A DNA stretch of 64,000 bases from an uncultured Alphaproteobacteria bacterium (GTDB lineage Bacteria; Pseudomonadota; Alphaproteobacteria; Methylaequorales; Methylaequoraceae): contig CACBBU010000007.1 in the NCBI GenBank assembly GCA_902537615.1, positions 1 to 64,000 of the forward strand. Direction: 5' to 3'. Positions 1-64,000 of the stretch are shown one piece after another. Every line of letters starts with the position of its first letter. Positions within the stretch are counted from its first letter, which is position 1. The notes under the pieces were generated by a model, which saw nothing but the letters and a program-made list of their open reading frames with translations, did not search any database and was not told where the DNA came from. The translations under genes and the position numbers were made by a program.

Positions 1-2222
1 TAAAAAAACTTGGAACAGCTGTTGATTGGTCTATAAGTAAGTTTACTTTGGATGATAAATGTAGTGATGCTGTAAAAGAAGCATTTATTGAATTATACCA
101 AGAAGGATATATTTATCAGGATGAAAGGTTAGTCAATTGGGATCCAAAACTTCAAACTGCAGTTTCCGATTTAGAAGTAAATCAGAAAGAAGTTAACGGA
201 AGCCTATGGTTTATCAACTATAAAATAGAAGGAACTGAATATTTTATAGAGGTTGCAACGACAAGACCAGAGACGATGTTTGGAGATGTTGCTATTGCTG
301 TGCACCCAAAAAACAAAGATTTAAAGTCATTAATAGGAAAAAAAGCCATAGTTCCCCTTACAAAAAGACCAATTGATATCATTGCAGATGAGTACGCAGA
401 TCCTTCAAAAGGGTCAGGTGCTGTAAAAATAACACCTGCACATGATTTTAATGATTTTTTGATTGGAAAAAAACATAATTTAAACTTCATAAATATTTTT
501 GATAAACAAGCAAAATTAAATTCTGCAGTTCCAGAAAAATTTATTGGAATGGATAGATATGAAGCAAGAAAACATATAATTGAAGATTTAAAACAAAATG
601 GACAGTTAACTAAAATAAATAATAACAAAATGTTTATTCCTATTGGAGAGAGAACCGGAGTTGTTATTGAACCACTACTAACAAAACAATGGTTTTTAGA
701 TTCAAAAAAACTTTGCACTGAGGTTCAAAGCTCAATTAAAAAAAAAGAAATTAAATTTCATCCTGAATCGTGGATGAATACATTCAAACATTGGATAAAT
801 AATATTGAGCCCTGGTGTATTTCTAGACAAATTTGGTGGGGTCATCGAATTCCTATTTGGTATACTGATGATGGTCACAAAATTGCAGCTAAAGATTTAA
901 ATCATGCTAAAACTATTTTAAAAAAAAAAAAAATTAAAGGTAACATATCTCACCAGGAACCTGATGTTTTAGATACATGGTTTTCTTCAGCTCTTTGGCC
1001 TTTTTCAACTTTAAATTGGCCACAAAAAAATAACATATTATCTAAATATTACCCTTCTGATGTACTCGTAACTGGATTTGATATAATTTTTTTCTGGGTA
1101 GCAAGAATGATAATGATGGGATTATTTTTTTTGAAAAAAGTACCGTTTAAAAATATATATATTCATCCGCTTGTTAAGGATGAAAAAGGAGAAAAAATGT
1201 CCAAATCTAGAGGTAACGTAATTGATCCTATCAAAATAGTTGAAATTTATGGTTCAGATTCATTGAGATTTACTCTTGCTAACCTTTCAACACAGGGAAG
1301 AGATATAAAGTTATCAAATAAACTAGTTGAGAATAGCAGAAATTTTATAACAAAAATCTGGAATGTAGCCAGGTTTTATGAATTTAACAATTTTGTTTTA
1401 GATAAAGAATATGATCTAAAAAAAAATAAACTTCCATTAAATAATTGGATTATTGTCAGATTAAATGAAACTAAAAGAAAAATTCTAAAAAATTTAAGAG
1501 AATACAAATTTAACTTACTATTAAATGAACTATATCACTTTGTATGGAATGATTTTTGTGACTTATATCTTGAGTTTTGCAAAATTTATTTAAAAGACAA
1601 AAAAAATAATAAAGAAATTTCTAGTAATTTTAGTCTAGTTTTTAAAGAAATATTGAATTTTCTTAACCCTATAACACCTTTTGTAACTGAGGAAATTTCT
1701 TTGAAACTGAAATTTGCAAGTAATAGTCTTTTTTCTGAAACTCTTAATAATAAGTTATACGGTAACAATAAATTTTCTGTAAAAGAAATAGCTGATTTCA
1801 ATAAATTTATAAAACTCGTTAAAGATATAAGGTCAGAATTTACAGGAAAAGATTTAGTTAATTCTTCATTATTAATTTTTTCTAAGAAAAAAGTTTCTTG
1901 GATTGATAATCATGATGCATTACTCGTATCGTTATTTAAATTTGATAAAATTATTTATAGAAGTCTTGATAATAAATCAAAATTTATTATAAGTTCTGAA
2001 ATTAAATTTAATGTATCTGAAAATGGTCAAACTATTATTGAAGAATCAAATATTAAAAAGAAAATTGAGTTTTATAAAAAAGAGATCAATTTTTTTGAAA
2101 AAAAACTAAATAACAAAAATTTTGTTACGAAGGCACCATCTAAGGTTGTTGATGAAAATAGAACAAAATTAATTGAGGCAAAGAAGAATTTAGAATATTT
2201 GGAAAAAAATGTACAAGATTAA
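1..2222 (+). CDS. valS: Valine--tRNA ligase (5' end outside window)
   Basis: Frame is open upstream of the ATG at 48 to the window edge (KLGTAVDWSISKFTLDDKCSDAV); class I aaRS motif KMSKSRGNVIDP; C-terminal coiled coil. Confidence 0.96.
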   Translation, partial: KKLGTAVDWSISKFTLDDKCSDAVKEAFIELYQEGYIYQDERLVNWDPKLQTAVSDLEVNQKEVNGSLWFINYKIEGTEYFIEVATTRPETMFGDVAIAVHPKNKDLKSLIGKKAIVPLTKRPIDIIADEYADPSKGSGAVKITPAHDFNDFLIGKKHNLNFINIFDKQAKLNSAVPEKFIGMDRYEARKHIIEDLKQNGQLTKINNNKMFIPIGERTGVVIEPLLTKQWFLDSKKLCTEVQSSIKKKEIKFHPESWMNTFKHWINNIEPWCISRQIWWGHRIPIWYTDDGHKIAAKDLNHAKTILKKKKIKGNISHQEPDVLDTWFSSALWPFSTLNWPQKNNILSKYYPSDVLVTGFDIIFFWVARMIMMGLFFLKKVPFKNIYIHPLVKDEKGEKMSKSRGNVIDPIKIVEIYGSDSLRFTLANLSTQGRDIKLSNKLVENSRNFITKIWNVARFYEFNNFVLDKEYDLKKNKLPLNNWIIVRLNETKRKILKNLREYKFNLLLNELYHFVWNDFCDLYLEFCKIYLKDKKNNKEISSNFSLVFKEILNFLNPITPFVTEEISLKLKFASNSLFSETLNNKLYGNNKFSVKEIADFNKFIKLVKDIRSEFTGKDLVNSSLLIFSKKKVSWIDNHDALLVSLFKFDKIIYRSLDNKSKFIISSEIKFNVSENGQTIIEESNIKKKIEFYKKEINFFEKKLNNKNFVTKAPSKVVDENRTKLIEAKKNLEYLEKNVQD

Positions 2223-2979
2223 GTATAAAAATTTAGTTTTAATCTCTAATAAAAAAAGAATTTTATCTAATCATGAAACTATTTTTTTTTTTTATGGCAT
2301 AGGTAATTCTAGCGATGATTTTAACTTTTTAATTAAAAATTTAAATCAAAAGTATCAACTTTTGATTCCAGAGTTACCAGGCCATAATAATGATAAATTT
2401 AATAGTAGATTTTCCTTAATTAATTATGCTAAGTCATTAGTATTACTTATATTAAGAAATAATTTGTGTGATTTAGTTTTTTTTTCGCATTCAGTTGGTG
2501 GCATTATTCCTATACTTATTGCTAAACAAATTAAACAAAAAAAAAAGATTAAAAAGTTTTTTAATTATGAGGGAAACCTTTCTGAATATGATACCGGTAC
2601 AATTACAAAAAAAACCCTTAGTTATAAAATGAACGAATTTGATAATAAATTTAAAAACCTTATTGAAATTTGTGAACAATCTACTCAGACTGCTGTCAGA
2701 TTGTGGTCAAACTCTTTAAAAAAAACTTCTTCACAAGCTTTTTATAAAATATCTGAAGAAACTGTTAAGTTATCAAAAAGAAATATTCTTCTTCAATTCT
2801 TTAGAATTTTTTTTAGAAGAAAATTATATTTATCAGGATCCAATTCATTTTCAAATTTTTCAGAATTTGCTTATGGTTCTGAAAGATTAATTTTAAAAAA
2901 TACGGGACATTTTGCCTTTTATGATGATAAAACAAGTTTCTTAAGTATTTTTTTAAAACTAATTTATAACTGTAAATAA
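2209..2979 (+). CDS. Alpha/beta hydrolase-like protein
   Basis: Nucleophile-elbow-like FSHSVGG and C-terminal GHF; overlaps valS end. Confidence 0.6.
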   Translation: MYKIKYKNLVLISNKKRILSNHETIFFFYGIGNSSDDFNFLIKNLNQKYQLLIPELPGHNNDKFNSRFSLINYAKSLVLLILRNNLCDLVFFSHSVGGIIPILIAKQIKQKKKIKKFFNYEGNLSEYDTGTITKKTLSYKMNEFDNKFKNLIEICEQSTQTAVRLWSNSLKKTSSQAFYKISEETVKLSKRNILLQFFRIFFRRKLYLSGSNSFSNFSEFAYGSERLILKNTGHFAFYDDKTSFLSIFLKLIYNCK

Positions 2980-4695
2980 ATGATAGATAAATCTAAATTA
3001 CCAAGTAGACATGTAAGTGAGGGACCAAAAAGTTCTCCTCATAGATCTTATTATTATGCAATGGGTCTCACTGAAGAAGAGATAAGTCAACCTTTTGTTG
3101 GAGTAGCTACTTGTTGGAACGAATCTGCACCGTGTAATATTTCACTCTCTAGGCAGGCACAAGCCACTAAAAATGGTGTTAAAGAAAATAAAGGGACACC
3201 AAGAGAGTTCACAACCATAACAGTAACAGACGGTATAGCAATGGGACACGAGGGGATGAAATCATCATTAGTTTCTAGAGAAATAATTGCTGATTCTGTT
3301 GAAGTTGCTATTCGAGGTCATTGTTATGATGGTCTAGTAGGCATAGCTGGTTGTGATAAATCTTTACCAGGATTAATGATGGCAATGTTAAGGTTAAATG
3401 TTCCATCTGTATTTTTGTATGGAGGTTCAATACTTCCAGGCAAATACAAAAATAAAGAAGTTACAATACAAGATGTCTTTGAAGCTGTCGGTGAATTTGA
3501 TGCGAAGAAAATTTCTGAGAAAGAGCTTTGTGATTTAGAAAAAGTTGCTTGCCCTTCAGCAGGTTCTTGTGGTGGCCAATTTACTGCTAACACCATGGCA
3601 TGTGTGGCGGAAGCTATTGGGCTTGCACTACCAGGATCATCATCAACACCAGCACCATACGAATCAAGAGATGAGTTTGCTTTTGATTCAGGTTTTAGCG
3701 TTATGGAATTAATTAAAAAGCAAATTAAGCCGAGAGATATAGTTACCAAAGATTCATTAATAAATGCAGCAAGAGTTGTGGCTTGTAGTGGTGGTTCAAC
3801 AAATGCAGCTTTGCATTTACCAGCAATTGCAAACGAAATAGGTATAAAATTTGATATTATAGATGTAGCTAAAATTTTTAAAGAAACACCATACATAGTT
3901 GACTTAAAGCCTGGAGGAAAATTTTTAGCTAAGGATCTTTACGAAATTGGAGGAGTCCCAATTGTTTTAAAATCGTTGTTAGACGGGGGTTTCTTGAAGG
4001 GTGATTGCCTTACAGTTACGGGAAAAACTTTAGAGGAAAACTTAAAAAATGTAAAAATTAACTTTGAATCTCAAGAAGTAGTATATTCAACAAAAAAACC
4101 GATTTCTCATACTGGAGGTGTTGTTGGCTTAACTGGAAACCTTGCACCTGATGGTTCAATAGTGAAGATTGCTGGAACAAAATCACTGAAATTTAGAGGT
4201 ACTGCAAGATGTTTCAATTGTGAAGAGGATGCATTTGAGGCGGTAAGTAAAAGAAATTACTCCGAAGGAGATGTAATCGTAATTAGATATGAGGGACCAA
4301 AAGGTGGCCCAGGAATGAGAGAAATGTTGGCAACAACTGCAGCAATATATGGTCAGGGTATGGGTGATAAAGTTGCTTTAATAACTGATGGAAGATTTTC
4401 AGGTGCAACAAGAGGCCTTTGTATTGGACACATAAGTCCAGAGGCTGCAGTTGGAGGACCTATTGCACTTGTTCAAGATGGTGATGTTATTGAAATTGAT
4501 GCAAATAAAGGTTTAATCCATTTAAACGTCAGTGAAAATGAATTGGAAAAAAGAAATAAAAAACTCATAATTAAGGAAAATGATTTTGGATCTGGAGCAT
4601 TGTGGAAGTTTTCTCAAAGTGTAGGGTCGGCAAGATATGGAGCAGTTACTCACCCAGGAGCTTCAAAAGAGAAGAAAACTTACTCAGATATTTAA
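2980..4695 (+). CDS. ilvD: Dihydroxy-acid dehydratase
   Basis: IlvD/Edd family motifs ([47 protein letters not shown]). Confidence 0.97.
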
Positions 4696-4698
4696 AAA

Positions 4699-5478
4699 TT
4701 ACACCTTTAACTTAATCCATAACGGAATATGGTCTGATGGTTTTTCTTTACCCCTATATTCCTTTTCAAAAAAGATACTCTCTATCAAACAAGCAAGCTT
4801 AGGTGAAACTAAAAAATGATCAATCAAAAGACCATAATTTCTCTCCCAACTAGCTTTTTGATAATCCCAATATGAATAAATTTCTCCTGGTTTATAAAAT
4901 AATCTAACAATGTTAGTTAAACCAGAAAATAAAATTTCTCTAAATTTTTTCCTAGATGAAATATGGCCCAAGGCATCTTTTTGCCAATTATCAAAGTCTT
5001 GGACATCATCATGATGCTCAAGTACGTTAAAGTCTCCAGCAAGTATTAAATTAACTTGAGAATTAATAAGTTTTTTTATAATTCTATTAAGTTCACTCAG
5101 CCATTTTATTTTAAATGAAAACTTTTCTTTAGATTCAATTGGGTTTCCGTTGGGGGCATAAATATTTACCAAATGAAGATTCAAGTCATTTTTAATCTTA
5201 ATTCCACAAACTCTAGCTTCACGTTGAAAAATATTAGAATCAAAATTAATTTCTTGAAATTCAAATTTCTTTTTTACAAGAATTGCAACCCCATATTTGC
5301 CTTTTTCACCTTTAATTATAAGATTGTAATTTTTTTTTTGGTAGATTTGTGGAAATTCATTATTTTGACATTTAATTTCTTGCAAAAATATAACATCTGG
5401 GTTTAATGAATTAATTAGCTCTATTAAGAGGCTTTCTCTCATTCTTACTGAGTTGATGTTCCAAGAACATACTATCAT
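4699..5478 (-). CDS. xth: Exodeoxyribonuclease III family
   Basis: MIVCSWNINSVRMR, LQEIKCQ, GDFNV, DHIPLW motifs. Confidence 0.92.
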   Translation of the reverse strand: MIVCSWNINSVRMRESLLIELINSLNPDVIFLQEIKCQNNEFPQIYQKKNYNLIIKGEKGKYGVAILVKKKFEFQEINFDSNIFQREARVCGIKIKNDLNLHLVNIYAPNGNPIESKEKFSFKIKWLSELNRIIKKLINSQVNLILAGDFNVLEHHDDVQDFDNWQKDALGHISSRKKFREILFSGLTNIVRLFYKPGEIYSYWDYQKASWERNYGLLIDHFLVSPKLACLIESIFFEKEYRGKEKPSDHIPLWIKLKV

Positions 5479-5481
5479 TTT

Positions 5482-5799
5482 CTAAACAGAAAAAGATATT
5501 CCACAACCACAGGTAGATGTTGCTTTGGGGTTAGATATTTTAAAATAGGATCCAATCATATCTTCAACAAAATCTAATTTTGCATCATTAATAAATTCCA
5601 GTGAGGTTGAGTCAATTAAAATTTTCACTTCATTAAAATCTAAAACTTTATCATTTTCACTTATTTTATTGTCAAAATCAAATTTGTATGAGAAACCTTG
5701 GCATCCTCCACCATCAACAGAAATTCTAAAAAACTTATTTTTGTTTTTCTTTGAAACTTCAGAAATTTTTTTTATAGCAGATTTAGATACATCAAACAT
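5482..5799 (-). CDS. erpA: Iron-sulfur cluster insertion protein (HesB/IscA/ErpA family)
   Basis: GGGCQGFSY and C-terminal CGCGISF. Confidence 0.85.
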   Translation of the reverse strand: MFDVSKSAIKKISEVSKKNKNKFFRISVDGGGCQGFSYKFDFDNKISENDKVLDFNEVKILIDSTSLEFINDAKLDFVEDMIGSYFKISNPKATSTCGCGISFSV

Positions 5800-5844
5800 T
5801 ATACAAAAGATAAATTTATGTTAATAATAATTACATAATAGATT

Positions 5845-6984
5845 ATGAAAGAATATTCAAACTTTTCAATAGATTATAAAAAATCTAAGGGTAGAATGTT
5901 TACTGAGAGAAACGATACATTCAGAACATGTTTTATGAGAGACAGAGACAGAATAATCCATAGCTCTGCCTTTAGAAGACTAAAATACAAAACTCAGGTA
6001 TTTGTTTACAATAAAGAAGATTATTTTAGAACCAGACTCTCTCACAGCATTGAGGTGTCTCAATTAGCTAGATCAATAGCAAAAATTTTTAGGGTTAATG
6101 ATGATTTAGTTGAATCTATTTCATTGGCACATGATTTAGGACATACACCTTTTGGACACGCTGGAGAGGATGAACTTGATCATAAAATGAAGAAAAATGG
6201 TGGTTTCAATCACAACTTTCATGCTTTGAAGATTCTTACTAAACTTGAAAAAAAATATCAAGGGTTTGATGGCTTAAATCTCACTTTTGAAACACTAGAT
6301 GGTATTTTAAAGCATAATGGCCCTATTCAATTTAAAGTACCAAAATACATATCAGATTTTATTTCATTTTTTAATGGTGATTTATCTAAAAATGGATCAT
6401 TTGAATCTCAACTTTCAGCAATTTGTGATGATATTGCATATAACAATAATGACATTGATGATGGTTTGCATGCTGGTTTCTTTTCTATTGATGAACTTTC
6501 AGAAATTGACTTAGTTAAATCAGTTTTAAAAGGAATAAAAAAAAATAAATTTAATGATTCATCTAGAATTAGATATGAATTAGTAAGAAATTTGATAAAA
6601 ACCATGATGAATGACTTAATACAAAATACCAAAAAAAACCTTCAAAAATATAAAATTAATTTTTCAGATGATATAGAATGCCAAAAAGTTAAAATTGTGT
6701 CTTTTAGCGATGATATGATAAAAGAAGAAAAAAAATTAAAACTTTTTTTAAAAAATAAGATGTATTTACATCCAAGAATAAGAACTATGACAATTAAAGC
6801 AAAAAAGATAATTTCTGATTTATTTGATTTATTTATTGAAGAACCAACACTGATGCCAGATAATTGGAATGTATTTGATAATAACAAACAAAAATATATT
6901 AATGTTTGTGATTATATCTCAGGAATGACAGATAACTACGCAATTAACATTCATCGTAAATTTTTTGATTTGTATAGTTTTTAA
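5845..6984 (+). CDS. dgt: Deoxyguanosinetriphosphate triphosphohydrolase-like protein
   Basis: HD domain: RLSHSIEV, SLAHDLGHTPFGHAGE. Confidence 0.93.
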   Translation: MKEYSNFSIDYKKSKGRMFTERNDTFRTCFMRDRDRIIHSSAFRRLKYKTQVFVYNKEDYFRTRLSHSIEVSQLARSIAKIFRVNDDLVESISLAHDLGHTPFGHAGEDELDHKMKKNGGFNHNFHALKILTKLEKKYQGFDGLNLTFETLDGILKHNGPIQFKVPKYISDFISFFNGDLSKNGSFESQLSAICDDIAYNNNDIDDGLHAGFFSIDELSEIDLVKSVLKGIKKNKFNDSSRIRYELVRNLIKTMMNDLIQNTKKNLQKYKINFSDDIECQKVKIVSFSDDMIKEEKKLKLFLKNKMYLHPRIRTMTIKAKKIISDLFDLFIEEPTLMPDNWNVFDNNKQKYINVCDYISGMTDNYAINIHRKFFDLYSF

Positions 6985-8699
6985 TGTTATTTCATGAATA
7001 TTTAAAGAATGAGATTTTTAAAATAGTAAAAAAATTACTAGATGATAATGATCTGGATAGTGATTTTTTAAAAACGAATTCTTTCAATATTGAATTATCA
7101 AATAAAGTTGATTTTGGTGACTTGTCATCAAATGTAGCTTTAGTTTTTTCAAAATTTTTTAAAACATCACCTGAAAAATTAGCAGAAATTATTGCAAGAG
7201 AGCTAAGGCAGAATAAGCACATGCAAAAAGTTGAAGTAATAAAACCTGGTTTTATAAATATTTTTTTCACAAATTTATTTTGGCAGAATCAATTAAGTCA
7301 ATTCATTAAGCTTGACGGCTCGTATAATTACAATATAAAACCTAAATCTATTTGCATTGAATTTGTATCAGCTAATCCTACTGGTTTGATGCATATTGGT
7401 CATGCTAGAGGAGCAGTTTTAGGTGATACTATTTCTTCAGTATTAGAAGAGGTTGGTCATAATATAAAAAGAGAATATTACATAAATGATGCCGGTGAAC
7501 AAATAAAAAAACTCAATAAAACTATTATATTTCATATTGAGAATATTTTAAAAAATACTACTAATGAACTATTTAACGATCTATATCCAGGAGAATATTT
7601 AGAAAATATTGCTAAAGAAATATTTAATAAATTTTCTATAAAAAATTTAAATGAATTAAAAAAATTTGAAAAAAATATTATTGATTTTGTACTGAACGAC
7701 ATAAAAGAAGATTTAGCTGAACTTGGTATAATTCATGACAATTTTGTTTCTGAAAAAAACATTTCTTCATCAGATAACATCAATAAACTTAAAAATAAAT
7801 TATTGGAGTCAGAATTAGCCTATTATGGTTTTCAAGAAAAGCCAAAAAATATTTCCGATAAAGATTGGGAAAAAAAAGAGCAACTGCTTTTTTGTTCTAA
7901 GAAATTTGGTGATGACTCAGATAGATCTTTGATGAAGCCAGGTGGAGAAATAACTTATTTTATGTCTGATTTACTTTACCATATTAATAAAATTGAAAGA
8001 AACTTTGATGTTTTAATCAATATATGGGGAGTGGATCATTTTGGTTATGTTAAACGTTTACAAAATGCATTATATGCTCTTTGTAAGGAGAACTTCCTTT
8101 TAGATATTAAACTTACTTCTTTAGTGAATTTGATAAAAAATGGTGAAAAACTTAAGATGTCTAAACGCAAGGGAAATTATATTACGATGCGTGAAGTAAT
8201 TAAAGAGGTGGGGGTAGACGCATTAAGATTTATGATGATTTCAAGAAATGCTGATAAAACAATTGATTTTGATTTTGATTCATTAAAAATTAAAAATAAA
8301 GATAATCCTGTATTTTATGTTCAATATGCTTACGCAAGGTGCATGTCAATATTAGAAATCTCAAAAAAGAAAATTAAAGAAATTGAAAAAGGCGATTTCA
8401 AATTAGATTATTTGACTTTATATGAAGAAAAAATGCTTATTAAGTATATTTGTAACTTTTATAATGTGATTAAAAGCTCTGCTGAATATTTTGAACCTCA
8501 TAGAATTACCAATTACCTCTATGATCTTTCAAAAATTTTTCACAATTATTGGGGTCTTGGAAAAATTAATAAGGACAAAAAAATAATTTCAGGGGATGAT
8601 GATTTGACAAAATCAAGACTTGTATTAGTACAGATTATTAGTTTGACACTTAACAAAGGTTTATCTCTTTTAAAAATAAGCTCACCCAAAAGTATGTAA
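6984..8699 (+). CDS. argS: Arginine--tRNA ligase
   Basis: SANPTGLMHIGHARGA, KMSKRKGNYITM. Confidence 0.97.
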   Translation: MLFHEYLKNEIFKIVKKLLDDNDLDSDFLKTNSFNIELSNKVDFGDLSSNVALVFSKFFKTSPEKLAEIIARELRQNKHMQKVEVIKPGFINIFFTNLFWQNQLSQFIKLDGSYNYNIKPKSICIEFVSANPTGLMHIGHARGAVLGDTISSVLEEVGHNIKREYYINDAGEQIKKLNKTIIFHIENILKNTTNELFNDLYPGEYLENIAKEIFNKFSIKNLNELKKFEKNIIDFVLNDIKEDLAELGIIHDNFVSEKNISSSDNINKLKNKLLESELAYYGFQEKPKNISDKDWEKKEQLLFCSKKFGDDSDRSLMKPGGEITYFMSDLLYHINKIERNFDVLINIWGVDHFGYVKRLQNALYALCKENFLLDIKLTSLVNLIKNGEKLKMSKRKGNYITMREVIKEVGVDALRFMMISRNADKTIDFDFDSLKIKNKDNPVFYVQYAYARCMSILEISKKKIKEIEKGDFKLDYLTLYEEKMLIKYICNFYNVIKSSAEYFEPHRITNYLYDLSKIFHNYWGLGKINKDKKIISGDDDLTKSRLVLVQIISLTLNKGLSLLKISSPKSM

Positions 8700-9229
8700 T
8701 GAAAGATATAAAGTTAAAATATTCTTTATTAGCACTAAGCTACCTACTTCTAATTTTTTTAATTATTGTTTCATATGTATCTATTATCCCTGAAGACAAT
8801 GTGCCAATCTTAGAAAATACAGAAATAATAATAAAAGAAGAAAAAGACAATTTTAAAAACAAAGAAAATACAGTTTATGAAATTCTTGAAAAAAAAAAAG
8901 CTAAATCAATAGAAGAAATAATTGAAAAGGAGGTTGAAAATAAACAAAAGATTGATACGAAAGGAGAAAAAAATAATATTAAAAAATTTAGAATTCAAGT
9001 CGCATCATTTAAAGAAAAGAAAAAGAGTTTAGAGGTTTCAAAAAAATTAACGAAAGAATTTTCTTCAGATAAATTTATAAACTTTGAAGTAAAGCAAATA
9101 GTTTTAAAAAATGATGAAATTTTTTTTAGAGTAATCAATGATGTGACATTGACTTTAGAGGACGCAAAAAAACTTTGTAAAAAAGTTTTGGATAAAAAAT
9201 ATCAATGTTTAATTGTAATGGACACATAA
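8699..9229 (+). CDS. SPOR-domain membrane protein
   Basis: N-terminal TM helix; C-terminal FRIQVASFKEKKKSLEVSKKL SPOR-like. Confidence 0.7.
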   Translation: MKDIKLKYSLLALSYLLLIFLIIVSYVSIIPEDNVPILENTEIIIKEEKDNFKNKENTVYEILEKKKAKSIEEIIEKEVENKQKIDTKGEKNNIKKFRIQVASFKEKKKSLEVSKKLTKEFSSDKFINFEVKQIVLKNDEIFFRVINDVTLTLEDAKKLCKKVLDKKYQCLIVMDT

Positions 9230-10239
9230 TGCCTTCACCTGATGGCATAATTTGTTCAATTGAAGGAGATTCAATTTCAAAAAAAGAATACAGTTTTTTT
9301 AAACAAACGAACCCTTTGGGATTTGTATTATTTTCTAGAAACTACAGTAATAGGAACCAAGTAATTGATTTAATAAATGAATTGAAAAACCTTACTTTAA
9401 ATAAATCTTCTTTTATTTTTATTGATCAAGAAGGAGGAAGAGTTCAACGATTAAAAAATTCAAGTTTTACTAAATTTCCAGAACAAAGGTTTTTTGGTGA
9501 AATTTATAAAAAAAATAAAGCAAGGTCTAAGAAACTTTCATATTTAAGTTCCTATCTTCTAGCCAATGAATTAAAAAGTATTGGAGTTGACGTTAACTTT
9601 TCACCAGTCTGCGATTTATATTTTAATTACGCTAATGACATTATTGGTGACCGTTCATTTAGTTCAGACCCCGGAATAGTTAAAGATTTAGCTATTCAAT
9701 ATTGTAAGGGTTTTAGAGATTCTGGGATCTTGCCTGTTATGAAGCATTTTCCAGGACATGGAAGGTCTCTGGTTGACACTCATTTGGAGCCATCTGAAGT
9801 AAATGTAACACTAGATATCTTAAAAAAGAATGATTTTATTCCTTTTGAAAACTTAAAAACAGAAAGCCTTATGATGCTCGCGCATATTTTTTATCCTAAG
9901 GTTGATAAAGAGATTGCTACCTATTCCAAAAAAATTAACAAGATAATAAGAGAGGAATTGCTTTTTAAAGGGTTAATATTAACTGATGATATATCAATGA
10001 AAGCTTTAAGCGATGATTCAAATACTATTATAAAGAAATCTTACAGTGCAGGCTGTGATGTAATTTTACATTGTAGCGGTAAACTAGATGAGGTAAAAAA
10101 AATTTATAACTTTACAAAAAAAATTAAAAAAAAATATTATGATTACTTTATTAATGATATTTTTAATTTGAAGCTACAAAAACTAAATATTTTAAATATT
10201 AAAAAAATACTTTCTTCTAATAATGTAATAAAGAATTAA
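9205..10239 (+). CDS. nagZ: Beta-N-acetylhexosaminidase (GH3)
   Basis: FIDQEGGRVQRL, KHFPGHG, LTDDISMKAL. Confidence 0.93.
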   Translation: MFNCNGHIMPSPDGIICSIEGDSISKKEYSFFKQTNPLGFVLFSRNYSNRNQVIDLINELKNLTLNKSSFIFIDQEGGRVQRLKNSSFTKFPEQRFFGEIYKKNKARSKKLSYLSSYLLANELKSIGVDVNFSPVCDLYFNYANDIIGDRSFSSDPGIVKDLAIQYCKGFRDSGILPVMKHFPGHGRSLVDTHLEPSEVNVTLDILKKNDFIPFENLKTESLMMLAHIFYPKVDKEIATYSKKINKIIREELLFKGLILTDDISMKALSDDSNTIIKKSYSAGCDVILHCSGKLDEVKKIYNFTKKIKKKYYDYFINDIFNLKLQKLNILNIKKILSSNNVIKN

Positions 10240-10952
10240 TGCAACTAAATCTGAATATAAGTGGATATGAAGGACCTTTGGATTTACTTTTGGAACTCTC
10301 AAAAAAACAAAAAGTTGATATACGAAAAATTTCAATTTTAGAATTAGCTAATCAATATTTAAATTTTATTGACCAAAATATTAATCAAATAAAATTATCT
10401 GCTGACTATTTAGTAATGGCTTCGTTATTAGCCCTATTAAAATCAAAGCTGTTATTACCTGAGGATGAAAAAATAGAGGATGAAGATCTTCAAGAGGACT
10501 TAACGCAAAGACTTATTCATTATGCAGGTATAAAAAAATTATCAAAAAAAATTTTTGATTTACCCCAAAATGGTAAAGATTTCTTAACAATAAAAATTAA
10601 AAATAATTTTACTATTAGTAGTAAAATTGTCCCAAGAGTTGATTTGCAGGATTTAATATTAAAATATCTAATTATAAACAACAGAGGAAAAACAATAAAA
10701 ATGCTTGCCGATGAAACAGACCTTTACTCAGTTGAAGATGGTATTAAATGGTTAAACCAAATTTTTCAAATAAAAGAAGATAATTGGTTTGCTCTTTTTG
10801 ACTTTTTACCCAGAATCTTTAATAGCTCAAAAAAAAGAAAATCAGCAATTGTATCTTTACTTTTGGCCTCATTAAACGAGGTTTCAAATGGTAATTTGTT
10901 ATTAAACCAAGAGAATCACTTTGCAAAAATAATGGTTAAGGAGAGAAAATGA
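10239..10952 (+). CDS. scpA: Segregation and condensation protein A
   Basis: YEGPLDLLLELSKKQKVDI; followed by scpB. Confidence 0.93.
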   Translation: MQLNLNISGYEGPLDLLLELSKKQKVDIRKISILELANQYLNFIDQNINQIKLSADYLVMASLLALLKSKLLLPEDEKIEDEDLQEDLTQRLIHYAGIKKLSKKIFDLPQNGKDFLTIKIKNNFTISSKIVPRVDLQDLILKYLIINNRGKTIKMLADETDLYSVEDGIKWLNQIFQIKEDNWFALFDFLPRIFNSSKKRKSAIVSLLLASLNEVSNGNLLLNQENHFAKIMVKERK

Positions 10953-11470
10953 ATGTAAAAGATATAAAAAATTTAGTTGAATCTCTGATTTTCTCAGCAG
11001 ATGAGCCCTTATCTAAAAATGATATTAATAAAATATTATTGCAGTATGGTAAGTTTGATCTTGATAAAATTTTAAATGAGCTTGCTTTTGATTACAAAGA
11101 TAGAGGTATAGTGTTATATTCCTCAGATAATAAGTTTTATTTTAAGACTTCTGATAGTCTTCGTGACTTTTTGACTATACAAACAAAAAAAACAAAAAAC
11201 CTTTCCAATGCTGCTATGGAAACTTTAGCTATAATTTCATATCATCAACCAGTGACAAGAGCTGAAATTGAAAAAATAAGAGGAAAGCCTGTATTTAGAG
11301 GAACTCTTGATTCTCTACTAGAAATTAAATGGATTAAACCTGCAGGAAGAAGAGAAACTCCAGGGAGACCAGTAACTTGGGTTACTGATATTGATTTTCT
11401 AAAACATTTTGGGTTAAAATCTATAAAAGATTTGCCAAAAGTAGATGAATTAGAATCTATAATCTTGTAG
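10949..11470 (+). CDS. scpB: Segregation and condensation protein B
   Basis: AAMETLAIISYHQPVTRAEIEKIRG. Confidence 0.94.
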   Translation: MNVKDIKNLVESLIFSADEPLSKNDINKILLQYGKFDLDKILNELAFDYKDRGIVLYSSDNKFYFKTSDSLRDFLTIQTKKTKNLSNAAMETLAIISYHQPVTRAEIEKIRGKPVFRGTLDSLLEIKWIKPAGRRETPGRPVTWVTDIDFLKHFGLKSIKDLPKVDELESIIL

Positions 11471-11494
11471 TATCATTAAAGATAGGATTTTTAT

Positions 11495-11659
11495 ATGTTT
11501 GGATTAGGTCATTGGGAAATTATATTAATACTTGTAATAGTGTTAATTGTTTTTGGAGCTGGAAAATTGCCTAAAGTTGCTGGAGAGTTGGCTAAGGGAA
11601 TCAAGTCTTTTAAACAAGGTTTAAAAGATGAAAAAAAAAAAGATGAAGAAAAAAATTAA
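11495..11659 (+). CDS. tatA: Sec-independent translocase TatA (54 aa, absent from supplied ORF track)
   Basis: Own translation MFGLGHWEIILILVIVLIVFGAGKLPKVAGELAKGIKSFKQGLKDEKKKDEEKN; followed by tatB and tatC. Confidence 0.95.
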   Translation: MFGLGHWEIILILVIVLIVFGAGKLPKVAGELAKGIKSFKQGLKDEKKKDEEKN

Positions 11660-11880
11660 TGTTCAATATTGGTTTATTTGAGCTTTTAGTAATTTTTTTT
11701 TTTTTGATTCTTTTTATAAAACCAGAAGAGATTCCCAAGATAACAAAAAATTTGGGACTTTTTTATAGAAAGATAAACAGATATATATTTAATTTAAAGT
11801 ATGAGTTAGATGAAGTTGACTTGATTTCAACTGATTCCAAAGTTTCCAAAAAAAACTTAAAAAAAAAAAAAGATAAATGA
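11659..11880 (+). CDS. tatB: Sec-independent translocase TatB-like
   Basis: MFNIGLFELLVIFFFLILFIKPEEIPKI; TAATG overlap with tatA, upstream of tatC. Confidence 0.85.
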   Translation: MFNIGLFELLVIFFFLILFIKPEEIPKITKNLGLFYRKINRYIFNLKYELDEVDLISTDSKVSKKNLKKKKDK

Positions 11881-12614
11881 AGTATCTTGTATATCTAAAA
11901 GAGTTGAGAAACAGATTATTATTTAGTTTTTCATTCATGTTTCTTTGCTTTTTGTTTTTTTTCTTTAATGTTAGTTTAGTTATTGAAGCTCTCACTAACC
12001 CTTTGTATGAGCTTCTAAATAATCAAGAAAATAAAAGAATGATTTTTACCGGTCTCCCTGAGGTTTTCGTTTCTAACCTCAAAGTATCTTTTTTTGTTGC
12101 TTTTTTATTTTCTTTACCAATTTTTATCATTCAATTAATTCTTTTTACCTCTCCAGCTTTATATAAGAAGGAAAAAAAAGTATTTGTTTTGGTGTCTATT
12201 ATGTCAATTATATTTTTCTTTCTGGGGATATTATTTGCATATTTCGTTTTAATACCTATGATATGGTCTTTCTTTATATCTTATGAAAGTTTTGTAGACG
12301 GCTCCTTGCCAGTACAACTGGAATCAAGATATTCAGAATATATGAAGCTAACAATGTTTCTGCTTCTTGCTAGCGGTTTATCATTTGAATTTCCAATTAT
12401 AATAATTTTTCTTACAAAAATAGGTATTTTTAATGAACTTTTCCTTAAAAAAAATAGAAAATTCTTCCTTATTGGTATTTTAATTTTCTCTGCTTTATTC
12501 ACTCCTCCCGATATAATTTCACAGATAGGGATTGCTATTCCGCTGATAATCTTTTATGAATTTTCAATATTGTTCATCAAGTTTTTTTTTAAAAAGAAAG
12601 TAAAAAATGCATGA
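11877..12614 (+). CDS. tatC: Sec-independent translocase TatC
   Basis: LKELRNRLLFSF, multi-TM, FTPPDIISQ. Confidence 0.94.
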   Translation: MKYLVYLKELRNRLLFSFSFMFLCFLFFFFNVSLVIEALTNPLYELLNNQENKRMIFTGLPEVFVSNLKVSFFVAFLFSLPIFIIQLILFTSPALYKKEKKVFVLVSIMSIIFFFLGILFAYFVLIPMIWSFFISYESFVDGSLPVQLESRYSEYMKLTMFLLLASGLSFEFPIIIIFLTKIGIFNELFLKKNRKFFLIGILIFSALFTPPDIISQIGIAIPLIIFYEFSILFIKFFFKKKVKNA

Positions 12615-13881
12615 TATTAAATTTATAAAAGATAATAGTTCACTTTTTGATCAAATATTAAAAAAAAGAAATATTTCGTCTTCTTCAAGAGAAATACTAG
12701 TTTTACATCAAGATTATTTAGATCATTTAAAAAACACTCAAAGCTTACAAGAAAAGAAAAATTCTTTATCAAAAATGTTTTCTCCACAGTTAAGTCTTAA
12801 AGACTTAGAAAAAATTAAAAATGATGTTGCTAAAATTAAAACTGAATTAGAAGAATCAAAAAAACAAACTGATGAAAAAAAAATAAAAATAAACAAAATT
12901 CTGCTTGAAATCCCTAATTTAGTTGATGATAGGGTTCCAGTTGGTAAGTCTGAGAATGATAACAAAATTATTAAAGAAGTTGGTACAATAGACAAACCAG
13001 AGTTTGAAGTGAAAAATCATGTAGAAATTTTAGAAAGGCATAATTTATTAGATTATAATAAAGCATCTAAACTTTCTGGTAGTAGGTTTTCAGTTTTAAG
13101 ATCAAGTCTAGCTACTTTACATCGAGCCTTAGTAAATTTTATGATAGACACGAATGTGATAAACTTTCAATATGAAGAATGTGTAGTTCCAGAATTAGTA
13201 AAAAGTGATTGTTTAATTGGCACAGGACAATTACCAAAATTTAATGAGGATTTATTTAAAGCTGATTTTAATGATTTATGGTTAATACCTACTGCCGAAG
13301 TACCTTTGACCAATTTTCATAGAGAAGAAATTATTGACTCAACTACACTCCCACTTCGCTATACATCTTTTACAAATTGTTTTCGTTCAGAAGCAGGTGC
13401 TGCAGGCAAAGATACAAAAGGATTAATGCGAGAGCATCAATTTGGCAAAGTTGAATTAGTTTCTATAACTGAGCCTAATAAATCAATGGTTGAAATGGAA
13501 AGAATGACTGGATGTGTTGAAACGATTTTAAGTAAACTAAATATTCCTTATCGTTTGGTTGAGTTATGTACTGGAGATTTAGGCTTTTCGTCCTCCTACA
13601 CAATTGATATAGAAGTTTGGATGCCTGGACAAAAAAAATTTAGAGAAGTTTCAAGTTGTTCAAACTGCAAGGATTTTCAAGCTAGAAGAATGAAAATGAG
13701 AGTTAAAAATCATAGTACCGGAGAGATTTATTATCCTCACACATTGAATGGTTCCTCAATAGCAGTTGGAAGAATTTTAATAAGTATAGTAGAAAACTAT
13801 CAAAAAGAAGATGGTACTATTTCAGTACCTGAAATTTTAAAAAATTACATGAAAGGGATAACAAGTATTGGTAATAAATGA
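12607..13881 (+). CDS. serS: Serine--tRNA ligase
   Basis: LIPTAEVPLTN, TNCFRSEAGAAGKDTKGLMREHQF. Confidence 0.97.
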   Translation: MHDIKFIKDNSSLFDQILKKRNISSSSREILVLHQDYLDHLKNTQSLQEKKNSLSKMFSPQLSLKDLEKIKNDVAKIKTELEESKKQTDEKKIKINKILLEIPNLVDDRVPVGKSENDNKIIKEVGTIDKPEFEVKNHVEILERHNLLDYNKASKLSGSRFSVLRSSLATLHRALVNFMIDTNVINFQYEECVVPELVKSDCLIGTGQLPKFNEDLFKADFNDLWLIPTAEVPLTNFHREEIIDSTTLPLRYTSFTNCFRSEAGAAGKDTKGLMREHQFGKVELVSITEPNKSMVEMERMTGCVETILSKLNIPYRLVELCTGDLGFSSSYTIDIEVWMPGQKKFREVSSCSNCKDFQARRMKMRVKNHSTGEIYYPHTLNGSSIAVGRILISIVENYQKEDGTISVPEILKNYMKGITSIGNK

Positions 13882-14522
13882 AAAAAATAAAAAGATTTGG
13901 AAAGTTTGATTTACTCCTTGATCTAAAAAAACAAGGAATATCAGATATAAATGTCCTTAATGTAATTGAGGAGGTTGATAGATCATTGTTTATTGATACT
14001 AATTTAAAAGAAAAGTCTAATCTTAACGTCGCACTTCCAATTGAGTGTGGTCAAACAATTTCTCAACCTTTAATTGTGGCTCATATGACACAAATACTTG
14101 AAATTGATAAAAGAATGAGAATTTTGGAGATAGGAACAGGAAGCGGTTATCAATCATGTGTATTATCAAAACTATCCAGATTTGTTTATACTATTGAAAG
14201 ACATAATATATTGCTAAAGAGAGCAAAAAACCTTCTTCAAAGTCTTAATATTAATAATGTTTTTTTTAAACATGCTGACGGCGGTTTGGGATGGTCGGAT
14301 CAAGCTCCTTTTGACAGAATAATTGTTACAGCTAGTGCACCAGAAATTCCTAAAAAGCTTCTTAGTCAACTTGTAGATGAGGGTATTATGATCATACCAG
14401 TTGGTGAAGAGAATGATAATCAAGTTTTAAAAAAAATAATAAAAAAAGGTGATAGAATTATTGTAAAAAATATAATGAACGTTCGATTTGTTCCATTACT
14501 AGAAGGTAAAGTAGAGTATTAA
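13878..14522 (+). CDS. pcm: Protein-L-isoaspartate O-methyltransferase
   Basis: ILEIGTGSGYQSCVLSKL; ALPIECGQTISQP. Confidence 0.93.
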   Translation: MKKIKRFGKFDLLLDLKKQGISDINVLNVIEEVDRSLFIDTNLKEKSNLNVALPIECGQTISQPLIVAHMTQILEIDKRMRILEIGTGSGYQSCVLSKLSRFVYTIERHNILLKRAKNLLQSLNINNVFFKHADGGLGWSDQAPFDRIIVTASAPEIPKKLLSQLVDEGIMIIPVGEENDNQVLKKIIKKGDRIIVKNIMNVRFVPLLEGKVEY

Positions 14523-14525
14523 ATT

Positions 14526-15407
14526 ATGAAACTATTTTTAGCATTTATAATTATCTTTCTTTCAGGTTGCGAAAGTATTTTTTTTCAAGAATATAAAATA
14601 AAATCCTATAAGTTTAAAAAAAAAGACAATTTATATTATACTGTAAATAAAGGTGACAATTTATATTCAATATCAAAAAAATATAATGTAACAATTTCAA
14701 AATTAGTAAATTTCAATAACATTGATTCACCCTATAAAATTTTTCCTAACCAAAAAATTTTTATACCAAAAAAAAGAATTCATATTGTAACAAGAGGGGA
14801 TACACTATATTCAATTTCAAGGAAATATAGAACTGATGTTTTTACAATTTCAAGATTTAATAATCTTAAAAATGTAAATCAAATTTATACAAATCAAAAA
14901 TTAACAATACCAGATCAGTTTGAGACACCAAAAAAAGTTGTTAAAAATCAAAAAAAGAAAGAAACTCAAAAAGCAAAAAAAAAAATAATTGCTAAGAAAA
15001 AAAATTATAAAAAAAAAAATAATAAAATCATTAAAGAAAGCTTTATATGGCCAGTTCAAGGTAAAATTTTATCAAAATATGGTAGCAATGATCCAGGTTT
15101 TTTTAATGATGGAATTAATATTGAGTCAGTTTCTGGTAAGGATGTAAAAGCATCAAGTGGAGGTGAAATTGTTTATAGTGGCAATGAGATTCCAGGTTAT
15201 GGTAATTTAGTTTTAATTAAACATTCAAAAAATTGGATAACAGCTTATGCACATTTAAAAAAAATATATAAAAAAAAAGGAACTTTAGTTAGAAGAGGTG
15301 AGTCAATTGGAGCTGTTGGAAACAGTGGCAATGTTAAAATACCTCAGTTACATTTTGAAATTCGAAAAGGAAAGGAAGCTGTTGATCCATTAAAATATTT
15401 ATCCTAA
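14526..15407 (+). CDS. LysM / M23 peptidase lipoprotein (NlpD-like)
   Basis: Lipobox LSGC, two LysM repeats, M23 domain H..K/H.EIRKG. Confidence 0.9.
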   Translation: MKLFLAFIIIFLSGCESIFFQEYKIKSYKFKKKDNLYYTVNKGDNLYSISKKYNVTISKLVNFNNIDSPYKIFPNQKIFIPKKRIHIVTRGDTLYSISRKYRTDVFTISRFNNLKNVNQIYTNQKLTIPDQFETPKKVVKNQKKKETQKAKKKIIAKKKNYKKKNNKIIKESFIWPVQGKILSKYGSNDPGFFNDGINIESVSGKDVKASSGGEIVYSGNEIPGYGNLVLIKHSKNWITAYAHLKKIYKKKGTLVRRGESIGAVGNSGNVKIPQLHFEIRKGKEAVDPLKYLS

Positions 15408-16177
15408 TTTTTTTTTAAATTAACAATAAACTGATACGCAGTTCTGCCTGAAAAGTTTCCTTTTTCCAAGGACCACTCTGAAGCTTTGATAAGCTGCTCT
15501 TTTTTTAAAATTATGCCGTTTATTTCTGCATAATGTTGAATAATTTTTAAATAATTTTCCTTACTATTTTCAAAAAAACCTAAACGAAGTCCAAAACGAT
15601 CAGATAAAGAAACTATGTTTGAGTAGTTGTCTTTTTTGGTAATTTCATCTAATTTTTCATCAATCAAATCTTTATTTGAAAGGTGACGTAAGTTTGAGGT
15701 TACATAAAACCTCACATTTTTAGTATCACTAATTAGGCTTCCATCTAAAATACTTTTAAAAAGTTTGAATTCATTTTGAGAATTATCTAAAGTTATATCA
15801 TCTATGAAAATTATAAATTTATAATCTAAATCTTTCAAAAAATAAATTATTTCTGGTAAGTATCTTAAACTGTAATTTAAAATTTCAACAAATTTTATTG
15901 TAAAGGATGTATTGTCGTTGATTTTTTTTACTGCATATTTAATCAAAGACGATTTTCCCATCCCCCTCGCACCCCAAAGGAAACAGTTGTGTGAATTTTG
16001 ATTTTTAGAGAATTTTTTAATATTTTCAAACAATTTTTTTTTTTGATCTTCTACAAAAAGAATATCATCAAAATTGATTTTAAAGTCTTGCTTCCAATTC
16101 ACAATTTCCATCAAATTAGGAAGTAACAAGAAAAAATTATTTTCTTTAAAAATTTTTTTATTATTTAGAAATTTCAT
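15404..16177 (-). CDS. DUF815-family ATPase
   Basis: Walker A GARGMGKSSLIK, IIFIDDITLD. Confidence 0.85.
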   Translation of the reverse strand: MKFLNNKKIFKENNFFLLLPNLMEIVNWKQDFKINFDDILFVEDQKKKLFENIKKFSKNQNSHNCFLWGARGMGKSSLIKYAVKKINDNTSFTIKFVEILNYSLRYLPEIIYFLKDLDYKFIIFIDDITLDNSQNEFKLFKSILDGSLISDTKNVRFYVTSNLRHLSNKDLIDEKLDEITKKDNYSNIVSLSDRFGLRLGFFENSKENYLKIIQHYAEINGIILKKEQLIKASEWSLEKGNFSGRTAYQFIVNLKKN

Positions 16178-16285
16178 ATTTTGCTTGATGCTTTTTCTGA
16201 TTTTCTTATTTTATACTTGTATTAAATAAGTTTTAATATAATGAAGTTAAGTATTATTAATTAATTTTTTTTTTCAAGAGGTTTT

Positions 16286-16588
16286 ATGTTTAATCCTGCT
16301 TTTGCTCAATCTGCTGCTCAACAGCCTTCAATGTTTGCTTCTTTCATTCCTTTAATTCTTATTTTCCTAGTTTTTTATTTCTTATTAATAAGACCGCAGC
16401 AAAAAAAACAAAAAGAGCACAAGATTCTTTTAGATGCTATTAAAAGAGGAGATGAGATTCTCACGAGTGGGGGCATAATTGCGAAAGTGACAAAAGCTGA
16501 AGGTGAAAAACTCAATGTTGATATTGCCCCTAATGTGAATGTTGTAGTTTATAGGTCCACAGTTGCTGATGTTATAAAGAAAAAGTAA
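16286..16588 (+). CDS. yajC: Preprotein translocase subunit YajC
   Basis: FLLIRPQQKKQKEHK; upstream of secD/secF. Confidence 0.95.
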   Translation: MFNPAFAQSAAQQPSMFASFIPLILIFLVFYFLLIRPQQKKQKEHKILLDAIKRGDEILTSGGIIAKVTKAEGEKLNVDIAPNVNVVVYRSTVADVIKKK

Positions 16589-16592
16589 TTTT

Positions 16593-18170
16593 ATGCTAAG
16601 TTTAAGTAAGTGGAGAATTTTTTTTGTTTGTCTTGTATGTATTTCTGGAATATATTTTTTATATCCCAATTTTTTTAACAAAACTGAGGTAACGGCATTA
16701 CCAGATTACTTTTCCAAAAAACAAGTAAATCTTGGTCTAGATCTTCAAGGTGGATCACATCTACTTTTGGAGGTAGACACAAAATCTGTTCTGAAAGAAA
16801 AGTCAGAATACTTAGTTGATGACATAAGATCAGCCTTAAGAAAACAAAAAATAAAATATAGTAATCTTGGCTCAAAGTTAAGCGGGGCTGTTGTTACAAT
16901 TACTGATAAGGAAAAAATAGATTTAGCAAGAAGAAGCATCAGAGAAAATATTGAAAAGGGAATTCAAATTGATACTCAACAAAATAAATTAAATTTATCT
17001 TTTTCAGACGAATATATTATTGATTCAAATATAAAAACTGTTGATCAATCAATTGAGGTTGTTAGAAAAAGAGTTGATGAATCTGGTACCAAAGAGCCAG
17101 TTATACAGAAACAAGGTGAAAAGAGGATAATTGTTCAACTTCCTGGTATTAAAGATCCTGAAAGGATTAGGTCACTTATTGGAAGAACAGCAAAGTTAAA
17201 TTTCCATTTATTAGATCCAACCACAGTAGAGCTAGCTCAACAAAGAGGTAAACTTCCTCCGGGCACATTCAGAGTTTCTAACGCTGACCCGACTGCATAT
17301 GAAAAAGAATTTTTAGTTAAAAAAAGAATTTTGTTAACTGGTGATAATTTAGTAAATGCTGCTGCTACAGTTGATCCTCAATCAGGTAAATATGTTGTAG
17401 CATTTGAGTTTGACAGAAAGGGAGGTAAAAAATTTGCAAAAATTACTACAGAAAATGTTTATCAAAGACTCGCTATTCTTTTAGATAGCAAAGTAATAAG
17501 TGCCCCTCAGATTAGAGAACCTATTACTGGGGGACAAGGAAATATAAGTGGTAATTTTTCTCCTGAAACTGCAAATGATTTGGCAGTTTTATTAAGAGCT
17601 GGTTCCCTTCCTGCTCCAATTGAAGTTTTGGAAGAAAGGACAGTTGGTCCTAGCTTAGGTCTAGATTCAATTGAAGCTGGAAAAAAAGCTTTAGTTGTTG
17701 GTTTTGTCTTAATTATTTTGTTTATGATCTTTCGTTATAGAATTTTTGGTCTTATTGCTGATTTTGCAATAATATTTAATATAATATTACTAGTTTCTCT
17801 TTTGAGCCTTATTGAGGCGACTCTCACAATGCCTGGAATTGCTGGAATAGTGTTAACTGTTGGTATGGCAGTTGATGCAAATGTTCTTGTTTTTGAAAGA
17901 ATTAAGGAAGAACTTAGGTCGGGGAGGTCAATAATGAATTCAATTGATTTAGGATATAAATTTGCTCTTAAGACAATATTAGATGCTAATTTCACAACTT
18001 TAATTGCCGCTCTTCTCCTTTATAATTATGGGTCAGGACCAATCAAAGGTTTTGCTGTAACACTCAGTATTGGCATTGTAACGTCAATGTTTACTGCTTT
18101 GATTTTAACAAAGCTAATTGTTAGTTTATGGGTGGTAAAACTTAAACCAAGTAGGCTTTTTTTAACTTAA
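16593..18170 (+). CDS. secD: Protein translocase subunit SecD
   Basis: LGLDLQGGSHLLLEVD; GMAVDANVLVFERIKEEL. Confidence 0.97.
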   Translation: MLSLSKWRIFFVCLVCISGIYFLYPNFFNKTEVTALPDYFSKKQVNLGLDLQGGSHLLLEVDTKSVLKEKSEYLVDDIRSALRKQKIKYSNLGSKLSGAVVTITDKEKIDLARRSIRENIEKGIQIDTQQNKLNLSFSDEYIIDSNIKTVDQSIEVVRKRVDESGTKEPVIQKQGEKRIIVQLPGIKDPERIRSLIGRTAKLNFHLLDPTTVELAQQRGKLPPGTFRVSNADPTAYEKEFLVKKRILLTGDNLVNAAATVDPQSGKYVVAFEFDRKGGKKFAKITTENVYQRLAILLDSKVISAPQIREPITGGQGNISGNFSPETANDLAVLLRAGSLPAPIEVLEERTVGPSLGLDSIEAGKKALVVGFVLIILFMIFRYRIFGLIADFAIIFNIILLVSLLSLIEATLTMPGIAGIVLTVGMAVDANVLVFERIKEELRSGRSIMNSIDLGYKFALKTILDANFTTLIAALLLYNYGSGPIKGFAVTLSIGIVTSMFTALILTKLIVSLWVVKLKPSRLFLT

Positions 18171-18176
18171 AGTATT

Positions 18177-19055
18177 ATGAATATAATTAATTTTTATAAA
18201 TATAGAATAACAGCTTTCATTTTTTCTTTTCTCCTAATTCTATTCTCAGTTTTTCTATTTATAAAAGATAATCTTAACTTGGGCATTGACTTTAAAGGAG
18301 GCATACTTATTGAAGCTAATTTTAGTACTCCTCCTAGTTTGTCTGATTTACGTGAAAAATTAATTGGTATATCGGTTGGAAATGTTGAAATTCAAGAATT
18401 TGGGTCCCCAGAGAATATTTTGATAAGAATTGAGAAAAATTCTGAAAAAAAAGAAGAACAAAATGCTTTAATTAATAATATAAAAAATGAACTACCATCT
18501 GAAATTGATTACAGAAGAATAGAATTTGTTGGACCTAAAGTTGGTAAAGAGTTGCAAATAATGGGTATTAAGGCTGTTTTATTTTCTTTGATTGCTATGT
18601 TTTCTTACATATGGTTTAGATTTTCAGGATGGCAATTTGGTCTAGGAGCTTTAGTAGCACTGTTTCATGATGTTCTTTCAACAATTGGCTTTTTCTCCTT
18701 AACACAAATAGAGTTTAATTTGGCGTCAATAGCAGCAATCCTTACGATAGCAGGATATTCTATAAATGACACCGTCGTTGTTTTTGATAGGATTAGAGAA
18801 AATTTAGCAAAAAAAGAGTCTCCTTTTTCTGAACTTCTCAACTTGTCAATAAATCAAACACTTTCAAGAACACTCATGACTTCATTAACGACGTTATTAG
18901 CTCTTTTAGCACTTTATATTTTTGGGGGAGAAGTAGTCAGAGGGTTCGTAAGTGCAATGATGTGGGGAGTTTTAATAGGAACCTATTCTTCTATATTTAT
19001 TGCATCCCCACTTATTGCATTGTTAGGTTTTAAGATAATTAAACAAGATCAATAG
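18177..19055 (+). CDS. secF: Protein translocase subunit SecF
   Basis: LGIDFKGGI; GYSINDTVVVFDRIREN. Confidence 0.96.
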   Translation: MNIINFYKYRITAFIFSFLLILFSVFLFIKDNLNLGIDFKGGILIEANFSTPPSLSDLREKLIGISVGNVEIQEFGSPENILIRIEKNSEKKEEQNALINNIKNELPSEIDYRRIEFVGPKVGKELQIMGIKAVLFSLIAMFSYIWFRFSGWQFGLGALVALFHDVLSTIGFFSLTQIEFNLASIAAILTIAGYSINDTVVVFDRIRENLAKKESPFSELLNLSINQTLSRTLMTSLTTLLALLALYIFGGEVVRGFVSAMMWGVLIGTYSSIFIASPLIALLGFKIIKQDQ

Positions 19056-19642
19056 AGATTTTGCGCTGCTACCATACAGTATAACATTGGTATGGATAAT
19101 AAAGTATTCGTTCTAGAAAATAGCATTGCTCTTTTTGCAGAAGCAGCCTTTTGTTCTGCTGAAGCTTCTACTAAACCTAAAGCTTTTTTTTGATTGGGCC
19201 AAATTACTCCCCATACATTAAAAGCCATAATGGTTCCTAGCCACATACCAATTCCAATCATTAGACTTTTGCCATCCGATGAATCAAGAGTGAGAGCGCT
19301 ATGAAGATATCCATTAATATGTCCTAAGATTAGACCAGTAATCAATGTTGCCAATGCAGCCCAACGAAACCAAAATAACGCTTCAGGAGCAATGAACTTT
19401 GAAATTGCTGGCTTTTGTTCATTTGGGATGTTAGGCATACTTGGAATTTGAACAAAATTAAAATACCATAATAAACCAATCCACATAACACCAGAGAGAA
19501 CATGCAACCATCTAAAAAAAAACGATAGATATGAGTAATCAAAATAAAAATCAGATGCTGAAGAAATAATTAGCATTATTATAAAAAGTAATATAAAACC
19601 GCTAATAACGGTTTTTAACAGTGATGATAAAATATTAGACAT
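19049..19642 (-). CDS. Urate hydroxylase PuuD-like membrane protein
   Basis: WLHVLSGVMWIGLLWYFNFVQIP; multi-TM. Confidence 0.7.
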   Translation of the reverse strand: MSNILSSLLKTVISGFILLFIIMLIISSASDFYFDYSYLSFFFRWLHVLSGVMWIGLLWYFNFVQIPSMPNIPNEQKPAISKFIAPEALFWFRWAALATLITGLILGHINGYLHSALTLDSSDGKSLMIGIGMWLGTIMAFNVWGVIWPNQKKALGLVEASAEQKAASAKRAMLFSRTNTLLSIPMLYCMVAAQNLY

Positions 19643-19682
19643 AAGACTCCCAAGATTATTATATTAATATTTATAGGTTCAA

Positions 19683-20282
19683 GTGATAACTAATTCAAGA
19701 GATCTTTTTTTTGTTCGAAAAGTTCAAATCAATTTTTATTTTAAAAAAAATCATGTTGTTCAAAGTTTATTTTTTTTAGAAAATATTTTATTTAAATCTT
19801 ATTCCACGAAAAATGAAGTTTTTTTGGCAAATATAAAGTTAAAATGGCTTATTGATCAAATCTCTAAACCGAATGAGATAGATAAATCCTTACTAAGTCT
19901 AACACCTTTAATTGATAATCAAGAAATAAAAAAATATCTACTAAACTTGTTAGAAGATTTTTCAAATATTATTAATTTTTCCAACAAAAACAACTTCATA
20001 CAAGATTTTAAAAAATTTAACTCAACTTTTAATAAAATAATATTTTTAGTTAATGAAAGCTTTGTAACATCCTATGAATTTCAAATATTATTTTTTTTTT
20101 ACATAACTAAAAAAAATAAAATAGACGAATATAGAAGTTTTTTACTTAAAACCAAAGAAAAAATTGATATTGCAGAAAGGGTTTTTATTGAAATTTTTTT
20201 AAATAATTATAATTTTAACTCAACAAAAATTTCAAAAGTTCATTATTTATTTAATTTACTAAAGGAACTTATTAGAAAATGA
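19683..20282 (+). CDS. Hypothetical protein
   Basis: Open 199-aa ORF overlapping the next gene. Confidence 0.55.
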   Translation: MITNSRDLFFVRKVQINFYFKKNHVVQSLFFLENILFKSYSTKNEVFLANIKLKWLIDQISKPNEIDKSLLSLTPLIDNQEIKKYLLNLLEDFSNIINFSNKNNFIQDFKKFNSTFNKIIFLVNESFVTSYEFQILFFFYITKKNKIDEYRSFLLKTKEKIDIAERVFIEIFLNNYNFNSTKISKVHYLFNLLKELIRK

Positions 20283-20521
20283 TTTTGCAAGTAGTAATTT
20301 TTTTTATAATTGTTTTTGTTTTAAATTTCCTTTTGTATTTATCAATTAATATTAACGAAAATATATCTTATTTAATTTTGAATCTAATAATTTTTTTGAA
20401 TTTCATAAGTTTTCATTTACATAAAAATTCAAAAAATACAAATCAGCCCCAGGTCAAAAAAGAAAATACAGCAGAGGATCATCCAATTATTAAGGCAGCT
20501 AGAGAAAGATTAAAAAAATAA
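20279..20521 (+). CDS. Small membrane protein
   Basis: ATGA overlap with preceding ORF; two predicted TM segments. Confidence 0.5.
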   Translation: MILQVVIFFIIVFVLNFLLYLSININENISYLILNLIIFLNFISFHLHKNSKNTNQPQVKKENTAEDHPIIKAARERLKK

Positions 20522-23356
20522 TTACTGTTTCAAAAATGTTTTTAAGCATAAAGCTGTATCATTTTTTTCTTCATTTAATAAACCCTCTACTGTTCCTTCA
20601 TAGAGAACAAAGCCACCTTTATCGCCACCCTCGGGACCTAAATCAATTACCCAATCGGAAGAGTTTATCACATCAAGGTTGTGTTCAATAACAACAACTG
20701 TATTTTTTTTATCTACAAAGCTATGTAAAATTTCTAAAAGTTTACTTACATCGTGTGTATGTAAGCCTGTTGTCGGTTCATCTAAAATATATATTGTTTT
20801 TCCAGTAGATCTTTTTGACAATTCTTTTGCTAATTTTATTCTTTGCGCTTCTCCACCAGAGAGTGTTGTTGCCGATTGACCTATTTGAATATACCCTAAA
20901 CCAACATCTTTAAGCGTCTTTAGTTTTGCGGAAATTGAGGGTATTGCTTTAAAAAAAATAAGTCCTTCATCAACCGTCATTTTTAAAACATCACTAATAC
21001 TTTTATTTTTAAACTTTATTTCTAAAGTTTCCCTATTAAACCTGTTACCTTTACAAATATCGCATTTAACAAATACATCTGCTAGAAAATGCATTTCTAT
21101 TCTTATCATACCATCACCTTGACAATTCTCACATCTGCCTCCTTTCACGTTAAATGAAAATCTACCAGGTTTATATCCTCGCATCTTTGACTCTGGAAGA
21201 TTCGCATACCAGTCTCTTATAAATGTAAAGCAACCTGTGTAAGTTGCAGGGTTAGACCTAGGTGTTCTTCCAATGGGACTTTGATCAATCTCAATAATTT
21301 TATCAACAAATTCATCCCCTATTAGTGAGTCAAATGGAAGTGATTTTAAATTGGAGTTATTTATTTTTTTAGATAATGCTTTATATAGAGTTTCAATTAT
21401 TAGCGACGATTTGCCACCACCAGAAACACCAGTTATACAGATAAAATTATTTAAGGGGAATTTAATATTTATATCTTTTAAATTATTTCCCTTTGCTCCT
21501 TTAATTTGTATAAAATTGTTCAGCTCAAGATTTCTTTTTTTTGTCACTTTTACGTCTAATTCGCTAGATAAATATTTGGCAGTAATACTTTTTTTATTTT
21601 TAATAATTTTTTCTAAACTTCCTTCTGCAATGACATTTCCTCCGTTAATTCCTGCCTCAAGACCAATATCAATAATATAATCTGAGGCACGAATTGTTTC
21701 TTCGTCATGTTCTACCACAATTACCGAATTACCAAGGTCTCTAAGTTTTTTTAAAGTTTTAATTAACTTCTTGTTATCTCTTTGATGAAGACCAATTGAG
21801 GGCTCATCTAAAACATAAAGAACTCCTGTTAACCCTGAACCAATCTGTGAAGCAAGTCTAATTCTTTGGCTTTCACCACCGGATAATGTAGTTGAACTTC
21901 TTGAAAGCTGTAAATAACCTAGTCCAACATTGTTCAAAAAAGAAAGACGGTCAATTATTTCTTTAACAATTCTTGATGAAATTATTTTTTGGTATTCTGA
22001 TAGACTCTCTTCTAATTCTTTGAACCATTTTAATGCTTTATCAATTGATAGTTTCGTTATATCAAATATATGTTTTTTGTTAATTTTAACTGCTAATGCC
22101 TCTTTCTTCAATCTGGTTCCCGAACAGGCTTCACACTGAAACTTATTCATATATTTTCCTAACTCTTCCCTTTGCCATAAATCAGATTTTCTAAGTTTTT
22201 TTTCCAAAAAACCAATCACACCAAAATAGTCTTCACTATAGCTCCAGCCGTTGTAGGAATTGAAAAAACTTAGATTTTTTGAATCTCCAAACATAATCAG
22301 CTTTCTCTTATCTCTAGGTATTTCTTTCCATTTTGTTCTTGGGTTAACTGAACAATGTTTTGATACTTCCAAAATAAGATCCCTGTAAAATTGATTATTT
22401 TTATTCCAGGGTGATATCACTCCTTCAATCATTGAAAGATTTTCATTAGTAATAATTAGATCAGGGTCAAACTTTTCTTTAAAACCTAATCCGTCACATT
22501 CGTTACAAGCTCCATTAGGGCTATTAAATGAAAATAATCTTGGTTCAATCTCCTCAATTGTGAAACCTGATATTGGACAAGCAAACCTAGAAGAAAAAAT
22601 ATGATTAACTGAGTTGTCAACATCAAAGAAATAGATTAACCCATCAGAGAGGTTCAATGCAGTTTCAACAGACTGCGAGATTCGAGATTTATATTTATCT
22701 TGAATCTGAACTCGGTCAATAACAACTTCAATGTTATGTTTGAAGTTTTTTTTTAAGATAGGTAGGTTCTCTGATGTATAAATTTCATCATCAATCCTGA
22801 ATCTTATATAACCTTTTTTTACTAAATCTGATAATTCTTTTTTGAATTCGCCCTTTCTGTTTCTTACTATAGGTGAAAGTAAATAATAGAAACTTTTTTT
22901 TTCTAATTTAAAAAAATCATCAATAATTTCTTGAACACTCATAGATTTGATTTCTTTTCCTGTCTCAGGAGAATATGGTTTACCGATTCTGGCAAATAAA
23001 ACCCTAAAATAGTCATATATTTCTGTTACAGTTCCAACTGTTGAACGTGGATTTTTTGATGTGGTTTTTTGATCAATTGATATTGAAGGGGATAATCCCT
23101 CAATCAGATCAACATCAGGTTTTTCCATCATATTTAAAAATTGTCTGGCGTATGAAGATAGACTTTCAACGTATCTTCTCTGCCCCTCGGCATATATAGT
23201 ATCAAAAGCTAACGAAGATTTTCCTGAACCAGATAAACCAGTAATAACAACAAATTGATTTTTTGGAATTTGTAAGTTAATATTTTTAAGGTTATGTTGT
23301 CTTGCTCCAATAATTTTTATACAATTCGTTGATATTTTATTACTTAACTTTTTCAT
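20522..23356 (-). CDS. uvrA: Excinuclease ABC subunit A
   Basis: GLSGSGKSSLAFDTIYAEGQRRYVESLS; two ABC domains; CxxC zinc motifs. Confidence 0.98.
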   Translation of the reverse strand: MKKLSNKISTNCIKIIGARQHNLKNINLQIPKNQFVVITGLSGSGKSSLAFDTIYAEGQRRYVESLSSYARQFLNMMEKPDVDLIEGLSPSISIDQKTTSKNPRSTVGTVTEIYDYFRVLFARIGKPYSPETGKEIKSMSVQEIIDDFFKLEKKSFYYLLSPIVRNRKGEFKKELSDLVKKGYIRFRIDDEIYTSENLPILKKNFKHNIEVVIDRVQIQDKYKSRISQSVETALNLSDGLIYFFDVDNSVNHIFSSRFACPISGFTIEEIEPRLFSFNSPNGACNECDGLGFKEKFDPDLIITNENLSMIEGVISPWNKNNQFYRDLILEVSKHCSVNPRTKWKEIPRDKRKLIMFGDSKNLSFFNSYNGWSYSEDYFGVIGFLEKKLRKSDLWQREELGKYMNKFQCEACSGTRLKKEALAVKINKKHIFDITKLSIDKALKWFKELEESLSEYQKIISSRIVKEIIDRLSFLNNVGLGYLQLSRSSTTLSGGESQRIRLASQIGSGLTGVLYVLDEPSIGLHQRDNKKLIKTLKKLRDLGNSVIVVEHDEETIRASDYIIDIGLEAGINGGNVIAEGSLEKIIKNKKSITAKYLSSELDVKVTKKRNLELNNFIQIKGAKGNNLKDINIKFPLNNFICITGVSGGGKSSLIIETLYKALSKKINNSNLKSLPFDSLIGDEFVDKIIEIDQSPIGRTPRSNPATYTGCFTFIRDWYANLPESKMRGYKPGRFSFNVKGGRCENCQGDGMIRIEMHFLADVFVKCDICKGNRFNRETLEIKFKNKSISDVLKMTVDEGLIFFKAIPSISAKLKTLKDVGLGYIQIGQSATTLSGGEAQRIKLAKELSKRSTGKTIYILDEPTTGLHTHDVSKLLEILHSFVDKKNTVVVIEHNLDVINSSDWVIDLGPEGGDKGGFVLYEGTVEGLLNEEKNDTALCLKTFLKQ

Positions 23357-23409
23357 GTTTTTTCAGATAGTTTATAAATATATAATATGTTATTATTTAG
23401 CTAATTAGT

Positions 23410-23874
23410 ATGGCAGGTTCAATAAACAAAGTTATATTGTTAGGAAGGTTGGGTGCTGACCCAGAAATTAGGGTGTCTCAAGAAGGTAACAAAATAGCTA
23501 GATTTTCGATTGCTACAAGTGAAACTTGGAAGGATAAAAATACAAATGAAAAAAAAGATAGGACCGAATGGCATAAGATCGTTATATTTTCTCCTGGTTT
23601 GTCAGAAATAACAGAAAAATATCTTAAAAAAGGTTCTCTTATTTATATAGAAGGTCAGTTAAGGAATAGAAAATATACAGACCAAAGTGGTATGGAGAAA
23701 AATATTTCTGAGGTCGTGCTTCAAGGCTACAATACAACCTTAACGATGATAGATAACAGAAGTAACTCTGATATAAACGAATTATCCTCACCAAGTCTTG
23801 ATAACACCTCAACAGAAAAAAATATAACCTCAGATTTCAATAATATTGATATTGAAGACGAAGTTCCTTTTTAG
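23410..23874 (+). CDS. ssb: Single-stranded DNA-binding protein
   Basis: [21 protein letters not shown]; acidic tail DIEDEVPF. Confidence 0.97.
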
Positions 23875-23882
23875 AATTAATA

Positions 23883-26537
23883 ATGATTGACGACTTTACA
23901 CCAGAAGAACCAAATTTAAAGGATAACGAGCGTATAAATATTGAAAAGGAAATGGAAAGCTCCTTTTTAGATTACGCCATGAGTGTGATTGTTTCAAGAG
24001 CACTTCCAGATGTATGTGATGGTCTTAAACCTGTTCATAGAAGGATTATTTATGCAATGAATGAAGCAGGTTATGTCTCAGGAAAACCTTCAAGAAAGTC
24101 TGCCAGAATTGTAGGAGATGTTATGGGTAAATATCATCCTCATGGAGATTCAGCAATTTATGATGCTATGGTAAGGTTAGCTCAGGAATTTAGTATGAGA
24201 GTTCCACTTGTTGATGGACAGGGAAATTTTGGTTCAATGGATGGAGACTCAGCTGCTGCAATGAGATATACAGAGGCAAAACTGTCCCCTATATCCTCCT
24301 TTCTTGTTAATGATATTGATCATGAGACTGTTGCATACAAAGAAAACTATGATGGAACAACTTTAGAGCCAGAATTACTTCCGGCAGAGTTCCCTAATTT
24401 ATTAATTAATGGGTCTGAAGGTATTGCAGTTGGAATGGCAACTAAAATTCCTCCACATTGTCCTTCAGAAATAATTAATGCATGTTGTAAGTTTGTAGAA
24501 GACCCAGAAATATCAGATGATAATTTATTGAATTATGTTAACGGACCAGACTTTCCAACTGGTGGAATAATAGTTGGTAAATCAGGAATTCGTAGTGCGT
24601 ATCTAACAGGAAAAGGCTCAATTTTAATTAGGGGAAAGACAAATATTGAAACAAATAAAAAAGGAAGAAGCTCAATTATTATTAATGAGATCCCATACGC
24701 CGTTAAAAAATCAAATTTAATTGAAATGATCGCAAAAGTTTCAAGAGATAAAATAATTGAAGGAATTTCAGAACTAAGAGATGAATCAAATAGAGAAGGC
24801 GTTAGAGTTGTTATTGATCTTAAAAGAGACGCTCAAGCAGAAGTAATTCTTAATCAGTTGTTTAAATTTACGCCATTACAGATTTCTTTTGGAATAAATA
24901 TGCTAGCTCTTAACAAAGGAGTTCCCGAGCTTTTAAATTTGAAAAAATCAATTAAACTTTTTGTAGAATTCAGACAAGATGTAATTTTTAAAAGAACAAA
25001 GTTTCACTTAAAAAAAACTAGAGAGAAAGCTCACGTGCTTTTAGGCCTTTCAATAGCTTTAGAAAATATAGATAAGGTTATAGAAATTATTAGATCATCA
25101 AAAGATACAAATGAGGCTAAAGAAAATCTGTTGGGTCAAAAATGGTCTCTTCCTAAAGATAAATTTATTCTTTCTTTTATTGATTCAGAAAATGATAATT
25201 CTTTAATAGAAAAAAACTTTTTTAAACTCTCTGATATTCAAGCTAAGTCAATTTTAGAAATCAGATTAAGCAGGCTAACTAACCTTGAAAGATCAAAACT
25301 CTCAGAGGATCTTTATGAATGTGTAAAAATGATTGAGGATTATCTAGAAATACTTTCTTCACCAAAAAGATTAAATTCTGTGCTTATCAATGAACTAAAT
25401 GAAATAAATTCAAAAATTAATTCTCCAAGAAAAACTGAAATATCTGATAATGAAGAAATTATTGATGATGAATCGCTCATAACCTCAGAGGACGTTGTAG
25501 TAACATTAACTAATACTGGTTATATAAAAAGAGTACCTTTAAACTCATACAGAGCACAGAAAAGAGGAGGTAAGGGTAGAGCAGGAATGACTACGAAGGA
25601 GGAAGATTTTGTTAATGAAGTTTTTGTTGTTAACACACTAACTCCTTTGTTATTTTTTTCATCAATGGGTATTGTTTACAAATTAAAAACTTACAAAATT
25701 CCATCTGGTAGCCCAACTTCAAAAGGAAAGGCCCTAGTTAATTTACTACCTTTGAGATCTGGTGAGAAAATTACTACAACTATGCCGTACAACCTTTCCG
25801 ATAAAAAAAATAATATTATTTTTGCTACTTCTCTAGGAAATATAAGAAGAAATAAGTTAAATGATTTTCATAATATCAATGCAAATGGAAAAATTGCTAT
25901 GAAACTAAAAGAAAAAGACAGTCTAGTAAATGTTGTGGTATGCTCAGATAAAGATAATATTTTTATGTCAACACGTTTAGGAAAATGTGTACGTTTTTCA
26001 TGCAAGGATCTGAGAGTATTTTCTGGTCGCTCTTCAGTTGGAGTTAGGGGAGTTAAACTTTCTAACACAGATTCAATTATTTCACTTGCCATACTTAATG
26101 GTTTTGATTTTGTTGTAGAAGAAAGAGATGAATATTTGAAAATCTGCTCTGCCGAGAGAAAAAATGAAAAACTGGAAGGAGAAATACTCGATGAAACTAA
26201 GTTTAATTTGTTAAAAGAAAATGAAGAATTTATTTTGAGCGTTACTGATAAGGGTTTTGGAAAAAGAAGTTCCTCATATGAGTATAGAAAAACAAGTCGA
26301 GGTGGAGTAGGTATTGCAAACATGCAGTTAACAGAAAGAAATGGGAATGAAGTTGTTGCCTCATTTCCAATTTCAAATAAGGATCAACTGATGTTGGTAA
26401 CAGATAAAGGAAAATTAATAAGATGCCCTGTAAATGATATAAGAATTGCAGGCAGACAAACTCAAGGTGTTACATTATTTAATGTTTCTGATGGCGAAAG
26501 AGTTGTTTCTGTAGCAAAACTTGAAGAAAATGAATGA
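23883..26537 (+). CDS. gyrA: DNA gyrase subunit A
   Basis: [28 protein letters not shown]-type motif, [11 protein letters not shown] catalytic Tyr, C-terminal beta-pinwheel. Confidence 0.98.
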
Positions 26538-27036
26538 TCATCAAACTATAACAGGTATTTATCCAGGTACTTTTGATCCGGTTACTTTTGGACATTTAGA
26601 TATCGTTCAGAGAGCATGTAATATTGTTGATAAATTGATTATAAGCGTTGCAGAAAATATTCATAAAAAACCTTTTTTTACAGTTGAAGAAAGGGTCTCA
26701 ATGATCAAAGAATCGTTAGATCTTATTGAAACAAATAAATGTTTGATTGAAGTTCTAGGTTTTGATAATTTATTGGTAGATCATGCTAAAAGATTTAATG
26801 CAAAAGTAATTATAAGAGGTTTAAGAGCAGTAGCTGATTTTGAATATGAGTTTCAAATGGCGGGTATGAATTCAAAATTAGCGCCTGATGTTGAAACTAT
26901 ATTTTTAATGGCTTCTGAAAACCTTCAACTTACCTCTGCTAGATTCGTCAAGGAGATTGCATTTCATAGTGGAAAGATTAATAATTTTGTGCCTGATCAT
27001 GTTATAAAAATGTTTAAAAAGAAGGAAAATAGTTAA
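26521..27036 (+). CDS. coaD: Phosphopantetheine adenylyltransferase
   Basis: [33 protein letters not shown]. Confidence 0.97.
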
Positions 27037-27563
27037 TGCCAAAATTTTTAGTGAATTTATTATTAATTTTTTGTGGATTTTTTATTGGCAGTTCAAAAGC
27101 CGTAGAACCAGTTACAATTCAGATGCTTTTGGAAAAAGGAATTGTTGTTATAGAAACCTACCCCGAAAAAGCACCAAAGACAGTAAAAAGAATCACTGAA
27201 TTAATAGAACAAGGTTTTTATGATGGCCTTACTTTTCATAGAGTGATTTCGGGATTTATGGCACAAGGTGGTGATCCTGAAGGCAATGGAACAGGTGGAA
27301 GTGGAAAAAATATTGTTGCCGAATTTAATGATATAAAGCATGAAAGAGGTATAGTATCAATGGCACGAAGCAGCAACCCAGATTCCGCAGATAGTCAATT
27401 TTTTATTTGCTACGACTCGCATCCTTTTCTTGATGGTCAGTACACAGCATGGGGTAAAGTTATTGAGGGCATGAATATTATTGATAGAATACCGGAAGGA
27501 AAAGGACCTAATGGTCAAGTGCTTAGCAATGCAACAAAAATAATAACCATGAGAATCAAATAA
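27036..27563 (+). CDS. Cyclophilin-type peptidyl-prolyl isomerase, signal peptide
   Basis: FHRVISGFMAQGGDPEGNGTGG; SQFFI. Confidence 0.95.
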   Translation: MPKFLVNLLLIFCGFFIGSSKAVEPVTIQMLLEKGIVVIETYPEKAPKTVKRITELIEQGFYDGLTFHRVISGFMAQGGDPEGNGTGGSGKNIVAEFNDIKHERGIVSMARSSNPDSADSQFFICYDSHPFLDGQYTAWGKVIEGMNIIDRIPEGKGPNGQVLSNATKIITMRIK

Positions 27564-27621
27564 AAAAACTTTTTTGTTGTTAAATATCTAATATTTCATT
27601 ATATCCTATTAAAGAAATTAA

Positions 27622-27697
27622 GCGCCCGTAGCTCAGCTGGTAGAGCACTCCCCTTTTAAGGGAGTTGTCATGAGTTCGAACCTCATCGGGCGTGCCA
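27622..27697 (+). tRNA. tRNA-Lys (TTT), CCA encoded
   Basis: Cloverleaf folded by eye: GCGCCCG acceptor, anticodon stem-loop CTCCC-CTTTTAA-GGGAG, GTTCGAAC T arm, 3' GCCA. Confidence 0.95.
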
Positions 27698-27713
27698 CAC
27701 TGGATAATAAGGT

Positions 27714-28334
27714 ATGTTAGCCAAGATTAAAAATTATTTCCTGACAGGAGTTTTAGTTTCTGCTCCAGTCTTCATCACTTTCTGGATAGTTTTTTCTCTT
27801 GTTAAGTTTTTTGATCAATTAATAACCCCACTTATACCCTTTTACATTAATCCTAATTACTATCTACCAAGAGATGTTCCCGGCCTAGGGCTAATAATAC
27901 TTGTAACATTACTTGTTTTTATAGGATTTATTACAGCTAGCTTTTTTGGATCTCTTATATTACGAAAAACAGAGTCTTTAATTAGTAAAATTCCTTTAAT
28001 TAAAATCTTTTATAAAACAATTAAACAAATAATTGAGACAATTTTTAAAAATAACTCCAATGCATTTAGAGATGTTGTATTGTTAGAGTATCCAAGAAAA
28101 GGTGTATGGGTTTTGGGCTTTACAACCGGTGAAGTCAAAGGTGTTGTTAAACAAAAAATTAATAAACAGGTAGTAAATGTTTTTGTTCCAACAACCCCCA
28201 ACCCAACCTCAGGTTTTCTTTTAATGGTTCCTAAAAACCAACTTAAATATTTAAATACAAAGGTTGACGATGCTGTAAAAACGATAGTTTCAGCAGGAAT
28301 TATTGATTTAAAATCTAAGCAGAAAAGTAATTAA
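27714..28334 (+). CDS. DUF502 family membrane protein
   Basis: YFLTGVLVSAPVFITFWIVF; VPTTPNPTSGFLLMVP. Confidence 0.9.
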   Translation: MLAKIKNYFLTGVLVSAPVFITFWIVFSLVKFFDQLITPLIPFYINPNYYLPRDVPGLGLIILVTLLVFIGFITASFFGSLILRKTESLISKIPLIKIFYKTIKQIIETIFKNNSNAFRDVVLLEYPRKGVWVLGFTTGEVKGVVKQKINKQVVNVFVPTTPNPTSGFLLMVPKNQLKYLNTKVDDAVKTIVSAGIIDLKSKQKSN

Positions 28335-30378
28335 GAAGTTCTTTCTCACCGTAAAATGTATTAATTAAAAAATCAATTTTTTGTTTATTTATTTTTGAAC
28401 TATCAAGTAAAAACTTACAATCTTTTTTTACATTTTCCAAAAAATCAATATCTTCATAAGGTAAAAAAAATTTCCATTTTGGTAGTCCTGATTGATTAGT
28501 TCCAAAAAAATCTCCTGATCCTCTTAAAAACATGTCTTTTTCGGAAATTTCAAAACCATCGTCAGTGTTTCTTAAAATTAAAAGTCTTTTTCTAGATATT
28601 TCAGATAAATTATCATTGTGCATAAGGACACAATTAGATTCTTTATTACTTCTTGAAATTCTTCCTCTTAATTGGTGCAGTTGAGCTAAACCAAATTTAT
28701 TAGCTTGTTCCACTATCATAAGAGTAGCACTAGGAATATTAATTCCAACTTCAACCATTGTGGTTGAAATTAAAATCATTTTTTTTCCAATTTGAAACTC
28801 ATGCATATTTCTTATAATTTTTTCATCTGTCATTTTACCATGAATTAAACTTACATTATCTTTGAAAATATCTTTAAGATAATTAAATCTAGATAAAACT
28901 GTGTCACTATCACTTTCAATAAATTCTTCATTATTACCTATGTTTGGCAAAATCCAAAACACTTGCTCCTTCTTTTTTATTTTTCTCTCTATTCCATTTA
29001 TTAGGTTATCAATATTTTTTTTACTTATAATGGAAGTTATTACTTTCTTTCTATTTTTTGGCTTTGTTTTAATTTTAGATATATCAATTTCTCCATAAAG
29101 TGCAAAAGATAAACTTCTAGGGATTGGAGTTGCAGACATTATTAACATATGACAATTTACTGACTTTTCCAAAAGTTTAATTCTTTGATTCACTCCAAAT
29201 TTATGTTGCTCGTCAATCACCACTAAACCTAATTTTTTAAAATGAAGTGACTTGTTATAAACAGAGTGGGTTCCAATTAATAGTTGAATTTCATTTCTAG
29301 TAACTTTATCAATGATAAATTGTTTCTTTTTTGACTTACTAGTTAATAATTCTGTTTGAATATTGTATTTTTCAAAAATTTTATTGAAATAATTAAAATG
29401 TTGTTTGGCAAGTAGTTCAGTAGGAGCCATTAGTACACATTGATAACCTGACTTTATTACGTCAGCAATTACTAAAAGAGAAACAATTGTCTTACCAGAA
29501 CCAACATCGCCTTGAATTAATCTATAAATTTGTTTTTTATTTAAAAATTCATTATTAATTTCTTCAATGGTGCTTTGTTGATCTTTAGTTAATTTAAAAT
29601 CCAATGATTTAATTATTTTTTTTGATAATGAAAAGTCTTTCACATGGAAATTATTTTTTTTTTCTTTATGTTTTTTTAATTTATCAAAAATTAGAAAATT
29701 TGAAAGCAGCTCGTCATAAGCAAGTCTTTCTCTATAAATTTTTAAATTATTACACTCTTTTCTTGGACAATGTAAATTAACAAGAGAAGTTTTAAAACTT
29801 TGCCATTCATTTTTTTCTAATACATTGTTATTAATCCACTCTGAAGGTAGAGATTCGTTTTCAAAAACTTTTAAACTTTGTAATACTACTTTTCTAAAAT
29901 ATTTTTTATTAATTCTTTTTCTTGCTAAATTATATTGCGGCTCAAATTCCTCAAATATTTTAATATTCTTTTCATTTATTACTTCATAAGGATGGATGAA
30001 TTGATATGTATTAGAAAAGAAATAAAGTTTACCAGATACCCTGTAAGACAAACCAATATTAAACTTATTATACATAAATTTTTTAAAACTACCAAAATAA
30101 AGAATATTAATTTTTTGGTTGAATTTACTTGTAGCAATAATTTTATAAGGAGATTTGCTATTAAATGGTTTTACATGATTTGTAATTTTTAAATCCAGAG
30201 TAATTATATTATTTACGTCTCCTAATTCTATTTGATTTTTGAGATTTTTTTCAATTACTTTAAGCGGTCTTTGAGTTAATATATCAATGTTCCTATTTCC
30301 AAAGTTATTTTTGATGTTTTTTATTTGTAAGCTTTTTCCCTTTATTTCATGAAAAATATTTTGTTTTATAAAATCCAT
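28315..30378 (-). CDS. recG: ATP-dependent DNA helicase RecG
   Basis: LIQGDVGSGKT, VIDEQHKFGVNQR, MSATPIPRSL, GRISRS. Confidence 0.96.
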   Translation of the reverse strand: MDFIKQNIFHEIKGKSLQIKNIKNNFGNRNIDILTQRPLKVIEKNLKNQIELGDVNNIITLDLKITNHVKPFNSKSPYKIIATSKFNQKINILYFGSFKKFMYNKFNIGLSYRVSGKLYFFSNTYQFIHPYEVINEKNIKIFEEFEPQYNLARKRINKKYFRKVVLQSLKVFENESLPSEWINNNVLEKNEWQSFKTSLVNLHCPRKECNNLKIYRERLAYDELLSNFLIFDKLKKHKEKKNNFHVKDFSLSKKIIKSLDFKLTKDQQSTIEEINNEFLNKKQIYRLIQGDVGSGKTIVSLLVIADVIKSGYQCVLMAPTELLAKQHFNYFNKIFEKYNIQTELLTSKSKKKQFIIDKVTRNEIQLLIGTHSVYNKSLHFKKLGLVVIDEQHKFGVNQRIKLLEKSVNCHMLIMSATPIPRSLSFALYGEIDISKIKTKPKNRKKVITSIISKKNIDNLINGIERKIKKKEQVFWILPNIGNNEEFIESDSDTVLSRFNYLKDIFKDNVSLIHGKMTDEKIIRNMHEFQIGKKMILISTTMVEVGINIPSATLMIVEQANKFGLAQLHQLRGRISRSNKESNCVLMHNDNLSEISRKRLLILRNTDDGFEISEKDMFLRGSGDFFGTNQSGLPKWKFFLPYEDIDFLENVKKDCKFLLDSSKINKQKIDFLINTFYGEKELLNYFSA

Positions 30379-30414
30379 TAAATATACTAGTTCTTTTATT
30401 TATTATTATCATTA

Positions 30415-30675
30415 ATGACAAAAAATCTCTTTAAAAAAAAAATTTTACATAGAGCTAAATATAGAGGTATTAAAGAACTTGATATAATTTTTTATAATTT
30501 TTTACTTGAGTATGAAGATAAGATATCTGACGAAGAACTCTATGAACTTGAAGAAATTTTAAATCTTCCAGACAGTGAATTATTAGAAATTATTTATAAA
30601 AAAGATAACATACCATCAAATTTAAAAGATGGTATTTTAAAAAAAATTCTGAAAAATTGTTATGCTGAAGATTAG
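30415..30675 (+). CDS. sdhE: FAD assembly factor SdhE (DUF339)
   Basis: KILHRAKYRGIKELDIIFYNFL; located between recG and mfd. Confidence 0.87.
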   Translation: MTKNLFKKKILHRAKYRGIKELDIIFYNFLLEYEDKISDEELYELEEILNLPDSELLEIIYKKDNIPSNLKDGILKKILKNCYAED

Positions 30676-33600
30676 TATTAATGAAAAAATAAAAAAAATA
30701 AATCTTTATGATGATTCCATTCAAATTTTTTTATCACTAATTTCAAATACGAAAAAAAAAATTGCTTTTTTCGCTTCTAATCATAAAGAAGCGATAATTC
30801 TCAAAAATAAAATTAAGTTATTTGATCCTTCAATCAAAATTTTAATCTTTCCAGACCTTGATTGTTCTTTTCTTTCAAATGTTTCTCCTACAAAACCAAT
30901 ATTACTTGAACGTATAACAACATTATTCAATTTGGTCGCTAACAAAAAAGAAAAAATAATTCTTATTGCAACAATAAATTCTCTAGTAACTAAAACTATT
31001 GTAAAAGAAAAACTAAGTTTTTTTGACGTATTTGATCAATCTAAAAATAGTTATGAAAAAGTAAATAATTTTTTAAAACAAAATAACTATGAATTCGTTG
31101 ATACAGTCAGAAGCAAAGGTGAATGTTGTGTTAGAGGACAAATAATTGACATTTTTTCACCATTAGAGAACAAACCTATCAGAATTTTATACAATTTTGA
31201 AGAGGTTGAAACTGTAAATTATTTTGATGTATATAGTCAAAATAATTGTGGAGTTGTTAAAAATTATTTTATATGTCTAACATCTGAAATAATTTTTGAT
31301 TCTAACTCTATCAAATATTTTAGAGAATCATTCAGAAAACTTAAAATTTCAGATAAAAACGATTTTTATAAATCAATTTCCAGCGATAATATTATACCAG
31401 GCTCTGAACAGTTTTATCCAATACTTTATGATAAGTATGATTCTATTATTGATTATTTAGATGGTTATAGTTTTTATTTCAGGGAGGAATCAATTAATGA
31501 GTTTGATGAGAAACTGAGTCACGCAATTACTGAAATTACAAATCTTGAAAATAATGTAATTAAGGAGTCTAAATTCTATGAAGAGAAAAATTTCATTAAG
31601 AAGCAACTTAATAAAAAAAATACATTTATTTTTTCAAGGATAAGCAATAACTCTGACACACATTTCTTTTCTGAAACTTTTTTTTTGAGTGAAGATAAAA
31701 ACGTTAATTTTAAAAAATTAAGTAATTTTTTGTCTTCTCCAGAATATGAAAAATTTTTTTTTTGTTATGACAGTTTTGTTAATAAAAAAAAAATAGAAAA
31801 ACTTTTTGGAAGTTTAAACATTAAGTATAAAAAATTATTATTTCTCAATGATAGCTCCGGAAAATATAATATAATAAATCTTTCAATCAATTCTAGTTTT
31901 ATATTAAAACAGGAAAAGAAATTCTTATTTCTTTCAGATTATGACTTTTTTAAAAAAATAATAAAAAGAAAAACATCGTCTGAAATACAAAATAATAATA
32001 TAATAAGTGAATTCAGTCAGTTAAATCTTGGCGAATTAGTCGTTCATGTTGATCATGGAGTTGGAAAATTTAATTGTCTAACCAAAAAAAAAATTAACGA
32101 CTTAGAGCAAGAATTTATTGAACTTCTTTATTATAACAATGATAAACTTTTAATTCCTATTGAAAACTTAGAGTTAATATCAAAGTATGGGTTTACCAAT
32201 AAAACTGTAAAGTTAGATAAACTTGGACTACAAAACTGGCAATTTAAAAAAGCAACATTAAAGAAAAAAATTAAACAAATTGCTGCTGAGTTGATTAATA
32301 CTGCAGCAAAAAGAGAAATAGCAAGATCTTTAGAAATTAAACACAATAAAATTGAATATGAAAAATTCTCTTCACTTTTTGAATTTACTGAAACCTCTGA
32401 TCAAATGAAAGCAATTCAACAAATAGAAAATGACTTTAACTCCTCAAAAGCAATGGACAGGCTAATTTGTGGTGATGTTGGGTTTGGGAAAACAGAAATT
32501 GCAATGAGGACTGCATTTTTAGTTTTATCTTCAGGTTATCAAGTTGCAGTTATCTGTCCAAAAGTTTTATTAGTAAACCAACATTTTAAGACATTTACAA
32601 AAAGATTTTATGATTTTGATTATACAATTGAAAAAATATCCAGGTTTGAAACAATAAGCAAAAAAAAAAAGGTTAAAGAAAAACTCAAACTTGGTTTAAT
32701 TGATTTAGTTATTGGAACTCACGCAATATTATCTGATAATATTAGTTTTAATAATCTAGGACTTATTATAATTGATGAGGAGCAAAGTTTTGGTGTTGAA
32801 CAAAAAGAAAGACTAAAAAAAAAACAACCTAACGCACATATTTTAACTCTGACTGCAACCCCTATACCTAGAACACTTCAAGCCTCACTTCTAAAAATGA
32901 GAGATATAAGTCTTATTAAGACTCCACCTCTTAATAGACGAAATGTAAAAACCTATTTGATGTTTTATGAAGATAATTTATTTAAGAATATTATAAATAA
33001 GGAACTTGACAGAAAGGGACAAATTTTTTTTGTAACTCCTAGAATAAAAGAAATCCAAGATTTAGAAAAAAAATTAAAAAAAAATTTTTCATCAATTAAT
33101 TATGCAATTATACATAGTAAGTTAAATGCAGTTGAAATAGAGAATATTTATACAAACTTTTTTGAAAAAAAAATCGATCTTTTATTATCAACCGCTATGA
33201 TTGAATCGGGTCTAGATATTTCCAACGTTAATACTATTATAATTAATAAACCCTATTTATTCGGTTTGTCTCAGCTTTATCAACTTAGAGGAAGAGTAGG
33301 GAGATCGTCAACTCAAGCTTATGCTTATTTATTATTAGAAAAGAATACAGTTTTGAGTGAGGAACGACTAAAAAGGTTACAACTAATTTCTAAAATAGAT
33401 AGTCTTGGTGCCGGACTTTCAATTGCTACGAATGATTTGGATATAAGAGGTGCCGGAAATATTGTTGGTTCGGAGCAATCTGGACACATTAAAGAGGTTG
33501 GAATTGAACTGTATTATAAAATGTTAAATGAGGCGATAAGTGAATTAAAAAATGAAAAAATTTCATCAAATGATTGGTCTCCGGTAATCAACTTAGGATT

Positions 33601-34018
33601 TTCTTATAATATTCCTGATAACTATATAATAAATTTAGATTTAAGAATGCAAATTTACAGAGAGATTGCAGGTATAAATGAAATTTCAGAACTAAAAAAA
33701 ATTATTAGCAACCTAGAAGATAGATTTGGTAAATTCCCAAAGTTGTTCAATAATCTATTCAAGATAATAGAAATAAAAATATTATGTAAAAAACTTGATA
33801 TTTTAAAAATTGATAACTCTCCGAATGGTTTCGTTTTAAAACTAAGAAATGTTGAAATAAATTATATTGATAATCTGATAATTCTTGCTAAAGATAATTC
33901 AGAAAAAATTAAACTTTTACCTAATTCAAAGTTAATTTACATTAGCAAAAAATATGATAATTTTGATAGGGTGTTGGATTTGAAAAAATTTTTAGAATCT
34001 TTAATTAAATATGTCTAA
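30662..34018 (+). CDS. mfd: Transcription-repair coupling factor
   Basis: CID domain VHVDHGVGKF, LICGDVGFGKTEIAMR, DEEQSFGVEQKE, RGRVGRS. Confidence 0.97.
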   Translation: MLKISINEKIKKINLYDDSIQIFLSLISNTKKKIAFFASNHKEAIILKNKIKLFDPSIKILIFPDLDCSFLSNVSPTKPILLERITTLFNLVANKKEKIILIATINSLVTKTIVKEKLSFFDVFDQSKNSYEKVNNFLKQNNYEFVDTVRSKGECCVRGQIIDIFSPLENKPIRILYNFEEVETVNYFDVYSQNNCGVVKNYFICLTSEIIFDSNSIKYFRESFRKLKISDKNDFYKSISSDNIIPGSEQFYPILYDKYDSIIDYLDGYSFYFREESINEFDEKLSHAITEITNLENNVIKESKFYEEKNFIKKQLNKKNTFIFSRISNNSDTHFFSETFFLSEDKNVNFKKLSNFLSSPEYEKFFFCYDSFVNKKKIEKLFGSLNIKYKKLLFLNDSSGKYNIINLSINSSFILKQEKKFLFLSDYDFFKKIIKRKTSSEIQNNNIISEFSQLNLGELVVHVDHGVGKFNCLTKKKINDLEQEFIELLYYNNDKLLIPIENLELISKYGFTNKTVKLDKLGLQNWQFKKATLKKKIKQIAAELINTAAKREIARSLEIKHNKIEYEKFSSLFEFTETSDQMKAIQQIENDFNSSKAMDRLICGDVGFGKTEIAMRTAFLVLSSGYQVAVICPKVLLVNQHFKTFTKRFYDFDYTIEKISRFETISKKKKVKEKLKLGLIDLVIGTHAILSDNISFNNLGLIIIDEEQSFGVEQKERLKKKQPNAHILTLTATPIPRTLQASLLKMRDISLIKTPPLNRRNVKTYLMFYEDNLFKNIINKELDRKGQIFFVTPRIKEIQDLEKKLKKNFSSINYAIIHSKLNAVEIENIYTNFFEKKIDLLLSTAMIESGLDISNVNTIIINKPYLFGLSQLYQLRGRVGRSSTQAYAYLLLEKNTVLSEERLKRLQLISKIDSLGAGLSIATNDLDIRGAGNIVGSEQSGHIKEVGIELYYKMLNEAISELKNEKISSNDWSPVINLGFSYNIPDNYIINLDLRMQIYREIAGINEISELKKIISNLEDRFGKFPKLFNNLFKIIEIKILCKKLDILKIDNSPNGFVLKLRNVEINYIDNLIILAKDNSEKIKLLPNSKLIYISKKYDNFDRVLDLKKFLESLIKYV

Positions 34019-35213
34019 TAAAAACCAAAATAGTTTTCTTGAGTTTAATAGATTTAATTTTATCCCTTTTATCGAAGGCGTTGATCTTTTTTTAAACTTT
34101 TCAATAGTTACATTTTTATCCATTTTTTTTCTGGTTGAATATGACGATAAATATACCTTGCCTGTAATCATCTTTTTTATTTGCCTTTCTTTCTTTTCTA
34201 GGATTTTTTTAATTCCTTTTCTTAAGAAATTCTCTCATTTGGTGAAAAAAAGAAAATTTAATTGCCTATTTTTTTTAAGTATTATCTATTTAGTACCTAT
34301 TTTTCTTCCAAGTAGTTTTATATATTTTTCTCTTTTAATTTTTATGCTTTGTAGATTTTGTCTTGGTTTTTTATTTTCCTCTATCAGTTTAAATTATTTA
34401 AGTTCAAATCTTGAAAAAAACGAAGACTCATATTTTATTAAAAACTCACTTTTCATGATGTTAGGAATGATTTTAGCTAGCTTTATTTATCTGTTTATAG
34501 ATGATCTTTATTCAAATAATCAACTTAATACTTGGGCTTGGAAAGTGGTTTATATATTACTTTTTTTGATAACGGCTTTTTTGTGTATAATTTTAAAATT
34601 TAAAGAAAAATCTATATATATTGATCTAAATATAATTGATAATTACGAAGAAGAATTTTTTAAAAAAAAAATAAAAAAATTCTTTTCCAGTAATATTTAC
34701 GTATTGATTCCTTTATTATCGTTTATATTCTTTTCATCAAACAGATGGTTGCCAAAATTTGCTAATCCTGAAAATATGCAGTTTCTAGAATTTAATATCG
34801 TATTCTTGATGATTATTTTTTTAATCTCAGTTTTTATTTTTCCTTTAATAAAGTTAGTTGGTAAAAAAAGGCTTAGTAATTTTTTAAGTGTTAGTATAGT
34901 TATAATTTGTTTTATTTCTTTTTTCTTTGAATATTCCTCTAGTTATAGCATAAATCTTCTAAAGTTTTTTATTTCAATTGTATCTAGTTTTTCATTATGT
35001 ATTTTTTTTATGAATACTAAAAACCTTAAAGATTTTGGAGTTTTAAGTGCCAATTTTATCCAAAATTTGTATTTTTTATGTTTGTCTATAATTACACCTT
35101 TGTTATTTTATTATTTCATTAACAATTCAATTAGTTATAATAGTGTATATTTAATAATAGGTTTATTTTTTTTTGTAAGTTTAGCCTCAATTTTTTATGT
35201 CAAAGATAAGTAA
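34011..35213 (+). CDS. Multi-pass membrane protein (MFS-like)
   Basis: About 12 hydrophobic segments. Confidence 0.6.
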   Translation: MSNKNQNSFLEFNRFNFIPFIEGVDLFLNFSIVTFLSIFFLVEYDDKYTLPVIIFFICLSFFSRIFLIPFLKKFSHLVKKRKFNCLFFLSIIYLVPIFLPSSFIYFSLLIFMLCRFCLGFLFSSISLNYLSSNLEKNEDSYFIKNSLFMMLGMILASFIYLFIDDLYSNNQLNTWAWKVVYILLFLITAFLCIILKFKEKSIYIDLNIIDNYEEEFFKKKIKKFFSSNIYVLIPLLSFIFFSSNRWLPKFANPENMQFLEFNIVFLMIIFLISVFIFPLIKLVGKKRLSNFLSVSIVIICFISFFFEYSSSYSINLLKFFISIVSSFSLCIFFMNTKNLKDFGVLSANFIQNLYFLCLSIITPLLFYYFINNSISYNSVYLIIGLFFFVSLASIFYVKDK

Positions 35214-35526
35214 AATTTCTGCATCTCATATTCTAATAATGCATAAAGAATCTCAAAGTTCAAGATCCGAACTGTCAGTTAATGAAGCAAAAAAAAAAAT
35301 TGATAGTTTACACAATGATATTACAAATGGAAAAATTAAATTTTCAGATGCAGCTGTTCAACACTCCAACTGTTCCTCTGGTCAAACTGGGGGCAGCTTG
35401 GGAGAGTTTACAAAGGGTATGATGGTTAAAGCATTTGAAGACGTAGCTTTTGAATTGGATATTGACCAAATAAGTGAACCTTTTGAGTCTGAGTTTGGTT
35501 TTCATATAGTAAAAAGAGATAATTAA
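35197..35526 (+). CDS. Parvulin-type peptidyl-prolyl isomerase
   Basis: ASHILI...GGSLGEFTKGMMVKAFEDVAFEL...SEFGFHIVKRD. Confidence 0.9.
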   Translation: MSKISKISASHILIMHKESQSSRSELSVNEAKKKIDSLHNDITNGKIKFSDAAVQHSNCSSGQTGGSLGEFTKGMMVKAFEDVAFELDIDQISEPFESEFGFHIVKRDN

Positions 35527-35762
35527 GTAATCAAAAGGTTTTAAAGGGTAAGAAAAAAATCAATTTTGTCTCAATTTTTCAGTGTTTTAGTTAATACAAA
35601 TTAACATCATCTTGAATCTAGGTTAAATTTTTTAAATCTTGCTTTAATAGTATGTTTTTAAAAAAAAGGCATTTAATATTTATAAAAATTTAAATTTTTA
35701 ATGAAAAATGTTAATACATACACATGATTGTATTTAGGAACAACACAATTTAATTTATTTAT

Positions 35763-35942
35763 ATGTCAAATAGAAATTACATAATTTTATTTCTTTTGTT
35801 GCTAACTATTATGTTATTTGATTTTTTTCAGTTAAATAGTTTTAAAAATAATGTTGCTGAACGTTTAGATCTTATTAGCTCTCAGATTGGAGATTTAGAT
35901 GAGGATATTCATACATTGGAGGATTCAATTAACAAAGATTAA
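35763..35942 (+). CDS. Small membrane/coiled-coil protein (59 aa, absent from ORF track)
   Basis: Own translation [59 protein letters not shown]; one TM then heptad-like acidic segment. Confidence 0.5.
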   Translation: MSNRNYIILFLLLLTIMLFDFFQLNSFKNNVAERLDLISSQIGDLDEDIHTLEDSINKD

Positions 35943-36035
35943 TATTAACGTAATATGAATATCACACTCAGATTTGATTAAGATAATTCTGATACTTTGG
36001 GGACAATTATATTAATTTTTATTAAGGAGTAAATA

Positions 36036-36113
36036 ATGGCTTGGACAAAACCAATGATTTCTGAAATCTCTGTTGGTCTTGAAATCAACTCTTATGCTTG
36101 CGCTGAGAAGTAG
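36036..36113 (+). CDS. pqqA: Coenzyme PQQ precursor peptide PqqA (25 aa, absent from ORF track)
   Basis: Own translation MAWTKPMISEISVGLEINSYACAEK: WTKP start, E-x3-Y (EINSY), good RBS AAGGAG; followed by hairpin + T run. Confidence 0.88.
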   Translation: MAWTKPMISEISVGLEINSYACAEK

Positions 36114-36141
36114 ATTCATACAGTATTTCAATCTTTAATTC

Positions 36142-36175
36142 AAAAGCCCAGCTAATTGGTTGGGCTTTTTTTTTT
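36142..36175 (+). terminator. Rho-independent terminator of pqqA
   Basis: AAAAGCCCA-gctaattgg-TTGGGCTTTTTTTTTT. Confidence 0.88.
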
Positions 36176-36180
36176 GTAAA

Positions 36181-36387
36181 ATGTTAAATACAAAAAAAAT
36201 AAAAAAACTGACTCTAGTTGTTTCTCACAGTTCATGGTGGAAGAGAAAAAAATATAGAAAAGAAACCTTTTTCATATTAAAAAAATATAAAGAGGACGGT
36301 TACAAATTAATAAAAACAAAAAATATTGAACATAATTCATTGACTGTTGATTCAAGAGTTTTTAAACAATATTTTCTCTTAAAATAA
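36181..36387 (+). CDS. Hypothetical basic protein (ORF track start at 36160 lies inside the terminator; ATG 36181 more likely)
   Basis: MLNTKKIKKLTLVVSHSSWWKRKKYRKE...; lysine-rich, no recognised family. Confidence 0.3.
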   Translation: MLNTKKIKKLTLVVSHSSWWKRKKYRKETFFILKKYKEDGYKLIKTKNIEHNSLTVDSRVFKQYFLLK

Positions 36388-36403
36388 CTTTATTTCAAAC
36401 TTT

Positions 36404-36772
36404 ATGTATGAATTTTTAGCCAAGACAGTATTAATAACTCATCTCCTCTTTATTTTTTTTGTTGTTGTTGGGGCATTTTCTTACTTCATAAACCCTAAAT
36501 TTCTCTATTTACATTTACCAGCAGTTGCTTGGGGTGTTTATATTCAATTTACAAATTCAATCTGTCCTTTAACGTATGTTGAAAATTGGTTATTAGTTAA
36601 AGATAATGCAACCTTCTATGATGGTGGTTTTATTGAAAATTATATTATGAAAGTCGTTTATCCCTCCGGTATTAGCACCAACATTCAAACCATTCTTGGT
36701 TCAATATTATTAATAATAAACCTGAGTATTTATTTTTTTATTTTTAATTTAAAAATTCTGAAAAAAAAATAG
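36404..36772 (+). CDS. DUF2784 family membrane protein
   Basis: HLLFIFFVVVGAF...HLPAVAWGVYIQFTNSICPLTYVENWL. Confidence 0.82.
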   Translation: MYEFLAKTVLITHLLFIFFVVVGAFSYFINPKFLYLHLPAVAWGVYIQFTNSICPLTYVENWLLVKDNATFYDGGFIENYIMKVVYPSGISTNIQTILGSILLIINLSIYFFIFNLKILKKK

Positions 36773-37288
36773 TTAAATTTTATATGAAATCATTACCGCT
36801 GTTTTTGAACCCATCTCTACAATATTGCCCCAAACTTTTAACAAAAAACTTAATTTACCAAACCTTTGTACTGATTCTTGCTTATGAGAGATTTCGTCAT
36901 TTTTAAGTTTTTCAAGTAATTTTATAAGTTCTTCCTGTTTGCTTTTTTTTCTTAACTTAATTATTTGTTCTTCGTAATGTTTTTCTACAAAACTTTCTAC
37001 AAAATATATAGTAGCGTAAATAAGTTTTTTTCCTGCTAAAGCTGGTATTAACCCAGTTAAAAAACCAAGAAATTTCCATAAAAATAAGAGTTTACTTCTT
37101 TCATCATTGGGTAATATTTGTTCTATTAGTTCTAGATGTTTTTTTTCGGTTTTAAGATGGCTTTGAGCGAACTTTATGATTTCCTTGTTTTTTGAAACGA
37201 ATAAAATTCCTTTGTAAATGTTAACTGCACCTGTTTCACCAGCATGATCTGTTCTTAAATCTGGTATGATAAAATGTGGTATATTCAT
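36773..37288 (-). CDS. coq7: COQ7-type demethoxyubiquinone hydroxylase
   Basis: RTDHAGETGAVNIYKGI; diiron E/ExxH motifs. Confidence 0.92.
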   Translation of the reverse strand: MNIPHFIIPDLRTDHAGETGAVNIYKGILFVSKNKEIIKFAQSHLKTEKKHLELIEQILPNDERSKLLFLWKFLGFLTGLIPALAGKKLIYATIYFVESFVEKHYEEQIIKLRKKSKQEELIKLLEKLKNDEISHKQESVQRFGKLSFLLKVWGNIVEMGSKTAVMISYKI

Positions 37289-37399
37289 AATGTAACTAAT
37301 TGTAACAGTTAGGCCTATTTCATGAAAAAAGGTTTATGTATTGTAATTAAGAAAATTAGTTAAAATTACAAGACAATTTTGTTAATAAAGCACATCCAA

Positions 37400-37468
37400 G
37401 CTTTGAAAAAAAAGATGATTTTTGAAATTCATGTTGTGCTTGAAATCAATCCCGTCGCTAATATCTAG
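37400..37468 (+). pseudogene. Degenerate pqqA-like second copy
   Basis: GCTTTGAAAAAAAAGATGATTTTTGAAATTCATGTTGTGCTTGAAATCAATCCCGTC... aligns ungapped to pqqA (about 39/51 nt from codon 2); peptide ALKKKMIFEIHVVLEINPVANI vs AWTKPMISEISVGLEINSYACAEK. Confidence 0.7.
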
Positions 37469-37568
37469 TTTAACTTAAAATATTTCAATTCTAATTTAAA
37501 TTTGAGTAAAAAAGATATTTTTTTTTAAGTAGCTTTCTTAAATTCAAAGTTGAACTATTATTATTTTA

Positions 37569-38276
37569 ATGATCAAAATAAGTAGATACGCAGTAGAAAA
37601 GTTTCTGAATTGCAAAAGATGTTTTTTTCTTGAGCAAAAACATAGAGTTAGATTACAAAGCTTACCTTTTACTTTAAATAATGCAGTAGATAATCTTTGT
37701 AAAAATGAATTTGATTATTACAGAAGAAAACAGCTACCTCACCCAATTTTTATAGAAAACAACATTGATGCAGTACCTTTTAATCATCCTAACATAGATG
37801 AGTGGAGAAATAATAGGAAAGGTATTAATTACAATGACTCAATTAATGAGTTTCATTTTTATGGTGCTGTTGATGATGTATGGGTCAAACCCAACGGTGA
37901 ACTAATAATATCCGATGTAAAGGCAACAGCAAAAAAAGAATTTAATTGGTTTGAAACTTATAAGTATGAATATGCTAAGGGATATAAACGTCAAATTGAA
38001 ATGTATCAATGGTTGTTCAGAAAAAATGGTTTTAAGGTCTCAAATGATGGATTTTTAGTTTACTTTAATGGCTTGAGAAATGAGCCAATGTTTAATAAAC
38101 AATTAAATTTTGAGCTTCATCTTATAAAACTGGAATGCAGTGATGAATGGGTTGAAGAAACAATAATTAGAGCAATAAAATTGCTGAAGACTGATGATCT
38201 ACCGTCTGCATCAAAAAGTTGTAGTACATGTTCATATTTAAAAGATCGTTGGAAGGTTAAACAAAAAATTGATTGA
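37569..38276 (+). CDS. PD-(D/E)XK nuclease superfamily protein, Cas4-like with Cys cluster
   Basis: GAVDDVW...LIISDVKATAKKE...QIEMYQWL; N-terminal C-x2-C and C-terminal CSTC. Confidence 0.75.
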   Translation: MIKISRYAVEKFLNCKRCFFLEQKHRVRLQSLPFTLNNAVDNLCKNEFDYYRRKQLPHPIFIENNIDAVPFNHPNIDEWRNNRKGINYNDSINEFHFYGAVDDVWVKPNGELIISDVKATAKKEFNWFETYKYEYAKGYKRQIEMYQWLFRKNGFKVSNDGFLVYFNGLRNEPMFNKQLNFELHLIKLECSDEWVEETIIRAIKLLKTDDLPSASKSCSTCSYLKDRWKVKQKID

Positions 38277-38287
38277 ATTATTTTTTT

Positions 38288-38668
38288 TTATTCGTCCTCG
38301 CTTTTAAGGCTTGTATGTAATGAATTATCTAAGTTAGTTAATCTAATACAAGTAGACCGCAATATTGCTCTAATTAATGATGATGATTTTCTATATTCGC
38401 TAATTAAGGTATTTTTTGGAATTTTTATTGCAAGGCAGTCTTTTACAGCTTTTGTTGTAACAGTTCTTTTTGTATCAAGCAATATTGATTGTTCACCAAA
38501 AACCTCTTCTTCGTTAATAAAACCGACTGTGGTGCCTTTCTTTGAAATGATTTCAACTTCTCCCTTTTTTAAAAAATAAGCACAATCTGACTGTTCATCA
38601 AAATTATAAATCACCGAACCAGCCTTAAACTGTACACTATTTTCATCATCAAAGTCTGAATCTAACAT
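38288..38668 (-). CDS. Cyclic-nucleotide-binding-domain protein
   Basis: AGSVIYNFDEQSDCAYFLKKGEVEIISKKG...FGEQSILLDTKRTVTTKA. Confidence 0.78.
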   Translation of the reverse strand: MLDSDFDDENSVQFKAGSVIYNFDEQSDCAYFLKKGEVEIISKKGTTVGFINEEEVFGEQSILLDTKRTVTTKAVKDCLAIKIPKNTLISEYRKSSSLIRAILRSTCIRLTNLDNSLHTSLKSEDE

Positions 38669-38817
38669 ATTTATAACTGTAACTATCCTTAATAATTTAG
38701 TATAGTAATAAATAAAAAATCAAAAATTAATAAAATTTTAATTTTTCTAACATCTTTTGGTTAATATTAGTTTTTAAAACCTAATCTAATAAGCATTTTA
38801 GAAATAAAAATTTTGGC

Positions 38818-38865
38818 ACCACCTTGCTTTTGCTTCAATCATAAGACCTACTGTTACAAGGTGGT
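38818..38865. other. Inverted repeat in intergenic DNA
   Basis: ACCACCTTG (38818-38826) / CAAGGTGGT (38857-38865), 30-nt loop. Confidence 0.5.
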
Positions 38866-38898
38866 ATAATTAAATTAATAATTAAATTAAAAATTTAA

Positions 38899-39246
38899 AT
38901 GATTAAGTTTCTTTTTATCTTTCTTTTTATTTTTGAAGCAAATGCAAAAGACAATTGTGAAATTTATAACATTTTTGATGAGCCAGTAAAAAGTAACTTA
39001 TGTCAAAAGGGTCAAAGATTATTTGGTTATCATCAGTTTGATTCAGAAAATAGTCAGTTTAAATACGAATTTAATAAAAAATTTAATGTACATTTATTAA
39101 AATTGTATAAAAGTGAAACACTAAATTTTTTAGAAAAATTTTGTACAAATGACAATAACTTAAAAATAAAAGAAATTATCAATTTCAATAAAAAAAGAAA
39201 TTCAAAGTTCACAACAAAGGTTATAATTTCATGTAAGTTAAAATAA
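38899..39246 (+). CDS. Secreted hypothetical protein
   Basis: Signal peptide FLFIFLFIFEANA; Cys pairs. Confidence 0.5.
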   Translation: MIKFLFIFLFIFEANAKDNCEIYNIFDEPVKSNLCQKGQRLFGYHQFDSENSQFKYEFNKKFNVHLLKLYKSETLNFLEKFCTNDNNLKIKEIINFNKKRNSKFTTKVIISCKLK

Positions 39247-39248
39247 AT

Positions 39249-39395
39249 ATGAAGGAAAATATTGAATTAAGAGTATGTAAGGGGTGTGATGCTCCATTAC
39301 CATGTAGTCCTGAAAGTGAGAGCTTTTTTACCAAGGGTCGGGATATATGTGATGATTGTGTAAAGTACGAAAGGGAGAGTAAGGTTAAAAGATAA
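39249..39395 (+). CDS. Small zinc-ribbon-like protein (48 aa, absent from ORF track)
   Basis: Own translation MKENIELRVCKGCDAPLPCSPESESFFTKGRDICDDCVKYERESKVKR: CxxC...CxxC. Confidence 0.6.
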   Translation: MKENIELRVCKGCDAPLPCSPESESFFTKGRDICDDCVKYERESKVKR

Positions 39396-39410
39396 AACTT
39401 TTAACCTTAC
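39379..39410. terminator. Bidirectional hairpin between convergent genes
   Basis: GTAAGGTTAAAAG-ATAAAA-CTTTTAACCTTAC, 13-bp perfect stem. Confidence 0.65.
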
Positions 39411-39418
39411 ACTCTAAG

Positions 39419-39664
39419 TTACTTATTTTTAAATAAAGCTAAAGCTCTATCAAAGATTTCTTCAGCATTGTCAAGCTCACCAATTCTTAACTTCTCTTCA
39501 CCTTGTGTTCTAAGGTTAGAAATTTTAGCAAAGGTTTGTGAGCTAATTTGACTATCATCTGAGAAAAGCTTTGAGTCTAACTCTGTCATTTTCTGATAAG
39601 GACAGGCTTCAACATTTAATGAGAAGGCTAAAGCAAAACAAAAACAAAAGATGATTTTTTTCAT
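39419..39664 (-). CDS. Small secreted protein
   Basis: Signal peptide MKKIIFCFCFALAFSLNVEA. Confidence 0.65.
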   Translation of the reverse strand: MKKIIFCFCFALAFSLNVEACPYQKMTELDSKLFSDDSQISSQTFAKISNLRTQGEEKLRIGELDNAEEIFDRALALFKNK

Positions 39665-39730
39665 AATTACTCCTATATTAAATAATAATTTAATACTCTA
39701 AATATTAATTTCAAATCTTTTATTAAATTT

Positions 39731-40204
39731 ATGCAAAAAATTATCCCTTTAAGTTTCTTTTTTATTTTTGCGATATTAAATATTAACAAATCCTTTTCAA
39801 AAGGTGATTTAACAAGACAGACAGTTATTGAAGTTGAAGTGAATCTCAAAGGAGAAACAGGAAAGGTTCACTTTTTCCAACCGCCAGTTCTAAAGTTCAA
39901 AACCGGTAAACTTTATAAGCTTAAGCTAATAAATTTAAGTGACAGTAAACACTATTTTACCTCAGAAAAGTTTTCTAACTCTATTTTCACAAGAAAAATT
40001 CAAATTAACAAAAATAATAAAAAAATTGCTGAAATTAAAGGTATTATTAAGGAGGTTGAGGTTTTTCCAGACAATATTGTTGAATGGTGGTTTGTTCCAA
40101 TTAAAACTGGAGAATTTAATGATTTATTTTGCAAGATTGTAGACAAAAAAACAAAAAAAACTCATAAACAAATGGGTATGAGTGGTAAAATTATAATTGA
40201 ATAA
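39731..40204 (+). CDS. Cupredoxin-like secreted protein
   Basis: Signal peptide; SDSKHYF ... EFNDLFCKI ... HKQMGMSG type-1 copper-ligand pattern. Confidence 0.7.
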   Translation: MQKIIPLSFFFIFAILNINKSFSKGDLTRQTVIEVEVNLKGETGKVHFFQPPVLKFKTGKLYKLKLINLSDSKHYFTSEKFSNSIFTRKIQINKNNKKIAEIKGIIKEVEVFPDNIVEWWFVPIKTGEFNDLFCKIVDKKTKKTHKQMGMSGKIIIE

Positions 40205-40273
40205 AAGATAAACTTAAATTTATAACCCTTAATAATAAACTTATCACAAATTATTTGATTTATTCATATCGCA

Positions 40274-40774
40274 ATGCACAAAACTAAAAATTTATATCTT
40301 GTTTTGTTTTTAGCTATTATTTTTAAAATTGATTTAGTCAAATCTGAAGACAATATAATTAATCCAAATAGAAATTTTTTTAAAGTGGTTGATGGTGATA
40401 CTATACATATAATGGGAAAAAGGTATAGACTTCATGGGATTGACGCTCCTGAGGCCACACAAAAATGTGAAAGAAATGACAAAATTTATTTTTGTGGGAC
40501 TGAGGCCACAGAACATTTAAAATCACTTATAAAAAACGAGAAAAAAGTATGGTGCAAAAAAAAAGCTGTTGATAGGTATAAAAGAATTGTTGCAGTTTGT
40601 TATTATAATAAAAAAAACCTTAATAAACTTATGGTAAGGAATGGATGGGCTATTGCTTATCAAAAATATTCAAAAGATTATGTTGACGATGAAAATTATG
40701 CAAGAAAAAATAAACTTGGAATGTGGGAAGGCCGATTCATTGAGCCCTATAAATGGCGAGAAAAAAATAGATAA
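40274..40774 (+). CDS. Thermonuclease-family (SNase) secreted nuclease
   Basis: VVDGDTIHIMGKRYRLHGIDAPE; RYKRIVAVCYY; NGWAIAY. Confidence 0.9.
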   Translation: MHKTKNLYLVLFLAIIFKIDLVKSEDNIINPNRNFFKVVDGDTIHIMGKRYRLHGIDAPEATQKCERNDKIYFCGTEATEHLKSLIKNEKKVWCKKKAVDRYKRIVAVCYYNKKNLNKLMVRNGWAIAYQKYSKDYVDDENYARKNKLGMWEGRFIEPYKWREKNR

Positions 40775-40802
40775 TTTTACTTCATTATAATAAAACTAAA
40801 AA

Positions 40803-41075
40803 ATGAATTATCAAAAAATCATTCAAAATAAAATCAGCTTGAAAAATATCAAATACTGGCGATGGCTAGGCTTTATTTTAGCTGTAGTTGGAGCTTACAT
40901 TTTAGGTAATGCCGATGTTTCATCTCAATGGCTCGGTTGGACTATTTGCTCAGTATCCTGCTTTATTTGGATTATCATGGGAATAAAAGATAGAGACGTA
41001 CCTAGAACCTTAATGGAGGTTATGTACTTTGTTATTGGAATTAGAGCAATTATTAACTGGGTTAAATTTTATTAA
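40803..41075 (+). CDS. Small membrane protein
   Basis: 90 aa with three hydrophobic segments. Confidence 0.6.
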   Translation: MNYQKIIQNKISLKNIKYWRWLGFILAVVGAYILGNADVSSQWLGWTICSVSCFIWIIMGIKDRDVPRTLMEVMYFVIGIRAIINWVKFY

Positions 41076-41292
41076 AATTTCTATTTTGATAAGGTAATTT
41101 TAACAGATAATCAATTTCATCAGTTTAATAAAAATTAGAAATACTGAAATTTTTGAATAGTATTCAATTAATAAGGCTATAGGTGGCGGTAAGGCCTATA
41201 AAGTACTAAGAGAGATTATATTCATTTTTTTGTTTGGTTTAAGTAAAATTTAGTTTGACCATTTTATATTAGGGTGATTTAATCCAAATATT

Positions 41293-43314
41293 ATGTTGAA
41301 AATACTATTTGGTGACCTAAGACATGGAACAATTGGTTATCATTCCGCTACTATGCCTCTTGCAGTTAGTTTTCTCGCTACCTATACTGAGTCGTTTTTA
41401 AAGAATAAAGTAAAAACAAAAATTTTTATTGAACCTGAGAAATTAATTTCAAGTATTCAAAAAGACAAGCCTGATGTAATTGCGTTATCTAATTATGTTT
41501 GGAATTGTGACCTTGGAAAATATATTTTTGAGGTAGCGAAGGAATTAAACCATAATGTTATCTCAATTGCTGGAGGTCCGGAATTTCCAAGAGATGAGAT
41601 TGAAGGGGCTGATTATCTTAGGGAAAGAAATGAGATTGACTTTTATGTTTATCAAGAAGGTGAAATAGCCTTTCTAAATCTTGTAAAATTAATTATTAAA
41701 TCAAAAAAAATTGAAGATTTAAAATCTAATCCCATTAAGGGAGTAAAATTTATTAACCCCAATAATAAAGAGTTAATAACTGGAATTCCCCATGAAAGAC
41801 TTAAAGAGTTAGATAACATTCCTTCGCCATATCTTTCTGGTAAGATGGATCAATATCTTGATGGTAGGTTTCAACCATTTATTGAATCCGCTAGAGGTTG
41901 TCCTTATGCATGTACTTTCTGTGAAGCAGCGTCATCCTGGTATAATAAGGTTAATAGTTTTACTGTAGAAAGGGTTAAAAAAGAACTTCTTTATATTGCA
42001 AAGAGAATGAAAAATTTTCCGGACGTCCCACTTGCAATTGCAGACTCAAACTTTGGAATGCTTAAACGAGATGAAGAAATCTCTGATTATATTGGTATTT
42101 TACAAGACAAATATAACTGGCCTAATTATTTTAGTGTTTCAACTGGAAAATCCCAACACGAGAGAATAATTAAGGTTGCCAAAAAACTTAAAAATAAATT
42201 AGTAGTTTCACTTTCTGTTCAATCGTTGAACGAAAAGACTTTAAGTCAGATAAAGAGAAAAAACTTAGGAGATGGAAACTTTGAAAGAGTCTATGACGCG
42301 CTCAGAGAAATTGGAATACATTCATACTCTGATATTATTTTTCCAATGCCTTATGAAACAAAAGAAACCTTTTTTGAAGGAATAAGAAAATTATCTCATG
42401 CAAATATAGACAGATTTATTCCTTATACGACGATGATGCTCAAAGGAACAGAATTTGCCTCTTCAAGTAATAGAAAAAAATTTGGTATGAAAACTAAATT
42501 CAGAGTGTTGCCTAATCAATTTGGTGAATATAATAAAAAAAAAATAATTGAGACAGAGGAAGTTTGTATAGAAACAAATACAATGTCCTTTTCAGAGTAT
42601 TTAGAGTGCAGAGGTTTTTCATTTGTAATAAAAGTTTTTAGTGAAGTGCAATTTGACGTAATGGTCCGTTTATTAAGAAACTTTAAGGTTGATCCTTTTG
42701 ATTTTTTTGTAACTGTTTGGAAAAAAATTCAAAACAAATCGTTAAATATTTCAAAAGCATATTATGACTTTATAGATGAAACAAAATCAGAATTATTTGA
42801 TACAAAAGAGTCTTGTCAAAAATTCTATGAAAAAGAGGAAAATTATAGGGATCTTCTAGAGGGATTAACTGGAAATAATGTCATGAGGAAGAGCTATGCT
42901 AATGTACTAATTGATCATAATGTAGAGGCTATCAACCTTGGTTTTAATTGTTTAAAAGAAATCTTAAAGCCTAGGCTTGATAAAGAAGCTATTTCAGCTA
43001 TTGAGGATGTAAGAGTATGGACATTAGTTACGAGAAATATTGATGATGTTTTTAAGATAAAAAAAAATGCATTTGATATCAAAACACTTAACCTAAATTT
43101 TGATGTCCCTTCTTGGTATAATAGTACAGTAGATTCTGGAAATATCCTAACCTTTAAAAAAAAGGCGATGGGAAAGGTAACATATAATACTGAAAAAATA
43201 TTATCTGTAGTTAACTCTACTAAAAGAATGTATAGTCAAAATATCTATCACTGGGTTCCTAAAGCCATTGAAAAAACCAGTTTAAGAATTTTTTGGGGAA
43301 ATTTTAATAGATAA
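41293..43314 (+). CDS. B12-binding-domain-type radical SAM protein
   Basis: ESARGCPYACTFCEAA (CxxxCxxC), N-terminal Rossmann-like DVIALSNYVWN...AGGPEFP. Confidence 0.88.
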   Translation: MLKILFGDLRHGTIGYHSATMPLAVSFLATYTESFLKNKVKTKIFIEPEKLISSIQKDKPDVIALSNYVWNCDLGKYIFEVAKELNHNVISIAGGPEFPRDEIEGADYLRERNEIDFYVYQEGEIAFLNLVKLIIKSKKIEDLKSNPIKGVKFINPNNKELITGIPHERLKELDNIPSPYLSGKMDQYLDGRFQPFIESARGCPYACTFCEAASSWYNKVNSFTVERVKKELLYIAKRMKNFPDVPLAIADSNFGMLKRDEEISDYIGILQDKYNWPNYFSVSTGKSQHERIIKVAKKLKNKLVVSLSVQSLNEKTLSQIKRKNLGDGNFERVYDALREIGIHSYSDIIFPMPYETKETFFEGIRKLSHANIDRFIPYTTMMLKGTEFASSSNRKKFGMKTKFRVLPNQFGEYNKKKIIETEEVCIETNTMSFSEYLECRGFSFVIKVFSEVQFDVMVRLLRNFKVDPFDFFVTVWKKIQNKSLNISKAYYDFIDETKSELFDTKESCQKFYEKEENYRDLLEGLTGNNVMRKSYANVLIDHNVEAINLGFNCLKEILKPRLDKEAISAIEDVRVWTLVTRNIDDVFKIKKNAFDIKTLNLNFDVPSWYNSTVDSGNILTFKKKAMGKVTYNTEKILSVVNSTKRMYSQNIYHWVPKAIEKTSLRIFWGNFNR

Positions 43315-43567
43315 TATTAGAGAATTTTCTATTTAGGAGATAATCTTAAAAATTGCCTAATTCTCAAGATAAAGTTTATGAAGTAAATGCCTTGATATCC
43401 CGTCATACTTAGTTATACAAGAAAAGTTAAAATGTATATAATTTAAAAATATTTACAATTAGACTACCATCTCGGATAGTAAAATAATTGATTCACTACT
43501 AATTATACTTGGTAATCATATTTCAAAAGAAATCTTGTCTAAAAGAGACTATATTAATATCAAACCA

Positions 43568-44479
43568 ATGACTGCAATATTAGTTAAAAAATTAAACAAA
43601 TATTATGATAATGGCTTTAAAGCTCTATCAAATATTAATTTAGAAATAAAAAAAGGCGAAATATTTGCACTGCTTGGTCCTAATGGTGCTGGCAAGTCAA
43701 CATTAATCAATATTATTTGCGGAATTAACAAAAAAAAGGATGGCGAAATATCTGTCTTTGGACATGATATTGAGAAAAGTTATAAGATGGCCAGGTCAAA
43801 GATTGGACTTGTGCCTCAAGAAATTGCGACTGACTCTTTTGAAAAAGTAATAGATACACTTAAATTTAGTAGAGGATTATTCAATAAAAAAAGTTCAATA
43901 GAATACCTAGAAATGGTTTTAAAGTCATTGGAGTTATTTGAAAAAAGAAATCAACAAATTAGAACATTGTCAGGTGGAATGAAAAGGAGAGTAATGATTG
44001 CCAAAGCAATGTCTCATGAACCTAATATTCTTTTCCTTGATGAACCAACTGCAGGAGTAGATGTGGAGTTGAGGCAGTCGTTGTGGAAAAATCTTCATCA
44101 TTTAAAAAAAAATGGAGTTACAATTTTTCTTACAACTCACTACATTGAAGAAGCAGAAAGACTAGCTGATAGAGTTGGTATTATTCATCAAGGTGAGATA
44201 ATTATGGTTGAAAAAAAAGATAAAATACTTGAGAAATTAGGGGATAAAAGAGTTATTATAACAATCAATAAAACTTCAAAAAATTTGAAAAATATTCTAG
44301 CTAAATATAATTTTCAAAAGAGAAAGAATAAATTAATATTTTCACTAGACTTGAAAAATAATACAAACTCTGTGTCTGATTTATTTAAAGATTTAATAAA
44401 AAATTCAATAACTTTTTATGATGTAGAGATTAAAAAAAATAATTTAGAAGAAATATTTCTTAATTTGATTGATCAATGA
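43568..44479 (+). CDS. ABC-2 transporter ATP-binding protein (YadG-like)
   Basis: GPNGAGKST, LSGGMKRR, LFLDEPTAGVD; preferred ATG 43568 over track start 43535. Confidence 0.92.
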   Translation: MTAILVKKLNKYYDNGFKALSNINLEIKKGEIFALLGPNGAGKSTLINIICGINKKKDGEISVFGHDIEKSYKMARSKIGLVPQEIATDSFEKVIDTLKFSRGLFNKKSSIEYLEMVLKSLELFEKRNQQIRTLSGGMKRRVMIAKAMSHEPNILFLDEPTAGVDVELRQSLWKNLHHLKKNGVTIFLTTHYIEEAERLADRVGIIHQGEIIMVEKKDKILEKLGDKRVIITINKTSKNLKNILAKYNFQKRKNKLIFSLDLKNNTNSVSDLFKDLIKNSITFYDVEIKKNNLEEIFLNLIDQ

Positions 44480-45237
44480 ATATAAAGGGTATTATTGCAA
44501 TTTATAAGTATGAGATGTCTAGAACATACAGAACATTTGGTCAAAGTATCGCTTCACCCGTCTTATCTACAGCCTTATATTTTATTGTTTTTGGTACCGC
44601 AATAGGTTCTAGAATTGGAGACATTGATGGAGTAAGTTATTCCTCATTTATTGTTCCAGGTTTAATTATGCTGACTGTCCTAACACAAAGTTTATCAAAT
44701 GCTTCATTTGGAATATTCTTCCCAAAATTCAGCGGTACTATTTATGAAGTTTTATCAGCTCCTATTTCACCATTTGAAATAACTACTGGATATGTAACAG
44801 CAGCAACTACAAAATCAGTAATTGTTGGAACTATAATTTTAATTACCTCCACTTTTTTTGTAGATTTAAATATAAAATATCCCTTTGAAATGTTTTGTCT
44901 GTTAATTCTAATTAGCCTAACCTTTAGTCTGTTTGGTTTTATAATTGGTATTTGGGCAAATGACTTTCAAAGAATTCAATTAATTCCTTCATTTATTATT
45001 ACTCCCTTAACATTCTTAGGTGGAAGTTTCTATTCCATAAGTATGCTTCCTGAAATATGGCAAAAAATCTCCTATTTTAATCCAATTGTTTATTTAATAA
45101 GTGCTTTTCGATGGAGTTTTTATGGTGAAGTAGAAATAGATATATACATTTCAATTACTACGATTTTTATTTTTTTATTAGCTTGCCTTTTGACAATACA
45201 CTTTATTTTTAAAACAGGTTATAGAATAAAATCGTAA
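44476..45237 (+). CDS. ABC-2 transporter permease (YadH-like)
   Basis: Six hydrophobic segments, GGSFYSISMLPEIWQ; overlaps ATPase gene. Confidence 0.9.
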   Translation: MNIKGIIAIYKYEMSRTYRTFGQSIASPVLSTALYFIVFGTAIGSRIGDIDGVSYSSFIVPGLIMLTVLTQSLSNASFGIFFPKFSGTIYEVLSAPISPFEITTGYVTAATTKSVIVGTIILITSTFFVDLNIKYPFEMFCLLILISLTFSLFGFIIGIWANDFQRIQLIPSFIITPLTFLGGSFYSISMLPEIWQKISYFNPIVYLISAFRWSFYGEVEIDIYISITTIFIFLLACLLTIHFIFKTGYRIKS

Positions 45238-45330
45238 TCACAATAAACAAAATTTTAATGATGAAAAGGATTTTAGGGTATAGGTGGGGATAGAGCATTC
45301 AGCGTATAATAGAAAGGCTACAAAATTATT

Positions 45331-45825
45331 TTAGGATTTTTCTTCAACTTTTTTATTAGAATAGTGTTTAGTAAATTTGTTTTTTTCATATGACCATACT
45401 TCAATTTCAATATCTTGAGTCTTTTTTCTTGGACGAATACTTTCGGTAAATACCTCATTCTTTTTAAAATTCAGAACCAATCCTATTTTAATTTTTTTTA
45501 TGATAGCATTGTCGTTTTTTACGGCTGAACGCAGATAGTTTCGAAGTTGCTGACGATGTTCTTCTGCAATACCTGAGCTAACTTTTGTTTCAATAATAAT
45601 TGGTTCTTTTAAATCCATACATGAAAGAACGAGAAAATCAAGTTCGTGAAGAGCTATAGGATGATTATCATAGAAGACTTCAAGCCCTGCTTCACGCATA
45701 AAATCAATTTTATTTTTACGAAATTCAATGCCAAGAGCGGTTTGAAAATCCTCTTCTTTTAGTCCTGAGAGTTGTTTAAAAACTTTTTTTGAAATATCCT
45801 CTAGTTTGTATAAGAACTTATGCAT
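45331..45825 (-). CDS. GxxExxY-family protein (PD-(D/E)XK-like)
   Basis: ALGIEF...VFYDNHPIALHELDFLVL...IIIETKVSS...QLRNYL. Confidence 0.7.
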   Translation of the reverse strand: MHKFLYKLEDISKKVFKQLSGLKEEDFQTALGIEFRKNKIDFMREAGLEVFYDNHPIALHELDFLVLSCMDLKEPIIIETKVSSGIAEEHRQQLRNYLRSAVKNDNAIIKKIKIGLVLNFKKNEVFTESIRPRKKTQDIEIEVWSYEKNKFTKHYSNKKVEEKS

Positions 45826-45886
45826 AAATTTTTCTTTTATTATAATAACATCAATTCATGATATTCATTCCGAACTTTGAGATAAT

Positions 45887-46192
45887 TTATTTTTGAAGTT
45901 TTCTTAATTCCATCCAAATATTACTATATGCCTTTTTTCTATCAATTTCTTTAACAGAGTTTTTAAAATTATCATAGTTAATTTCTGTCATCCTAAGCAT
46001 CATTTTAGCTGCCACTTTAGCTTTAGAAATTATAGCTCTATATTTATAATCTGCACTTTCATCTTCAAAGACATCAGCCTCAGGAAAAATTTTCTCAATG
46101 TCACCTTTAATACGAGCTCTGACTAATAACTCTAATTTATTATCTCTATTTTCTACTATTGATAAGAAGGCATTATTGAATTGGATCCACAT
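45887..46192 (-). CDS. Hypothetical protein
   Basis: MWIQFNNAFLSIVENRDNKLELLVRARIKGDIEKIFPEADVFEDESADYKYRAIIS. Confidence 0.55.
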   Translation of the reverse strand: MWIQFNNAFLSIVENRDNKLELLVRARIKGDIEKIFPEADVFEDESADYKYRAIISKAKVAAKMMLRMTEINYDNFKNSVKEIDRKKAYSNIWMELRKLQK

Positions 46193-46215
46193 ACCTAACC
46201 TTATCTATTTATTAA

Positions 46216-46498
46216 AAGGAAGGGAAGAGGGAACTTGTATTTGAGGCAGATGCTTATCATAAAAAGTACCAAACAGTTATTGAAGTTGAAGCAGGCAGAG
46301 CATTTGTAAATTATCAATTTCTCAAAGATATTTTCCAAGCAAGCATGATGGTTGAAACTGATTATTTGGTGGCTTGCTGTTAGAAACTTATATAATGAAA
46401 CAAAAGATTTTCAAAAAATTAGTAACCTTATTGAAACAATGTATTTGACCAGAAAGATTCAATTTGACTTAAAATGTATATTATTGATTGGTTATTAA
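46216..46498 (+). pseudogene. Truncated, frameshifted nuclease-like remnant
   Basis: Frame 1 LVFEADAYHKKYQTVIEVEAGRAFVNYQFLKDIFQASMMVETDYLV then, after removing one G near 46369-46373, LAVRNLYNETKDFQKISNLIETMYLTRKIQFDLKCILLIGY; no start codon. Confidence 0.65.
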
Positions 46499-46622
46499 AG
46501 GTATCAACAATAACCTACGAAAAGTTTCTATCAAATATCCTTAGTTTATTGCACTATTGTTTCCTTTATTTATTAAAAAAGTAAATCCTCTGAGACCCTT
46601 TGTAGTTGCTATCTAAAACAAA

Positions 46623-46648
46623 CAAGGGCGAACAATTATCCGCCCTTG
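46623..46648. other. Perfect 8-bp stem-loop
   Basis: CAAGGGCG-aacaattatc-CGCCCTTG, no T run. Confidence 0.5.
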
Positions 46649-46751
46649 CCGATTAGACTTCTGTATCCCGGTTTATGGTCAGAATCCTTTTATAACAAAA
46701 AGTTTCTTAAAAAGTGAGTTACAAATGAGTTTTTTTTTAAGGAATCAAGAC

Positions 46752-46880
46752 TTAATTTTTACTCCTTGCTGACTTTTCAACAAATTTCCACCCATTTGCA
46801 ATGAGAGATTTTTTTATTACTTCAATAGTTTCTTTTCTTGTTTTATTTCTAGGAATAGAGAAAAAAGATAATTTATTCAT
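46752..46880 (-). CDS. Micro-ORF 3 of small operon (42 aa)
   Basis: Own translation MNKLSFFSIPRNKTRKETIEVIKKSLIANGWKFVEKSARSKN; RBS GGAG; ATGA overlap with micro-ORF 2. Confidence 0.6.
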   Translation of the reverse strand: MNKLSFFSIPRNKTRKETIEVIKKSLIANGWKFVEKSARSKN

Positions 46881-46993
46881 TTTTTATCTCCTTTTCTTTT
46901 TTTATTAAAGTTTAGTTTTGGGTTTGAGATTATAAATCCAGTTTTGAAGATGAGGTCATCTTCTTTAGGTTCTTTCCAAATGATTTTAACCAT
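46877..46993 (-). CDS. Micro-ORF 2 of small operon (38 aa)
   Basis: Own translation MVKIIWKEPKEDDLIFKTGFIISNPKLNFNKKRKGDKK; overlaps ORF 1 stop and ORF 3 start. Confidence 0.6.
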   Translation of the reverse strand: MVKIIWKEPKEDDLIFKTGFIISNPKLNFNKKRKGDKK

Positions 46994-47150
46994 TGTTTCT
47001 CACCTTAATTTTAATTCTTGGAACAAAAGTAATTTTTGATTTTCCATTATCTATAGGTTCTAAAGTTTGTACTTTTCTACCATTACTTTGTAATTCTTGA
47101 ACGAGTCTGTTAGTTGCTTCTTCAAGATAATTTTTTTGTTTCTTTTTCAT
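46986..47150 (-). CDS. Micro-ORF 1 of small operon (54 aa)
   Basis: Own translation MKKKQKNYLEEATNRLVQELQSNGRKVQTLEPIDNGKSKITFVPRIKIKVRNNG; RBS AAAGGAG. Confidence 0.62.
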   Translation of the reverse strand: MKKKQKNYLEEATNRLVQELQSNGRKVQTLEPIDNGKSKITFVPRIKIKVRNNG

Positions 47151-47220
47151 TTATTTCTCCTTTGTTAATTATTATTAACCAAGAAAATTTGAATGTATGG
47201 AAACTTTTACTGTTTGAGAC

Positions 47221-47269
47221 AGAACGATTAGGTCGTTACTATTCCAGAACGGTAGGTCGTTACTATACC
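47221..47269. repeat. Tandem 24-25 bp direct repeats, each with internal dyad symmetry
   Basis: AGAACGATTAGGTCGTTACTATTCC / AGAACGGTAGGTCGTTACTATACC; dyads AACGA-TTAGG-TCGTT and AACG-GTAGGT-CGTT. Confidence 0.75.
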
Positions 47270-47283
47270 CCAAATTAATTTGG
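47270..47283. promoter_or_regulatory. Perfect 14-bp palindrome
   Basis: CCAAATTAATTTGG. Confidence 0.5.
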
Positions 47284-47335
47284 ATATTTTATTTCTATCA
47301 AACATATATTAATCTGATATGAACAAGGAGTATTA

Positions 47336-47533
47336 ATGTACGATCAAGTTATGGTTGAGGTATGTAATTGGTGTATTCGTTTTCTTTATAAAGCTAGTGA
47401 CTATTTGGGAATATCCTATGAGGAGATAAATGTCTGGTTGTTTATAATTATTCAACCTGGGCTGATCATTTATTTTTTTTTGAGTTCAAGTAAATGGAAA
47501 AAAAAATATTTAAAATTAAAAATAAATAGATAA
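47336..47533 (+). CDS. Small membrane protein
   Basis: RBS AAGGAG; 65 aa, one hydrophobic helix, basic tail. Confidence 0.6.
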   Translation: MYDQVMVEVCNWCIRFLYKASDYLGISYEEINVWLFIIIQPGLIIYFFLSSSKWKKKYLKLKINR

Positions 47534-47823
47534 AAATGACAACTATATTTCCAGCCCCTAATAGAAAAAACATTGAGTTAGAAAAAGAATTTGAAGAGGT
47601 TGCGCATTTAGAATATGAATTTAATAATTGTAAAAAATCTCTGTAATACAAAAAAAATAATTAAAATATTGATTATATAAATGAATATCCAAGTGAAACC
47701 ACTACAATCTTAGGCTGAGAGGTTTCTGTATCAGTCCTGTGTTAATTTCTTGAATTATATTGAAAAATAGATTGAATTATGAAAAAAACTGAATAGTGTT
47801 GATAATTTTTTTTTTGTTAATAT

Positions 47824-48045
47824 ATGTTTATTATGAAACTCTTTTCCTTTTCTTTAATCCTTTGCCTTGTAATTTTTTTTTCTGAGACAAGTGCTAATTT
47901 TGTAAATGATGTCAGGGATAAATTTGGTAATTCTGATAAATCTTATTCAATAAAAATGAAACCCGCTTCTAAAGATACTAAGAAAAATGAGTCTAATGAG
48001 AAAAAATCAAAAAAGTTAGATTCAAAGAAAGGTGGATACAGATAA
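47824..48045 (+). CDS. Small secreted lysine-rich protein
   Basis: Signal peptide then KDTKKNESNEKKSKKLDSKKGGYR. Confidence 0.5.
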   Translation: MFIMKLFSFSLILCLVIFFSETSANFVNDVRDKFGNSDKSYSIKMKPASKDTKKNESNEKKSKKLDSKKGGYR

Positions 48046-48219
48046 CTATTGGAAAATAGAAAGAGGAGTTTTCTTCATTACTAATAATACGACCCGGTAA
48101 TATCCCTAACCTAACATTCCTTGATGGTGTAATAATAACCTCACAGAAATAAATGTACCCCAATGATAATAAATGTTTTTGTATCATTAATTCAATTTTA
48201 AAAGGAAAGTTTGAACAAT

Positions 48220-48273
48220 CCACTAGACTTTTTTCAACTAACTTCTACAACTTTTGAAGGTAGGGGGGAGAAA
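48220..48273 (+). repeat. G-rich dispersed intergenic repeat, copy A
   Basis: acaatccactagac...aacttttgaaggtagggggg; ungapped alignment with copy B. Confidence 0.55.
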
Positions 48274-48296
48274 AAAAATTGGTAATTCCTAATCAA

Positions 48297-48332
48297 AAGG
48301 TATCACCATTGGTTACATTTTCTTGATACCTT
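48297..48332. promoter_or_regulatory. Inverted repeat upstream of lipoprotein gene
   Basis: AAGGTATCA / TGATACCTT, 18-nt spacer; further GTATCA at 48342. Confidence 0.4.
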
Positions 48333-48392
48333 GTTAAATAAGTATCATATCATTGCTTGAGTTTTATAATTTGTATTCATATATAATTAAAT

Positions 48393-49016
48393 ATGAAAAA
48401 TTTCCTTTCGTTTCTAGTAATTACAATCCTTCTTTCATCATGTGCAATAGAAAAAGAAAAACTTACAGAAAATGTTGGTAAATATGTTCCACCAAATATT
48501 GACGATACTAATTTTAAAAATTCCGTAATTACTAATAAAAATTTTGACGAAACTTGGACCTCTGTAACTGATTTTGTAAATGATTCTTTTTTTAAAATTG
48601 AAAACCTTGATAAAGATTCTGGATTATTAACGTTATCATTTGGTTCAAAAGAACCTGAAAATTTTATAGATTGTGGTGATTTTGAATATACACTTTTCTT
48701 TACTGGTGAAGAATTTAAAGGTTCTTATATTGATTATGTTAAAAGTGGCTTACTGGCAGTTCTTGAAGCAAAAATGAATATCAATATGCAAAAAATTGAT
48801 AATGAATCTACAAAAATAAGTATTAACACAAATTATACGTTTTCAACACAACACGCACTTGGGTATTATGACCCTAAGCTAAATCAAACTTATAGTTTTG
48901 TATCAGGTGGTCACCAAACAATAGATGTTATCAACCCTATTTCAGGCAGTATTCCAACAAGAACTTGCAAATCAACTAACTTTGCTGAGAATGCAATTCT
49001 TAATCTAATTAAGTAA
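48393..49016 (+). CDS. Lipoprotein
   Basis: Lipobox LLSSC. Confidence 0.75.
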   Translation: MKNFLSFLVITILLSSCAIEKEKLTENVGKYVPPNIDDTNFKNSVITNKNFDETWTSVTDFVNDSFFKIENLDKDSGLLTLSFGSKEPENFIDCGDFEYTLFFTGEEFKGSYIDYVKSGLLAVLEAKMNINMQKIDNESTKISINTNYTFSTQHALGYYDPKLNQTYSFVSGGHQTIDVINPISGSIPTRTCKSTNFAENAILNLIK

Positions 49017-49075
49017 TGTTTCTTATTATGAATATACCTTTTGTGTTACAGAGCTTATTCAATTATGGTTAGAAA

Positions 49076-49663
49076 ATGCATATAATATTTATTTTTATTT
49101 TTTTATTTTCTTCAGATTTGTTTTCAAAAGAAAATAACGTGTACGATATTATTTCTAAAAACTCTAATTTATCAACTTTCAAAGATTATCTTGATAAAAC
49201 TGGACTTGACAGTGTTTTACAAAAAAAAATTCCATATAATTGGACAATTTATGCCCCATCTAATAAAGCTTTTGAAAATACACCAAAACAATTAGAGAAA
49301 TTAATATTGAAAGATATTGATTATTCAAAAAGACTCTTCACCGACCATATCTTAACGAAAGAAATTTTAGCTTCAGATTTTACAGAAAAAATAACCACTG
49401 AAGTAACAGTTAGTAACAAACCAATTAAATTATATAGAAGTGAAAATTTATTTGTTAAAGATGTAGTTGTAGTAAAAGAGGATCTAATTGCAGAAAATGG
49501 GGTTATACACATAATTGATTGTATAATGTTTATTCAACCAAGCTTTCAAGATAGTAGGTTAAGTCAAAGTCAAAAGGATTCATTTCCAATAACTTCGTGT
49601 TGTATGCAAACTGAGAACGAAGTTTTATTATGGAAACAAAATACCAAAAAAATAGTTTATTGA
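49076..49663 (+). CDS. Fasciclin-domain secreted protein
   Basis: WTIYAPSNKAFENTP...NGVIHIIDCIM. Confidence 0.85.
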   Translation: MHIIFIFIFLFSSDLFSKENNVYDIISKNSNLSTFKDYLDKTGLDSVLQKKIPYNWTIYAPSNKAFENTPKQLEKLILKDIDYSKRLFTDHILTKEILASDFTEKITTEVTVSNKPIKLYRSENLFVKDVVVVKEDLIAENGVIHIIDCIMFIQPSFQDSRLSQSQKDSFPITSCCMQTENEVLLWKQNTKKIVY

Positions 49664-49806
49664 TTTTAATTCTTTAAATTAAATCATGTATTATGATTAT
49701 TTGCCATACGGACTTCTAAATTTTAAATCTCTGAATCAAATGAAGGTTTATTATATTTAGCGAAACAAAGAATCGTGTAAGACTATCTTTAGAAAATTTG
49801 ACTCGT

Positions 49807-50121
49807 TTACAACTCATTTCTGTTTTTCTGTTTAGAATTTAAATTTAATTTTACACCTTCACTTTCAAGGAGTCTCTTCTTTCTTTCTATTCCTTTTTTT
49901 CCCATATATCCACCCATTTTTCCATCACCTCTTATGACTCTATGACAAGGAATAATTTCTAATAATGGATTTTTAGCACATGCATTAGCTACAGCACGAT
50001 AGGCTTTCGGCTTACCTATCTTTATCGCAAGTTCTTTGTAAGTAATTGTCTTCCCTTTAGGGATTTTTTTTATCTCATTCCAGACCATTTTCTGAAAATC
50101 AGTACCCTTTAAATTCTTCAT
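49807..50121 (-). CDS. ogt: O6-alkylguanine DNA alkyltransferase family
   Basis: GKTITYKELA, NPLLEIIPCHRVIRGDG; 104 aa, lacks N-terminal domain. Confidence 0.85.
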   Translation of the reverse strand: MKNLKGTDFQKMVWNEIKKIPKGKTITYKELAIKIGKPKAYRAVANACAKNPLLEIIPCHRVIRGDGKMGGYMGKKGIERKKRLLESEGVKLNLNSKQKNRNEL

Positions 50122-50158
50122 CTATAACTCGTAGTAAAAGTTTAAACTAGTAAAATAA

Positions 50159-50235
50159 AACAATCCATTAGATTTTCCACAATCAACTCCTTTAACTTTT
50201 GAGGGTAGGGGAAGGGAAAATAATGTATAATAGTG
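50159..50235 (+). repeat. G-rich dispersed intergenic repeat, copy B
   Basis: acaatccattagat...aacttttgagggtaggggaagggaaaataatgtataatag. Confidence 0.55.
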
Positions 50236-50239
50236 AAAT

Positions 50240-50497
50240 ATGAATAACTGGTGGGTCTATATAATCCAATGTCGTAACAAAAGTTTATATACAGGTATTA
50301 CCACTGACGTTGAACGACGATTTGATGAGCACCAAAATGATGACAAAAAAGCTTCCAAATATTGTGTACGACTTCGTCCTTTAAAATTAGTTTATAAAAG
50401 TTCAGCTTATGAAAATAAAAGTGATGCATCTAAAGAGGAATATCGTATAAAACAATTAAGCCACAAAGATAAACTTAACTTTATAAAAACAAATTAA
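50240..50497 (+). CDS. GIY-YIG nuclease superfamily protein
   Basis: WWVYIIQCRNKSLYTGITTDVERRFDEH. Confidence 0.93.
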   Translation: MNNWWVYIIQCRNKSLYTGITTDVERRFDEHQNDDKKASKYCVRLRPLKLVYKSSAYENKSDASKEEYRIKQLSHKDKLNFIKTN

Positions 50498-52302
50498 TGA
50501 GCCAACTCCATAAAACCCTTGAAAATGTATTTGGATACACATCCTTTAGAGCAGGACAAGAAGAAGTCATTAATCATTTAATGCAGAAAAAAAAACTGTT
50601 AGCTGTAATGCCAACAGGGGCAGGTAAATCTTTATGCTATCAACTCCCAGCTTTACTATTTGAAAACCAAACTATTGTCGTGTCTCCACTTGTCGCTCTA
50701 ATGGATGACCAAGTTATTGACCTAAAAGATTTAGGTGTTAAGGCTGAACGTGTTCACTCTGGAATGCCTGAATTTAAACGTACACAAATATGGGAGGATT
50801 TTAAAAATAGACAAATTAAAATTTTATACATCTCACCTGAATCTTTGATGCGTAATGAAATGTTAAGTGCATTAAAACCGTTGAATATTAGTATGTTTGT
50901 TGTAGATGAAGCTCATTGTATTTCTAAATGGGGGAGTGATTTTAGACGAGAGTATGAGTTGTTAAAGGAACTTCAAAATCATTTTCCTGAAGCAATTATT
51001 TCAGCTTTTACGGCAACAGCTGATGAGGAAACACGAGCTGACATCAATAATAAATTAACCAATGGTAAAGGTAAGATATTTCTGTATGGATTTAATCGTC
51101 CTAATCTGTCGTTAGCCGTACAACAAAAAACCAATAACTGGAAAGTTCAGCTGTTAGAGTTTTTAGCCAATAGAAAAAATGAGTCAGGTATTGTGTATTG
51201 CTTATCTCAAAAGTTAACCGAACAATGTGCTGAATTTTTACAATCACAGGGGTTTAATGCCTATCCGTTTCATGCTGGATTAGATACGCAAGTAAAGATA
51301 GATACTCAAGATAAATTTATGACTCAAGACAATGTTGTAGTTTGTGCAACAATTGCCTTTGGCATGGGTATAGACAAAGCTGATGTGCGTTATGTTGCTC
51401 ATATAAGTTTGCCCAGTAGTATGGAAGCTTTTTATCAAGAAATTGGGAGGGCAGGGCGTGATGGTTTAGAGGCTGATACACTTCTTATTTTTGGTTTACA
51501 AGATTTGTTTCAACGTAAACGTTTTATTGATATGAGTGATGCTCATGACAGTTTTAAAATAAAAGAACATAAACGATTAGATGCACTGATTGCTTATTGT
51601 GATTCAGCTACGTGTAGACGACAAACATTATTGTCTTATTTTAAAGAAACATGTGAGCCATGTGGCAAGTGTGATAACTGTCTAAATCCACCTCAAATGA
51701 TTGATGGAACAGAATACGCTCAAATGGTTTTATCAGCTATTTATCGTACAGGACAATATTTTGGTTCAGGACATATTGTTGATGTGCTACGAGGAGTTGA
51801 TAGCTATAAGTTAAAAGCCAAAGGGCATGACAAGATTAAAACCTTTGGAGTGGGACGAACAGCTACGGCTGATTTTTGGAAAATATTTATTCGTCAGATG
51901 GTTTCAGCTAATTATTTGCTGATTAATATTCAACGTTATGGTGCATTACAAATTACTAAAAAAGGTGAAAAAGTTCTGAAGGGTGAAGAGGAATATTTTT
52001 ATCGTAAGATTGAATTTAATACTCCAATTAAAGAAAAAAAAATCAAACCTGAAACCATAGATACAGACACACTTGATGATGAAAAAGAATTATTCTCAGC
52101 ACTAAAATCTAAACGTATGGAACTGGCTCGTAAACGACGCGTTCCTGCTTACATAATATTTCCTGACGCCACTCTTCATCAAATGCTACTCCATAAGCCC
52201 CAAACTCTTGAAGAGATGAGAAGAATTAATGGAGTGGGACCACAAAAGTTAGAAAAATATGGTGAGGCCTTTTTATCTGTAATAATTGGTTACAACAGTT
52301 AA
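50497..52302 (+). CDS. recQ: ATP-dependent DNA helicase RecQ
   Basis: MPTGAGKSLCYQLPALL, DEAHCIS, QEIGRAGRDG, C-terminal HRDC. Confidence 0.96.
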   Translation: MSQLHKTLENVFGYTSFRAGQEEVINHLMQKKKLLAVMPTGAGKSLCYQLPALLFENQTIVVSPLVALMDDQVIDLKDLGVKAERVHSGMPEFKRTQIWEDFKNRQIKILYISPESLMRNEMLSALKPLNISMFVVDEAHCISKWGSDFRREYELLKELQNHFPEAIISAFTATADEETRADINNKLTNGKGKIFLYGFNRPNLSLAVQQKTNNWKVQLLEFLANRKNESGIVYCLSQKLTEQCAEFLQSQGFNAYPFHAGLDTQVKIDTQDKFMTQDNVVVCATIAFGMGIDKADVRYVAHISLPSSMEAFYQEIGRAGRDGLEADTLLIFGLQDLFQRKRFIDMSDAHDSFKIKEHKRLDALIAYCDSATCRRQTLLSYFKETCEPCGKCDNCLNPPQMIDGTEYAQMVLSAIYRTGQYFGSGHIVDVLRGVDSYKLKAKGHDKIKTFGVGRTATADFWKIFIRQMVSANYLLINIQRYGALQITKKGEKVLKGEEEYFYRKIEFNTPIKEKKIKPETIDTDTLDDEKELFSALKSKRMELARKRRVPAYIIFPDATLHQMLLHKPQTLEEMRRINGVGPQKLEKYGEAFLSVIIGYNS

Positions 52303-52309
52303 TGTATTC

Positions 52310-52441
52310 TTATCGCCCAAAAGATGATGACTCTTTATTTTTAAACCCAAAAACACCTTTATCCTGAACATAACTATCTGCAAAAGGGCTAGTATCCTGG
52401 ATATAACCATCAGCAAATGGATTTGTTCTTTTGAGAGTGGA
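52310..52441 (-). pseudogene. Orphan C-terminal fragment with two 11-aa repeats
   Basis: Start-less frame STLKRTNPFADGYIQDTSPFADSYVQDKGVFGFKNKESSSFGR*. Confidence 0.5.
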
Positions 52442-52450
52442 TTAGAGTGG

Positions 52451-52523
52451 TGCCGCTTGAGAGATTTGAACTCCCGACCCACTGATTACAAATCAGTTGC
52501 TCTACCAACTGAGCTAAAGCGGC
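52451..52523 (-). tRNA. tRNA-Thr (TGT)
   Basis: Reverse strand GCCGCTTTAGCTCAGTTGGTAGAGCAACTGATTTGTAATCAGTGGGTCGGGAGTTCAAATCTCTCAAGCGGCA; CCA follows (52448-52450). Confidence 0.95.
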
Positions 52524-52581
52524 ATTTGTCTTTTAATGACATAAAAAAATAATTTAATCAATATCTTTATTGAAGGTTTTG

Positions 52582-52797
52582 TTATTGTGGTTCTTCATAA
52601 TTGTCAGACTCAATTTCTGAATTTATTTCACTTGGCTGAGAAAACGAGCTTGGTGTACATTTTTTAAAAACCACTTGTTCAAATAATGATTCTTTACACT
52701 TCACCCAAGGGGGGGCACTTTTGTTTTTAGAAAACCAGTATGAACTAATCATCAGAATTGTGATTAGAATTATGATTATCCACATACTTCTAGACAT
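52582..52797 (-). CDS. Small membrane protein
   Basis: N-terminal TM helix, acidic tail. Confidence 0.5.
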   Translation of the reverse strand: MSRSMWIIIILITILMISSYWFSKNKSAPPWVKCKESLFEQVVFKKCTPSSFSQPSEINSEIESDNYEEPQ

Positions 52798-52799
52798 AA

Positions 52800-53198
52800 T
52801 TACAGTGAAATAACGTTATTTTTTTGGATGGGAATTTGTGACTTAATTTCATTAATAATATTTGAATTATCTTTAAAGTAAATAAGTTTAGGTTCGTGCT
52901 CCTTTGCTTTGTTTTGATCAATTTCTGCGTATGTACAAATAATTAATAGATCATCTTTATTACCTTGGTAAGCTGCAGCGCCGTTAAGCGAAATAGTTTT
53001 TGAACCTCTCTCCGCCTTTATAGCATAAGTTGTAAATCTGTTCCCATTGTTAAGGTTATAGATATGAACCATTTCATATTCGTTAATTGAAGCAGCTTCT
53101 AACAATTCTTCATCTATAGCACAAGAGCCCTCATAATCAAGATAAACCCCAGTAATTTTGGCTCTATGAAGCTTTGATTTTAATATTTGAATCTTCAT
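52800..53198 (-). CDS. panD: Aspartate 1-decarboxylase
   Basis: MKIQILKSKLHRAKITG, YEGSCAID cleavage site region, LNGAAA; ATG at 53198 preferred over track start 53216. Confidence 0.94.
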   Translation of the reverse strand: MKIQILKSKLHRAKITGVYLDYEGSCAIDEELLEAASINEYEMVHIYNLNNGNRFTTYAIKAERGSKTISLNGAAAYQGNKDDLLIICTYAEIDQNKAKEHEPKLIYFKDNSNIINEIKSQIPIQKNNVISL

Positions 53199-53262
53199 TA
53201 AATATACTAAAAACATAAAGCTAATGGATAATCAATAAAAAATATATTAAAATCTATGGTTC

Positions 53263-55080
53263 ATGAAATTACGTAGATGGCAACAAAAAGTTATAGATGA
53301 ATTTCCTGATATAATTAAAAATTATCGGAAGTTCATTCTTAAAGCACCGACTGGGGCAGGAAAGACAGTTCTTGCTAGTGAACTTATAAACATGTTCTAT
53401 AAAAATAAAAAAATTGTTGTGCTCTGCCATAGGCTTGTTTTATTAGAGCAACTAGAAAAAGGCTTATCAAACGAACATAAAGTAAAAAAACTTGGATTAT
53501 CTGAAACGGGAAGGCCATTTAGTGATTATGATGTTTTAATCTCTACAAATCTTAGGTCCAGAGACTTTTTAATGAAAGCCATTGGCGATTGTGATCTTTT
53601 GATTATTGATGAGGCTCATAGAGTGTCACCAAACGGTCAGGCCTACAAGGAGTTGTTAGATCAATTTGATGCTAAAGCAGGTGAACAGTCTAAACTATTA
53701 GGTTTAACAGCTTCACCTGAAAGAAGAACTGGTGATCAGAAAGATCAACTAGGTTTAGCTTTTGATGCAATTATTGATTGTGCTGATATTGAAGAATTAA
53801 TTAGAGAAGAAGTATTAGTTCCCGCAGAATATAAGTCTTTTTTTATTCATGACTTGGAACTAGAAAAAATGGATATTTCAACAGGTGACTTTCCTGTAGA
53901 GCAACTTTCAAATGCAATTATAAAATCTTCTATGATTGATTATGCATGCAAAATTTATATGGAAGAGAGAAAAAGTATAAAAGGTAAACCAATATCTGCT
54001 TGGTTCTGCCCTGACGTTCTAGTTGCTGAAGAAACGAAAAGACAAGTGCTAAAATATGATTTAAACGTTGAGTTGATCACTGCAAAAACACCGATTAAAG
54101 AAAGGTTAGTGATATTAGAAAAACATGAAAGTGGGGAAATAGAATCATTGATTTCTGTTGGAGTTTTGTCAGAGGGTTGGGATAACCCCAATTGTAATAT
54201 AATTGTACACCTTAGACCAACATTATCAAAAGTTTTTTGGGGTCAATCAGTTGGAAGAGGTCTTAGATCTGCAGAAAATAAAGAAAAATGCGTTGTAATT
54301 GATGTAAGTTCAAACTTTACGACTTTTGGACCGGTTGAGAAATTAAAATGGAAATTATGGAATCATAGAAAATCATATTTAGAGTTTAAAAATAGATTTA
54401 ATTGGATTAGTAAAGAACAATTTGTTGAAAATAGAGATTATACTTATTTACTTTGTGAGGGAATGAACAAAGATGATTTGAGATGCTCATTAGTTTACAA
54501 GAAAAAAATATTATCAGATCAACCTTGCCCAGTATGCCAATCATATGCATCAACAGATTTATATAAGGATAATAAAATTGAAAAACCGAAAAATGACAAT
54601 AGCCTACACAAAGTTTTTTTTGAAAGAGTTCCAAAAATATTTTCAGATATGAATACAAATATTTGGAAAAACATGGAATCATCAGCCTGGAGAGATGCTA
54701 ATATTTACGAAAAACTTTTTTTAAGTTTTTGTTTAGCTTTTGATTTTGTTTCAGGTGAATCTACAAATTCAGAAAATGAGTTTTGGAATTTAACTTTACA
54801 AGCTGAAAAAAAAGTTCGTACTTTTCTGTATGAAAGAGAAATTGTAATTCCACAACAGGAGGAATTTATCTTTACACATTTAAGTGATGGTTTAAGTAAA
54901 GGTAGAGTTATACGACCAGTTCAAACAAACTACGGAGTTTCTATATGTGGAGAAAATTTCTCAAAAAACACTAGTGACGTTAATGAAAGAAAGTTTCAAA
55001 AAGCTCTTCAGGTTGTTGAGAGAATAGCTGCAATGGGGGTAACAAACACTGAAGAACTCCCATACTATAAAATTAGTTAA
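53263..55080 (+). CDS. DEAD/DEAH-box (SF2) helicase, type III restriction-subunit-like
   Basis: APTGAGKTVLASELI, LLIIDEAHR, GLTASPERR, GQSVGRGLRS. Confidence 0.9.
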   Translation: MKLRRWQQKVIDEFPDIIKNYRKFILKAPTGAGKTVLASELINMFYKNKKIVVLCHRLVLLEQLEKGLSNEHKVKKLGLSETGRPFSDYDVLISTNLRSRDFLMKAIGDCDLLIIDEAHRVSPNGQAYKELLDQFDAKAGEQSKLLGLTASPERRTGDQKDQLGLAFDAIIDCADIEELIREEVLVPAEYKSFFIHDLELEKMDISTGDFPVEQLSNAIIKSSMIDYACKIYMEERKSIKGKPISAWFCPDVLVAEETKRQVLKYDLNVELITAKTPIKERLVILEKHESGEIESLISVGVLSEGWDNPNCNIIVHLRPTLSKVFWGQSVGRGLRSAENKEKCVVIDVSSNFTTFGPVEKLKWKLWNHRKSYLEFKNRFNWISKEQFVENRDYTYLLCEGMNKDDLRCSLVYKKKILSDQPCPVCQSYASTDLYKDNKIEKPKNDNSLHKVFFERVPKIFSDMNTNIWKNMESSAWRDANIYEKLFLSFCLAFDFVSGESTNSENEFWNLTLQAEKKVRTFLYEREIVIPQQEEFIFTHLSDGLSKGRVIRPVQTNYGVSICGENFSKNTSDVNERKFQKALQVVERIAAMGVTNTEELPYYKIS

Positions 55081-55381
55081 AAAGTTCTTTGGTAGGATCA
55101 TATATGCATATAATCGTTGCTCCACTTTTTCTTTTATGAACTATTTTAGACTCTTCTTTAAAAATAACAGTATCTTTGAGGCTACATAAATTTACAATTA
55201 ATTCCTCGCCAACAATTTTTATATCATAATTAAGATAAAGCTTATCTCCTTTATCACATATTTTAATTTTTTCTTTTAAGTCTTTAAAAGATTTTACAAT
55301 AGGAATTTCGCATACTTTACTGTAAGAGTTGAAAGAAAAAAGCAAAAATAAAAAAAAGATTATACATTTTATAAACATCAA
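55073..55381 (-). CDS. Small secreted protein
   Basis: Signal peptide; overlaps next gene. Confidence 0.5.
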   Translation of the reverse strand: MMFIKCIIFFLFLLFSFNSYSKVCEIPIVKSFKDLKEKIKICDKGDKLYLNYDIKIVGEELIVNLCSLKDTVIFKEESKIVHKRKSGATIICIYDPTKELFN

Positions 55382-57048
55382 ATTATTGCTGAAACTTTTC
55401 CTAGATGTTCTGTTAATCTCATATTTTCTGAATAGTCAACAGGAACACCAATAATTGCCGGTCCTTTCTGTTTGAATGCTTCTTGTAGTGCTGGTAAAAA
55501 ATCTTTCGCACTGTTAATTTGTGTGCCCCACATATTCATTGATTTCGCAAGTTCTCCAAAGTCAGGATTATCAAACTTTAAGTCTGAATGCTCTCCACTA
55601 AATTGAATTTGCTGTTTCCATTTAATCAATCCATATTCTCCATCTAACCACACCACTGCAACAACATTTAGGTTTTGTCTCACGGCTGTTTCTAAATCTT
55701 GTACATTCATTAAAAATCCTGCGTCTCCATTAATTGATAAGACTTTCTTATTAGGAAAAACCATCTTTGCTCCCATTGACCCAGGTAATGCAAAGCCCAT
55801 TGTACAAAACCCGTTTGAAATAAGACATGTATTTGGTGAATTACAATTATACTCTCTGGCTACCCACATTTTATGAGCACCAACATCTGATAAAACTATA
55901 TCATCATCATTCATAACTTTTCTTACATCAGCTAAAACTCTTTGTGGCTTCATCGGAAAAGAATCATCATCATTGTTTTGATTTAGATGGTTAAGCATAG
56001 TCTCCCTTGCTTTTTGAATTGTATTTACATTAAATATTGGTAGATTTTTCCTTCCAACTTTTTCAATTAATGCATTATTTAATTGAAAAAGAGCTCCAGC
56101 TAAATCTGCTATTATTTCTACATTAGGAAGATAATCTCTGTCTACTTCAGCAGGAGTATAATCAATGTGAATTACTTTTTTTTTCCCTTTTTCAATCCTG
56201 TTCCAAGCTGATGGACTATACTCAACTAAATCATAACCAATCGCAATAACTAGATCAGATTCATCTATTGCTAAATTGTTATAATCTCCACTACCTAATC
56301 CTATTGTAAATAAACTATGCTTGTCACTTGATGATATGGAACCTTTGCCCATAAAAGTATTAATTACTCCAATTCCAAGGTTTTCAACTAAAACCCTTAA
56401 TCTATTTGATGCCCTCTTTCTGATTGTACCGTTACCTGCCAAAATAATCGGATTTTTAGAATTCATAATCAAGTCAACAGCCTCATTTATAGCTCTGTTG
56501 TCTGCCGCAGGTCTTCTTGTCAAAGTTGGTTTGATTGGTTGATCTTTAATTTCCTCTTTTGCAATATCTTCAGGTAATTCAATAACTGTTACTCCTGGTT
56601 TTTCTGTTTCTGCTACTTTAAATGCTTTTCTTACAACCTCTGTAATATTCCTAGGAGATAGAATTGTTTGAGCCCACTTAGATATTGGAGCTACCATACT
56701 TATTGAGTCCATAATCTGATGACTCTCTTTATGAAGTCTATTTGTTGAACCTTGACCAATTATTGCAACAACTGGCGCTCTATCCATGTTTGCGTCAGCA
56801 AGCCCAGTCATTAAGTTTGTTACGCCAGGGCCCAAGGTAGCTAAACATACCCCGGCTTTACCTGTCAATCTTCCATAAACATCAGCCATAAAGGCTGCTG
56901 CTTGTTCATGTCTACATAATATAAATTCTATTTTTTTACTATTTTTAAGAGAAATCATGAAGTCAGCATTTTCTTCACCAGGAATACCAAAAATCTTGGT
57001 AACACCTTCCTCTTCTAAACATTTTATAAATAAATCTGATGCTTTCAT
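55378..57048 (-). CDS. ThDP-dependent acetolactate synthase-like enzyme
   Basis: IFGIPGEENADFM, TLGPGVTNLMTGLADA, GDAGFLMNVQDLETAVRQNLNV. Confidence 0.92.
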   Translation of the reverse strand: MKASDLFIKCLEEEGVTKIFGIPGEENADFMISLKNSKKIEFILCRHEQAAAFMADVYGRLTGKAGVCLATLGPGVTNLMTGLADANMDRAPVVAIIGQGSTNRLHKESHQIMDSISMVAPISKWAQTILSPRNITEVVRKAFKVAETEKPGVTVIELPEDIAKEEIKDQPIKPTLTRRPAADNRAINEAVDLIMNSKNPIILAGNGTIRKRASNRLRVLVENLGIGVINTFMGKGSISSSDKHSLFTIGLGSGDYNNLAIDESDLVIAIGYDLVEYSPSAWNRIEKGKKKVIHIDYTPAEVDRDYLPNVEIIADLAGALFQLNNALIEKVGRKNLPIFNVNTIQKARETMLNHLNQNNDDDSFPMKPQRVLADVRKVMNDDDIVLSDVGAHKMWVAREYNCNSPNTCLISNGFCTMGFALPGSMGAKMVFPNKKVLSINGDAGFLMNVQDLETAVRQNLNVVAVVWLDGEYGLIKWKQQIQFSGEHSDLKFDNPDFGELAKSMNMWGTQINSAKDFLPALQEAFKQKGPAIIGVPVDYSENMRLTEHLGKVSAII

Positions 57049-57066
57049 TACTTCTCCTTTTTAAAA

Positions 57067-58446
57067 TTAATTTCTTAAAACCATCATTTTTTCAATTTGC
57101 ATTTCGTGCATTGTGTACTTTATACCCCCCACGCCATGACCAGAGTGTTTAAGTCCTGCAAAAGGCATCCAATCAACCCTAAACGCAGTATGATCATTAT
57201 GAAAAACGGCAGATGCATTAATCTTTTTGTAAAAAGTCATAGTTTCGTCAATATCATTTGAAAAAATTGATGCTTGAAAAGATACCTTAGTGTCGTTTGC
57301 AATTTCAATCGTCTTTTCTAAATCATTGTATGAGTATATATTAACAACAGGACCGAAGATTTCCATTCTAGAGACTTTATCTGATAAACTTGGGTTAATT
57401 AGTACAGTTTTGTCAAAACAAGTCTCTGATATTTTATTTCCCCCACATAGTAACTTGGCTCCTTTTGAGGTAGATTCATTTACCCAAGCTTCAACCCTAT
57501 CAACTTCAGATGGTCGTATTAACGGACCAATTTCTGTTTTGTTATCTAATGGATTTCCTATTTTAAGTGGTTTTAAGTTTTTTTCAAAAATACTTAAAAA
57601 TTCGTCAAAAATATTTTTATGAACAAAAATTCTCTGAACAGAAACGCATACCTGACCTGCATGATAAAAACCACCTTTAACCAACAGCTTGGCAGCATTA
57701 TCTAAATTAGTACTTTCAGTTAAAAAAGTTGGTGCCATACCGCCATGTTCTAAGGCGCATCTTGTACCGGGAGAAAGTTTTGATCTTAACATCCACCCAA
57801 TTTTTGCTGAACCTATGAAGCTAAAAAAATCAATTCTCTCATCAGATACTAATTTTTCTGCTAATTTAAGATTTTCTGGCATACAAAAATAACATCTATC
57901 TTCAGGAAGTCCTGATTCAAAAAGCATTTCTAGAATTTTCATACAAGAGAGTGGGGTATCTTCAGCGGGCTTAACTATTACAACACAGCCAGATGCAATT
58001 GCAGGAATAATTTGGTGAATAATGAGATTAAATGGATGATTAAATGCACTTATTGCTAAAACTACTCCTATTGGTTCTTTTTGAGTAAAAGCTACTCTGT
58101 TACTTGATGCTTCATTAATATTCATTGGAATTACATTACCTGCGTCTGATTTTAAAATCTCTACAGCAGCATCAACACCTTCAGCTCCTCTGTTTATTTC
58201 AATTATTGAATCTTGAAGGGGTTTGCCTCCTTCGCTAGTGGCTAATTTAGCCAAGTCATTAATGTTCCCTCTTATCTTTTTTGAAAAATTATTTAGAACT
58301 TCAATTCTATCTTTCTTTTGAAAACTTTCTGCTTTTTCAAGGGCTGTTTTATGTGCAGAACTTATTATTTTTTCAATCTCATTTTGATCTTGACACTTTA
58401 TTTTTTTTATAATTTCTAAATTCCAAGGAGATCTTACTTCTAACAT
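57067..58446 (-). CDS. Aldehyde dehydrogenase family protein
   Basis: ISAFNHPFNLIIHQIIPAIASG, EHGGMAPTFL, FYHAGQVCVSVQRI. Confidence 0.93.
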   Translation of the reverse strand: MLEVRSPWNLEIIKKIKCQDQNEIEKIISSAHKTALEKAESFQKKDRIEVLNNFSKKIRGNINDLAKLATSEGGKPLQDSIIEINRGAEGVDAAVEILKSDAGNVIPMNINEASSNRVAFTQKEPIGVVLAISAFNHPFNLIIHQIIPAIASGCVVIVKPAEDTPLSCMKILEMLFESGLPEDRCYFCMPENLKLAEKLVSDERIDFFSFIGSAKIGWMLRSKLSPGTRCALEHGGMAPTFLTESTNLDNAAKLLVKGGFYHAGQVCVSVQRIFVHKNIFDEFLSIFEKNLKPLKIGNPLDNKTEIGPLIRPSEVDRVEAWVNESTSKGAKLLCGGNKISETCFDKTVLINPSLSDKVSRMEIFGPVVNIYSYNDLEKTIEIANDTKVSFQASIFSNDIDETMTFYKKINASAVFHNDHTAFRVDWMPFAGLKHSGHGVGGIKYTMHEMQIEKMMVLRN

Positions 58447-58531
58447 TATAAATTACTTACTTGTTTACTTAACAGACAATTTAATTTTATAATAGACACT
58501 TATAATTACAACTAATTAATAATTTGGAATA

Positions 58532-59020
58532 TTGATGCCATCTTTTGATATTGTCTCAAAAACTGACCTTGCTGAAGTAGATAATGCGATAAATAGTGCA
58601 ATGAGAGAAATCACTACGAGGTACGACTTTAAAAATAGTCAATCAAAGATCTCAAGAGAATCTGATGAAATTGAACTAATGGCTGAGGACCAATATAAAA
58701 TTGATCAAGTTCAACAAATATTTAGAACACATTTAGTAAAAAGAAAAGTTTCTACTGGAGCATTTGATTTTTCAAAAATTGAAGATGCCAAAGGAGGAAT
58801 GTTAAGGCAAAAATCAAAAATTATTCAAGGAATTGATAGAGAAATATCTCAACAAATAAATAAAATCATTAAAAACAGTAAATTTAAGGTTCAATTTTCC
58901 ATTAGAGGAGAAGAGCTTAGGATTACCGGAGCAAAAAGAGACGTGCTTCAAGAGGTAATTCAAACCATAAAAAACTTAGAAATTAAGCAGCCCCTTCAAT
59001 TTATAAATTTTAGAGATTAA
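58532..59020 (+). CDS. YajQ family nucleotide-binding protein
   Basis: MPSFDIVSKTDLAEVDNAINSAMREITTRYDFK. Confidence 0.94.
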   Translation: MMPSFDIVSKTDLAEVDNAINSAMREITTRYDFKNSQSKISRESDEIELMAEDQYKIDQVQQIFRTHLVKRKVSTGAFDFSKIEDAKGGMLRQKSKIIQGIDREISQQINKIIKNSKFKVQFSIRGEELRITGAKRDVLQEVIQTIKNLEIKQPLQFINFRD

Positions 59021-59054
59021 TTTATTTTTGGCATTAATCTTTCATAATAAAATT

Positions 59055-59207
59055 ATGAAAAAAAATAAAAATAATAACATAAAACAGCATTTAAAAGATT
59101 CTTCTGACACTTTTGTGGATAAATTAGCATCTTTAAAATACGTTACAAAAAAGGATACTTCATTGATTTCATCTGTAATATCAGATGCTCTTAAAAAAAA
59201 AAAGTAA
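59055..59207 (+). CDS. Small hypothetical protein (50 aa, absent from ORF track)
   Basis: Own translation MKKNKNNNIKQHLKDSSDTFVDKLASLKYVTKKDTSLISSVISDALKKKK. Confidence 0.4.
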   Translation: MKKNKNNNIKQHLKDSSDTFVDKLASLKYVTKKDTSLISSVISDALKKKK

Positions 59208-59981
59208 CTATTTTTGTATTACAAAAAAACAATATCCCTGATGCCAGTCACTGTTTTGACCCATCATGAGAGCATTTGATCCATCCTGGGTTGTTCTGAT
59301 CTCAAGTTTTGATATAACATTAAGTTTGAGATGTTTTAAAGCAGAGATCGTGCCTTCACGAACCTGATTCCAATTCCAATCATCAATAATGAGAATAAAT
59401 TTTTCAGTAAGTGCTGGCTGAGCAAGCACTATTCCATCAAAGTGGTCCTCATAATGATGTGGCCCGTCAAAAAGATAAATATTATGCTTACCAATGGATG
59501 AAAAATCTATTTTTCTAAAATCATTATTTATAAAATTGTACTTTGAGTCCCTGCCTAAGCATTTCTCAATATTTTCTTTAAAAATTTTTTCAGGATCAGG
59601 AAATTCTTTTTCAAAAAAAACCTGACTCCAGTTATCTATACACGTTATTGTTAAGTTATTCTTAAAAACTGCTGAACATGCAGTAGATCCCAACCAAGAT
59701 CCAATTTCTAAATACGAGGGGTTTTTAACTTTATTAATAAGACTATTTATTAATGATCTATATTTTCTACCTGATAATCCGTCCATTTTTAAAACATCTT
59801 TACTGATTTTTCTATTCAGGGATAAAGAATCCATGAGTGCACCTTTAATCTTTATTATAGATTCATCATCTTCTTTTCCTGAAAAAGTAATGCTAGTTTC
59901 ATCAACTAAAGAAGAGAAATTTACAATTTGGTTAGCATTTTTGTCTTTTTTAATTAAAAGTTTTCGTTGAATATTATCCAT
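59208..59981 (-). CDS. Class I SAM methyltransferase-like protein
   Basis: SYLEIGSWLGSTACSAVFKNNLTITCIDNW; LFDGPHHYEDHFDGI. Confidence 0.75.
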   Translation of the reverse strand: MDNIQRKLLIKKDKNANQIVNFSSLVDETSITFSGKEDDESIIKIKGALMDSLSLNRKISKDVLKMDGLSGRKYRSLINSLINKVKNPSYLEIGSWLGSTACSAVFKNNLTITCIDNWSQVFFEKEFPDPEKIFKENIEKCLGRDSKYNFINNDFRKIDFSSIGKHNIYLFDGPHHYEDHFDGIVLAQPALTEKFILIIDDWNWNQVREGTISALKHLKLNVISKLEIRTTQDGSNALMMGQNSDWHQGYCFFVIQK

Positions 59982-60002
59982 AGCGTATTATTAATTAAAT
60001 AA

Positions 60003-61148
60003 ATGAAAATATCTAGTTGTAATAATGTTAACGATTTTAGAGAACTTGCAAGAAAAAACTTGCCTTCACCTATATTTCACTATATTGATGGTGCTGCTGA
60101 TGATGAGGTTACCTGTAAAAGAAACACTGCAGCTTATGAAGACTGTTTTTTAGTTCCAAGAGTTCTTAGATCAGTTGAAACAGTTGATTTAGGAACTAAA
60201 ATTCTTGGAAAAAAAATTAGTTTACCTTTTTTTTTATCACCTACAGCTCTTCAAAGACTTTTTCATCACGAGGGTGAATTGGCTGTTGCAAAAGCAGCCC
60301 AAAAATTTAATACTTTTTTCGGTATTTCCTCCTTATCAACAATTCCAATAGAAGAAATAAAATCAATTTCCTCACCAAAAATTTTTCAATTATATTTTCA
60401 CAAAGATAAAGGATTAACAAATTCCATGATTGATAAATGTAAGTCAAATAGCATTGACGCAATTGCTCTTACAGTTGATACAATTACTGGGGGAAACAGA
60501 GAAAGAGATATTAGAACAGGGTTTACATCTCCACCTAGGCTTACATTAAAAAGTTTTTTGAGTTTTATGTTTAAACCCAAATGGGGACTTAACTATATTT
60601 TTAGAAAAAAATTTGATTTGCCTTTTCTTAGTGACTTTATCAAAGAAGGAACAGATATCAAAATTTCGGTCTCTGACTATTTTACAAATATGTTAGATCA
60701 AAATATGAGTTGGAAAGATGCAGAAAATATTAAAAAAAAATGGGGAGGAATCTTTTGCTTAAAAGGTATTATGTCAAAGGAAGATGCCAAAAAAGCAGTG
60801 GATATTGGAGCTGATGCGATAATGATTTCTAATCATGGTGGAAGACAACTTGATGGTTCACGCTCTCCTTTTGATCAGTTAGATGAAATTATAGATGCTG
60901 TTGGTGGAAAAATAGAGATCATTTGTGATGGTGGAATAAGGAGGGGATCTCATATTCTTAAGGCACTTTCAAAAGGTGCTAATGCTTGCTCTGGAGGAAG
61001 GCTTTACTTGTATGCCCTGGCATCTGGAGGAGAAGTTGGTGTAACCAAAGCAATTGAAAACTTAAAAAATGAAGTTGAAAGAGATATGAAGCTAATGGGT
61101 GTAACAAAAATAAATCAGTTAAACCGATCAAATCTAAGATTTAAGTAA
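60003..61148 (+). CDS. FMN-dependent alpha-hydroxy-acid dehydrogenase (LldD-like)
   Basis: FHYIDGAADDE, LKGIMSKEDAKKAVDIGADAIMISNHGGRQLDGS, CDGGIRRGSHILKAL. Confidence 0.93.
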   Translation: MKISSCNNVNDFRELARKNLPSPIFHYIDGAADDEVTCKRNTAAYEDCFLVPRVLRSVETVDLGTKILGKKISLPFFLSPTALQRLFHHEGELAVAKAAQKFNTFFGISSLSTIPIEEIKSISSPKIFQLYFHKDKGLTNSMIDKCKSNSIDAIALTVDTITGGNRERDIRTGFTSPPRLTLKSFLSFMFKPKWGLNYIFRKKFDLPFLSDFIKEGTDIKISVSDYFTNMLDQNMSWKDAENIKKKWGGIFCLKGIMSKEDAKKAVDIGADAIMISNHGGRQLDGSRSPFDQLDEIIDAVGGKIEIICDGGIRRGSHILKALSKGANACSGGRLYLYALASGGEVGVTKAIENLKNEVERDMKLMGVTKINQLNRSNLRFK

Positions 61149-61149
61149 A

Positions 61150-62133
61150 ATGAAAATAATATTAATTTTAATATTAATTTTTACTCATCAATTAGTTTTT
61201 TCAAAAAGTAATGATTCTCCTGACCTCAATTTTGAAAAAGTTCAAGGCCAAAGCTGGAAAGAATGGAAAAAGGAGTTGAAAGAACATTTAAAAAAAGAAA
61301 ATCTTAAAGAATCTACTATTAAACTTATTGATAGGGTGGATTTTAATCCAAAAGTTATAAAATATGATAGAAAACAACCTGAATTCAAATTAACATTTCA
61401 GAAATATTTGCAAAGAAATATTAATAAAAAAAAAAAAAAAGAGCTCAATTTTTATTACAAACAGAACAAAGAATTATTGTCGCTATTGAATGAAAAATAT
61501 AAAGTTGACCCGACTATATTGGTGTCATTGTGGGGAATAGAAACTTCTTTTGGCAAGCATATCGGTAAGCTTGATATATTAAGCTCTCTCCTTTCATTAG
61601 CTTATGACGGCAGAAGGCAAGAATTTTTCCTGAAAGAATTTAAGCTAGCATTAAAAATTCTTGAAGATGGTCACATTTTACCAAAAGATTTCAAAGGCTC
61701 ATGGGCGGGAGCGTTTGGACAAACACAGTTTATGCCAAGTACATTTCACAAATTTGCAATTGATTTTGATAACGATACTAAAATTAATCTTTTTAAAAAG
61801 GCTGATGCATTAGCCTCTGGAGCTAATTATTTAAACCAAGTTGGCTGGAATAATAATTTAGTATGGGGAGAGGAAGTTAAAATAACTCTTACAAATGAAT
61901 TAAAAAACTTATCTCAAAAAAAAAAATATAAAACAAAAGAATTTTGGGAAAGAATTGGTATTTCTTTTAAAAATAACTACAATGAAAAAGTTCTTTTGAG
62001 ACTTGTTATACCTGACTTAGAAGAAAAACAGTTTTTTTTAGTAACAAAAAATTTTGATGTTATATTAGATTGGAACAGATCAAATTACTTTGCTTTAACC
62101 GTTTTTTTATTATCCGATGAAGTTATTAAATAG
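61150..62133 (+). CDS. Lytic murein transglycosylase (MltB family)
   Basis: VSLWGIETSFGKHIG; GSWAGAFGQTQFMPSTF. Confidence 0.93.
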   Translation: MKIILILILIFTHQLVFSKSNDSPDLNFEKVQGQSWKEWKKELKEHLKKENLKESTIKLIDRVDFNPKVIKYDRKQPEFKLTFQKYLQRNINKKKKKELNFYYKQNKELLSLLNEKYKVDPTILVSLWGIETSFGKHIGKLDILSSLLSLAYDGRRQEFFLKEFKLALKILEDGHILPKDFKGSWAGAFGQTQFMPSTFHKFAIDFDNDTKINLFKKADALASGANYLNQVGWNNNLVWGEEVKITLTNELKNLSQKKKYKTKEFWERIGISFKNNYNEKVLLRLVIPDLEEKQFFLVTKNFDVILDWNRSNYFALTVFLLSDEVIK

Positions 62134-63016
62134 TACTATATTGAAAAGAAATTTTTTTTTACTCTTTTTAATGTTAATGGTTAGTAGTTGTTCAGAAACG
62201 ACTTTTTTAATTAATTCTGCTAAAAGAATAGGTACTTGGGGAGATAATCCAACATATAAAGTAGGAAACCCATATAAAATAAATGGTAAATGGTATTATC
62301 CAGCAATTAATTATGAGTATGATGAAGTTGGGTATGCTTCTTGGTATGGTCCAGGTTTTCATGGAAAAAAAACTGCTAATGGAGAAATCTTCAATCAAAA
62401 TAAAATTTCTGCTGCTCACAGAACCTTACCACTTCCGTCCATTGTAAAGATAACTAATTTAGAAAATGGTAAAATACTTCCTTTTGTGAGAGTTAATGAT
62501 AGAGGTCCATTTGCTAGAAACAGAATAATAGATTTATCAAAGGAAGCAGCAAAAGAACTAGGTTTTGTGAATAAAGGTGTTACAAAGGTTAGAGTTGAGA
62601 TACTTGAAGACGAGTCCAGAAAGTTTGCAAACGATTTAATTCAAAATAAAAATATAGCTAAATCAGCTAAAGTTCAGAACATTGAGAAAAAAAATATAAC
62701 TTCACCTGTAAAAGAAGTTAAAAATGAAGATAAAGAAAATAAAATAAAAAAAGTTAACGATGAAACTAATGAAAATTTTGTTTTAAAGGACAATAAGATA
62801 GCTATTCAAGTTGGTGCATTTACAGACCACAGAAACGCAAAATCACTTATTGACAAACTTTCAGAATTCAAGGCCTATATAAAAAGAGAGTTTATTGAAA
62901 ATAAATACATTTATAGAGTCAGAATAGGACCATTAAAAAACATTAGTTCAGCAAATGAATTACAAGAAAAACTTTTTGAACTTGGGTATACATCCTCACA
63001 TCTAGTAATGAATTAA
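62117..63016 (+). CDS. rlpA: RlpA-type septal lytic transglycosylase with SPOR domain
   Basis: GYASWYGPGFHGKKTANGEIFNQ; VRVNDRGPF; C-terminal SPOR. Confidence 0.92.
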   Translation: MKLLNSTILKRNFFLLFLMLMVSSCSETTFLINSAKRIGTWGDNPTYKVGNPYKINGKWYYPAINYEYDEVGYASWYGPGFHGKKTANGEIFNQNKISAAHRTLPLPSIVKITNLENGKILPFVRVNDRGPFARNRIIDLSKEAAKELGFVNKGVTKVRVEILEDESRKFANDLIQNKNIAKSAKVQNIEKKNITSPVKEVKNEDKENKIKKVNDETNENFVLKDNKIAIQVGAFTDHRNAKSLIDKLSEFKAYIKREFIENKYIYRVRIGPLKNISSANELQEKLFELGYTSSHLVMN

Positions 63017-64000
63017 TGATGAAAAAAATCTTAGTTATTTTATTTTTAATTTTAAAAAATTCACACATTCAAGCAATTGAAACTCCAGCTAAGCAGGGTA
63101 TTCTTTATGATTACGAAACTAAGTCTATTCTTTTTGAGAAAAACGCTGATGAACTTATGTCACCCAGTTCCATGAGCAAAATAATGACAATTTATTACAT
63201 ATTTAGAAAAATTAAAGATGGAGAAATTTCCATTGATGATGAATTTGAAGTTAGTAAAAAAGCATGGAAAAAAGGTGGATCTAAAATGTTTGTCAATGTG
63301 AAATCAAAAGTGAGGGTAGAAGATTTGATAAGAGGAATAATTGTTCAATCAGGAAATGATGCTTGTATTGTTATAGCAGAGGGAATATCAGGTAGTGAGG
63401 AGATTTTTGCTGATGAATTAAATGATTTAGCTAATGAAATTGGTTTAGAGAATTCAAACTTTACGAACTCAACTGGATGGCCTGATAAAGATCATTTAAT
63501 GACTGTTAATGACCTACTTAAACTAACCATTAGGACAATTGAAGATTTTCCTGACTTATACAAATATTATTCTGAGAAAGAATTTACATATAATAATATT
63601 AAGCAGTTAAACAGGAACCCATTGCTTTTTAAAACTATAGGCTCAGATGGATTGAAAACTGGACATACATCTTTAGGCGGATTTGGCCTTGTAGCATCAG
63701 TAAAAAATAAAAACAGACGATTAATACTTGTTTTAAACGGTTTAAAATCTAGTGCCCAAAGGTCAAAAGAATCTGAAAGATTAATGAGAATTGGTTTTAA
63801 CCAATATAAAAGTATCAGAGTTGCAGATTCAGAAAAAGAGTTAGGGCAAATACCTATTTGGTCTGGGAAAAAAAAACAAGTTAGTTTTTATACTAAAGAT
63901 CAGATTTCTATAACTGTGCCAAAGAGTTTAATAAAAAAAATAAACTTTAAGATTAGATATCAGTCACCATTAATTGCACCAATCAAAGAGGATCAATACA
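63016..64000 (+). CDS. D-alanyl-D-alanine carboxypeptidase (PBP5/6-like), runs off window
   Basis: Own translation: SSMSKIMT (SxxK), SGN, KTG triad. Confidence 0.93.
   Translation, partial: MMKKILVILFLILKNSHIQAIETPAKQGILYDYETKSILFEKNADELMSPSSMSKIMTIYYIFRKIKDGEISIDDEFEVSKKAWKKGGSKMFVNVKSKVRVEDLIRGIIVQSGNDACIVIAEGISGSEEIFADELNDLANEIGLENSNFTNSTGWPDKDHLMTVNDLLKLTIRTIEDFPDLYKYYSEKEFTYNNIKQLNRNPLLFKTIGSDGLKTGHTSLGGFGLVASVKNKNRRLILVLNGLKSSAQRSKESERLMRIGFNQYKSIRVADSEKELGQIPIWSGKKKQVSFYTKDQISITVPKSLIKKINFKIRYQSPLIAPIKEDQY

Follow-up and report, generated by a model that had tools for sequence, protein, structure and literature searches.

A probable relic of an additional pqqA gene of the orphan type in a HIMB59-clade marine alphaproteobacterium

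We have analysed here a window of 64,000 nucleotides from a member of the HIMB59 clade, a group of marine Alphaproteobacteria with small genomes; the window is contig C7 in an assembly of 1.23 Mb that is 78.7% complete. The window carries an intact pqqA that no other pqq gene adjoins (the orphan copy); it has an AAGGAG ribosome site, encodes the E-x3-Y motif as EINSY, passes the cut-offs of both PqqA family models (Table 1), and is conserved at the same place in the congeners G001 and G002. Downstream of it lie a DUF2784 gene, a COQ7-like gene on the opposite strand, and a nuclease-like gene, with the sequence considered here, the relic, between the last two. The COQ7-like protein, at 44 bits relative to an NCBIfam cut-off of 180, is a second and diverged paralogue; about half of the searched family genomes, or more, retain it, and this genome has another COQ7-like gene at G000:C1:44031.

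Table 1. Features of the orphan pqqA, the relic and their neighbours, in window coordinates
Feature	Position	Strand	Remarks
Orphan pqqA leader	35953..36033	+	TCAG...TTAAG...TATA-type element, shared by the family's pqqA leaders, orphan and operon alike
Intact orphan pqqA	36036..36113	+	Peptide MAWTKPMISEISVGLEINSYACAEK; TIGR02107 36.7 bits (cut-off 20), PF08042 30.8 bits (cut-off 21.1)
Orphan pqqA intrinsic terminator	36142..36169	+	Strong; no equivalent hairpin 3' of the relic
DUF2784 gene	36404..36772	+	PF10861; between intact copy and relic
COQ7-like gene	36773..37288	-	Diverged paralogue, another on contig C1; between intact copy and relic
Segment absent from the coq7/PDDEXK intergenic region of both congeners	37374..37548	.	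About 175 nt, boundaries approximate; holds the relic
Relic reading frame in pqqA register	37397..37468	+	QALKKKMIFEIHVVLEINPVANI, then a stop, two codons early; CAA at the place of the start codon
Part for which homology to pqqA codons 2-21 can be shown	37400..37459	+	
PD-(D/E)XK nuclease-like gene	37569..38276	+	PF12705; downstream of relic

The genome also has an operon pqqA, on contig C15 upstream of pqqB, pqqC, pqqD and pqqE, which encodes the same peptide as the orphan copy with 93% DNA identity. Near it are a gene for a PQQ-dependent dehydrogenase of the methanol/ethanol family (610 aa) and then a c-type cytochrome-like gene; the dehydrogenase carries a D-Y-D motif, which we take to be typical of XoxF, and we refer to it as XoxF-like. 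The relic, described in an earlier note as a second copy, is the third pqqA-like sequence, after the operon gene and the orphan copy, and the parent supposed for it at 36036 is the orphan copy itself and not the operon pqqA.

The relic lies on the same strand as the intact copy, 1361 nt from it, and its frame is stop-free for 23 codons in the pqqA register. On recount the frame, the peptide, the ATG at 37415 and the replacement of tyrosine by valine are all as the earlier note had them, as are the ungapped identity of 12 of 20 residues with PqqA positions 2–21 and of 39 of 51 nt over codons 2–18. Over codons 2–21 the DNA identity is 43/60 with the window's own copy and 45/60 with the best intact copy. 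Glu10, Glu16 (the cross-link partner) and the EI.V.LEIN core are retained, so that the E-x3-Y pair is broken with its Glu kept and Tyr20 changed to Val. Also changed are Trp3, Pro6, Ser12, Gly14, Ser19, Cys22 and Ala23, and a stop stands at codon 24. The start codon, the tail, the ribosome site (no AAGGAG) and the terminator hairpin are lost; no ribosome site was seen before ATG 37415 or before the ancestral start place, and a hairpin terminator is absent 3' of the relic.

Five tests of chance agree that the resemblance to pqqA is an outlier. Alignment against shuffled controls, the check that had been proposed, places the similarity beyond chance: the local alignment of relic and pqqA scores 53, where the highest of 3000 dinucleotide shuffles scores 36 and the next-best place in the window 32. 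In an ungapped scan of 579 kb of family DNA (1.15 million positions) against 53 distinct intact copies, no background position exceeds 37/60, compared with 45/60 for the relic. A six-frame BLOSUM62 peptide scan gives the relic 42 and the next of 349,308 stop-free 20-mers 31, and nhmmer in the same 579 kb returns the relic with an E-value of 0.0015, followed by 0.84 for the next match and 7.7 for the reversed control. With a sequence-only covariance model the relic scores 23.1 bits, with an E-value of 9.4e-5 in its own genome, and is the best match in 32 whole family genomes besides recognisable copies and copies cut by contig ends. The two next-best weak matches, at 19.2 and 17.6 bits, are inside unrelated coding genes and thus mark the noise level of the profile search.

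The similarity was also held to run past the open reading frame on both sides, and this part of the claim does not survive. Upstream, GACAATTTTGTTAAT matches the pqqA leader with its register shifted by 9 nt, and as far as about 37373 the DNA is native to the intergenic region and also present in G001 and G002, both without a relic; homology of the flanks is not demonstrable. The downstream match, TATTTCAAT, is not significant alone and was rejected as a 3' UTR similarity, since about 5% of shuffles reach the same level. We also considered homology of the whole cassette, in that the 87 nt upstream of the relic align with the orphan leader L218 at a score of 46, equalled by 1 of 4000 background chunks; this reading was dropped because positions 37333–37373 are part of the native DNA shared with the two congeners. 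A 25/26-nt match of 37367–37392 to a small ORF in G002:C5 was taken as chance because the orthologue in this genome, L276, does not match. What can be demonstrated from the alignments is pqqA homology over about 60 nt only. That extent, the AT-rich composition and the failed flank matches speak for a chance resemblance of intergenic DNA to pqqA, although the gap between the relic and everything else in the scans, its rank among the 32 genomes, and the presence of a true copy 1.4 kb away on the same strand leave that explanation strongly disfavoured, and we regard it as very improbable.

The earlier note had proposed to look in related genomes for an intact second copy at this place, and would have taken the lack of any pqqA-like sequence there as a refutation. 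Neither G001 nor G002 carries an intact copy or a relic there, so the expected counterpart is missing, whereas the pqqA origin stands, because extra copies in the family sit at many different sites and absence from this one does not refute it. The segment without counterpart in the congeners is close in size to one pqqA unit; with three genomes compared, its absence fits a gain here or a loss in the congeners alike.

The nature of the changes bears on whether the relic is a pseudogene or a diverged peptide that still works. Across 54 distinct intact family copies, Trp3, Pro6, Glu10–Val13 and Leu15–Lys25 are invariant, and the relic breaks many of these. Its 12 changes in codons 2–18 fall 2/6/4 at codon positions 1/2/3, compared with 18/29/215 (82% third) in the intact copies (p = 2.7e-4); the sample is small, and these 12 changes give no sign that purifying selection has acted on the frame. 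We read the relic as a pseudogene because the start, ribosome site, terminator and invariant residues are lost and the changes are not biased to the third position. The earlier note's description of the sequence as pqqA-derived, eroded and deprived of its cross-link tyrosine is supported.

The earlier note had also offered a 17-aa functional peptide starting at ATG 37415, whose product, if translated, is MIFEIHVVLEINPVANI. Such a peptide might, for instance, be a decoy that cannot be cross-linked and that adjusts PQQ synthesis by binding to PqqD or PqqE. The frame is indeed open to its stop, both glutamates and the core are kept, and the residues of PqqA upstream of the cross-link are expected to contact PqqD. 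We nevertheless consider a working peptide a slim prospect, given the missing ribosome site, the lack of a start at the ancestral place, the predominance of changes outside the third position, the absence of the segment from both congeners, and the failure of the peptide to match the Pfam or NCBIfam PqqA models. In PQQ synthesis PqqE links the Glu to the Tyr of PqqA, and since the relic is without Tyr20, its product could not be made into PQQ even if it were translated.

The pseudogene reading sits within a wider pattern of pqqA copy number. Matches to pqqA were found in 31 of 32 family genomes, with 1–5 in each; the genes are almost identical, and nearly every HIMB59-family genome keeps between one and five of them. 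The extra copies adjoin many different genes, and often two lie within a few kilobases. In G001 and G016 several of the copies are at the ends of contigs. Two others are decaying: in G013:C14 (L254) the Tyr codon is now a stop, with further changes at Trp3, Pro6, Cys22 and Glu24, and in G010:C19 (L240) the Trp3 codon is now a stop. Like the relic these are extra copies with key residues lost, but they are much younger, still with an intact start codon and a largely intact sequence. Orphan leaders have an ATGAATA / TCAG / TTAAG / TATA-like layout, and because a profile of them also finds the operon leaders, the leader sequences suggest that orphan and operon pqqA genes are under common control, possibly through a shared regulator site. 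As a separate observation, L242 (G022:C19:294-542) has two facing pqqA copies about 70 nt apart, each adjoining the same operon-type neighbours, which could be an assembly join.

We propose, with considerable confidence, that 37400–37459 is what is left of an additional pqqA of the orphan type, which came to be situated between the coq7-like and PDDEXK genes and would have decayed afterwards. PqqA is consumed at one peptide per PQQ, and the intact orphan copies of the family, with their own leaders and terminators, would supply more precursor to the enzymes of pqqBCDE, whose genes are elsewhere; the PQQ would in turn serve the XoxF-like methanol dehydrogenase, as judged from known pathway biochemistry. 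The relic, with its start, ribosome site, terminator and cross-link Tyr gone, would contribute no PQQ and probably no peptide, and is real but probably inert.

Copies of pqqA are also found in viral DNA. A degenerate pattern for the PqqA core identified 107 IMG/VR viral contig stretches (L107–L213), almost all of which encode a complete PqqA of 25–26 residues with a EISVGLEINSYACAE core, a core largely demanded by the search pattern itself. They form five groups by shared DNA, at least three of which have clear phage hallmark genes: one has a T4-type single-strand DNA-binding protein, PhoH and a tape measure protein, another DNA polymerase and ribonucleotide reductase, and another terminase, portal and capsid proteins. 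The remaining two groups are less certain as phage. Viral and host genes are alike at up to 66/69 nt, hinting that the carriers may be phages of the HIMB59 clade. In three viral contigs (L119, L130 and L181) pqqA adjoins NifU-like and Fe-S assembly genes. No model in PHROGs and no entry in an annotated phage collection matched PqqA. A phage pqqA has been reported from Lake Baikal (PMC7678222), and in the literature searched, from whose coverage many journals fall outside, we found no earlier report of these marine viral groups. That the relic descends from a phage-delivered pqqA of the same core and not from a host copy is the least probable of the alternatives, since it is nearer to host copies (38/51 nt) than to any viral copy (33/51 nt) and no phage genes were recognised beside it.

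The relic is a genuine decayed pqqA, to date seen in no genome but this one; its details are new and its kind is ordinary. Taken alone, one pseudogene for a peptide of 25 residues is of little consequence; it documents turnover of pqqA in a streamlined lineage, where extras are usually purged. The presence of 1–5 near-identical host copies together with viral copies would fit a supply of PqqA that limits PQQ for methanol oxidation. More speculatively, and at rather long odds, pqqA of the HIMB59 family might be a self-contained cassette of leader, 25-codon gene and terminator that has been repeatedly copied to intergenic sites, lost, and shared with marine phages, with the relic as its oldest recognisable corpse.

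Measured against PqqA as defined by TIGR02107 and PF08042, the relic aligns without a gap to residues 2–21 and keeps Glu16 and the EI.V.LEIN core, yet it is without the start, Trp3, Pro6, Gly14, Ser19, Tyr20, Cys22 and the tail, and it matches neither PF08042 nor TIGR02107. Multiple pqqA genes are familiar from methylotrophs: the PQQ-producing strain FJNU-6 has five, of which two belong to operons and three stand alone, with unequal expression (PMC9851590), and Methylovorus sp. MP688 is cited in the same paper as having multiple pqqA genes (Ge et al. 2015, cited in PMC9851590). The arrangement here is similar in that one operon copy is accompanied by stand-alone copies elsewhere, and differs in that the host is a streamlined HIMB59-clade marine bacterium and one copy has decayed. 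Because several pqqA copies per genome are the rule in the family and known from other methylotrophs, the relic fits the ordinary birth and death of a small gene.
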